Shown: piece by piece, positions 1 through 39,597 of the stretch
How the letters are laid out: every line of letters starts with the position of its first letter
Position numbering within the stretch: position 1 is the stretch's first letter
Assembly (NCBI GenBank): GCA_029225485.1
Contig: JAQXWO010000140.1
Location: forward strand, 1-39,597
Source of the DNA: Lachnospiraceae bacterium
GTDB taxonomy: Bacteria > Bacillota > Clostridia > Lachnospirales > Lachnospiraceae
Direction: 5' to 3'
Length of the DNA: 39,597 nucleotides
Notes under the pieces: model-generated
Database searches by the model: none
Told to the model about the DNA's origin: nothing
What the model saw: the letters and a program-made list of their open reading frames with translations, nothing else
Position numbers and translations under genes: made by a program

Positions 1-471
1 GTATTGATTCACGATGGCGTGCGTCCTTTCGTATCCTATGAAGTGATCAGCAAGAATATTGAGAGTGTGGAAAATTACGGCAGCGCCATTACCTGTACGG
101 AGTGTTATGAGACGATCATGATCAGCAAGGACGGACAGAAGGTGGACAGTCTTCCGCTTCGCAAAGAGAGTTATGCGGCTCAGGCACCTCAGAGTTTTTA
201 TCTCAAAGATATTCTGGAGGCGCACGACGCTATCCGGCAGACAGAGGGCAGATATACCAATATGGTGGACGCCTGCACGATATACCGTGCGCTCGGAAAG
301 CAGCCGCACATTGTGATTGGAAACCGGGGAAATATCAAAGTGACGACACCGGAGGATGTGTATATGTTCCGGGCTCTGCTCCAGTATAAGGAGAATGAGC
401 AGGCATTCGGATTTGGACTGACGGACCGTCTGGCAGCCAAGATGAACCGGTATAAGAAGAAAGATAAATAA
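1..471 (+). CDS. IspD/TarI-family cytidylyltransferase (5' truncated by window edge)
   Basis: Frame open from base 1 (VLIHDGVRPFVS...); HDGVRPF, 'SYAAQAPQSF' and 'NIKVTTPEDV' are typical of IspD/TarI cytidylyltransferases; sits in a surface-polymer cluster, so TarI-like or IspD cannot be resolved. Confidence 0.85.
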   Translation, partial: VLIHDGVRPFVSYEVISKNIESVENYGSAITCTECYETIMISKDGQKVDSLPLRKESYAAQAPQSFYLKDILEAHDAIRQTEGRYTNMVDACTIYRALGKQPHIVIGNRGNIKVTTPEDVYMFRALLQYKENEQAFGFGLTDRLAAKMNRYKKKDK

Positions 472-544
472 GAGAATCATCGGATTGTCTGTCGGGGACG
501 AAATGTTTCAGGGCAGGCTTTCTTGAAAACAGGAGGAACAGGAC

Positions 545-1645
545 ATGGAAATGATTCGGCTGACACAGGACGATATTCTGCAGCAGGATCTGGAGCGGAT
601 CGCTGCTTCAGAGATGATCAACTGGGAGCAGTTTAAGAATAAAAGTATTCTGGTGACGGGAGCGACAGGTCTGATTGGCAGTCAGATGGTACAGGCACTC
701 ATCCTTGCGGGGATCCAGAGAAACCTGGGGCTGACTGTGCTGGCAGCAGTGCGCAATGAGAAGAAGGCGGAGAAGATGCTGGGCGCCTGTCTGCCCTATG
801 GCTTGAAGATTGTGACGATCGATATCATGAAACCGATCGTGCTGGCTGATCCTGTGGATTATATTCTTCACGGAGCCAGCGTCACCACATCCAAGGATTT
901 TGTGGATCATCCTGCAGAGACGATACTGACTGCCCTGAAGGGCACGGAGCATCTGCTGGAGCTGGCCCGTGAGAAAAAGGTACAGGGCATGGTTTATCTG
1001 TCTTCCATGGAGGCTTACGGTGTGGTGGATCCGGAGCATTATGTGGTCCGGGAGACGGATTATGGATATATCGATCCGCTGCAGGTGCGCAGCAGTTATT
1101 CTGAGAGCAAACGTATGGCGGAGGGGCTGTGCGGCGCCTATGCTCACGAGTACCAGGTGCCGGTAAAAATCGTCCGTCTGGCACAGACTTTCGGCGCAGG
1201 GGCTCCGGAGACGGAGAACCGGGTATTTGTACAGTTTGCCCGCAGCATTATGACCGGGACGGATATTGTGCTGCACACGGATGGCAGCAAAGCCCACTGC
1301 TATTGCTATACTGCGGATGCAGTGCTGGGACTGCTGACCGTACTGCTGAAGGGGACACCTGGAGAAGCGTATAACGTATCCAACGAATCTACTTTTTCTT
1401 CGATCCGGGAGATGGCGGAGATGCTGGTTCAAAACTATCCGGAGAGCGGGTCAAAACTGGTATTTGACATTCCGGAGGATGCCAATAAATTCGGTTACGC
1501 GCCTACTTCCAGAATGCTGGTGAATGCGGAAAAGCTGTCCGGACTTGGCTGGAAACCGGAAATCAGTCTGGAAGGGATGTTTGAACGGCTGATGGCCAGC
1601 ATGAGACAGATGTGGAAAGAATTTGCTCATCTGGAAATTGAATAA
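545..1645 (+). CDS. NAD-dependent epimerase/dehydratase (extended SDR)
   Basis: ILVTGATGLIGSQMV Rossmann motif, YSESK catalytic YxxxK, terminal substrate-binding region. Confidence 0.9.
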   Translation: MEMIRLTQDDILQQDLERIAASEMINWEQFKNKSILVTGATGLIGSQMVQALILAGIQRNLGLTVLAAVRNEKKAEKMLGACLPYGLKIVTIDIMKPIVLADPVDYILHGASVTTSKDFVDHPAETILTALKGTEHLLELAREKKVQGMVYLSSMEAYGVVDPEHYVVRETDYGYIDPLQVRSSYSESKRMAEGLCGAYAHEYQVPVKIVRLAQTFGAGAPETENRVFVQFARSIMTGTDIVLHTDGSKAHCYCYTADAVLGLLTVLLKGTPGEAYNVSNESTFSSIREMAEMLVQNYPESGSKLVFDIPEDANKFGYAPTSRMLVNAEKLSGLGWKPEISLEGMFERLMASMRQMWKEFAHLEIE

Positions 1646-1661
1646 AGGAAAACAAAATATT

Positions 1662-2687
1662 ATGGAAAAAAAAAGAGTAACATGGATTGATACTGTTCGG
1701 GCAGCAGCGATGATAGTCGTTATTTTGGGACATATGCATGTAAAAAAATGGGAACAGGTATGGGCATATTCATTTCATATGCCAATATTTTTTCTGATTT
1801 CAGGGGCGGCATATTCGTTGTCTTCTAAAGCAAAAGCCATGGATACATGGGATTACATAAAATATCGTGCAAAGGGGTTAGTGGTTCCCTATTTTTGGTT
1901 AAATTTCCTGATGCTTCCGGTTTGGATTTTAAATTTTAAAATACTCGGAAGTACGAAAACTCCTTTGAAAAAAGAAATTCTGGGAATTTTTGTCTCAAAT
2001 GCGGGTATTATTAAATGTCCTTCAAATGCAACATGGTTTTTAACGGCCCTTTTTCTGACAACCGTGTGCTACTATCTGTTGGAAAAGATATGTAAATATG
2101 ACTTTGCGAAAATTTTTCTGTGGTGTATTTTAATAGGTATCTGTGGTTTTTTGATATCATTTACAAAATTGAGGAAAATCTATCTCCCATGGCATATTAA
2201 TGTCATACCGACAGCTATGTTATACTTTGGAATGGGTGTTGGTTTTATGAAATCCTATTCAACCATTATGAAACCTTTTGAGAGGTATAGATATTTATAT
2301 GGAAGTTTGTTTTTTATGATTGGAAGTGCTGCCGGAATTTTGAATGGTAAAGTAAGTATGCATGGAAATATTTATAAGAATGGTTTGTTGTTTCTGGTAT
2401 CCTCTATATTTATCAGCTTCAGTTTGGTATTGCTTCTGCAAAAGATTCCTGAAAAAATAGAGAGTTATCTCAGATTTATCGGAAGAAATACTTTGGTGAT
2501 CACGGCCGTGCACTGCCCGATGCTAAGGTTTCTTGAGAAATTTTCTTCGCAAACAAAATTATTTGTAAAGAATTATCCGAATGTTACAGCAGTTTTGATT
2601 CTGATAGCATCTATGCTTGTGGCATGGAGTATTAAACATTATTTTCCGTTTATGATTGGTGAGAAAAGAAAGAATAGGGTAGTGTAA
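1662..2687 (+). CDS. Acyltransferase 3 family membrane protein
   Basis: N-terminus 'RVTWIDTVRAAAMIVVILGHMHV' plus multiple hydrophobic helices; start chosen at internal ATG 1662 with MEKKRVTWID. Confidence 0.85.
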   Translation: MEKKRVTWIDTVRAAAMIVVILGHMHVKKWEQVWAYSFHMPIFFLISGAAYSLSSKAKAMDTWDYIKYRAKGLVVPYFWLNFLMLPVWILNFKILGSTKTPLKKEILGIFVSNAGIIKCPSNATWFLTALFLTTVCYYLLEKICKYDFAKIFLWCILIGICGFLISFTKLRKIYLPWHINVIPTAMLYFGMGVGFMKSYSTIMKPFERYRYLYGSLFFMIGSAAGILNGKVSMHGNIYKNGLLFLVSSIFISFSLVLLLQKIPEKIESYLRFIGRNTLVITAVHCPMLRFLEKFSSQTKLFVKNYPNVTAVLILIASMLVAWSIKHYFPFMIGEKRKNRVV

Positions 2688-2702
2688 CAGGAGGAGTCAA
2701 AT

Positions 2703-3485
2703 ATGGCAGAAGATTTGATTGAAAAGCTTGCCGCAAAAAAAATATGGATTATCGGAACGGATAGGGAAGTGACAGAAACAATAATTCAGATACTACAGGA
2801 TTCAAAAAAGGTACATTCTGCCAGATTTGAAATTGCAAAATTAGTGAATACACAATGGGGAGAAATCCTTCGGCACCAGTTGATACGTGTCAATAAAGTG
2901 CAATCGGGAGATTATGTAATTTTGGTTTGCAGAATGTCAGGGAAGGGCAACCTTATTGTGGATGAATTTGGCAGATATATATGGCAGGAGTTTCTGGCTC
3001 TGTCAGGATTATTGGAAGACCTGCGGAAATCAGATCCGGCTGCTGTGCTCCTGTTGTCTGATATAACGGTATATGGAAAGGTATTTGGCACTGTCCATGC
3101 TCTGAAAGAAGATGAACTGGGATATGTGTGCCATACGGATCCAAAAGATGCTGCGGTGCAGTGTACGAGAACAATGGAGCATCTTTGCAGCCGTCTGGGT
3201 CGGGAGGAAGGATTCCCGGTGAAGATTGCGAGAGCGGACTGGGACACTATGACGGAGCAGTCGGCAGAACTGAATGGGCAGCTGGCGTATCATATGCTGA
3301 AAGTGCTTCTGAGAGGGATGCCGGGAGAGGTATATAATCTGCCGGGAGCGGAGGAACTGAGAGCGGCGGCAGAAAATCCGGGGCGTCCGGTTGAGACCGG
3401 CAGACTCGGACAGGACTTTTCGGATCGTTCCCCGCTTTCCCCCATACCGATCATACCGGATGCAGGAAAGGCAGGGAGGCTGTGA
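2703..3485 (+). CDS. Degenerate SDR/epimerase-like protein lacking recognisable GxxGxxG and YxxxK motifs
   Basis: Follows epimerase layout ('VLLLSDITVYGKVFG', 'GMPGEVYNLPGAEE') but lacks glycine motif and catalytic Tyr-Lys; overlaps the next gene by 4 bp. Confidence 0.6.
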   Translation: MAEDLIEKLAAKKIWIIGTDREVTETIIQILQDSKKVHSARFEIAKLVNTQWGEILRHQLIRVNKVQSGDYVILVCRMSGKGNLIVDEFGRYIWQEFLALSGLLEDLRKSDPAAVLLLSDITVYGKVFGTVHALKEDELGYVCHTDPKDAAVQCTRTMEHLCSRLGREEGFPVKIARADWDTMTEQSAELNGQLAYHMLKVLLRGMPGEVYNLPGAEELRAAAENPGRPVETGRLGQDFSDRSPLSPIPIIPDAGKAGRL

Positions 3486-5458
3486 TGGAGAAAAAGATGC
3501 TGCGTGATTTTCTGAATGAATTCGAGCTGGACTGGGCCCAGGCGCCTGTAAGGTCAGAGTTGATTCCGGCAGGAAAAATAAAAGGGAAAAAGGTTTTGCT
3601 GGTTGGCGGACAGGAAGCGTTTATACGTGCTGTGGCCTGGTCTTTTGCGGCGTGGAATGACAGCTGCCGTGCAGGTGTCTGTGTGGAAAGCGTATGTCCG
3701 GCAGATACTGAAAAGTCCGACCCGGTTCGGAAGCAGATGACGGGAATCAGAGCCGGAGTTTCAGCAGCAGGAGAGACTGTCGGCGGCGAAGGCGAAGAGA
3801 ACACGGTACCGGTAAAGACAAAGCTTGAGGTGAATCAGGTATATACCGGGGAAATATTTGCGCCGGAAGAGGCGGATTTCATTATTCTGACCGGATACTG
3901 CTGCAGGGAAATACCGGGAACGGTCAGCGGAACAATATGTGAACTGCAGAATTTTGCAAAAACGCTGGATGCTGTCATGTCCATATCCTGCGCCAGAGTG
4001 CTGCTGCTGTCAGATGGCAGAGTCTATGGAAAGCCGGATCATGCGTTTGCTGCTTCTGAATATGAGGCCGGTAAGACGGATCCCTGTGCCTTGGGATATG
4101 AGGATCAGTATTTTATGCAGGCACTGGAAGGACTGTTCTTATCAGCGACCCGGGCAGCAGGACGGCCTTATGAGATTCTGCGCACCGGCAGAATCTATGG
4201 CGCGTATCTGGAGATGATGGAGCACAGTGTATATACGCTGGCACAGAGGACGGCCGGAGGGCAGGAGTCGAAGCTTGGGCTAAGTGCAGAGCAAAATTCC
4301 TATGTCAGTATTCATGATGTGCTGACAGCGATTCAGTTTGTGCTGACAAAGTGCCCGGATAATAAGATATTTAACGTCTCAGGGCTTGATTCTGACGCGT
4401 CAGACAGCGAGATCGCCATGATGCTGTACCGGAATTTTCCGGAGCAGTGCAAAGTCACCATGGAATGGCGCGCTTCCGGTGATGAGACAGGACTTCTTCT
4501 GAATACCCAGCTCCTGTGCAGATATGGATTTATTCCCCGGGTGACGCTTGAGGACGGACTGATCATACTGGTGAAGAGCCTTCAGGATACGGAAGGTATT
4601 TTTATTTTTGATAATACCTATATGGGAAAGCTGACGCGGGTGCAGCAGATTCTGCTGGGATATCTGCTGGAGATCGACCGTATCTGCAAAAAACATGGGA
4701 TCAAATATTTTCTGGCAGGAGGGACCCTGCTGGGGGCGATCCGCCATCATGGATTTATTCCGTGGGATGATGACGCGGATGTCATGATGCTGAGGGAAGA
4801 TTTTGACCGGTTCATGGAGGTGGCGCAGCAGGAGCTCCCCGATAATATTTTTGTGCAGATCCCTTCTACAGAAAAAGGGAATCACAATCCATTTACGAAG
4901 CTGCGCATCAATAATACCATGTTTGCCACAGAGTTTACGGGGCGGTTCCTGAATATGCACAACGGCATTTTCTTTGACGTCCTGTCCCATGATCAGACCG
5001 GCAATCACAGGTGGTCTCAGAAACTGCACCTGATGTGGACGATGCTGAGCCGTTCTGTTGTGTTTAATAAATGGGGAAATACGAATATCAAGAGCGGAGG
5101 CAGCCATCCGCTGTTCTGCAAATTTGTGGATAAAGCCAAGTATCTGATCCCCATGCCTTTTGCCGAATGGATGCAGGAGCGGGCTCTGCGCTTTTTCCAG
5201 AACAGGAAGACGGATTATCTGTACGACGGTATGGGAAGGAACCTGAAGAGGGGCTCTTTCCCGAAAGCATGGCTGGATGAGGCGGTTTATGTGGATTTTG
5301 AGGGGTATCAGTTCCCGGTACCGAAGGAATATGACAAATATCTGACCTGGCTGTACGGAGATTATATGCAGATGATTCCTGTGAGCCAGAGACGTACGAG
5401 CCACAGCATTGTTTTGATGGATCTGGGGGAATATTCCGGATATAAGTGTGGAGAGTGA
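3482..5458 (+). CDS. Fusion: SDR/epimerase-like N-terminal domain + LicD-family phosphotransferase C-terminal domain
   Basis: N-terminal half SDR-like ('VLLLSDGRVYGKPDHAF', 'NKIFNVSGLDSD'); C-terminal half LicD signature 'YFLAGGTLLGAIRHHGFIPWDDDADVMM'. Confidence 0.85.
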   Translation: MMEKKMLRDFLNEFELDWAQAPVRSELIPAGKIKGKKVLLVGGQEAFIRAVAWSFAAWNDSCRAGVCVESVCPADTEKSDPVRKQMTGIRAGVSAAGETVGGEGEENTVPVKTKLEVNQVYTGEIFAPEEADFIILTGYCCREIPGTVSGTICELQNFAKTLDAVMSISCARVLLLSDGRVYGKPDHAFAASEYEAGKTDPCALGYEDQYFMQALEGLFLSATRAAGRPYEILRTGRIYGAYLEMMEHSVYTLAQRTAGGQESKLGLSAEQNSYVSIHDVLTAIQFVLTKCPDNKIFNVSGLDSDASDSEIAMMLYRNFPEQCKVTMEWRASGDETGLLLNTQLLCRYGFIPRVTLEDGLIILVKSLQDTEGIFIFDNTYMGKLTRVQQILLGYLLEIDRICKKHGIKYFLAGGTLLGAIRHHGFIPWDDDADVMMLREDFDRFMEVAQQELPDNIFVQIPSTEKGNHNPFTKLRINNTMFATEFTGRFLNMHNGIFFDVLSHDQTGNHRWSQKLHLMWTMLSRSVVFNKWGNTNIKSGGSHPLFCKFVDKAKYLIPMPFAEWMQERALRFFQNRKTDYLYDGMGRNLKRGSFPKAWLDEAVYVDFEGYQFPVPKEYDKYLTWLYGDYMQMIPVSQRRTSHSIVLMDLGEYSGYKCGE

Positions 5459-5609
5459 TAATCGAAAAGCGGCGCCGTCTGCTGTGTACCAGGAAGCGAA
5501 ATATCGGTTATGTAATATTTTGTGTGGTGGATTCGATTATTTGAAAATTTATGTAGTAATATATGACGGATGAAAGTTAGAAATGAAAGACAGAAAGGCA
5601 GGACAGCGT

Positions 5610-6533
5610 ATGCTTTCAGTAATATTGCCGGCATACAATGAAGAAAAAATGATTAAAAAAGCAGCTGTGCGGATCGGAGAGATTCTGGACGGAGCGGATA
5701 TTCCCTATGAGATCGTGTTTGTCAATGATGGCTCAAAGGATGGCACCTGGAAAGAGATCGAAGAGGCAGCGGAGCAGGATGATCATATTGTGGGAGTGCG
5801 GTTCTCGCGGAACTTTGGAAAAGAGGCAGCCATGTTTGCCGGGCTTGCAAATGCCTCGGGAGAGTGCTGTGCCGTGATGGACTGTGATCTGCAGCATCCG
5901 CCGGAAACGCTGGTGGAGATGTATCGCCTGTGGCAGCAGGGGTATGAGGTGATCGAGGGCGTCAAGCGCACCCGCGGGCAGGAGAGCGCCCTGCACCGGG
6001 CCAGCGCCGGAATGTTCTATCGTCTGATCTCAAAGGCGGCAAAGATCGATATGTCCCGGGCTTCTGACTTCAAGCTTCTGGACCGGAAAGCGGTGGATGC
6101 CATGCTTTCGATGCCGGAGCGTAATACCTTTTTCCGTGCCCTTTCTTCCTGGGTGGGATTCAAAACTGTTTCGGTAGAATTTGATGTGCAGGAACGCACG
6201 GAGGGAGAATCCAAGTGGTCTACCTGGTCACTCATTAAATATGCGGTACAGAATATCGTGGCATTTTCCACGGTACCTATGCAGTGTGTGACTGTGGCGG
6301 GAGTGCTGGTATTTCTGATGGCTGTTATTCTGGGGATCCAGTCTCTGGTCAAATATTTCAGCGGACATGCGATGGAAGGATTCACGATGGTGATTCTTCT
6401 GATCCTCATCATCGGAAGCATTATCATGATCAGCCTCGGGATTATCGGCTATTATATCGCGAAGATCTATGAAGAAGTGAAGGCAAGGCCACGATATCTG
6501 ATCTCGAAGAGGATCGGAACGGAGAAAAAATAA
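5610..6533 (+). CDS. Family 2 glycosyltransferase (DPM1/GtrB-like) with C-terminal TM helices
   Basis: 'LSVILPAYNEEKMI', 'VFVNDGSKDGTW', 'MDCDLQHPPE', 'RFSRNFGKEAA', two C-terminal TM segments. Upstream ATG at 5583 also possible. Confidence 0.92.
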   Translation: MLSVILPAYNEEKMIKKAAVRIGEILDGADIPYEIVFVNDGSKDGTWKEIEEAAEQDDHIVGVRFSRNFGKEAAMFAGLANASGECCAVMDCDLQHPPETLVEMYRLWQQGYEVIEGVKRTRGQESALHRASAGMFYRLISKAAKIDMSRASDFKLLDRKAVDAMLSMPERNTFFRALSSWVGFKTVSVEFDVQERTEGESKWSTWSLIKYAVQNIVAFSTVPMQCVTVAGVLVFLMAVILGIQSLVKYFSGHAMEGFTMVILLILIIGSIIMISLGIIGYYIAKIYEEVKARPRYLISKRIGTEKK

Positions 6534-6593
6534 AACCGGAAGAACTGAACAGTATTTCGGAATATAAGAGGGAAAGAAAGAGAAAATAAAATC

Positions 6594-7532
6594 ATGGAGA
6601 ATTTGAATGTAGCTGTCACCGCCGTTTTGCCGTTTTTATGTTATATCGGATTTGGCTATATGGCGCAGCGGTTTCACTGGGTGGATGAACCGTTCATGAA
6701 AAAACTGAATCAGATGATCTTTCAGCTGTTTTTTCCTTTTATGATGTTTTATAATATCTACAATACAGATGATGGCATGCAGTTCGATATGAAATTCATG
6801 GTGATCGGTGTGGTATCCGTCCTGGTTCTGGTGGCGCTGCTGATGATGTTCGTGCCGCAGATTGAAAAAGAGAATCCCAAAAGGGGAGTGCTCGTACAGG
6901 CTGTATACCGCAGCAATTTTGTCCTGTTTGCAATTCCGCTGACAGAGAGTGTTTTCGGAACCGAGGGTGTGGCAGCGGCAGCCTCTATGGTGGCTGTGAT
7001 CGTTCCACTTTATAATGTTCTGGCGGTCGTTATCCTGGAATATTTCCGCGGCGGGAATGTCTCGGCGAGGGAACTGATAAAAAAGATTTTGAAAAATCCG
7101 CTGATCAGAGGTGCGATCGTCGGAATGCTGTTTGTGGTTTTCAAACTGAAGCTTCCGGCAGGAATCGAAAAGCCGGTTTCCCAGTTCGCAGGACTCACTA
7201 CGCCAATGGCATTGTTTGTGCTGGGTTCTACCCTGCATTTTGATTCTTTGAAAAAACATATGAAATATGTGACTGGCGTGATAGGAGTAAAAATGATCTT
7301 TATTCCTGTCATTGCAATGGTGGTATCTGTGATTTTTAACCTGACAGAAGTACAGAGATTTATTTATCTGACTGTTTTTGCCACTCCGGTGGCGGCGTCT
7401 TCCTACGCCATGGCTGAAAATATGGGAGGAGACGGAGAACTGGCAGGAGAACTGGTAGTCACTACTACGGCAGCTTCTATTGTTACCATTTTCTTATGGA
7501 TCTTTATTTTGAAAACGATAGGGTTGATATAA
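6594..7532 (+). CDS. AEC (auxin efflux carrier) family transporter
   Basis: About 10 TM helices; 'FVLFAIPLTESVFG', 'TTPMALFVLGSTL', 'ATPVAASSYAMAENMGGD' typical of AEC family. Confidence 0.88.
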   Translation: MENLNVAVTAVLPFLCYIGFGYMAQRFHWVDEPFMKKLNQMIFQLFFPFMMFYNIYNTDDGMQFDMKFMVIGVVSVLVLVALLMMFVPQIEKENPKRGVLVQAVYRSNFVLFAIPLTESVFGTEGVAAAASMVAVIVPLYNVLAVVILEYFRGGNVSARELIKKILKNPLIRGAIVGMLFVVFKLKLPAGIEKPVSQFAGLTTPMALFVLGSTLHFDSLKKHMKYVTGVIGVKMIFIPVIAMVVSVIFNLTEVQRFIYLTVFATPVAASSYAMAENMGGDGELAGELVVTTTAASIVTIFLWIFILKTIGLI

Positions 7533-7639
7533 ACGAATAGTCAGGCGCACTGCATCCATATAGTGACCCGCCGTCAGGCATCTTTTGACCTGAACATCAT
7601 ATAATACATAAAAGCGGCTGTACGGTCAGGAGGTCATCT

Positions 7640-8290
7640 GTGAATTATCTCTGGGCAGGTATGATTTTGATCGGGGTTATTTACGGGACAGTGACGGGGA
7701 ACATTGATGCAGTGTCGGAGGCATTTCTGTCCTCTGCAAAAGAGGCGGTGACACTTTGTATCACTATGCTGGGCGTGATGGCGCTCTGGACAGGAATCAT
7801 GGAAATTGCAAAAGAAGCGGGGCTGATCCGGTCGATCTCAGGACGGATCCAGCCCCTGATTCATTTTCTGTTTCCGGGACTCCCGGAGGGGCACGAGGCC
7901 CAGACGCACATCACGACCAATTTTATCTCCAATTTTCTGGGCCTGGGCTGGGCGGCGACCCCGGCGGGACTGAAGGCCATGGAAAGCCTGGCGGAGCTGG
8001 AAGAGGAGAGGAGGAAGACTATTGGTAAAGATTCGGGAGGGATGGTGATTCGGGGGAAGGAAAAGCCCCGAAGCAGAAGCGCCATGCCCCGTGGCGTTGC
8101 CAGCAATGAGATGTGTACTTTCCTGATATTAAATATTTCCTCGCTGCAGCTTATTCCGGTCAATGTGATCGCCTATCGTGCGCAGTACGGGAGCGTAAAC
8201 CCGACGGCCATTGTCGGGCCGGGAATTGTGGCTACTCTGGTGAGTACCGGAGTGGCAGTACTGTTTTGTAAAGCGATGGAGGGAAAGTAA
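7640..8290 (+). CDS. spmA: Nucleoside-recognition (Gate) domain protein, spore maturation protein A-like
   Basis: 'LWAGMILIGVIYGTVTG', 'ITTNFISNFLGLGWAATPAGLKAMESL', 'LNISSLQLIPVNVIAYRAQYGSVNPTAIVGPGI' match SpmA-type proteins. GTG/ATG start region uncertain. Confidence 0.8.
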   Translation: MNYLWAGMILIGVIYGTVTGNIDAVSEAFLSSAKEAVTLCITMLGVMALWTGIMEIAKEAGLIRSISGRIQPLIHFLFPGLPEGHEAQTHITTNFISNFLGLGWAATPAGLKAMESLAELEEERRKTIGKDSGGMVIRGKEKPRSRSAMPRGVASNEMCTFLILNISSLQLIPVNVIAYRAQYGSVNPTAIVGPGIVATLVSTGVAVLFCKAMEGK

Positions 8291-8340
8291 AGCGTATTCA
8301 TCCTTCAGACAAAAGAATTTTAGAAGCACTAAAATTTTCA

Positions 8341-8369
8341 TTGATAAAACGCGAAATTTGCGCTAGTAT
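8341..8369 (+). promoter_or_regulatory. Putative sigma-A promoter upstream of hemerythrin
   Basis: TTGATA (8341-8346), 17-bp spacer, TAGTAT (8364-8369); preceded by 8-bp inverted repeat AATTTTAG(8316)...CTAAAATT(8336). Confidence 0.55.
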
Positions 8370-8403
8370 ATAAAGAGAAAAATTTGAACCGGGAGGTCAG
8401 AAA

Positions 8404-8814
8404 ATGAAGATAGAATTTGATAACAGCTTAGTAACAGGAAATGAGATGATCGACGGACAGCACAAGGAGCTGATCACCAAGATCGCAGAGTTCGTAGACA
8501 GCTGTGAACACTGGGCAGGCAAGATCAAGGCAGTGAAGATGCTGGATTACCTGGTTGAGTACACAGATTTCCACTTTGCAGCAGAGGAGAAGCTTCAGGA
8601 AGAGGTTTCCTATCCTGCCATCGAGGGACACAAAGCTCAGCATGCCGAGTTCAGGACGGCTGTAAATGAGCTGTATGATATGCTGACAGAGGAAGAGGGA
8701 CCGTCAGACGCATTTGTAGCAGCAGTAAATAAGAATGTAGTTGACTGGCTGTTCAATCACATCAAGAATATGGATCAGGCGCTGGCTGCTTACGTTCAGA
8801 AAGAATCTAAATAA
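8404..8814 (+). CDS. Bacteriohemerythrin
   Basis: 136 aa with iron-ligand pattern: DGQHKEL, DFHFAAEEKL, HKAQHAEF, FNHIKNMD. Confidence 0.92.
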   Translation: MKIEFDNSLVTGNEMIDGQHKELITKIAEFVDSCEHWAGKIKAVKMLDYLVEYTDFHFAAEEKLQEEVSYPAIEGHKAQHAEFRTAVNELYDMLTEEEGPSDAFVAAVNKNVVDWLFNHIKNMDQALAAYVQKESK

Positions 8815-8839
8815 TTTCTACATAGAAAAAGGAAATGAT

Positions 8840-8875
8840 TCCCGGGAATACAGGCACAGCCTCCCGGGATTTTTT
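8840..8875 (+). terminator. Rho-independent terminator after hemerythrin
   Basis: TCCCGGGA(8840-8847)...TCCCGGGA(8862-8869) followed by T6. Confidence 0.75.
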
Positions 8876-8908
8876 CACTTATGGGGTGACAGGAGGAGAT
8901 ATATACAG

Positions 8909-10195
8909 ATGTTCAGAAGTACTGCAGTTTTAAAGGAAGGTTTTAAAAATGACCAGTATCGTCAGCGTCTCAGAGATATTTATGTGGATGAGGCAGTACT
9001 GGAGTATCAGAAAGAGCGTTATATCAAGGCTCTGGAGAATTTTGAGCAGATCTACGGGGAAAAGGAAGTTGAGCTCTACAGTGCGCCCGGAAGAAGTGAG
9101 GTAGGGGGAAATCATACCGATCATCAGCACGGCAAGGTGCTCGCCACTTCCCTCAACCTGGATGCGATCGCCGTGGTGGCAAAGACGGAGAATCAGATCA
9201 TCACGATGAAATCCGAGGGTTATCGTGCACTGGAAGTCGATCTGTCTGATCTGGAGCCGCAGAAGTCTGAGGAGGGCGGTTCCAAGGGACTGATCCGGGG
9301 TGTAGCAGCAGGTCTGAAGCAGCATGGTTACCAGATCGGAGGATTTCAGGCCTATGTGTGCAGCGATGTACTGAGTGGTTCCGGCATGTCCTCTTCTGCT
9401 GCTTATGAGGTGCTGGTGGGAAATATTCTTTCCGGACTCTACAATGACATGAAGATCGATCCGGTGCTGATCGCCCAGGTGAGCCAGTATGCGGAGAATG
9501 TATATTTCGGGAAGCCCTGCGGACTGATGGATCAGATGGCATGCTCTGTGGGAGGACTCATCAATATCGATTTTGCAGATCCGGCCGCACCGGTGGTGAA
9601 GCGGGTCCATGTGGATTTTGGAGCCTATGGCTACAGCCTGTGCCTGGTAGATACGAAGGGGTCTCATGCTGACCTTACGCCGGATTATGCGGCAGTTCCG
9701 GCGGAGATGAAGAGTGTGGCAGCTTATTTTGGAAAGGCTGTGCTCAGAGAAGTGGACGAAAAGGAATTTTACCGTGAGATTCCGAAGCTGAGAGCGCAGG
9801 TGGGAGACCGTGCCGTGCTGAGAGCCATTCACCTTTTTGAGGAGAATAAGAGAGTGGACGGCCAGGTGGCTGCTCTGGAGGCAGGAGATTTTGAACAGTT
9901 CAAGAAGCTGATCCGTGCATCAGGGGATTCTTCTTTTAAGTATCTGCAGAATGTATATTCCAACCACAAGCTGCAGGAGCAGGGCGTATCTCTGGGTTTG
10001 GCAGTCAGTGAGATCGTGCTGGGAGACAGAGGCGTGTGCCGTGTCCATGGCGGCGGCTTTGCCGGGACGATCCAGGCATTTGTGCCGGATGACATGGTGA
10101 AGGAGTACAAAGAGGCACTGGACGGTGTTTTCGGAGAAGGTTCATGTCTGGTACTGAAGGTGCGCAGCTGCGGCGGAGTGAAGGTCGTAGAGTAA
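8909..10195 (+). CDS. galK: Galactokinase
   Basis: 'LYSAPGRSEVGGNHTDHQHGKVLATSLNLDAIAV', 'VLSGSGMSSSAAYEVLVGNIL', 'RVHGGGFAGTIQAFV' GHMP motifs. Start set at 8909 rather than ORF-track 8741. Confidence 0.92.
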   Translation: MFRSTAVLKEGFKNDQYRQRLRDIYVDEAVLEYQKERYIKALENFEQIYGEKEVELYSAPGRSEVGGNHTDHQHGKVLATSLNLDAIAVVAKTENQIITMKSEGYRALEVDLSDLEPQKSEEGGSKGLIRGVAAGLKQHGYQIGGFQAYVCSDVLSGSGMSSSAAYEVLVGNILSGLYNDMKIDPVLIAQVSQYAENVYFGKPCGLMDQMACSVGGLINIDFADPAAPVVKRVHVDFGAYGYSLCLVDTKGSHADLTPDYAAVPAEMKSVAAYFGKAVLREVDEKEFYREIPKLRAQVGDRAVLRAIHLFEENKRVDGQVAALEAGDFEQFKKLIRASGDSSFKYLQNVYSNHKLQEQGVSLGLAVSEIVLGDRGVCRVHGGGFAGTIQAFVPDDMVKEYKEALDGVFGEGSCLVLKVRSCGGVKVVE

Positions 10196-10207
10196 GGAGC
10201 AGGAAAA

Positions 10208-11704
10208 ATGAATTTGTATGCGGAAATCAAAAAGCTGACCGAATACGGGCTGCAGAAAAAGCTGATCAGCCCGGAGGACAGGATATTTATCATCAATCAG
10301 TATCTGGAGATTTTCAGGCTGGATGAGTATGAAGATACAGAGATCGCCTCAGAAGAGCTCGTGCTGGAAGATATTTTGAATCATCTGACCGATGCGGCGC
10401 TGGAGCGCGGGATCATTGACAGTGATGATATTGTGACCCGTGATCTGTTTGATACGAGGCTGATGGGGGTTATGGTGGACCGGCCCTCCAATGTGATCGC
10501 CAGATTTCAGAAGCTTTACGAGGAAAGTCCGGAGACGGCTACCGACTATTTTTATGAGTTCAGTCAGGACACCAATTACATCCGCCGGGACCGTGTCAAA
10601 AAGGATATGAAATGGACGGTGGACAGCCCCTATGGAACGATGGACATCACGATCAATCTGTCCAAGCCGGAGAAGGATCCCAAGGCCATCGCAGCAGCCA
10701 GGAATGCGAAGCAGAGTGCTTATCCGAAGTGTCAGCTCTGCATGGAAAACGAGGGCTATGCAGGCAGGATGAATCATCCGGCCCGCCAGAATCACCGGAT
10801 CATCCCGCTGACGATCAATGACAGCAAATGGGGATTCCAGTATTCTCCTTACGTATATTATAATGAGCACTGTATCGTGTTCAACGGCGAGCATACCCCG
10901 ATGAAGATTGACCGGAATGCTTTTATCAAGCTGTTTGACTTTGTAAAGCAGTTCCCCCATTACTTCCTGGGATCCAACGCCGATCTGCCGATCGTGGGCG
11001 GTTCGATTCTTACCCATGACCATTTTCAGGGAGGACATTATGAGTTCGCCATGGCCAGGGCGCCTTATGAGAAGCATTTTACAGTTCCGGGTTATGAAGA
11101 TGTGGAGGCAGGCATCGTGCACTGGCCGCTGTCTGTGATCCGTATCCGCCATAAGGATGAAAAGCGCCTGATCGATCTGGCAGATTACATTCTCGGAAAA
11201 TGGCGCGGCTACACCGATGAAGCGGCTTATATATTTGCGGAGACTGACGGGGAACCTCATAATACCATCACGCCGATCGCGCGGAAAAAGGGTGATATTT
11301 ACGAGCTGGATCTGACGCTGCGCAACAATATCACGACAGAGGAATGCCCTCTGGGATTATATCACCCGCACAGTGAGTATCATCACATCAAGAAGGAGAA
11401 CATCGGTCTGATCGAAGTCATGGGCCTGGCAGTGCTGCCCTCCCGTCTGAAACAGGAGATGGAGATGCTGGCTGACTGCCTCGTGCATCAGAAGCCGCTG
11501 GCAGAGCATGAATCACTGCTGAAGCATCAGGAGTGGGCAGATGAGATCGTTCGTAAGTATCATGGCATCAATGAAGACAATGTGATGGATATCCTGAAAG
11601 AGGAGATCGGTCAGGTCTTCGTGAAGGTGCTGGAGGATGCAGGCGTCTACAAGACCGATGCAGCAGGCCGGGAGGCATTTGACCGGTTTATTGCAGTGCT
11701 GTAA
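10208..11704 (+). CDS. galT: UDP-glucose--hexose-1-phosphate uridylyltransferase (class II GalT)
   Basis: 498 aa; 'YPKCQLCMENEGYAGRMNHPARQNHRIIPLTIN', 'GGSILTHDHFQGGHYEFAMARA'; directly downstream of galK. Confidence 0.93.
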   Translation: MNLYAEIKKLTEYGLQKKLISPEDRIFIINQYLEIFRLDEYEDTEIASEELVLEDILNHLTDAALERGIIDSDDIVTRDLFDTRLMGVMVDRPSNVIARFQKLYEESPETATDYFYEFSQDTNYIRRDRVKKDMKWTVDSPYGTMDITINLSKPEKDPKAIAAARNAKQSAYPKCQLCMENEGYAGRMNHPARQNHRIIPLTINDSKWGFQYSPYVYYNEHCIVFNGEHTPMKIDRNAFIKLFDFVKQFPHYFLGSNADLPIVGGSILTHDHFQGGHYEFAMARAPYEKHFTVPGYEDVEAGIVHWPLSVIRIRHKDEKRLIDLADYILGKWRGYTDEAAYIFAETDGEPHNTITPIARKKGDIYELDLTLRNNITTEECPLGLYHPHSEYHHIKKENIGLIEVMGLAVLPSRLKQEMEMLADCLVHQKPLAEHESLLKHQEWADEIVRKYHGINEDNVMDILKEEIGQVFVKVLEDAGVYKTDAAGREAFDRFIAVL

Positions 11705-11720
11705 ATCAATGTAAGAGATA

Positions 11721-11758
11721 AAGATACCCTGTGTAGGCATATACACAGGGCATCTTTT
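11721..11758 (+). terminator. Rho-independent terminator after galT
   Basis: AAGATACCCTGTGT...ACACAGGGCATCTTTT stem-loop plus T-run. Confidence 0.75.
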
Positions 11759-11802
11759 AGTAAAGAGGAAGAAAGACATTATGAGCAGAGTTTATCTGCC
11801 GC

Positions 11803-14622
11803 ATGGAAAGGACTGAGCACAAAAATATGAAAACATTATCGATTCTTCTGTACTTTGATACGACAGAAGAGAAAACAGTACGAAAGTGTTTTGACAGTAT
11901 TTTCAGGACATCCGGCCTGTCAGAGGATGAGCTGCAGGTGATTCTGCTGGATCTGGAAGAACAGGCCGGAATCAGCTGTCTGTCTGACCTGAAAAAAGAG
12001 CATCCGGACAGTGTGCTGTCTGTTGCTGTATCCGGCGTGGAGATGGCTCGGGCGTATAATCAGGGCCTGAAGCTGGCTGAGGGTGAGTATGTGTCATTTA
12101 TGCGAACCTCTTCTTTCTATGGAGCGAATGCATGGAAGGATCTGCTCCACGCTTCTGACCTGGGAGAGAAAACGAAAGCTTCTTCGAATGCAGAAAAGAA
12201 TCTTCTGAGCCTCTGCCCTGTTTTTTATGATGGGAAAAAGACAGAGCAGATTTATCCTGTGGTACCTTCCGGAGATGGAGTCATAGATCTGCACCACATG
12301 ACTGCCGGGGCAAAGGGCGTGCAGCTTGTACTTCCGGCCTATGCGGTCCGCAGGGCATGGATGGGCGATCTGCGCCTTCGTGAGGAGCTGCATGAGGAAG
12401 CGTTGACGGCCATGCTGCTGGAGCTGTTGGTGAAAAATGAAGGCAGATTTTTTTATGACAGCAAGGCACAGTATGTATACACCGTTCCTCTTGAGAATGA
12501 TCCGGAGGGCTGTGGTCTGGCAGAGAAGAAATGGTGGTATCTGGATTCTGTCCGGAATTTCCTTCTGGATCTTGTCAGAAGAATGGAGGGAAAATATCCG
12601 GAGGGACTGCCAGGGTATCTTCAGCAGGTGATTTTCTATCTGATCTGTGTGAAGCTTCGGTGCAATCTGCAGGGAAAGGACAAGCAGATGATGACGCCTC
12701 AGGAAGTGAAGATTTTCTGGAATGTCTGCCAGGAGATATTTGCTGCCATGGATGATGATCTGCTGTACCAGTGCGGAGAAAAGCAGTTTGTTCTGCCCAG
12801 AGCGCTGCGGGTGGCTTTTCTGCGTATGAAAGCGGAACAACTGGGATGCAGGATGCAGGTGGATGTGCGGGACGGGATGGCCGTGTGCAGCCGTCTTGAT
12901 GCACGGAACGGAGAGAAAGCGGCATCAGAGGAAATGGTGCTGGCAGATCTTTCGAAGGAAGCACTGGATATCCGGGTAATCAATTACAGAGCCGGGAAGC
13001 TGGAAATCGACGGATTTTTTGAGGGTACTGACTTTTTATGCGAGGATTCTTTTGAACTGTATGGGGAGATTTCAGGAAAGTCCGTGAAACGGGTGGAGAT
13101 GAAGCCTGTACAGGTCTATGGACTTTTGAAGTGCTTTGGCGTCACTTATGCAAAAAAATATGGTGTGCATATTGAGGTGCCTGTGGAGGAACTGGCAGGG
13201 CAGGGAAGAAAGCTCACCTTTTATCTGGAATGCGGGGATTCTCTGAACCGGTTGAATCTGACCTTCTCTGGTATGAATTCCAGGCTGCTGACTTACAGTC
13301 AGAAGGCCTACTGGCGGTTTGACCATGACCGGTACGTGCTGACCAGGACAGGAAAATGTCTGCAGATATCCGAGAGCACGGCCATCGGCACACTGCGCCA
13401 TGAGCTTCTTTTTGACGCCGCGATGCTGGCACAGAAAAATCGCCGCGGGGAGGCAGTTACCTGTGTCCTGGTGAGGCTTCTGTACTGGATGATCCGGCCG
13501 TTTATGAAAAAAAGAAGGATCTGGATCACCTTTGACAAGCTGTTTAAGGGCGGAGACAATGGAGAGTATATGTTCCGGTACTGCAGGGACAGACAGGAAG
13601 AGATCGACTGCTATTATGTGATCAACAAGGATGCGCCGGACCGGAAAGAGCTGGAGAAAAGGTATCCGGGACGTATTTTGTATGCAAATACCTGGAAAGA
13701 GAGGCTGGTGGTGCTGCATGCAGAGGTGATTCTTGCTACTCATGCGGGAGCTTCTACTTATCTGGGCTTTCCCGGAAGACTGCATAAATACTTTAAAAAT
13801 CTGTATCAGTCAGATAATGTATGCATTCAGCATGGTCTGTCCATTCAGAAAATTGCCCATTTCCAGAATCGTCTGTATGCCAATACGAAGCTGTACTGCT
13901 GTGCATCTCCGTTTGAGATTCAGAACATCAGCCATCCTGTTTACGGATATGAGCCGGAGATGCTGAAATTGACAGGACTTGCCAGGTATGACGGTCTGAA
14001 GAACCGGGAGCAGAAGCAGATCCTGATCACACCGACGTGGAGGAAGAATGCGGTGCACACCAAAGGGGTGGGCATGACCAACAGCCATAATGACCATTTT
14101 AAGGAAATGCCTTATTTTCGGATCTATAATACGCTGATTAATGATCCGAAGCTGATCGCCTGTGCCAGAGAGACGGGATACAGGATCGTATTTCTGCTGC
14201 ATCCGGCCATGAGCGCCCAGATGGAGGATTATGATCGGAATGATTTTGTGCAGATCATTCCGGCCACCGGTAATATGAGCTACGAAAAGATCCTGACGGA
14301 GTCCAGCCTGATGGTGACAGATTATTCGGGAGTTCAGTTTGATTTTGCCTACCAGAGAAAGCCGCTGCTGTACTATCATCCGGCGGAGCTGCCGCCGCAC
14401 TACACGGAGGGCGGCCTGATCTATGATACGATGGGATTCGGCCCGATCTGCACGACTCATGAGCAGATCGTCGAGGCTTTGTGTGAGTACATGAAAGATG
14501 GATGTCAGATGAAGGACGAATACAAAAAGCGGGCGGATCAGTTTTTTGCCTATGATGATTTTCACAATGCGGAACGGATCTGTCAGGCAGTCCTGGAATT
14601 TGAGCGGGAATACCGGTCATAA
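11803..14622 (+). CDS. TagF/TagB-like CDP-glycerol glycerophosphotransferase with N-terminal GT2-like region
   Basis: C-terminal 'KLFKGGDNGEYMFRYCRD...', 'QHGLSIQKIAHFQNRLYANT', 'ILITPTWRKN', 'VTDYSGVQFDFAYQRKPLLYYHP'; N-terminus resembles GT2 fold ('LSILLYFDTTEEKTVRKCFDSIF'). Confidence 0.9.
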   Translation: MERTEHKNMKTLSILLYFDTTEEKTVRKCFDSIFRTSGLSEDELQVILLDLEEQAGISCLSDLKKEHPDSVLSVAVSGVEMARAYNQGLKLAEGEYVSFMRTSSFYGANAWKDLLHASDLGEKTKASSNAEKNLLSLCPVFYDGKKTEQIYPVVPSGDGVIDLHHMTAGAKGVQLVLPAYAVRRAWMGDLRLREELHEEALTAMLLELLVKNEGRFFYDSKAQYVYTVPLENDPEGCGLAEKKWWYLDSVRNFLLDLVRRMEGKYPEGLPGYLQQVIFYLICVKLRCNLQGKDKQMMTPQEVKIFWNVCQEIFAAMDDDLLYQCGEKQFVLPRALRVAFLRMKAEQLGCRMQVDVRDGMAVCSRLDARNGEKAASEEMVLADLSKEALDIRVINYRAGKLEIDGFFEGTDFLCEDSFELYGEISGKSVKRVEMKPVQVYGLLKCFGVTYAKKYGVHIEVPVEELAGQGRKLTFYLECGDSLNRLNLTFSGMNSRLLTYSQKAYWRFDHDRYVLTRTGKCLQISESTAIGTLRHELLFDAAMLAQKNRRGEAVTCVLVRLLYWMIRPFMKKRRIWITFDKLFKGGDNGEYMFRYCRDRQEEIDCYYVINKDAPDRKELEKRYPGRILYANTWKERLVVLHAEVILATHAGASTYLGFPGRLHKYFKNLYQSDNVCIQHGLSIQKIAHFQNRLYANTKLYCCASPFEIQNISHPVYGYEPEMLKLTGLARYDGLKNREQKQILITPTWRKNAVHTKGVGMTNSHNDHFKEMPYFRIYNTLINDPKLIACARETGYRIVFLLHPAMSAQMEDYDRNDFVQIIPATGNMSYEKILTESSLMVTDYSGVQFDFAYQRKPLLYYHPAELPPHYTEGGLIYDTMGFGPICTTHEQIVEALCEYMKDGCQMKDEYKKRADQFFAYDDFHNAERICQAVLEFEREYRS

Positions 14623-14646
14623 AAGCATCTAAGGAGAGACGGAAAA

Positions 14647-15477
14647 ATGAGTGAAAAAAACAAAGGAAACTTGTATATACTGGCTACAGCCATTCTCTGG
14701 TCCACCGGAGGCCTTCTGATCAAATTTATCCCGGGGAACGCGGTGGCAATCAACGGAGGGCGGTCTCTGATCGCATTTCTGTTTTTCTGCATTTACAGGA
14801 GAAGCATCAAAGTAAAAGTGAACCGCTATGTTTTGCTGGCCGCCTTCTGTCTGACCATGACGAACCTGCTGTTTGTCATTGCCAATAAGATGACGACAGC
14901 GGCCAATGCCATCGTCATTCAGTATATGGCTCCCATCTATGTGCTGATCTGGGACTGCATTTACAGGAAACGGGCGCCCCGAAAGCAGCAGTGCCTGATC
15001 GTGCTGATGGCTTTCGCAGGAATGATACTGTTTTTCCTGGACAAGCTGGAAGGCGGACAGATGGTGGGAAATCTGGTGGCCCTGGCTTCCGGCGTGACCT
15101 TTTCCGGTGTGTATTTTGTGAATTCCCTGCCGGAGGCCAGCAGTGAGGACGCCAGTATGATCGCCTTTTTTATGTCATTCCTGATCTCCATTCCCTTCCT
15201 GGGAGATATGAGGATGATGGATGGTACAGCCATCGCGGCGCTGCTTGCCCTCGGTATCTTTCAGGTGGGACTGCCCTATGTACTGTTTGCAAAAGGCACA
15301 AAGCTGACCAGTCCTGTAAGCGCCTCCCTCATCGGGCTTCTGGAAGCAATCCTGAATCCGGTGTGGGTATTCCTGTTTTACGGAGAGCAGCCGGGGAAAT
15401 ATGCGCTGGCTGGTGCGGCTATTATTCTGCTGGCGGTAGGCCTGAACGTGGTAACTGGAGTGAAGGACCTTGATTAA
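14647..15477 (+). CDS. EamA/DMT family transporter
   Basis: 10-TM protein; 'LYILATAILWSTGGLLIKFIPGNA', duplicated DMT repeat, 'SLIGLLEAILNPVWVFLFYGEQPGKYALAGAAIILLAV'. Confidence 0.9.
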   Translation: MSEKNKGNLYILATAILWSTGGLLIKFIPGNAVAINGGRSLIAFLFFCIYRRSIKVKVNRYVLLAAFCLTMTNLLFVIANKMTTAANAIVIQYMAPIYVLIWDCIYRKRAPRKQQCLIVLMAFAGMILFFLDKLEGGQMVGNLVALASGVTFSGVYFVNSLPEASSEDASMIAFFMSFLISIPFLGDMRMMDGTAIAALLALGIFQVGLPYVLFAKGTKLTSPVSASLIGLLEAILNPVWVFLFYGEQPGKYALAGAAIILLAVGLNVVTGVKDLD

Positions 15478-15480
15478 ACC

Positions 15481-15509
15481 TTGCTATCTCGGGGAAAAAC
15501 GGCTATAAT
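15481..15509 (+). promoter_or_regulatory. Putative sigma-A promoter of asnS
   Basis: TTGCTA, 17-bp spacer, TATAAT. Confidence 0.65.
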
Positions 15510-15553
15510 ACTGGAAAAGGAAAAAGAATGAAATTTACAAGGAGAAATGTGAG

Positions 15554-16942
15554 ATGAATTTTACTACTGTAAGAGAGCTGTATCATGATCGTGCAGCTTT
15601 TGTCGGAAAAGAGATCAAGGTAGGCGGATGGGTGCGCAGCAACCGCGATTCCAAAGCCTTCGGCTTTATCGTACTTCACGACGGTACATTTTTTGAGACG
15701 CTGCAGATCGTGTATTCTGACAAGCTGGAGAACTTCGCTGAGGTATGCAAGCTGAATGTAGGTACTTCCGTTGTAGTGACCGGCACTCTGGTAGAGACCC
15801 CGAATGCCAAGCAGCCTTTTGAGATCCAGGCTGAATCTGTGGAGGTGGAGGGAACATCCACACCGGATTACCCGATGCAGAAAAAGCGTCATTCTCTGGA
15901 ATACCTTCGTACAGTACCCCATCTGCGTCCCAGGACCAATACCTTCCAGGCGGTGTTCCGCGTGCGTTCTCTGATTGCCTATGCGATCCATACCTTCTTC
16001 CAGGAGAGAGGATTTGTATATGTACACACGCCGCTGATCACAGGAAGCGACTGTGAGGGTGCCGGCGAGATGTTTCAGGTGACGACACTGGATATGGCCA
16101 ATCCGCCGAAGGATGACAAGGGAAATATTGACTATTCTCAGGACTTCTTTGGAAAGATGACCAACCTGACGGTCAGCGGACAGCTGGATGTGGAGACCTT
16201 TGCCCAGGCATTCCGCAATGTATATACCTTTGGACCCACCTTCCGTGCGGAGAATTCCAATACGACCCGTCATGCGGCAGAGTTCTGGATGATTGAGCCG
16301 GAGATTTCCTTCGCAGATCTGGAAGATGATATGAGACTTGCGGAGGATATGCTGAAATTTGTCATTTCCTACGTACTTGAGCATGCGCCGGAGGAGATGA
16401 ATTTCTTCAATTCCTTTGTGGATAAGGGGCTTCTGGAGCGCCTGAATCATGTGATGAATTCCGATTTTGCCCGTGTGACCTACACAGAGGCGATCGAGAT
16501 TCTGGAGAAACACAATGATAAATTCGAATACAAGGTATCCTGGGGCTGTGATCTGCAGACTGAGCATGAGCGTTATCTGACCGAGCAGGTCTACAAGCGC
16601 CCGCTGTTTGTGACAGATTATCCGAAGGAGATCAAGGCATTCTACATGAAGCTGAATGAGGACGGAAAGACCGTTGCAGCCATGGACTGTCTGGTACCGG
16701 GCATCGGAGAGATCATCGGAGGAAGCCAGAGAGAGGATGACTATGACAAGCTGGCAGCCCGTATTGCAGAGCTGGGTATGGATGCGGATCAGTACCGCTA
16801 TTATATGGATCTTCGCAAATACGGTTCCACAAGCCACGCAGGATTCGGACTCGGCTTTGAGCGCTGCGTGATGTACCTGACCGGTATGTCCAACATCCGT
16901 GACGTCATCCCCTACCCGCGCACAGTAGGAAACTGCGAGTAA
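15554..16942 (+). CDS. asnS: Asparagine--tRNA ligase
   Basis: 462 aa class II aaRS: N-terminal OB fold '[24 protein letters not shown]', '[26 protein letters not shown]', '[28 protein letters not shown]'. Confidence 0.95.
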
Positions 16943-16950
16943 CCAGTTCA

Positions 16951-17147
16951 GAACAGCATCAAAATGTCAAGGCAGGCCGTGCAGATTTATCTGCAAAGGA
17001 CTGAGTTGACATATTGGGATGGGCAGAATGCCCATCGAGCCACAGGGAGGAGCTGCGAAGCAGCGGAAAGCCTTCGAAGAAGGCGGCCTGTGGCATGCGT
17101 TCTGAACGAGGGGAGGGAAGCCCGGAACAGCATCAAAATAACAAGGC
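16951..17147 (+). repeat. Structured intergenic element flanked by 23-bp imperfect direct repeats
   Basis: GAACAGCATCAAAATGTCAAGGC (16951-16973) and GAACAGCATCAAAATAACAAGGC (17125-17147), 21/23 identical, bracket several perfect hairpins (TGCAGA-TTTA-TCTGCA; GATGGGC-AGAAT-GCCCATC; GCCACAGG...CCTGTGGC enclosing GCTGC-GAA-GCAGC and GCCTTC-GAA-GAAGGC). Confidence 0.7.
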
Positions 17148-17156
17148 GGAGTATAC

Positions 17157-17852
17157 ATGAATGATAAGATACTGGTTTTAGATGATGAGAAGGAAATCGC
17201 GGATGTCATAGCCCTCTACCTCAAAAATGAGGGCTATGAGGTCCGTACTGTGGGTACAGGAAAGGAAGCTCTGGAACAGATCGAGAAAGAGGCGCCGGAT
17301 CTGGCGCTGCTGGATGTGATGCTGCCGGATATTGACGGGTTCCGGGTGCTCCGTAAGATTCGTGAGACCTATAAGTTCCCTGTAATTATGCTGACAGCGA
17401 AGACGGAGTATACGGATAAGATCGCAGGACTGACACTGGGAGCGGATGATTACATTCCCAAGCCATTCAATCCGCTGGAGCTGGTGGCCCGGGTAAAGGC
17501 ACAGCTTCGCAGATATACCAAGTATAATGAGAAAACGAAGCCGCAGGAGAATATCATTGATTTTTCCGGTCTGTTCATGAATCGCGATACCCACGAATGT
17601 ACTTACAATGAAAAAGAACTGACACTGACGCCGATTGAGTTTGATATTTTATGGCTGCTGGCCGAAAACCGGGGAAAGGTGATCAGCTCGGAGCAGCTGT
17701 TTGAACAGATCTGGAAAGAAAAATATTTCAAAAACAGCAATAATACAGTGATGGTGCATATCCGGCATCTGCGGGAGAAGATGGGAGATACCAGAAGAAA
17801 GAGTGATTTCATCAAGACCGTATGGGGAGTCGGATATAAAGTAGAAGGGTGA
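17157..17852 (+). CDS. OmpR/PhoB-family response regulator (VanR-like)
   Basis: Receiver 'ILVLDDEKEIADVI', 'LALLDVMLPDIDGF', 'IMLTAKTEYTDKIAGLTLGADDYIPKPFNPLEL' plus winged-helix output 'NNTVMVHIRHLREKMGD...VWGVGYKVEG'. Confidence 0.95.
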   Translation: MNDKILVLDDEKEIADVIALYLKNEGYEVRTVGTGKEALEQIEKEAPDLALLDVMLPDIDGFRVLRKIRETYKFPVIMLTAKTEYTDKIAGLTLGADDYIPKPFNPLELVARVKAQLRRYTKYNEKTKPQENIIDFSGLFMNRDTHECTYNEKELTLTPIEFDILWLLAENRGKVISSEQLFEQIWKEKYFKNSNNTVMVHIRHLREKMGDTRRKSDFIKTVWGVGYKVEG

Positions 17853-18997
17853 AGAATGTGAAAAGCAGTTACACAAAGCTGAGACGCATGCTTCTGGTAC
17901 GGACACTTCTTTTCACGGGCCTTGCAGGGCTGACCGGATATGGAATCCTGACGATTCTCTTTGACGGGATCCTGAAAGATGCTTTTGCGCAGCTGATCGT
18001 ATCTTTACTTACGTGTTTGGGATTGAGTGATGTCAGTGCCCGGGCATGGTATGCCAGAATTTTTGTATCCAACAAAATACTGTTTCTGGCTGTCGAAATG
18101 ACGGTGCTGTTTGCTGTTTTCTTTTATCTGTCCATTCGCCGTATGATCCGGTATCTGAATGAGATCAGTGAGGAGATCCATGGAGTGCTCAGTGATTCAG
18201 AAGCATCTGTGATGCTTCCGCCGGAGCTGGAACCCATGGCGCAGGAGCTCTCTGAGCTAAAGGCCAAGCTGGCAAGCAGGAAACGGGAAGCAGCTGAGAG
18301 TGAGGAGAAGAAAAATGAGCTGGTAGTCTATCTGGCTCATGATCTGAAGACTCCGCTGACATCGGTGATCGCCTATCTGACCATGCTGGACGAGCATCCG
18401 GATATGGCGCCGGGGGAGCGGATCAAGTATACACATATCACACTTGAGAAAGCAGACCGTCTCGGTGAGCTGATCAATGAATTTTTTGAGATTACACGTT
18501 TTAATCTGCAGGATATCGTACTGGAACGGGAGCAGCTGAATTTATCCATTCTTCTGGAACAGCTGGCAGATGAGAGCTATGGAATGCTGAGTGAGAAAAA
18601 AATGACCTGTGCGGTAGATGTGGAAGACAGCCTGATGATTTACGGCGATCCGGATAAACTTGCACGGGTTTTTGATAATCTGCTGAAAAATGCGGCAGCA
18701 TACAGTTATGAGGGTACAGAGATACTGATCCAGGCCAGAAGCGGAGGAGGAAGGATCACGATTGTATTTACCAATTCCGGTCCACAGATTCCCCAGAAAA
18801 AACTGGAGATGATCTTTGAAAAATTTTATCGTGTGGATGATGCCAGATCCAGCAGAACCGGCGGTTCGGGGCTGGGACTTGCCATCGCAAAGCAGATCGT
18901 GGAGCTTCATGGAGGCGTGATCACGGCCACCAGTGACAGCATGCATACGAGATTTATCGTGTCGCTGCCGGTTCAGGCCGTGCAGGAAAAGAGGTGA
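17849..18997 (+). CDS. Membrane sensor histidine kinase (VanS-like)
   Basis: Two N-terminal TM segments; H-box 'YLAHDLKTPLTSVIAYLTML', N-box 'FDNLLKNAAAYS', 'GGSGLGLAIAKQIVELHGG'; overlaps RR stop. Confidence 0.93.
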   Translation: MKNVKSSYTKLRRMLLVRTLLFTGLAGLTGYGILTILFDGILKDAFAQLIVSLLTCLGLSDVSARAWYARIFVSNKILFLAVEMTVLFAVFFYLSIRRMIRYLNEISEEIHGVLSDSEASVMLPPELEPMAQELSELKAKLASRKREAAESEEKKNELVVYLAHDLKTPLTSVIAYLTMLDEHPDMAPGERIKYTHITLEKADRLGELINEFFEITRFNLQDIVLEREQLNLSILLEQLADESYGMLSEKKMTCAVDVEDSLMIYGDPDKLARVFDNLLKNAAAYSYEGTEILIQARSGGGRITIVFTNSGPQIPQKKLEMIFEKFYRVDDARSSRTGGSGLGLAIAKQIVELHGGVITATSDSMHTRFIVSLPVQAVQEKR

Positions 18998-20133
18998 CAG
19001 ATATGAGAGATGAGACAGGACGTCCCCGGGGGAAGGACGGCTATGGAGGAAGCCGTAATGTGAATGGTTACGGTGATTATGATGAGAACCGGAGCAGTCG
19101 GGGATACGGAGGAAGCCGCAATGTGAACGGCTATGGCGATTACGATGACGGGCGGAGCCGCAATGTGAATGGCGGCGATTATGATGACAGCCGGAGAAAT
19201 CCGGACTACAGGAACAGCAGACCGGAAGAAAGCAGAGAAACAAACGGCAGCGGCAGAAAAAAACGGAAGCATACTTTCGGCGATTTCATCCGTCTGCTTC
19301 TGATGCTGATCGCTCTGGCAGTATTCTGTTATTCGGCATATATGCTTTATACTTTTTACAGAGAATATAAAAAGGGTTCCGATGAGTATGACAACCTGGA
19401 GCTCAATTATACGCTGGAAGATACAGATGAATCCGAAAATATGGATGCGCTGGAGGATGACCAGGCGGTGCAGTCGGTCAGCGGAGAGCGGAAGATGGTC
19501 ACTGTGACGGTGGACGGTGAGGATGTGCTTCTGCCGGTGATGAATAATCCCATTGATTTTAAGGAACTGCAGGCGATCAATACGGATATCTGCGGATGGC
19601 TGAGGATCCGTGCGATCGATATTTCCTATCCGCTGGTGCAGGGAGAGGACAACGACTTTTATCTGCACAGGACCTTTGAAAAGGAAGATAATTTTGCCGG
19701 ATGTCTGTTTTTAAATTGTGACAATGAATCAGATTTTTCGGATACGAATACCATTATATACGGTCACAATATGAAGAATGGCTCCATGTTCGGAAAATTA
19801 AAGCAGTTCCGGGAGGAAGAGGTATTTGACAAGAGCAAATATTTCTGGATCTTCACACCGGATTTTATTTATCAGTACCGTATCTTCTCTGCAATGGTGG
19901 TGAACAAGACGGGCCTGACCTATCAGGTGGATTTCACAGAACAGGAGTATCAGGAATTTCTGGATACAGCCTTTGAAAAATCCGAAGTAGACAATAAAAA
20001 CGTGGAAGTGACGAAGGATGACAAAGTGGTTACTCTTTCCACCTGTACCGGTGACGATGCCACACGGTTTGTGGTGATCGGAAAACTGGCTCAGACGTAT
20101 GTATCGAAGCAGTCAGCGTTAAACGAAAAATAA
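18994..20133 (+). CDS. Class B sortase with cytoplasmic low-complexity tandem-repeat N-terminus
   Basis: Single TM 'FIRLLLMLIALAVFCYSAYMLYTF'; 'IIYGHNMKNGSMFGKLKQF', 'VVTLSTCTGDDATRFVVIGKL' (TLSTC catalytic motif). N-terminus repeats GYGGSRNVNGYGDYD. Alternative ATG at 19003. Confidence 0.92.
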   Translation: MTDMRDETGRPRGKDGYGGSRNVNGYGDYDENRSSRGYGGSRNVNGYGDYDDGRSRNVNGGDYDDSRRNPDYRNSRPEESRETNGSGRKKRKHTFGDFIRLLLMLIALAVFCYSAYMLYTFYREYKKGSDEYDNLELNYTLEDTDESENMDALEDDQAVQSVSGERKMVTVTVDGEDVLLPVMNNPIDFKELQAINTDICGWLRIRAIDISYPLVQGEDNDFYLHRTFEKEDNFAGCLFLNCDNESDFSDTNTIIYGHNMKNGSMFGKLKQFREEEVFDKSKYFWIFTPDFIYQYRIFSAMVVNKTGLTYQVDFTEQEYQEFLDTAFEKSEVDNKNVEVTKDDKVVTLSTCTGDDATRFVVIGKLAQTYVSKQSALNEK

Positions 20134-20158
20134 CAGTGACAGACAGGGGGTAAGATTC

Positions 20159-20881
20159 ATGGAAGACAGTGTAAAGAAACTGCAGGAAATCATTTCGGAA
20201 AGCAATAATATTGTATTTTTCGGCGGCGCCGGGGTATCCACGGAGAGCGGGATCCCGGATTTCAGAAGTGTGGACGGATTGTACCATCAGAAATATGATT
20301 ACCCGCCGGAGACCATACTGAGCCATACTTTTTTTGTGAAGAATACGAAGGAATTTTACCGGTTCTACCATGACAAAATGCTCTGCCTCGATGCGAAGCC
20401 GAATGCCGCGCACCGGAAGCTGGCCGAGATGGAGGAAAAAGGAAAGCTGAAGGCAGTCATTACCCAGAATATTGACGGACTCCACCAGATGGCAGGCAGC
20501 AGGCGGGTGCTGGAACTGCACGGAAGTGTTCACCGCAATTATTGCCAGAGGTGTCATAAAGAATATGATGCCCTGTATATGAAGGAGGCGGAGGGTGTGC
20601 CCTGCTGTGTCTGCGGCGGCATCATCAAGCCGGATGTGGTTCTGTATGAGGAAGGGCTGGATATGCAGACGATGCAGGATTCCATTTCCTATATCTCAGC
20701 GGCGGAAGTACTGATCATCGGAGGCACTTCTCTGGCGGTATATCCGGCAGCGGGCCTGATCGATTATTTCAGGGGAAAACATCTGGTGGTGATCAATAAG
20801 GCGCCTACACCGAGGGACAAATATGCGGATCTGCTGGTGCAGGGAAGCATCGGGGAGATTCTGGGACAGATACAGATTTAG
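20159..20881 (+). CDS. SIR2-family NAD-dependent protein deacylase
   Basis: '[23 protein letters not shown]', '[13 protein letters not shown]', '[18 protein letters not shown]', '[17 protein letters not shown]', '[12 protein letters not shown]'. Confidence 0.95.
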
Positions 20882-20897
20882 AAGCGTTTGTGTGACT

Positions 20898-21103
20898 ACA
20901 ATGCGACGCCATCCGCTGCCCAATATCCGCGTGTGCTGCCTCCGTCCCGGACAGTCATGACAAAAATCTGCCGGTGCAGGACATAGGATGTTCTTTCCAG
21001 GCAGACATTTGCCATGACTGTCCGTTACGAGGTCAGACGCGTCGGATATGGGGCAGTGGATGGCTGTGTGTCGAATGCGGGAAAATAATTGCAGGAGTGC
21101 TGC
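20898..21103 (+). repeat. Long-hairpin intergenic repeat element, copy A
   Basis: Imperfect palindrome spanning nearly the whole interval (GCCATCCGCTGCCCAATATCCGCG... with ...CGTCGGATATGGGGCAGTGGATGGC); 31/31 identity of 20923-20953 with 32114-32144 and 35/39 identity of 21019-21057 with 32211-32249. Confidence 0.9.
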
Positions 21104-21214
21104 AGAAAAGAAGTGATCCGTTTTAAGACAGAACGAGGTATGGATAGTGAGTGCAGATATATTGTTGCCATGTGATATGTGAATTTATTTCGGATGCAGA
21201 AGGAAGAGGAATGT

Positions 21215-21415
21215 ATGGAGTATCAGGTAGGGGATATTGTGAAGTTGAAGAAGAAGCATCCCTGCGGCAGCCAGGAGTGGGAGATCCTCCGGGTGGGAGC
21301 GGATTTCCGGCTTAAGTGTACGGGGTGCGGGCATCAGATCATGACTCCGCGGAAAATGGTTGAAAAAAATACGCGGGGATTGCGGAAAAAGCTTGAAAAT
21401 CCTGAAAATGTATGA
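21215..21415 (+). CDS. DUF951 family protein
   Basis: 'YQVGDIVKLKKKHPCGSQEWEILRVGADFRLKCTGCGHQIMTPR' is the DUF951 signature; start chosen at ATG 21215. Confidence 0.88.
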   Translation: MEYQVGDIVKLKKKHPCGSQEWEILRVGADFRLKCTGCGHQIMTPRKMVEKNTRGLRKKLENPENV

Positions 21416-21496
21416 TAAAGTATATCTTCGTGATATATTGATTTCCTTGCTCCTTCCAGTGAGGAGGGGCCAGAGACCACAAGGAGGTGCGAAAGC

Positions 21497-21784
21497 ATGA
21501 ACAAGTATGAATTAGCAGTAGTTGTCAGCGCAAAGATTGAAGATGAGGACAGAGCCGCTACGATCGAGAAGGTAAAAGAGTACATTACCCGTTTCGGTGG
21601 CACTGTTACAGAAGTAGACGAGTGGGGTAAGAGAAGACTCGCTTACGAGATTCAGAAGATGCGTGAAGGTTTTTACTACTTCGTTCGTTTTGAAGCTGAT
21701 GCAACATGCCCGGCTGAAGTCGAGAGACGTGTCCGTATCATGGAGAATGTCATCAGATATTTATGCGTTAGACAGGATGCATAG
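21497..21784 (+). CDS. rpsF: 30S ribosomal protein S6
   Basis: 95 aa 'MNKYELAVVVSAKIEDEDR...GTVTEVDEWGKRRLAYEIQKMREGFYYFVRFEA'; rpsF-ssb-rpsR order. Confidence 0.95.
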   Translation: MNKYELAVVVSAKIEDEDRAATIEKVKEYITRFGGTVTEVDEWGKRRLAYEIQKMREGFYYFVRFEADATCPAEVERRVRIMENVIRYLCVRQDA

Positions 21785-21803
21785 ATAGAAAAGAGGAGAT
21801 AGA

Positions 21804-22268
21804 ATGAATAAAGTCATCTTAATGGGACGTCTGACAAGAGATCCCGAAGTACGTTACTCCGCAGGAGACAATTCTATGGCGATCGCGAGATATACGCTTG
21901 CCGTAGACCGCAGATTCCATCGTGACGGTGAAGCGACTGCCGATTTTATCAGCTGCACCGTATTTGGAAAGGGAGCAGAGTTCGCAGAGAGATATCTGCA
22001 TCAGGGGACCAAGATTGCAGTTACCGGACGTATTCAGACCGGCAGCTACACCAACAGAGATGGCCAGAGGGTCTATACGACCGATGTGATCGTAGAGGAC
22101 CAGGAGTTTGCAGAGAGTAAGGCTGCCAGCGAAGGCAGCGGCATGTCACGCCCGTCAGCGCCCAGCCCGAGAGCAGCAGCTCCGATGCCGGCACCGAACC
22201 AGGCATCTGCAGGGGACGGATTCATGAATATTCCGGATGGAATTGATGAGGAGCTCCCGTTCAACTAA
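21804..22268 (+). CDS. ssb: Single-stranded DNA-binding protein
   Basis: 'MNKVILMGRLTRDPEVRYS' OB fold and C-terminal acidic tail ending 'DEELPFN'. Confidence 0.95.
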   Translation: MNKVILMGRLTRDPEVRYSAGDNSMAIARYTLAVDRRFHRDGEATADFISCTVFGKGAEFAERYLHQGTKIAVTGRIQTGSYTNRDGQRVYTTDVIVEDQEFAESKAASEGSGMSRPSAPSPRAAAPMPAPNQASAGDGFMNIPDGIDEELPFN

Positions 22269-22322
22269 ACAACAGATTCAGACTTCAAAACTGAGATAGT
22301 GCGTAAAAGGAGGAAAAACCAA

Positions 22323-22586
22323 ATGGCATTCAATAAAGATAGAGCCGATGCCCCGATGAAGAGAAGAGGAGGCATCCGCAGAAGAAAGAAAGTTTGCGTA
22401 TTCTGTGGCAAAGAGAACAACGAGATCGATTACAAGGATGTAAACAAGCTGAAAAGATACGTATCTGAGAGAGGCAAGATCCTTCCGAGAAGAATCACAG
22501 GCAACTGTGCAAAGCATCAGAGAGCTCTTACAGTAGCAATCAAGCGTGCCCGTCACGTTGCACTTATGCCGTACGTACAGGATTGA
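22323..22586 (+). CDS. rpsR: 30S ribosomal protein S18
   Basis: '[50 protein letters not shown]'; start at internal Met (22323). Confidence 0.95.
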
Positions 22587-22614
22587 TTTCCTGCGGCAGA
22601 AAACTGAATGTATC

Positions 22615-22658
22615 AAAGCCCTTAAAGGCGGATGATTTCGGCATTTAAGGGCTTTTTT
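22615..22658 (+). terminator. Rho-independent terminator after rpsR
   Basis: AAAGCCCTTAAA ... TTTAAGGGCTTTTTT. Confidence 0.85.
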
Positions 22659-22669
22659 CTGAAAAAATA

Positions 22670-22698
22670 TTGCGGAAATTCTGATGATAAAGTATAAT
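22670..22698 (+). promoter_or_regulatory. Putative sigma-A promoter of CHAP protein gene
   Basis: TTGCGG, 17-bp spacer, TATAAT. Confidence 0.55.
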
Positions 22699-22742
22699 AA
22701 ATGAAAATATAACGAATGGTTATAAGAACAGGGAGGTAAGGT

Positions 22743-24461
22743 ATGAAATCTTTGAAACGCACGGCTGAAATTCTTGTGTTGCTTTTCGTCCTTGTTGTAT
22801 CTGTGAATATGATTCATCCTTCATATGCCGGTGCAGCAACAAATGGAAAGACACAAAGTGATGCAGTCAACTGGGCATGTGCCCGTGGGAATGAAGGCTG
22901 GAATCAGGATGTGGACGGAGTGTATGGTTGCCAGTGTGTGGATCTTATCCTGGCATATTATGATTATCTTCTTGGATATCATCAGAGTGGAAATGCAAAG
23001 GATTACAGCAATAATACACCGCCTGCCGGATGGACAAAGGTATACAGCAACCCACAGCCGGGAGATGTTGTGGTATGGGGGGCCGGTGCGCAGATGGGCT
23101 GGTATCCGCTTGAGACAAGTTATGCAAATAGTGATTTTGGACATATTGGAATTGTATGGCGTGTGAATGCGAGCGGAACGCTCTCGACGATTGAGACAAA
23201 TGCTTCGCAGGGGCAGAAAGCTGCTTATTATGAGCGCTATCCGAATAATGCAGCGTGTTTTATTCGTCCGGATTTTGCTTCAGGCAGCAGTACACCGACT
23301 CCGGTGCCGGGAGATGGTATTACCTGGTCGACCCAGACTCCGGTGGTTACTGAGACAAATGCAATCGTAAAAACACATGTGGTACCGCCAAGTCGTGTAT
23401 ATGTACAATGGTCCGGCTGCAATTTTTTTGATGCAAACGGAACAGAGATAGCAAAGGCCGGAGAAACAGCAGGGTTTCATGCATCCTATATCGATATGAC
23501 CTGGAATGTGAATGAAGAAACATGGACTCATTATTCTCTCCAGCCAGGTACCACCTATAAGTATCAGTTTTATGTGACATGGGGTGGTGTAGATCATTTT
23601 AGTCCAATGTATTCTTTTACAACGCCTCAGACTGTGACAGTGCCCCCGGTGCATAATCACAATTATAGTCAGAGTGTGACAAAAGCGGCTACATGCAGTT
23701 CCAAAGGCATAATGACGTACACTTGCGCATGTGGAAGCAAATATACAAAAGAGATTGCCCGAAAAGCTCATTCGAATACAGTTATCAAAAACAAAAAGAC
23801 GGCGACTTGTAAGGCAGAAGGATATACCGGAGATTCCTGCTGCAGTGTGTGCGGCACTGTGGTAAAGAAAGGCACTGTTATTGCTAAAAAGGCCCATACG
23901 TGGGATGCCGGCAAGGTTAAGGTAAAAGCGACAGCCACTAAGGACGGAATAAAAGAATATAAATGTAAGGTGTGTGCGGATGTACGTCAGGAAAAAATCA
24001 AAGCCACAGGCGTCAAACAGAAACCTGCAAAAGCAGGAGCGATACTGAAAGTTTCATCTGCAGAATACAAAGTATGTGCAGACAGAAAAAGTGTGGAATA
24101 TCGTAAATGCAAAAAGGGTGCGAAGAGTGTGACGATTCCGTCAACTATAAAAGTCAAAGGCATTACGTATAAGGTGATTGGTATTTCAGAAAATGCTTTT
24201 AAAAATAACAAGGCAGTGACCAGAGTTACAATCGGTGCAAATGTAAAATATATTAAAAAATATGCATTTTACAAGTGTAAAAACCTGAAGAAAATTGTAG
24301 TAAAGACAAAATTACTCAAGAAAGGCAAGATTGGAACAAAAGCATTTTACGGAATCAATGCCAGAGCAACAATTGCAGTACCGAAAAGTAAATTTTTCTA
24401 TTATGCATTGTCAGTATTTCGTTCAAGTGCAGGTTCAAAAACAGAGTTTGATATCATATAG
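22743..24461 (+). CDS. Secreted CHAP-domain (amidase/endopeptidase) protein with fibronectin-like region, Cys-rich repeats and C-terminal LRR_5/BspA-like repeats
   Basis: Signal peptide; CHAP 'VYGCQCVDLILAYYDYL...PGDVVVWG...FGHIGIVWRV'; two 'A.C...G...YTC..CG' units; 'AFKNNKAVTRVTIGANVKYIKKYAFYKCKNLKKIVVKT'. No LPxTG-like C-terminus seen. Confidence 0.85.
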   Translation: MKSLKRTAEILVLLFVLVVSVNMIHPSYAGAATNGKTQSDAVNWACARGNEGWNQDVDGVYGCQCVDLILAYYDYLLGYHQSGNAKDYSNNTPPAGWTKVYSNPQPGDVVVWGAGAQMGWYPLETSYANSDFGHIGIVWRVNASGTLSTIETNASQGQKAAYYERYPNNAACFIRPDFASGSSTPTPVPGDGITWSTQTPVVTETNAIVKTHVVPPSRVYVQWSGCNFFDANGTEIAKAGETAGFHASYIDMTWNVNEETWTHYSLQPGTTYKYQFYVTWGGVDHFSPMYSFTTPQTVTVPPVHNHNYSQSVTKAATCSSKGIMTYTCACGSKYTKEIARKAHSNTVIKNKKTATCKAEGYTGDSCCSVCGTVVKKGTVIAKKAHTWDAGKVKVKATATKDGIKEYKCKVCADVRQEKIKATGVKQKPAKAGAILKVSSAEYKVCADRKSVEYRKCKKGAKSVTIPSTIKVKGITYKVIGISENAFKNNKAVTRVTIGANVKYIKKYAFYKCKNLKKIVVKTKLLKKGKIGTKAFYGINARATIAVPKSKFFYYALSVFRSSAGSKTEFDII

Positions 24462-24496
24462 TATGAGTCAAGGAATCTGTCCCCTTGACTCATGTT

Positions 24497-24541
24497 AAAG
24501 CCCTTAAATACCGGATTTCCCGGTGTTTGAGGGCTTTTTCT
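24497..24541 (+). terminator. Rho-independent terminator after CHAP gene
   Basis: AAAGCCCTTAAATACCGG-ATTTC-CCGGTGTTTGAGGGCTTTTT: 18-bp stem with two G:U pairs. Confidence 0.85.
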
Positions 24542-24551
24542 TATTTTAGTG

Positions 24552-24580
24552 TTGATACAGATAGTTCAACAGCGTATAAT
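24552..24580 (+). promoter_or_regulatory. Putative sigma-A promoter of TPR-HK/REC/PIN operon
   Basis: TTGATA (24552-24557), 17-bp spacer, perfect TATAAT (24575-24580). Confidence 0.65.
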
Positions 24581-24663
24581 TATACCGATGCGATTGAGTC
24601 TAATGAAACCCTTTTGTATAGTTTTATGCAGATTACAGTGATAAGAAAAGTGGTGAAAAAGAT

Positions 24664-26415
24664 ATGAGCCAAAGTAATATCAATGAAAAAACGCAGTATT
24701 CTCGAAAAATATGGAATTTGAGACAGCAGGGAAAACTGACAGAGGCAATAAAAGTTTGCGGGGATGCTGTTCATGAATTTGCTGATTCTAACTTTTTCTA
24801 TAAGATTCATGGAGATTTGTTTTTTGAGAATGGTCAATTGGACGAAGCACTGGATTCTTATTTGAAATATTTGGATAAAATAAAAAAAGAACCCGAATAT
24901 TTTACAAATTTCACAAAGTTTTTTCAACGTTTAAATTACAGAAAATCCATAGATGAGAGGGTATTTAATCATCTTGCGAAAATAGTGGTTTGTGAAGGAT
25001 ATCCATATGTTTTACGAAATGGTATGGTCAGACTTTTGATGGATACGTTTGGAGTGCCGGAGGAACTGGAACAGGCCATATCCCGGGCTATGGGAAAGAT
25101 TCAGTTTGAAATAGTCAAGGCGGATTATGAAGACATATGTAGAAAAGGAAAATGCAGAGAAATCATTTATTTAGTGAGAATTTCAGAGAAAACATGTATT
25201 AGAGAAGAGGATAGTTTCAATCGTTATATTCTGAAAAGGCTTGAAGGGAATAAATTATATGAGCAGGCTGTCAGATGGACAAAGAAGATCTTAAATTACA
25301 GCAGCGATGCAGTTATAATTCGGACCCTGTTTCGTTTATGCAGGGAAAGCTCTGATTACAGTGTGGCGGAAGAATATCTGGAAAAAAACGATATTGTCGA
25401 TTGGGAAGAGTTCAACATCCAGTATGAGCTTGTAATGTATTTTGATTCGATTGGAGATGAAGTAAGCAGAAACCGGGCACTGGAATATATTGAAAAATCA
25501 TCTGTGAACAGCCTGCCGATTCTCAGAACACTGTTCAAATTTTATGTTAAATTCAATAAGCTGGACAAGGCAAAAGCGGTTCAGGAAAAAATCGCAAATT
25601 TTAAAAAAAGCAGGACTACGCAAAAAGCAAAGAAAGAGACGGAAAATATTGTATGGGATCGACTCAGGACACTGGTGACAGAACAGGAACATAACAGACA
25701 GCTTCTTGCAATGTCTGAACTGATCAAAGGATTTTCCCATGAGTTGGGACAGCCTATAACAAATATTCGGTATGCGGTACAGCTGTTTTATATGAAAAAT
25801 AAAAAAACAAATCAGAAAATCAGTGCGGAAGAGCAGGAATTATTTGATGGCATACTACGGCAGACAGAAAGAGTGGGAAAATTGCTGGATCGTTTTTCTC
25901 CTATTGTATCGAGTAAAAGTATAAAAGAATTTTTTAATGTTTATGAAGCAATATGTAGTATCTTTGATGAACTGTCATCTCGTCTTCATAATGAAGGGAT
26001 CCGTTACAGCGTAGGTGGAGATAAGAATTGCAGAATTTATGGCGAAAAATTACAGTTTGGACAGGTATTTTATAATCTGATTATTAATTCTATCTATGCA
26101 ATCAGGCACCGGAGAACGGAAGGAAAAATCGAGGTAAGGATTGAAAGCAGAGAAAATATCCTGAAAATAGAATTCAGTGATAATGGTATCGGAATACCTC
26201 CGGAATTAAGCAGAAAGATTTTTAACCCGTTTTTTTCTACCAAGGACAAAGAGGTGGAAGAAGGTGGAGAAGGACTTGGATTATTTATTGTATGGAATAT
26301 TTTAAAAATTTTTTCCGGCAAAATCTATGTTGATGAAAAATACGGTCAGGGAGCAAAGTTTGTAATAGAAATAAATGAAAAGGAGAATAAAAATGTTTCA
26401 CATTTTAGTTGTTGA
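24664..26415 (+). CDS. Soluble sensor histidine kinase with N-terminal TPR-like helical repeats
   Basis: N-terminal 'IWNLRQQGKLTEAIKVCGDAVHEFADSNFFYKIHGDLFFENGQLDEALDSYLKYLDKI' (TPR pattern); H-box 'KGFSHELGQPITNIRYAV', N-box 'FYNLIINSIYAI', 'FSDNGIGIPPEL', 'GGEGLGLFIVWNIL'. No TM segment seen. Confidence 0.9.
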   Translation: MSQSNINEKTQYSRKIWNLRQQGKLTEAIKVCGDAVHEFADSNFFYKIHGDLFFENGQLDEALDSYLKYLDKIKKEPEYFTNFTKFFQRLNYRKSIDERVFNHLAKIVVCEGYPYVLRNGMVRLLMDTFGVPEELEQAISRAMGKIQFEIVKADYEDICRKGKCREIIYLVRISEKTCIREEDSFNRYILKRLEGNKLYEQAVRWTKKILNYSSDAVIIRTLFRLCRESSDYSVAEEYLEKNDIVDWEEFNIQYELVMYFDSIGDEVSRNRALEYIEKSSVNSLPILRTLFKFYVKFNKLDKAKAVQEKIANFKKSRTTQKAKKETENIVWDRLRTLVTEQEHNRQLLAMSELIKGFSHELGQPITNIRYAVQLFYMKNKKTNQKISAEEQELFDGILRQTERVGKLLDRFSPIVSSKSIKEFFNVYEAICSIFDELSSRLHNEGIRYSVGGDKNCRIYGEKLQFGQVFYNLIINSIYAIRHRRTEGKIEVRIESRENILKIEFSDNGIGIPPELSRKIFNPFFSTKDKEVEEGGEGLGLFIVWNILKIFSGKIYVDEKYGQGAKFVIEINEKENKNVSHFSC

Positions 26416-26809
26416 GGATGAAAAAGACACTGCAGAATATGTAAAACAGGCGTTGGAACTGGAAGGAATGCAGGCTGATATTGCCTATGACGGACAGGAA
26501 GGTTTGGCGATGTTTCGGAGTAAGGAATATGATTTGCTTTTGCTGGATTTACAGATGCCTAAAATGACAGGAGAAGAACTTCTAAAAGAAATAAGGAAAG
26601 AAAATCCGTATATAGATATTATAGTATATACGAATTTTGAGAGATTTGGGGACATAAAAAAACTTGTTAATATGGGAATTAATGGATATGTGAATAAAGG
26701 ACCAAATGCGGATCTTGGAGAATTAGTGGATATGATAAAGGGAAAACTGGAGCCGCTGGATGAGGAGGATATGATTCGTCTGATAAAAAGTACGGACGAG
26801 ATAAAGTAA
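26393..26809 (+). CDS. Receiver-domain-only response regulator
   Basis: 'ILVVEDEKDTAEYV', 'YDLLLLDLQMPKMTGEE', 'IIVYTNF', 'GYVNKGPN' acidic pocket, phospho-Asp, Thr and Lys all present; no output domain; overlaps kinase stop by 23 bp. Confidence 0.9.
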   Translation: MFHILVVEDEKDTAEYVKQALELEGMQADIAYDGQEGLAMFRSKEYDLLLLDLQMPKMTGEELLKEIRKENPYIDIIVYTNFERFGDIKKLVNMGINGYVNKGPNADLGELVDMIKGKLEPLDEEDMIRLIKSTDEIK

Positions 26810-26822
26810 AAAAGGGGTTTCT

Positions 26823-27368
26823 ATGGCAAAGTATTTATTAGATACGAATGCGTATTTTGAAATTTTAAAATATGTTGTTGGTCAGGAAGATAATGAAATA
26901 ATCCGCAGAATTATAAATGAAAAGTGTTACATTTCCAAGTTGACTAAAATAGAAATCATTTCTGTGATAGGAAAATACTCCCGCGGGCAGAGTAAGCAGA
27001 TCCAGATATGTGACAGAGTGCATGAAGATTCAGCAGATAAATGTGGCAGACGTTATGTTATTGCAGAACGCAGAAAGTGGAATTCCAGAAAATTGAGGGA
27101 CTGGATGAAACTGGAAAAAGAAATTACGAATGGAACCAATGAAAAGATTAAAATTGAAGTTCTGGAAATAAATCCGAAGGTGGTAAGCGAAGCAGAACGT
27201 TTTATACAGCATGCACTGAAGCAAAATTTTAAGTCTATGGATGCGATGATTCTTGGAACAGCCAGTGCATATTCAGAACAGGGAAATGAAATGATAGTTG
27301 TAACTGCCGATAAAGGTTTGAAGGCAGGGATGAATCGTATAGGTTTTTCGTATTTATCATTAGTTTAG
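26823..27368 (+). CDS. PIN-domain putative ribonuclease
   Basis: 'KYLLDTNAYFEIL' first Asp, 'ISKLTKIEIISVIG' Glu, 'FKSMDAMILGTA' Asp, 'VVTADKGL' Asp: the D-E-D-D arrangement of PIN nucleases; starts 14 bp after the RR stop. Confidence 0.85.
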   Translation: MAKYLLDTNAYFEILKYVVGQEDNEIIRRIINEKCYISKLTKIEIISVIGKYSRGQSKQIQICDRVHEDSADKCGRRYVIAERRKWNSRKLRDWMKLEKEITNGTNEKIKIEVLEINPKVVSEAERFIQHALKQNFKSMDAMILGTASAYSEQGNEMIVVTADKGLKAGMNRIGFSYLSLV

Positions 27369-27437
27369 CAGACATTATCAGTGTTTGTTTTATTTTACTA
27401 TGATATGGTAATAAATATTATATTTTGACAACAGGAA

Positions 27438-28559
27438 GTGCATACAATGAACAGCAATTCAGAAATCTACCGTATTTTTATTATAAATCCCGGTTCTACC
27501 TCAACCAAGCTTTCCATGTTTGAGAATGAGGACAATTTATTTACCACGGATGTGTTTCATGATTCTTCGGTTCTGAAAGAATTCCCAACGATCAACGACC
27601 AGCTGGACTACCGCATGCAGGTGGTGGAGGATTTTCTGAAGGAGCATCAGATTGATCTGACCGGTTTGGATGCCATTGTGGGCCGGGGAGGCGGATGTTA
27701 TCCGGTAGAAGGAGGTATCTACCAGATTGATGACCGTCTGATCCAGGATACCCGGGAAGCAAAGGGAGGTCTGTACCATGCCTCCATGCTGGGTGTACAG
27801 ATGGCCAGTGAGCTTCAGAAAGAGTATGGAGGAATCATGCTGATGATGGATCCGCCTGTGGTGGATGAACTGTGTGATCTGGCCCGCATTACCGGTGTCA
27901 AAGGGATTTACCGCAGGACTGCGGCCCATGTATTGAATCTGAAAGAGACGGCGAGACGTCACGCGGTGTCCATGGGAAGACGGTATGAGGACTGCAATTT
28001 CATTGTCTGCCATATCGACGGAGGCATTACGGTGACAGCGCATGAAAAGGGAAGGATGATCGATGCCAATGACGGAGGCGGAGGCGAAGGTCCGTTTACG
28101 CCGACCCGTATGGGCTCAATGGCAGTGACGGATGTGATCCGGCAGCTGAAGGACAGGACGCCGGAGGAGATGCGGTCGCTGTGCAGCCAGACAGGAGGGC
28201 TGTCCAGCCATTTCGGTACTTCCAATTCTGACACGATCCATCGTATGGTGGAAGCAGGTGATCCGGAGGCTGTCCGTGTGTGGAATGCCATGATCTATCA
28301 GGTCAGCAAGTGGATCGGTTCCATGAGTACAGTTTTGAAAGGACAGGTGGATGGAATCCTTCTGACCGGGGGACTGGTGCGCTTCCGGGATGTGGTGGAC
28401 CAGATCCGGGAGAACTGCGGATGGATCGCTCCGGTCAGCGTCTACCCGGGAGAATTCGAGCAGGAGGCCATGGCGGCGGGAGCATTGCGCATCCTGCGGG
28501 GAGAAGAAGAAGCGAAGATCTATTCCGGAAGGCCGGTGTGGGAAGGATTTCAGGATTGA
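27438..28559 (+). CDS. buk: Butyrate kinase (ASKHA acetate/butyrate kinase family)
   Basis: 'FIINPGSTSTKLSMFENE', 'VGRGGGCYPVEGGIY', 'FIVCHIDGGITVTAHEKGRMID', 'DGILLTGGLVRF'. Alternative start at 27447. Confidence 0.92.
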   Translation: MHTMNSNSEIYRIFIINPGSTSTKLSMFENEDNLFTTDVFHDSSVLKEFPTINDQLDYRMQVVEDFLKEHQIDLTGLDAIVGRGGGCYPVEGGIYQIDDRLIQDTREAKGGLYHASMLGVQMASELQKEYGGIMLMMDPPVVDELCDLARITGVKGIYRRTAAHVLNLKETARRHAVSMGRRYEDCNFIVCHIDGGITVTAHEKGRMIDANDGGGGEGPFTPTRMGSMAVTDVIRQLKDRTPEEMRSLCSQTGGLSSHFGTSNSDTIHRMVEAGDPEAVRVWNAMIYQVSKWIGSMSTVLKGQVDGILLTGGLVRFRDVVDQIRENCGWIAPVSVYPGEFEQEAMAAGALRILRGEEEAKIYSGRPVWEGFQD

Positions 28560-28607
28560 CAGGTTTTGACTGTTTCACGACAGAAAGATACATCAGGAGG
28601 ATGATTT

Positions 28608-31600
28608 ATGATAAACCGGACGATGATCCGACATATGGCAGGATCCGCTGCTTTTTCGAAAGGAGAAGACCTGTATCTGAGCAATAAGATCTATAATTTT
28701 TCTATAGAGGTGGACGAGGAAGATGATCCGGTAGACTGTATCGAGGCTCAGGTAAAAGGCAGCGGCCGCAATCGGTATGATGTCATGCTGAAGTATGACT
28801 ATGAAACGGGCAGCCTGGAGGAATCCTACTGTGACTGTCCTGCTTTTTACAGTTACAGCGGGATCTGTAAACATTGTGTGGCGGTGGCGCTGAAATATCT
28901 GGACTATCAGAAAAGCCATCAAAAAGAACGTCAGGAAACGGCTGCCGGAGACAGTGTGCCGGAGGAGCTCCGCAGGCTGATGCAGGCGTTGGGCATACCG
29001 ACGGATGATGAGGATTCTGAGGAGAGCCAGCGGGATGTTTTTTCGGACGGATTCGGGCAGGATAAGGCACGTACGAATACCAGAGGCAGGGGAGGAAAAG
29101 CTTCCCGCGCAGCGCAGGCCATGCAGACCACTCCGTCGATCCAGCGTCTGCTGACAAATCAGGTCAGCCAGAGGATGTCCAGGCTGCAAAGCAGCGTACA
29201 CGAAGAGGTATCTCTGGATCCGTATCTGACGTATTCATACGGGGAAATGCATCTGGAATTTAAACTGGGAATTAAGCAGAAATACGTCCTGAAGGATGTC
29301 TTTGCCCTGACCCGCCGGATCCGGAATCAGGAGGAGTATGCTTATGGGCAGAAACTGAAATTTCTGCATACGATAGATGCATTTACACCGGAATCGCAGA
29401 AGCTGGTGAAATTTTTGATGGACTGGACGGAAAAGAACCGGCAGCGGTTCCTGCAGACTACATATTATGGATATTCTTACAGCTCCACTCCCCAGGAGCT
29501 TCGCCATATGCCTCTTTCGCCCTCTGATCTGGAGGATTTTCTGGAGGCCGTGGAGGATCGGGAGTTTACGGCGCAGATCGGGAATACACCGGAACAGATG
29601 TGGCATGTGACCGGGGAGCCGGTGCCGAGGACCATGGAGATCTGCGGAAAGAAGGACGGCATTGAAGTTTCCGTCAATTATCTTTCCGGAATTGCGGGAA
29701 ACCGGTATTATATTTATTTTCAGGAGCCTCTGATCCACCTGATACCCAGAGAGACGCTGGAGCCCATCAGCGGATTTCTGAATTGTATGGCTGATATTCC
29801 GGACCGGAAGATCCGGATCGCGAAGGAAGATGTGCCTCTGTTCTGCCGGGAACTGCTGCCGGCTCTGGAGCAGACCTATGAGTGTACGAAGAAAAACTTT
29901 GATGCGGAGGCCTATGGAGTATTTCCGGTATCCTTTGAGATCTATCTGGATGCGCCTCAGAAGCAGTTTGTGACCTGCAAAGTGCTGGCAGTCTACGGAG
30001 AGAAGAAATACAATGTTTATGCTCCGACGGTATCCATGGCGTCCCGGGATATGATAAAAGAGGAAGAGGTAAAGAAAGTCGTTTCCTCTTACTGCAATGC
30101 GTACGATGACAAAGAGCATATGATGGTGCTGGCGGAGAATGAGGATCTGCTGTACGAGCTGCTGGTTCACGGGATTCCCAGGTTTCAGGAGCTGGGTGAG
30201 GTGTTCGTATCGGATGCCATCAAACGGATCCGCGTCTCATCCGCGCCGAAGGTATCCGTGGGACTGTCGGTGAACGGAGACTGGCTGGAGTTGCAGATGA
30301 CCTCCGAGGACATGTCCAGGGAGGAGCTGATCGAGATCCTGTCCCGCTACAACAGAAAGAAGAAATTTTATCGCCTGAAAAACGGTGATTTTGTCAATAT
30401 GGAAGATGAGGGGATGGCGGCGCTTCTGGAAATGCAGAAAGGCCTGAATCTGACGCCGTCCCAGCTGAAAAAGGAAAAGGTGGAACTGCCCAGATACCGT
30501 GCGCTGTATCTGGACGGAGAGCTTTGCCAGAGCCAGTCCCTGCCGGTGAACCGGAACCGGGCATTCCGCTCCCTGATCCGGAATATGAAGACGGTGGAGG
30601 ACAATGATTTTGAGATTCCGCCGGAGCTGGAACCGGTTCTCAGGGAGTATCAGAAAAGAGGATTTCTCTGGATCAAGACCCTCTGTCACAACGGTTTTGG
30701 AGGGATCCTGGCAGACGATATGGGACTGGGGAAGACGCTGCAGGTGATCGCGTTTCTGGTGTCGGAGTTAAGCGGATCCGGCAGTTCAGATGAAGTCTCT
30801 TGTGGTAAAGAGCCGGATGGCAGACAGGAGCTGCGCCGTACTCTGATCGTGTGTCCGGCTTCTCTTGTGTTCAACTGGCATGCAGAGTTTGAAAAGTTTG
30901 CGCCTCAGCTGTCGGTTAAGATGGTCACCGGCACGGCGGCGGAGCGGAAGGAGATCGTGGAGCAGGCGGGAGAACAGGAGATTCTGGTGACCTCCTATGA
31001 TCTGCTGAAGCGTGATCTGGCCAATTATGAAGGAATAAAGTTTTTCTGCGAAGTCATTGACGAGGCGCAGTACATCAAGAATCATAATACACAGGCAGCA
31101 AAGGCAGTCAAGGAGATCAGTGCAGGCTTTCGTCTGGCGCTGACCGGCACGCCTATTGAAAACAGACTGAGTGAACTGTGGAGTATTTTTGATTATCTGA
31201 TGCCGGGATTTCTCTACGGATATCAGAAATTCCGGGAAGAGATCGAGACACCGGTGCTGCAGCACCAGGATGAGGCGGCCATGAACCGCCTGCAGAAAAT
31301 GATCCGTCCATTTGTGCTGCGCCGTCTGAAAAAGGAAGTGCTGACAGACCTGCCGGACAAGCTGGAGGAGTGCATTTATGCGAAGATGGAGGGCGAGCAG
31401 CAGTCCCTCTATGATGCCCATGTGAAACGGCTGCGCATGATGCTGGACAAAGACAGTGAGGAGGAATTCAACCGTTCCAAAATCCAGATATTGTCAGAAC
31501 TGACCAGGCTGCGTCAGATCTGCTGCGATCCGGCGCTTTTGTTTGAAGGATATCAGGGAAATTCCTCCAAGACAGAGGTGTGCATCGACCTGATCAAAAA

Positions 31601-32072
31601 TGCAGTCAGCGGCGGCCACAAGATCCTGCTGTTTTCCCAGTTTACCTCCATGCTGGAGCGGCTGCAGCAGCGCATGGAGGAGGAAAAGATCTCGTATTAT
31701 GTGCTGACCGGATCCACCAGCAAGGAGAAACGTCGGGCTCTTGTGGAAGCCTTTCAGAAGGATGATACTTCGGTATTCTGTATTTCCCTGAAGGCCGGAG
31801 GCACCGGGCTGAACCTGACGGCGGCGGATATCGTGATCCATTACGACCCCTGGTGGAATCTGGCAGTTCAGAATCAGGCCACGGACCGGGCTCACCGGAT
31901 CGGTCAGGAGAATGTGGTCAGCGTCTATAAGCTGATCACCAAGGGAACTATTGAGGAGAGCATTACAAAGCTTCAGGAGAAGAAACATGAGCTGGCTGAC
32001 CAGGTGCTGGGAAGCGGCGGGCTGGACGGCGGCAGCTTCACGAAGGAAGAGCTGCTGGAGCTGCTGAAGTAA
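28608..32072 (+). CDS. SNF2-family helicase with N-terminal SWIM zinc finger
   Basis: 'YCDCPAFYSYSGICKHCVAVALKYL' SWIM; 'GILADDMGLGKTLQVIAFL', 'LALTGTPIENRLSELWSIFDYL', 'FSQFTSMLERLQQRM', 'ISLKAGGTGLNLTAADIVIHYDPWWNLAVQNQATDRAHRIGQ'. Confidence 0.95.
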   Translation: MINRTMIRHMAGSAAFSKGEDLYLSNKIYNFSIEVDEEDDPVDCIEAQVKGSGRNRYDVMLKYDYETGSLEESYCDCPAFYSYSGICKHCVAVALKYLDYQKSHQKERQETAAGDSVPEELRRLMQALGIPTDDEDSEESQRDVFSDGFGQDKARTNTRGRGGKASRAAQAMQTTPSIQRLLTNQVSQRMSRLQSSVHEEVSLDPYLTYSYGEMHLEFKLGIKQKYVLKDVFALTRRIRNQEEYAYGQKLKFLHTIDAFTPESQKLVKFLMDWTEKNRQRFLQTTYYGYSYSSTPQELRHMPLSPSDLEDFLEAVEDREFTAQIGNTPEQMWHVTGEPVPRTMEICGKKDGIEVSVNYLSGIAGNRYYIYFQEPLIHLIPRETLEPISGFLNCMADIPDRKIRIAKEDVPLFCRELLPALEQTYECTKKNFDAEAYGVFPVSFEIYLDAPQKQFVTCKVLAVYGEKKYNVYAPTVSMASRDMIKEEEVKKVVSSYCNAYDDKEHMMVLAENEDLLYELLVHGIPRFQELGEVFVSDAIKRIRVSSAPKVSVGLSVNGDWLELQMTSEDMSREELIEILSRYNRKKKFYRLKNGDFVNMEDEGMAALLEMQKGLNLTPSQLKKEKVELPRYRALYLDGELCQSQSLPVNRNRAFRSLIRNMKTVEDNDFEIPPELEPVLREYQKRGFLWIKTLCHNGFGGILADDMGLGKTLQVIAFLVSELSGSGSSDEVSCGKEPDGRQELRRTLIVCPASLVFNWHAEFEKFAPQLSVKMVTGTAAERKEIVEQAGEQEILVTSYDLLKRDLANYEGIKFFCEVIDEAQYIKNHNTQAAKAVKEISAGFRLALTGTPIENRLSELWSIFDYLMPGFLYGYQKFREEIETPVLQHQDEAAMNRLQKMIRPFVLRRLKKEVLTDLPDKLEECIYAKMEGEQQSLYDAHVKRLRMMLDKDSEEEFNRSKIQILSELTRLRQICCDPALLFEGYQGNSSKTEVCIDLIKNAVSGGHKILLFSQFTSMLERLQQRMEEEKISYYVLTGSTSKEKRRALVEAFQKDDTSVFCISLKAGGTGLNLTAADIVIHYDPWWNLAVQNQATDRAHRIGQENVVSVYKLITKGTIEESITKLQEKKHELADQVLGSGGLDGGSFTKEELLELLK

Positions 32073-32088
32073 ATGAGAGGGGTATTTC

Positions 32089-32293
32089 ACAATGGGACGC
32101 CCTGTACTGCCGCATATCCGCGTGTGCTGCCTCCGTCCCGGACATTTGCAGAATTTGTCTGCCGGTGCAGGACGGAGATCGTCCTTCGCCGGTCAGACAG
32201 ATTCTGCAGATGTCCGTTCCGAGGTCAGACACGCCGGATATGCGGCAGTGCAGGGCTGTGTATCAAATGGGGAAAAGATGCCAGGAGTGTGCA
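32089..32293 (+). repeat. Long-hairpin intergenic repeat element, copy B
   Basis: Near-complete hairpin: GCCCTGTACTGCCGCATATCCGCGTGTGCTGCCTCCGTCCCGGACATTTGCAGAATTTGTCTGCCGGTGCAGGACG pairs with the downstream arm ending GGCAGTGCAGGGC; apical loop GGACG-GAGAT-CGTCC. Homologous to copy A. Confidence 0.9.
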
Positions 32294-32369
32294 ACACGGA
32301 ACATTCCGTCAAGTATCTTTGCATCTTAATAGCATATCAATGGTTGAGGTACGGAAAGGAGATTTGATT

Positions 32370-33005
32370 ATGACACCGAAGCAGAAATATTATGAGAATA
32401 TTGCGAAAACAGTGATTAAAAATTTAGAGAAACGCCAGATGGAGGGATATTATTGTCCTGACAGGGCGTCGGCGGTGGAGAAGGCGCTTTCCCTGATGCC
32501 GGAGGGTTCCAGTATTGGATGGGGCGGTTCCATGACCTTGGGTGAATCGGGGCTGATGGATGCCATTGCCGGAGGTCAGTATGAGCTGATCGACCGGAAT
32601 ACGGCAAAGACTCCGGAGGAGAAGCGGGCGATGGGAGGACGGCTCTGCTGTTCGGATTATTTTCTGATGAGTACCAATGCGATCACCGTTAAGGGCGAAC
32701 TGGTCAATATGGACGGGTTTGGAAATCGTGTGGCCTTTCTCTGCTACGGACCGCAGAATGTGATCGTTCTGGCAGGCATCAATAAGGTGGTCCGTGATGT
32801 GGAGAGCGGGATCCAGCGGATCCGCACCGCAGCTGCGCCGCCAAATACGGTGCGTCTGGACAAGAAAACGCCCTGCGCGCTGACCGGAGTGTGCGGAGAC
32901 TGTCATGCGCCGGACTGCATCTGCAGCCAGCTGGTGATTACGAGACATTCCAGCGTGCCGGGACGGATCAAGGTGATCCTGGTCGGGGAGGAACTGGGAT
33001 ATTAA
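32370..33005 (+). CDS. LUD domain protein (LutC/DUF162 family)
   Basis: 'LSLMPEGSSIGWGGSMTLGESGLMDAI', 'DYFLMSTNAITVKGELVNMDGFGNRVAFLCYGPQNVIVLAGINKVV'. Start set at ATG 32370; the longer ORF reads through hairpin B. Confidence 0.9.
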   Translation: MTPKQKYYENIAKTVIKNLEKRQMEGYYCPDRASAVEKALSLMPEGSSIGWGGSMTLGESGLMDAIAGGQYELIDRNTAKTPEEKRAMGGRLCCSDYFLMSTNAITVKGELVNMDGFGNRVAFLCYGPQNVIVLAGINKVVRDVESGIQRIRTAAAPPNTVRLDKKTPCALTGVCGDCHAPDCICSQLVITRHSSVPGRIKVILVGEELGY

Positions 33006-33020
33006 GGGAGGAAAACTGTT

Positions 33021-33692
33021 TTGGAAAAGCTGTTTGAAGATATCAATGAGTATCAGTTTATAAAAATGATGGAGACAGGCAAAAAGTATATGGCTCTGAT
33101 GAGCCGTTACCGCTGCGCCATCATGGAGGTAGAGACGAAGCTTCGCGTATTAAATGAAGAATTTTCCAGTCAGTATGACAGGAATCCCTTTGAGTCCATC
33201 AAAAGCCGTCTGAAAAGTCCCATCAGCATTCTGGAGAAGCTGCAGAGGCGGGGCGTCAAGCTCACAGAGGACAATATGGCAGCCGCAATTGAGCAGAATC
33301 TGAACGATGTGGCCGGGCTCCGGGTAGTATGTTCGTTCCAGGAGGACATTTACCGGCTGGCGGATCTGCTGGCCTGTCAGGATGATGTGAAGGTACTGCG
33401 GGTGAAGGACTATATTAAAAATCCAAAGCCCAATGGATACCGCAGCCTTCATCTGATTCTGGAGGTTCCTGTATTTCTGGAGGAAGGAAAGACGCCCATC
33501 AAGGTCGAGGTGCAGTTCCGCACCATAGCCATGGACTTCTGGGCCAGTCTGGATCACAAGCTGAGGTATAAGAAGAATATTGAAAATGAAGAAGAGATCA
33601 TGGAGAAGCTGCGCCAGAGTGCCGAGACTATCGCAGCGCTGGACAGCGAGATGCAGTCGATCAGAAACATGATCGAGAGAAGTAGCATTTAG
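33021..33692 (+). CDS. Small alarmone synthetase, RelA/SpoT-like (p)ppGpp synthetase
   Basis: 'SIKSRLKSPISILEKLQRRG', 'NDVAGLRVVCSFQEDIYRLADLL', 'DYIKNPKPNGYRSLHLILEVPV', 'VEVQFRTIAMDFWASLDHKLRYK'; no HD or TGS domain. Confidence 0.93.
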   Translation: MEKLFEDINEYQFIKMMETGKKYMALMSRYRCAIMEVETKLRVLNEEFSSQYDRNPFESIKSRLKSPISILEKLQRRGVKLTEDNMAAAIEQNLNDVAGLRVVCSFQEDIYRLADLLACQDDVKVLRVKDYIKNPKPNGYRSLHLILEVPVFLEEGKTPIKVEVQFRTIAMDFWASLDHKLRYKKNIENEEEIMEKLRQSAETIAALDSEMQSIRNMIERSSI

Positions 33693-33701
33693 GGCTTTCC
33701 C

Positions 33702-33752
33702 AAACCTCTGTTTTATGGTAAAATAATTATATTTTACTGGACAGAGGTTTTT
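33702..33752 (+). terminator. Probable terminator / stem-loop
   Basis: AAACCTCTGT ... ACAGAGGTTTTT with inner AT-rich stem. Confidence 0.6.
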
Positions 33753-33802
33753 CTGTCCGACAAGCCGGGGTGACCTTCCGGGGGGAGAGAAAGGTTAAAA
33801 GG

Positions 33803-35869
33803 ATGAAAGATAAGAAAAAGCTGAACAGGCAGCAGGCAAAATACGGCGGCAATATTATGCGCCACTGGTATTGGTGTGTATGGATGATGATCTTGCTTCT
33901 GGTACTGACCGTGGTGATTTTTTCTATCGATACGCTGGCCGGATGTGTGACAGCGGGGTTTTCAGTGGTGATCTATCTGCTTTTGATTGGGCTGGATCTG
34001 TATTTTAAGCCCAAGGTGCTGCAGGAGCTGATCGATTTTGCCAATCATTATGAGGGGATCCAGAGAGACATGCTGCAGGAGTTTGCTATTCCCTTCGGAC
34101 TCACGGAGCCGGACGGCAAAGTACTCTGGATGAACGAGCGCCTCATGGAGCTCACCGGGAAAAATGCGCATTTTCATAAAAATATCAGTCTTGTGATGCC
34201 GGAGCTGGATGTATCTGCTTTTCCGGAGGATCTGGACGAGTATATGATCGAGACTGCATATAAAGATCAGACCTTCCGGGTAACGATGCGCAGGATCCGG
34301 ATGGATGAGCTGCTGGATGCTTCTGCAGTGGCGCAGCGGATGCAGGAGAACAGCTGTATTGTGGCTGTGAATTTCCTGGACATTACGGAGCTGAGCCATC
34401 TTCGTAAGGAGAATCATGACCAGAAGCAGGTAGTGGGACTTTTGTACATGGACAATTATGACGAGGTCATGGAGAGCGTGGAGGATATCCGCAGATCCAT
34501 GCTGGAGGCCCTTGTGGACCGGAGAATCACAAAGTACGTCACTACGCTGGGCGGTATCTGCAAGAAGCTGGAAAAGGATAAATATCTTCTTGTGACGAAC
34601 CGCAGAGGTCTGGAGCAGATGGAGGCAGACCGTTTTTCTGTGCTGGAGGATGTGAAGACGGTCAATATCGGAAATGCGATCCATGTGACGATCAGCATCG
34701 GTCTCGGACTGGAGAGCGGCGGTTACTGTCAGGATTATGAGGCGGCCAGAGGAGCTATGGAAATGGCTCTGGCCCGGGGCGGCGACCAGGTGGTAGTCAA
34801 AGAAGGGGACAAGATCCAGTTCTTTGGAGGTAAGACACAGCGGGCGGAGAAGAATACAAAGGTTCGCGCCCGTGTCAAGGCACAGGCGCTGCATGAACTG
34901 ATCAGTACCCGTGAGCGTGTGATCGTCATGGGGCACAAGATCACCGATATCGATTCCCTGGGAGCAGCGGTGGGCGTCTGCCGCGCCGCGCTTCAGGTGG
35001 GCAAGCACGCCCATATCGTGCTGGGAGATGTGAACAGCAGCATCCGCTCGTGGGTCAATATGCTCAAAGAAAAGGGAGAGTACGAGGAGGATCTGTTTAT
35101 CACCCACAATCAGGCCATTGAGATGACGAATCAGAATACGATCGTGGTGGTGGTAGATACGAACAGACCCAGTATGGCAGAGTGTGAGGAGATCCTGTAC
35201 CTGACCCGGTCGGTGGTGGTGATCGATCATCACAGACAGACCACGGAGAAGATCGAGCATGCGGCGCTGTCCTACATCGAGCCTTCTGCGTCTTCCGCCT
35301 GTGAGATGATTGCGGAGATCCTGCAGTATTATGGGGAAGGCATACGGCTGAGGTCCTTCGAGGCTGACTGCATGTATGCGGGTATCGTCATCGATACGAA
35401 TAATTTTGTGGCGAAGACTGGCAGCCGTACCTTTGAGGCGGCGGCCTATCTGAGAAAGAACGGCGCGGATGTCACGAGAGTCCGCAAAGCGTTCCGGAAT
35501 GATATGGATACTTACAAGGCACGGGCAGAGGCAGTGCGCCACGCAGAGACTTATATGGGAGTTTATGCCATCAGTATCTGCCCGGCTCAGGGGCTGGAAA
35601 GCCCTAATGTGGTGGGAGCCCAGGCGGCCAATGAGCTGCTGAATATCATAGGGGTAAAAGCCTCTTTTGTGCTTACAGAATATAATGGCAAGATATTTAT
35701 CAGCGCCCGGGCCATCGATGAGGTCAATGTACAGATCATCATGGAGCGGATGGGCGGCGGCGGTCATATGAACATCGCCGGAGCACAGCTGGCGGGAGTT
35801 ACAGTGGAGCAGGCCCGGGATCAGCTGAAGGAAGTATTAAAACAGATGACAGAAGAAGGAGCGATTTGA
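33803..35869 (+). CDS. gdpP: GdpP-type c-di-AMP phosphodiesterase (TM, PAS-like, degenerate GGDEF, DHH/DHHA1)
   Basis: Two N-terminal TM helices; DHH 'IVMGHKITDIDSLGAAVGVCRAA', 'VVVIDHHRQ', 'GGGGHMNIAGAQL' DHHA1. Confidence 0.92.
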   Translation: MKDKKKLNRQQAKYGGNIMRHWYWCVWMMILLLVLTVVIFSIDTLAGCVTAGFSVVIYLLLIGLDLYFKPKVLQELIDFANHYEGIQRDMLQEFAIPFGLTEPDGKVLWMNERLMELTGKNAHFHKNISLVMPELDVSAFPEDLDEYMIETAYKDQTFRVTMRRIRMDELLDASAVAQRMQENSCIVAVNFLDITELSHLRKENHDQKQVVGLLYMDNYDEVMESVEDIRRSMLEALVDRRITKYVTTLGGICKKLEKDKYLLVTNRRGLEQMEADRFSVLEDVKTVNIGNAIHVTISIGLGLESGGYCQDYEAARGAMEMALARGGDQVVVKEGDKIQFFGGKTQRAEKNTKVRARVKAQALHELISTRERVIVMGHKITDIDSLGAAVGVCRAALQVGKHAHIVLGDVNSSIRSWVNMLKEKGEYEEDLFITHNQAIEMTNQNTIVVVVDTNRPSMAECEEILYLTRSVVVIDHHRQTTEKIEHAALSYIEPSASSACEMIAEILQYYGEGIRLRSFEADCMYAGIVIDTNNFVAKTGSRTFEAAAYLRKNGADVTRVRKAFRNDMDTYKARAEAVRHAETYMGVYAISICPAQGLESPNVVGAQAANELLNIIGVKASFVLTEYNGKIFISARAIDEVNVQIIMERMGGGGHMNIAGAQLAGVTVEQARDQLKEVLKQMTEEGAI

Positions 35870-35870
35870 G

Positions 35871-36317
35871 ATGAAAGTAATCTTATTACAGGATGTAAAA
35901 TCAGTAGGTAAAAAAGGAGAGATCGTGGAGGTCAGCGACGGATACGCAAGAAATGTGCTGCTGCGCAAGGGGCAGGGCAAGGAAGCCACCGGGAAAAATA
36001 TGAATGACCTGAAGCTGCAGAAGGCAAATGCCGAGAAGATTGCCCAGGAGCAGCTGGAGGCGGCGAAGGCACTGGCTGAGGAGATGAAGGATAAGAAGAT
36101 CACGGTGGCAGTCAAGGTCGGAGAGGGCGGACGTGTCTTTGGTTCTGTATCCTCCAAGGAGATCGCAGAGGCGCTGAAAGCACAGCTTGGCTACGATGTA
36201 GATAAGAAGAAGATCCTGCTGGATGGCCCGATCAAGACTCTGGGCGTGACTAATGTGGGCATCAAGCTCCACACGAAGGTGACAGCAGAGATCGGTGTGC
36301 ATGTGACGGAGGCATAG
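35871..36317 (+). CDS. rplI: 50S ribosomal protein L9
   Basis: 'MKVILLQDVKSVGKKGEIVEVSDGYARNVLLRKG'. Confidence 0.96.
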   Translation: MKVILLQDVKSVGKKGEIVEVSDGYARNVLLRKGQGKEATGKNMNDLKLQKANAEKIAQEQLEAAKALAEEMKDKKITVAVKVGEGGRVFGSVSSKEIAEALKAQLGYDVDKKKILLDGPIKTLGVTNVGIKLHTKVTAEIGVHVTEA

Positions 36318-36326
36318 CTTCTGTTT

Positions 36327-36546
36327 CATTGAGAGGACGCCGTAGTCAGGGGCAGGGAGCCCTGTGGAAAACAGAGGGGCAGGACTCCGACGAACTAACT
36401 GCCAACTGCGACCAGCGCCGCTCAGGAGAGCCTTCGCGCCGGGTCTGCGTAAGCAGTGGATTTCGTCTCCGTCCTGAACGCCCCTGCGGAGAATATTTTC
36501 CACCGGGTTCCCTGCCCCTGACTGCGGCTGTATTTCGATGAAGCGG
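36327..36546 (+). repeat. Long-hairpin intergenic repeat element, copy C (divergent interior)
   Basis: GCCGTAGTCAGGGGCAGGGA (36339-36358) pairs with TCCCTGCCCCTGACTGCGGC (36509-36528), 19/20 plus one G:U; inner arms also complementary (CTGTGGAAAA/TTTTCCAC; AGGACTCCGACGAA/TTCGTCTCCGTCCT). Ends GGACGCC and GGCTGTATTTCGATG match copies A and B. Confidence 0.75.
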
Positions 36547-36661
36547 AGTCAATACTGCTTAATATGGACGCCTCTGTATCCGGATGAAGGATATCTGCTT
36601 GTTTTGCAGATTGGCTCTGAACAATTACGATTATTCTATTATATCAAAGGAGGTCTTCCTC

Positions 36662-37990
36662 ATGGATGAGGCCGTAATTAAGAGGACGATGCCTCACAGT
36701 GTGGAGGCGGAGCAGTCGGTGATCGGTGCCATGATCATGGATCGGGATGCGATCACGGTGGCGTCGGAGATCCTGACGTCGGAAGATTTTTATCAGAAGC
36801 AGTACGGCATCCTGTTTGATGCCATGACGGAATTGTATACAGAGGGCAAGCCTGTAGATCTGATCACACTGCAGAACCGGCTGAGGGAGAAGGATGTGCC
36901 GCCGGAGGTCAGCAGTCTTGAGTTTGTCCGGGATATCCTGTCTGCAGTATCTACATCTGCCAATGTCAAATATTATGCGGAGATCGTATCGGAGAAGGCG
37001 CTGCTGCGCCGGCTGATCCGTGTAACGGAAGAGATCGCGGAGGCCTGTTATGCAGGTAAGGATAAAGTGGAAGACATCATGGAGGACACGGAGAAGAAGG
37101 TCTTTCAGGTGCTCCAGCGCAGGACCAACGATGAGTTTGTTCCGATCAAGGAAGTCGTGCTGAATGCTCTGGACAAGATCGAGGCGGCCAGCCGTATGAA
37201 AGGCAGCGTCACAGGTCTTGCCACCGGTTTTATAGATCTGGATTACAAGACTTCCGGCATGCAGCCCTCGGATCTGGTGCTGATCGCGGCCCGTCCGTCC
37301 ATGGGAAAGACGGCGTTTGTGCTGAATATCGCGGAGTATATGGCATTCCGCAATGAAAAGCATGTAGCAGTCTTCAGTCTCGAGATGTCCAAGGAGCAGC
37401 TGATCAACCGTATGTTTTCCCTGGAATCCAGGGTGGATGCCCAGGTGCTGAGGACCGGAAATCTGAGTGACAATGACTGGGCCAGCCTGATCGAGGCCGC
37501 CGGGATCATCGGCCGTTCCAATCTCATGATCGATGATACGCCGGGTATCTCCGTCAGCGAGCTGCGCAGCAAATGCAGGAAGCTGAAGCTGGAGCATGGA
37601 CTTGATATTATTATGATCGACTACCTGCAGCTGATGCAGGGCAGCAGGCGGGCAGAATCCAGACAGCAGGAGATCTCGGAGATTTCCCGTTCTCTCAAGG
37701 AGATCGCCAGAGAATTGCAGGTGCCGGTGATCGCGCTGTCCCAGCTGTCCCGTGCCGTAGAGCAGAGACCGGATCACCGCCCCATGCTTTCCGACCTGCG
37801 AGAGTCGGGGGCCATCGAGCAGGATGCGGACGTGGTCATGTTTCTGTACCGTGACGATTACTACAATCATGACACCGAGAAAAAGGATGTGGCGGAGGTT
37901 ATCATCGCCAAACAGAGAAACGGCCCGATCGGTACAGTGGAACTGGCATGGCTGCCCAGATTTACCAAGTTTGCGAATATGCAGAAGTAA
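36662..37990 (+). CDS. dnaB: Replicative DNA helicase DnaB
   Basis: 'MPHSVEAEQSVIGAMIMD', 'DLVLIAARPSMGKTAFVLNIAEY', 'IIMIDYLQLMQG', 'LREKDVPP', 'DLRESGAIEQDADVVMFLYRDDYY'. Start at internal ATG 36662. Confidence 0.96.
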   Translation: MDEAVIKRTMPHSVEAEQSVIGAMIMDRDAITVASEILTSEDFYQKQYGILFDAMTELYTEGKPVDLITLQNRLREKDVPPEVSSLEFVRDILSAVSTSANVKYYAEIVSEKALLRRLIRVTEEIAEACYAGKDKVEDIMEDTEKKVFQVLQRRTNDEFVPIKEVVLNALDKIEAASRMKGSVTGLATGFIDLDYKTSGMQPSDLVLIAARPSMGKTAFVLNIAEYMAFRNEKHVAVFSLEMSKEQLINRMFSLESRVDAQVLRTGNLSDNDWASLIEAAGIIGRSNLMIDDTPGISVSELRSKCRKLKLEHGLDIIMIDYLQLMQGSRRAESRQQEISEISRSLKEIARELQVPVIALSQLSRAVEQRPDHRPMLSDLRESGAIEQDADVVMFLYRDDYYNHDTEKKDVAEVIIAKQRNGPIGTVELAWLPRFTKFANMQK

Positions 37991-38090
37991 GTGTGAATCA
38001 GGATTTTTGCCGCAGTTCAGAGCCACTTTTTCTGCCCAGGGCTACGCGGAGGTTTTTACAACTGTGCTATCGGGAAAGCAGACCAGCGAA

Positions 38091-38204
38091 ACAATGCGGT
38101 ATTTAAGGTGGATCATACTAAGGCTTGTCTTCGTGTGCTGCATCCATGAAGAGTCAGATGTCCTGGATACGTCTGGGGCAGTCAGCTGTGTATTAAATGA
38201 ATGC
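38091..38204 (+). repeat. Possible degenerate/internally deleted copy D of the long-hairpin element
   Basis: ACAATGCG head, CGTGTGCTGCATCC (cf. CGTGTGCTGCCTCC), GAGTCAGA (cf. GAGGTCAGA), GGGGCAGT, and tail AGCTGTGTATTAAATG in the same order as copies A/B. Confidence 0.45.
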
Positions 38205-38276
38205 AAATCGTAATGATTCAATATTGCAGGGGATGTCTGAGACTGGCTGCAGACTCTGGATCACTCAGAGAGGGGG

Positions 38277-38741
38277 ATGTACGTGGATTTTTCGGTATGG
38301 GATAAAAAACATCCGACAGATTTGGGTAATGTACCTACGGACGAGATCATTCAACGGATTCGTCAGGACCCTCAGCATTTTCAGGAGAATTATCTTGATA
38401 TGGTCGGTGAGGCGCGGTTTGAGGAGTATCTGAGTGAGCTGATGGAGAAGTACCATTTCACTCCGGGGAAGCTGATTATCCGTTCCTGTCTGAGCAAGCC
38501 GTTTGTTTATCAGATATTGAAGGGTGAACGGGTGCCCGGCAGAGATATGGTGATCCGTATGGGACTGGCCATGGGCGCGGATCAGGATGAGATTCAGAGC
38601 CTTCTGACCCGTGCAGGAAAAGGAATCCTTTATCCGAAGGTCAGACGGGACGCAGCGATTCTATGCTGCATTGAGATGAAAAAATCTCTGGAGGATACGA
38701 ATCTTTTTCTCAAGGAGCACGGGGAGAAGGAACTTGTATAA
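38277..38741 (+). CDS. Helix-turn-helix (XRE-like) protein
   Basis: 154 aa; 'KLIIRSCLSKPFVYQILKGERVPGRDMVIRMGLAMGADQDEIQSLLTRAG' looks like an XRE HTH with the usual spacing; fold assignment by eye. Confidence 0.6.
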   Translation: MYVDFSVWDKKHPTDLGNVPTDEIIQRIRQDPQHFQENYLDMVGEARFEEYLSELMEKYHFTPGKLIIRSCLSKPFVYQILKGERVPGRDMVIRMGLAMGADQDEIQSLLTRAGKGILYPKVRRDAAILCCIEMKKSLEDTNLFLKEHGEKELV

Positions 38742-38794
38742 ATGAAAAGTGATATATTATACTGACTGTCTGTTGGAAGTTACGGCAGCAGGGA

Positions 38795-39597
38795 ATGATA
38801 AATATGGATAGAAAAAACACTCGGAAAAATGCTCCTGCGCCAGTAGACGGGGAGCAGCTGTTTGAAAAGATCTACAGGCGGGAGACAGGACTTCCGGAAG
38901 AACTGGAGGGTACGCTTCACATTGTCTCCTGTATTGCCTTTCGCGAGGAACAGCAGGTATATCTTGTGGAAGATGAAGTGGGGCGGAGATCCATTCTGAA
39001 AAGGGCAGAGGGCAGCCAGAAACAGCTTCTGAAAAGAGAGGCTGACAGTCTGGAGCATCTCCGCTTTTCTTTTTTACCTGCTTTTTTGTCATGGGCAGAA
39101 TCGGAAGGGTCTGTCTGGCTTCAGAGAGAATACATTCCCGGAGATACCCTGTGGGAACTGGTGGAAAAAAACGGGCCCTTTTCACCGGAACAGGCAGGGG
39201 CGCTTATGTGCCGTCTGTGCATTATGACAGCTCAGCTGCACGAATCACAGCCGCCGATCATACACAGGGATCTGAAGCCTCAGAACATCATTCTGACGCC
39301 GGAGGAGAACCTGTTTCTGATTGATCTGGGGACCGTGCGGGAATACCGCAGCGACGCACAGCATGATACGGTATTTGTGGGGACGAGAAGCACGGCGGCG
39401 CCGGAGCAGTACGGATATCATCAGACAGACTGCCGTACGGATATTTATGCGCTGGGAGTCATTTACCTGTATCTTCTTACCGGCAGCATGGAATTTCAAA
39501 AGCCGGAGACACGGAAACTGGCGCCGGAAGCATGCATACAGATCATAGATACATGTACCAGCTTTAATCCGGAGAACCGGTATCAGAGCTGTGATGC
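38795..39597 (+). CDS. Hanks-type Ser/Thr protein kinase (3' truncated by window end)
   Basis: Open frame to window end, absent from the ORF track: 'PIIHRDLKPQNIILTPEENLFLIDLGTVREY...VFVGTRSTAAPEQYGYHQTDCRTDIYALGVIYLYLLTG'. Confidence 0.88.
   Translation, partial: MINMDRKNTRKNAPAPVDGEQLFEKIYRRETGLPEELEGTLHIVSCIAFREEQQVYLVEDEVGRRSILKRAEGSQKQLLKREADSLEHLRFSFLPAFLSWAESEGSVWLQREYIPGDTLWELVEKNGPFSPEQAGALMCRLCIMTAQLHESQPPIIHRDLKPQNIILTPEENLFLIDLGTVREYRSDAQHDTVFVGTRSTAAPEQYGYHQTDCRTDIYALGVIYLYLLTGSMEFQKPETRKLAPEACIQIIDTCTSFNPENRYQSCD

Follow-up and report, generated by a model that had tools for sequence, protein, structure and literature searches.

Within the 39,597-nt stretch of Lachnospiraceae DNA analysed here (hereafter the window), two similar sequences follow shortly after the stop codons of a SIR2 gene and of a SNF2-type helicase gene, and each folds into a long hairpin. 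Their unusual trait is that in each copy the pairing of this hairpin survives changes of sequence, which raises the question of what kind of element is present and what preserves its fold. The evidence assembled below makes it highly probable that the two sequences, copies A and B, belong to a non-autonomous MITE of ISBst12-type IS66 elements that was moved in trans, with the pairing of its arms kept largely by template switching and its conserved blocks kept by selection. There is good support for classing them among the MITEs of ISBst12-type IS66 elements. The mechanism of maintenance is observed in part (retained pairing, strand symmetry and visible corrections), and we infer the remainder.

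Two homologous hairpins and their copies in the host genome

Copies A (20898-21103) and B (32089-32293) had been described in the first-pass annotation as homologous hairpins with matching changes in their arms, and this observation was borne out for hairpins of about 165 nt. The identities given for three blocks (31/31, 16/16 and 35/39) were reproduced, and each copy folded as one long hairpin, with RNA folds of -115 kcal/mol for A (z -9.5) and -137 kcal/mol for B (z -12.1); none of 200 shuffles was equally stable, and copy A folded with DNA parameters gave a z of -10.0. The proposed pair swap, C20921-G21051 in A for G32112-C32243 in B, is a real pair in the folds of both copies. The heads had been placed 17 bp after a stop codon; both start 16 nt past the last base of the stop, the SIR2 gene ending at 20881 and the SNF2-type helicase gene at 32072. 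Although the homologous stretches are real, their borders need widening to take in decayed terminal repeats, which places copy A at about 20890-21092 and copy B at about 32081-32284, each 8 nt past the stop codon. The position of the left end of A is fixed not only by alignment but also by 8-bp duplications at the same offset in five other copies, and leftover similarity across decayed copies at this end exceeds background. Copies A and B are themselves too decayed to display a target duplication. Their parts are as follows:

20890..20904, + strand: left end of copy A, a decayed terminal inverted repeat with consensus GTTACTGTTCAGAGC (alignment to intact copies)
20905..21067, + strand: hairpin core of copy A, 66 pairs in the single-sequence fold (covariance model, 158 bits; fold)
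20923..20953, + strand: conserved 5' block of copy A with ATATCC spacer, GTGCTGCCTCCGTCCCGGAC (near-invariant columns, 26-57 copies)
20967..20982, + strand: conserved apical 5' block of copy A, TCTGCCGGTGCAGGAC (conserved columns, fold)
21019..21057, + strand: conserved 3' block of copy A (GTCCGTTNCGAGGTCAGAC ... GGATAT) with fixed bulges (conserved columns)
21068..21092, + strand: right end of copy A, decayed, consensus TTTTCAAATACCTGTGAACAGTAAC (alignment of copies)
32081..32095, + strand: left end of copy B, a decayed terminal inverted repeat (alignment, residual signal)
32096..32259, + strand: hairpin core of copy B, 70 pairs in the single-sequence fold (covariance model, 162 bits; fold)
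32260..32284, + strand: right end of copy B, decayed (alignment, residual signal)

Many further copies are present in the host genome. BLASTN located at least 40, and a covariance model built from 26 copies recovered, across the 2.78-Mb MAG (92% complete, 293 contigs), about 60 of full length and about 12 that are shortened or partial; the family thus numbers about 65-70 small, gene-less copies in this gut-type bacterial genome. The A/B hairpin was not found in the 97 relatives searched. Among 46 congeners the covariance model found no copy, apart from a weak 31-bit match in one of them (G023:C3, L140:420-565), and 397 genomes of the family yielded nothing beyond a 44-nt partial match in G194. 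Plasmids and phages gave no copies, nor did exact-pattern scans of GTDB and viral contigs, a set that possibly does not include records of the host species. As the closest congeners are only ~82% identical to the host at the SIR2 gene, a family that appears species-specific may still be considerably old. The gap between the SIR2 and DUF951 genes in congeners is devoid of the hairpin and too divergent for the empty site to be aligned.

Terminal repeats and the partner transposon

When all copies with flanks were compared, similarity was found to run 15 nt to the left and 25 nt to the right beyond the core and then to end, giving complete copies of ~205 bp with no transposase gene inside. The left end of intact copies reads GTTACTGTTCAGAGC and the right end TTTTCAAATACCTGTGAACAGTAAC, which gives an 11-bp terminal inverted repeat, GTTACTGTTCA (terminal repeats GTTACTGTTCAGAG / TGAACAGTAAC); the TTTTC that follows the stem is conserved, and the right end reads TTTTCRAAT...TGAACAGTAAC. 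In five copies an offset scan identified 8-bp direct repeats (at least 7/8) that abut these ends exactly on the outer side, two of them perfect (CTTTCTTG and CTGTTTAG), and the chance of five duplications at the predicted offsets is about 1e-9. Near-consensus ends are rare (10 left and 8 right, of 65 copies); as copies with decayed ends keep a residual match to the terminal repeat at the same offsets, all copies were probably complete once. Isolated matches of 14 nt to this repeat, GTTACTGTTCAGRG, also occur in the host at C2:14010, C106:8567 and C117:8942 with no hairpin or partner end nearby, that in C2 overlapping the end of a fabD-like gene.

The same kind of end is found on complete insertion sequences in relatives. 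One congener (G015) has a complete IS of 2267 bp that encodes a 520-aa transposase (PF03050 above cut-off) between GTTACTATTCAC ends, with the duplication AAAATAGT on each side, and in another (G007) an IS66-like gene fragment is followed by GTTACTGTTCACACG. Among 20 related IS loci in GTDB contigs, most of those with both ends covered have GTTACTRTTCAC ends; perfect 8-bp duplications flank the ISs at L210 and L216 (TTTTATTC on both sides of the latter), and the IS at L220 has exactly GTTACTGTTCACAGC. Overall, the complete ISs of relatives combine the terminal repeat GTTACTRTTCACAG with 8-bp duplications, matching the ends of the hairpin family. We take these partner ISs to be of the ISBst12 subgroup, an assignment accompanied by IS66 profile matches; the NF033517 profile scored 140 bits on the partner transposase, under its cut-off of 180. 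The mobile palindromic repeat, one of two readings offered in the first-pass annotation, is accordingly right, as judged by the many copies, the terminal repeats, the 8-bp duplications and the matching transposon group.

An ISBst12-type transposase was not found in the host MAG, and the driver is therefore deduced from relatives; as the MAG is split into 293 contigs and its completeness is 92%, a repeated IS could have escaped assembly. The two ordinary IS66 elements of the host genome were considered as the driver and rejected, their loci being without these ends. The element follows a MITE plan of a terminal inverted repeat, an interior formed by a 165-nt nested quasi-palindrome, and a right end. 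Its copies would have been mobilised in trans by a DDE transposase of the ISBst12 type that the assembly now lacks and that cut at the GTTAC ends.

Mobility of another kind was also considered, in which the hairpin itself is the substrate of a hairpin-guided, single-strand transposition of the REPIN/RAYT type or other. A long conserved hairpin with conserved asymmetric bulges, and the lack of intact terminal repeats in most copies, would be in keeping with such a process, but the 8-bp duplications and IS66-matching ends fit a DDE transposase. In addition, no RAYT was found in the host MAG (92% complete), where the sole Y1-type protein (PF01797) is an IS200-like TnpA with no hairpin copy at its locus; this TnpA being the only candidate, a RAYT/REPIN identity is disfavoured and hairpin-guided transposition in general is regarded as very improbable.

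Pairing, conserved blocks and the siting of copies

The covariation between arms claimed from copies A and B is real and far beyond both shuffled and slid controls. With 55 copies aligned to the covariance model, standard pairs occupied 95.5% of cells, two-sided changes numbered 376 as against 92 +/- 9 in shuffles, and covariation was 0.339 compared to 0.130 when shuffled and no more than 0.089 in slid controls, where the paired share fell to 29-44%; these are upper estimates, given that the copies were aligned to fit the structure and that cells are not independent events, but the gap is still large. Mean pairwise identity was 0.91 for the blocks, 0.62 for the arms and 0.31-0.36 for the ends. 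The arms hence vary yet stay complementary, the ends with the inverted repeats are now scarcely more alike than by chance, and the unpaired positions of the asymmetric bulges are mostly 0.88-1.0 conserved. Gene conversion among copies was rejected as the origin of the conserved blocks, as the arms between the blocks differ. The outer blocks (GTGCTGCC..GGAC / GTCC..GGTCAGAC) resemble the apical ones (GTCTGCC..GGAC / GTCC..GGTCAGAC), a likeness in sequence that suggests nested duplication of one module.

Several features bear on how the arms remain paired. Wobble and A-C mismatch cells were near-equal in number, 121 G-U as against 100 A-C (p = 0.18), with no difference by orientation (57:48 in sense and 21:21 in antisense copies), a symmetry that selection on one strand of RNA would not give. 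In two copies (L083 and L132), the apical mismatch or bulge has been rewritten as a near-perfect palindrome, an arm copying that is consistent with template switching. Closely related copies often differ by the sudden loss of one end, and most shortened copies are without the apex, which fits the expectation for hairpin deletions. Arm pairing may thus be held largely at the DNA level through template switching at the hairpin during replication. Template switching would, however, erase bulges; the persistence of bulges and blocks therefore calls for a different cause, most simply selection, which would act for mobilisation or for a role in place.

The parity of G-U and A-C counts is compatible with template switching and also with selection on a DNA cruciform. 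The covariation might instead reflect selection for a cruciform or an extruded hairpin whose conserved blocks are recognised by a protein, and the strand symmetry of the mismatches together with the strong conservation of blocks and bulges amid variable arms would be expected of such a structure. No protein that binds it is known, though, and corrections like those in L083 and L132 would yield the same arm pattern by template switching; we consider selection for a cruciform a possible but less likely basis for the covariation.

The siting of the copies bears on whether the hairpin acts in place. By heuristic gene calls, 22 sense and 17 antisense copies lie in co-directional gaps, 15 in divergent gaps and one in a convergent gap. 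For genes on the same strand that end at the left side of the element, the stop lies between -17 and +16 nt from it in 22 of 29, compared to 3 of 19 for the opposite orientation (Fisher p = 8e-5), and stop-adjacent copies were 22 sense versus 3 antisense (p = 2e-4). Start codons are mostly tens to about a hundred nt away. Most copies are intergenic and leave promoters intact, many of them lying just past a stop codon, and, because the elements stay clear of start codons, avoidance of promoters would explain much of the proximity to stops. The bias in orientation is the best hint of a role in place.

It is this bias, in combination with retention of the core blocks and bulges while the terminal repeats decay and with conservation of TTTTC 3' of the stem, that recommends the hairpin as a functional structured RNA or as a 3'-end or terminator element composed of a stem and short U tract after stops. 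Nevertheless, G-U is not preferred over A-C in either orientation, and a wobble signature following the direction of transcription was rejected, none being seen. The T tract averaged 3.67 T of 5 in stop-adjacent sense copies and 3.56 elsewhere; it is kept no better in the former, and selection for a terminator in sense copies was rejected on this basis. Many copies are divergent or antisense, and MITEs of other genera lie near stops in both orientations, so that promoter avoidance can explain their siting. A search of Rfam returned no family at the gathering cut-off for the A/B hairpins, the weak matches to miRNA hairpins being far below it. With G-U about equal to A-C and symmetric between strands, covariation alone does not make the hairpin an RNA; the structured RNA that the first-pass annotation had offered as its second reading is unsupported as such, and a function of this kind in place appears unlikely.

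Other members of the class and comparison with known systems

The copy C named in the first-pass annotation is taken to be a third hairpin of the window:

36321..36556, + strand: copy C, a second type of hairpin MITE, its end module (GACGCC ... GGCTGTATTTCGA) enclosing a different interior (fold z -10.6)

Located between rplI (stop at 36317) and dnaB, copy C (about 36321-36556) has its end module in common with A and B, but its interior is of a different type, to which the A/B covariance model gave only 13.8 bits. This interior recurs in the host genome at L069:1335-1421, L071:1734-1883, L087:4096-4165 and L292:6438-6524. The second type is characterised by the end module GACGCC...GGCTGTATTTC, a conserved interior of its own and complementary arms that vary by copy; the ends of one full copy at another site of this genome read GTTATTGTTCACAC ... 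TATGAACAGTAAC. Tiny hairpins with GTGACGCCCCG...CGGGGCTGTGTTTC or close variants occupy the right flanks of copies in L069, L072 and L092, and are probably deletion derivatives of the second type. Also within the window, 22615-22657 and 24497-24539 are similar hairpins (AAAGCCCTTAAA...AAGGGCTTT) with T runs that flank one gene and look like ordinary intrinsic terminators.

When the ends were sought at a spacing of 160-190 nt, elements turned up in 18 of 394 genomes, as against none with a reversed-pattern control, and 22 of the 44 elements read carry 8-bp duplications at 7/8 or better. In most, the terminal repeats close a three-hairpin junction, and the arms of the first hairpin, complementary but variable from copy to copy, enclose a loop like GTCGTGCTTGCACGTAAG; one example folded with a z of -13.8. 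These three-hairpin MITEs are about 185-200 bp, many with perfect 8-bp duplications, and they occur in other genera of the Lachnospirales (L232-L237, L240-L247 and L252-L273). The MAFFT alignment of the class was poor, and a consensus fold from it unreliable. A further six loci (L231, L249, L250 and L251, all in G230, as well as L230 and L239) bear the same terminal repeats on other folded interiors, several with perfect 8-bp duplications. Since the same ends thus occur on different folded interiors, one transposon group carries several of them. It is conceivable, and proposed here only tentatively, that ISBst12-type elements gave rise, throughout the Lachnospirales, to a wide class of structured MITEs in which folded DNA or RNA would be recognised by a protein for mobilisation or after exaptation by the host. 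The copies would then come in several folds, the arms perhaps diversifying while complementarity, loops and bulges stay.

An Rfam scan of 17 loci of this wider class gave no match inside the element, and full-text searches of open-licence papers turned up nothing on MITEs based on IS66 or ISBst12, nor on the sequences described here; IS66 also goes unmentioned in a review of prokaryotic MITEs from 2024 (PMC10969869). Genome annotation therefore probably misses the three-hairpin elements. In the A/B family, one genome offers an alignment of about 55 natural copies of a long hairpin at full length, their blocks conserved, their bulges fixed and their arms free to change, and these allow a direct test of whether compensatory changes arise by structural selection or by template switching, a question asked for RNA genes (PMC8794818). 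The family also serves as a warning that strong covariation is possible in mobile DNA without an RNA function.

Among known systems, the bacterial MITEs ERIC (RU-1), YPAL (RU-2), Correia (NEMIS) and RUP are ~100-200 bp and mainly intergenic, with terminal repeats and target duplications, and their transcripts would fold into long stem-loops (PMC2229807). The A/B family is like them in size, intergenic siting, terminal repeats, duplications and stem-loop folding. The review describes TA-ended elements for most of them and names a matching IS for RUP alone (IS630-Spn1) (PMC2229807); by that description, the GTTAC ends, 8-bp duplication and IS66-type partner set the present family apart. REPINs are likewise palindromic repeats dispersed in one genome (PMC3116915), but the 8-bp duplications and IS66-type ends seen here point to a DDE transposase, and a RAYT was not found. 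Multi-base compensatory changes in stems are shared with the hairpins maintained by template switching, which were described in RNA genes (PMC8794818), whereas the A/B hairpin belongs to a mobile DNA element with fixed bulges. With the ISBst12/IS66 elements themselves, the family has the terminal repeat GTTACTRTTCACAG and the 8-bp duplication in common, and several of the partner ISs have subterminal hairpins at their right ends; it differs from them as a MITE without a transposase, the nested-hairpin interior of which is unrelated to the transposase gene.

Follow-up and report, generated by a model that had tools for sequence, protein, structure and literature searches.

A three-gene cassette on Lachnospiraceae bacterium contig JAQXWO010000140.1, encoding a soluble histidine kinase, a stand-alone receiver and a putative PIN-fold nuclease, appears to be a so far unrecorded phosphorelay-controlled RNase switch that may well act against phage. 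It spans positions 24664-27368 of the stretch of DNA analysed (39,597 nucleotides; hereafter the window), with all three open reading frames on the + strand. We give roughly even chances to a horizontally moving signalling-effector cassette in which the state of the receiver gates the PIN RNase, most likely for anti-phage abortive infection. The features at the locus are:

24497..24537, + strand: intrinsic terminator of the gene upstream of the cassette (18-pair stem, loop of 5, T tail)
24552..24580, + strand: sigma-A type promoter, TTGATA-17-TATAAT (11/12 consensus positions; consensus match alone)
24664..26415, + strand: soluble TPR-like histidine kinase, 583 aa (Pfam HisKA and HATPase_c)
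26393..26809, + strand: stand-alone receiver (REC), 138 aa (Pfam Response_reg and 8-sequence alignment)
26823..27368, + strand: putative PIN-fold nuclease, 181 aa (Pfam PIN, alignment, AlphaFold2 and Foldseek)

The original prediction, made from this DNA alone, described three tightly packed genes behind a good sigma-A promoter and a strong upstream terminator, and the reading frames, promoter and terminator were all confirmed, with the terminator isolating the cassette from the upstream gene. The mechanically called receiver frame starts at 26375, and the likely true start is the ATG at 26393, which we adopted because of a Shine-Dalgarno sequence (AAGGAG) and the homologues. This start gives the predicted 23-base overlap with the kinase gene; the receiver–PIN gap, put at 14 bp, measures 13 bases. 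As also predicted, the cassette is AT-richer than its neighbours (GC 0.357 versus 0.495 in the flanks). Between the PIN gene and a butyrate-kinase-like gene 70 bases downstream we found no intrinsic terminator, so the cassette transcript may continue into the downstream region. An Rfam search at the locus gave no match.

The kinase was expected to lack a transmembrane segment and to carry TPR-like repeats. In agreement, no membrane segment was evident on reading the sequence, weak Pfam TPR matches accompanied those to HisKA (E 8e-8) and HATPase_c (E 6e-21), and the structure model placed helical repeats across residues 1-316. Confidence in this model was low for the catalytic part because the alignment was shallow. 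The catalytic motifs comprise the phospho-acceptor H359 (SHELGQP), N471, D506-N-G and GGEGLGL, and these residues (H359, N471, D506 and the G-box) are invariant in 7 homologues. Sensor residues 1-180 share 20-44% identity with the other copies, versus 64-75% for HisKA. Such fast divergence would suit a sensor whose target shifts, although the sensor domains of ordinary two-component systems also evolve quickly.

The receiver (Response_reg, E 2.6e-25) has invariant D9, D52, T80 and K102 in the 8-sequence alignment. At all 8 loci it is a receiver-only protein of 138-140 aa, otherwise complete and ending in a short conserved tail (KLEP) with no output domain, which bears out the prediction of a regulator without a DNA-binding domain. 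The cassette therefore has the catalytic His kinase and phosphorylatable receiver residues of an orthodox two-component system, but lacks the DNA-binding output domain expected of its response regulator.

The third protein was predicted to be a PIN fold with D-E-D-D acidic residues, unfused to a receiver. Indeed, it matched Pfam PIN (PF01850) at E 8e-9, the acidic site D7/E44/D140/D163 is invariant in the 8-locus alignment, and PIN is its only domain at all 8 loci. The AlphaFold2 model was confident (pLDDT 85.7, pTM 0.78), and a Foldseek search with it, as the original prediction had proposed, returned VapC/FitB-type proteins as the closest solved structures; the PIN profile matched no sequence in the PDB. 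An extra segment at approximately residues 53-87 forms a beta-hairpin with invariant C63, C74 and W86, and C35 is also invariant. Metal or partner binding by C63 and C74 would be a guess. The PIN fold, the four acidic residues and the nearest Foldseek matches recall VapBC, whereas the 181-aa length with a cysteine-bearing hairpin and the presence of a kinase and receiver in the antitoxin's place do not. No VapB-like antitoxin frame lies directly upstream or downstream of the PIN gene, the receiver and PIN genes being 13 bases apart, and since VapB is missing there the cassette is not a VapBC system.

Next, we considered whether the three genes belong together. When an alignment of two PIN sequences was scanned once against ∼85,000 species genomes, 7 PIN relatives (42-60% identity) emerged, mostly in Lachnospiraceae. 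The genes had been predicted to form one unit and, rather than failing to co-occur, they keep the same kinase-receiver-PIN order and orientation by translated comparison at 7/7 other loci (L002 and L010 are one locus); because of this recurrence, the order is more than chance. Short gaps or overlaps are also kept between the cassette genes across loci (-23 to 0 and 8 to 49 bases). The dN/dS ratio was ∼0.06-0.14 between closer pairs for all three genes, indicating purifying selection on each; many distant pairs were saturated at synonymous sites and were left out. Pairwise identities of the three proteins, compared as distance matrices, were congruent (r 0.96-0.97), a value reached in 1-10 of 5,040-40,320 relabellings. 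A ninth genome, G392, has only a deletion scar of ∼400 bases covering all three genes, in which kinase residues ∼252-294, receiver residues ∼83-98 and PIN residues ∼109-190 have been fused by deletions. Since the scar retains pieces of all three, the genes were formerly together in G392 and were then lost.

PIN genes are common and often solitary, which would favour reading this one as a VapC in decay, or as a passenger with no tie to an otherwise ordinary two-component pair. We find that barely credible, and rejected the passenger on linkage and selection: the PIN gene is linked in 8/8 cases, its acidic site is invariant, its dN/dS is ∼0.1 and its divergence is congruent with that of its partners, so it is neither remnant nor passenger. 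The decay of a VapC, which the original prediction had raised against itself, is excluded by the invariant acidic site and the low dN/dS. On these sequence comparisons, the PIN gene is an integral part of the cassette. Three irregularities were seen among the other copies. At L011:5821-7576 the kinase gene is frameshifted with receiver and PIN intact, reflecting early decay or an assembly error, and the L009 kinase is interrupted by a run of N. The L009 contig is binned as Muribaculaceae (Bacteroidota) and its copy is very like the Lachnospiraceae ones, due to either a binning error or cross-phylum transfer.

The cassette is rare, occurring in 3/397 sampled family genomes with the G392 scar counted. 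The PIN protein was found at convincing scores in 2 of these 397 genomes plus the scar, and a fourth match (E 6e-4) looks unrelated. A profile of the kinase N-terminus matched the same 3 genomes strongly, each with PIN sequence alongside, and gave only weak TPR-like matches elsewhere; hence no variant with another effector was seen among the 397. Flanking genes differ at every locus and cassette GC is lower than that of the flanks in 7/7 loci. The predicted accessory island is thus upheld by rarity, unrelated locations and AT-richness. No relatives were found on viral contigs by scans with the PIN alignment or the kinase N-terminal alignment, nor among plasmids and phages by tblastn with PIN; plasmid matches to the kinase proved, in the two neighbourhoods inspected, to be ordinary sensor kinases encoded next to DNA-binding regulators. 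In an empty-site comparison, the genes on the two sides of the cassette did not stay adjacent in same-genus relatives.

The cassette has unremarkable neighbours in the window, namely an ssb/ribosomal-protein cluster (identified by reading), a surface protein of CHAP/LRR type and the butyrate-kinase-like gene. The upstream gene (22743-24461) encodes a protein with a signal-like N-terminus, a CHAP domain and leucine-rich repeats of the BspA type, a probable surface or wall hydrolase. The downstream butyrate/acetate-kinase-like gene (27438-28559) has strong orthologues in only some same-genus genomes. A second AT-rich stretch of the window (1501-3000; GC ∼0.35), with an acyltransferase-3 gene adjoining an epimerase and a LicD gene, is likely a surface polysaccharide locus. 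Elsewhere, the cassette lies directly downstream of a SIR2_2/ThsA-like gene (L006), near an AAA-ATPase/PD-(D/E)XK gene (L008), ∼5.6 kb from a PDC-M12-like AAA pair (L009) or downstream of three serine recombinases (L012). These neighbours are few, and their sequences suggest surroundings that are accessory and partly defence-like. At L006:1513-5713, the SIR2_2/ThsA-like gene begins 10 bases after the gene for a protein of up to 995 aa, which matches nothing in Pfam or PADLOC and contains an HExxH-like motif (HECMH); together they are possibly an uncharacterised two-gene defence pair adjoining the cassette.

These distributions bear on two other roles. One is a toxin-antitoxin (or addiction) module subject to regulation, in which the antitoxin of a PIN toxin would be the receiver or the kinase-receiver pair and the unit would serve mobile-segment maintenance or dormancy. 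The VapC-like fold fits, as do the recombinases in L012 and the patchy distribution, and with no VapB-like gene the receiver is the sole small partner; however, a sensor kinase of 583 aa would be unusually costly for such a module, no plasmid copies were found, and the G392 scar is evidence that a genome can dispense with the unit, whichever deletion came first. We regard this role as unlikely. The other is a stress or nutrient response, in which the relay would answer to metabolic or stress signals and the PIN RNase would remodel RNA pools short of killing the cell, the unit being an accessory trait that adds to fitness; this seems to us similarly improbable. Architecture alone is equally compatible with it, the sensor could respond to a ligand of any kind, and the L010 and L011 contexts are not defence-like, yet a unit so rare, so low in GC and so variable in location is less typical of a housekeeping stress response than of defence or mobile cargo.

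The original prediction compared the cassette with Detocs, in which DtcB is a phosphate buffer and a response-regulator effector, DtcC, is also present (PMC11728103); the best-known Detocs effector is a PNP that cleaves ATP (PMC11249213). The likeness is one of architecture only: a soluble repeat-type histidine kinase, a stand-alone receiver and a toxic-type effector in a three-gene accessory operon. In contrast to the receiver-fused DtcC, the third gene encodes PIN only in all 8 loci, and by Pfam the effector is PIN rather than PNP_UDP_1. Because the outline is Detocs-like yet the receiver-effector fusion is missing, the comparison holds as an analogy and not as membership; the single receiver and free PIN that decide this had partly been noted with the prediction. 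The cassette is not Detocs. A true Detocs variant that lost its second receiver and exchanged its effector would retain the soluble TPR kinase, lone receiver and effector, and the receiver does match PADLOC PDC-M60B at 6e-8, a strength that many receivers would give. The N-terminal part of PDC-M60C finds receivers and its C-terminal part PNP_UDP_1 proteins, so this model appears to be a receiver plus PNP domain, i.e. the DtcC layout. Against such descent, there is one receiver only and no receiver-fused effector, and the kinase matched no PDC-M60 model; we consider it very unlikely. The E. coli ssb-yjcB islands examined for DtcA carried restriction and Avs4/AbiGi-like genes instead.

PADLOC has no model for a kinase-receiver-PIN unit, and no publication on such a system was found in the open literature searched; the original Detocs paper lies outside it, and its effector table or supplements could list similar systems. 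PIN domains are essential for phage defence in systems found by DefensePredictor (PMC13092281). Two of these, DS-3 and DS-5, resemble the cassette in that a PIN RNase is needed for defence without a classical antitoxin, but DS-3 is a single protein and DS-5 pairs with a DUF5830/AcrIF4-like protein, with no two-component partner described for either (PMC13092281). TPR, HATPase and REC are also named in one of its figures, which shows predicted systems that have not been validated (PMC13092281).

We propose that the cytosolic kinase would read an internal signal, putatively phage-derived, through its fast-evolving repeat domain and alter phosphorylation of the lone receiver at Asp52, a transfer expected from established two-component biochemistry. 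The receiver would bind PIN directly, one phosphorylation state holding it inactive or switching it on. We infer this gating from the exclusive linkage, the overlapping or near-touching genes and the lack of any other output or antitoxin; phosphorylation may either release or activate PIN. Alternatively, the target of the receiver could be a partner encoded elsewhere. If the receiver does gate PIN, the nuclease would cut RNA (tRNA or rRNA, by analogy with VapC) and so stop growth, as PIN/VapC precedent suggests. This would most probably amount to abortive infection against phage, defence being the likeliest role in view of how mobile and rare the cassette is, where it lies and the PIN-based defences already published (PMC13092281). 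Counting against the proposal are the absence of PIN relatives from the viral-contig, plasmid and phage searches and of the unit from the PADLOC models. More tentatively, and at somewhat under even chances, the free receiver would be a phospho-switchable antitoxin or activator of the PIN RNase, through which the kinase directly arms an RNA-cutting toxin without transcription; this would be a two-component toxin system and a new type of anti-phage defence.

If true, bacteria would have linked two-component signalling to self-damaging effectors on more than one occasion, in this case with an RNase held by a separate receiver in place of a response-regulator enzyme that cleaves ATP. A soluble repeat kinase with a lone receiver and an effector also provides a search template for systems missed by current defence catalogues. 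For gut Lachnospiraceae, the cassette would represent a compact, testable three-protein switch.
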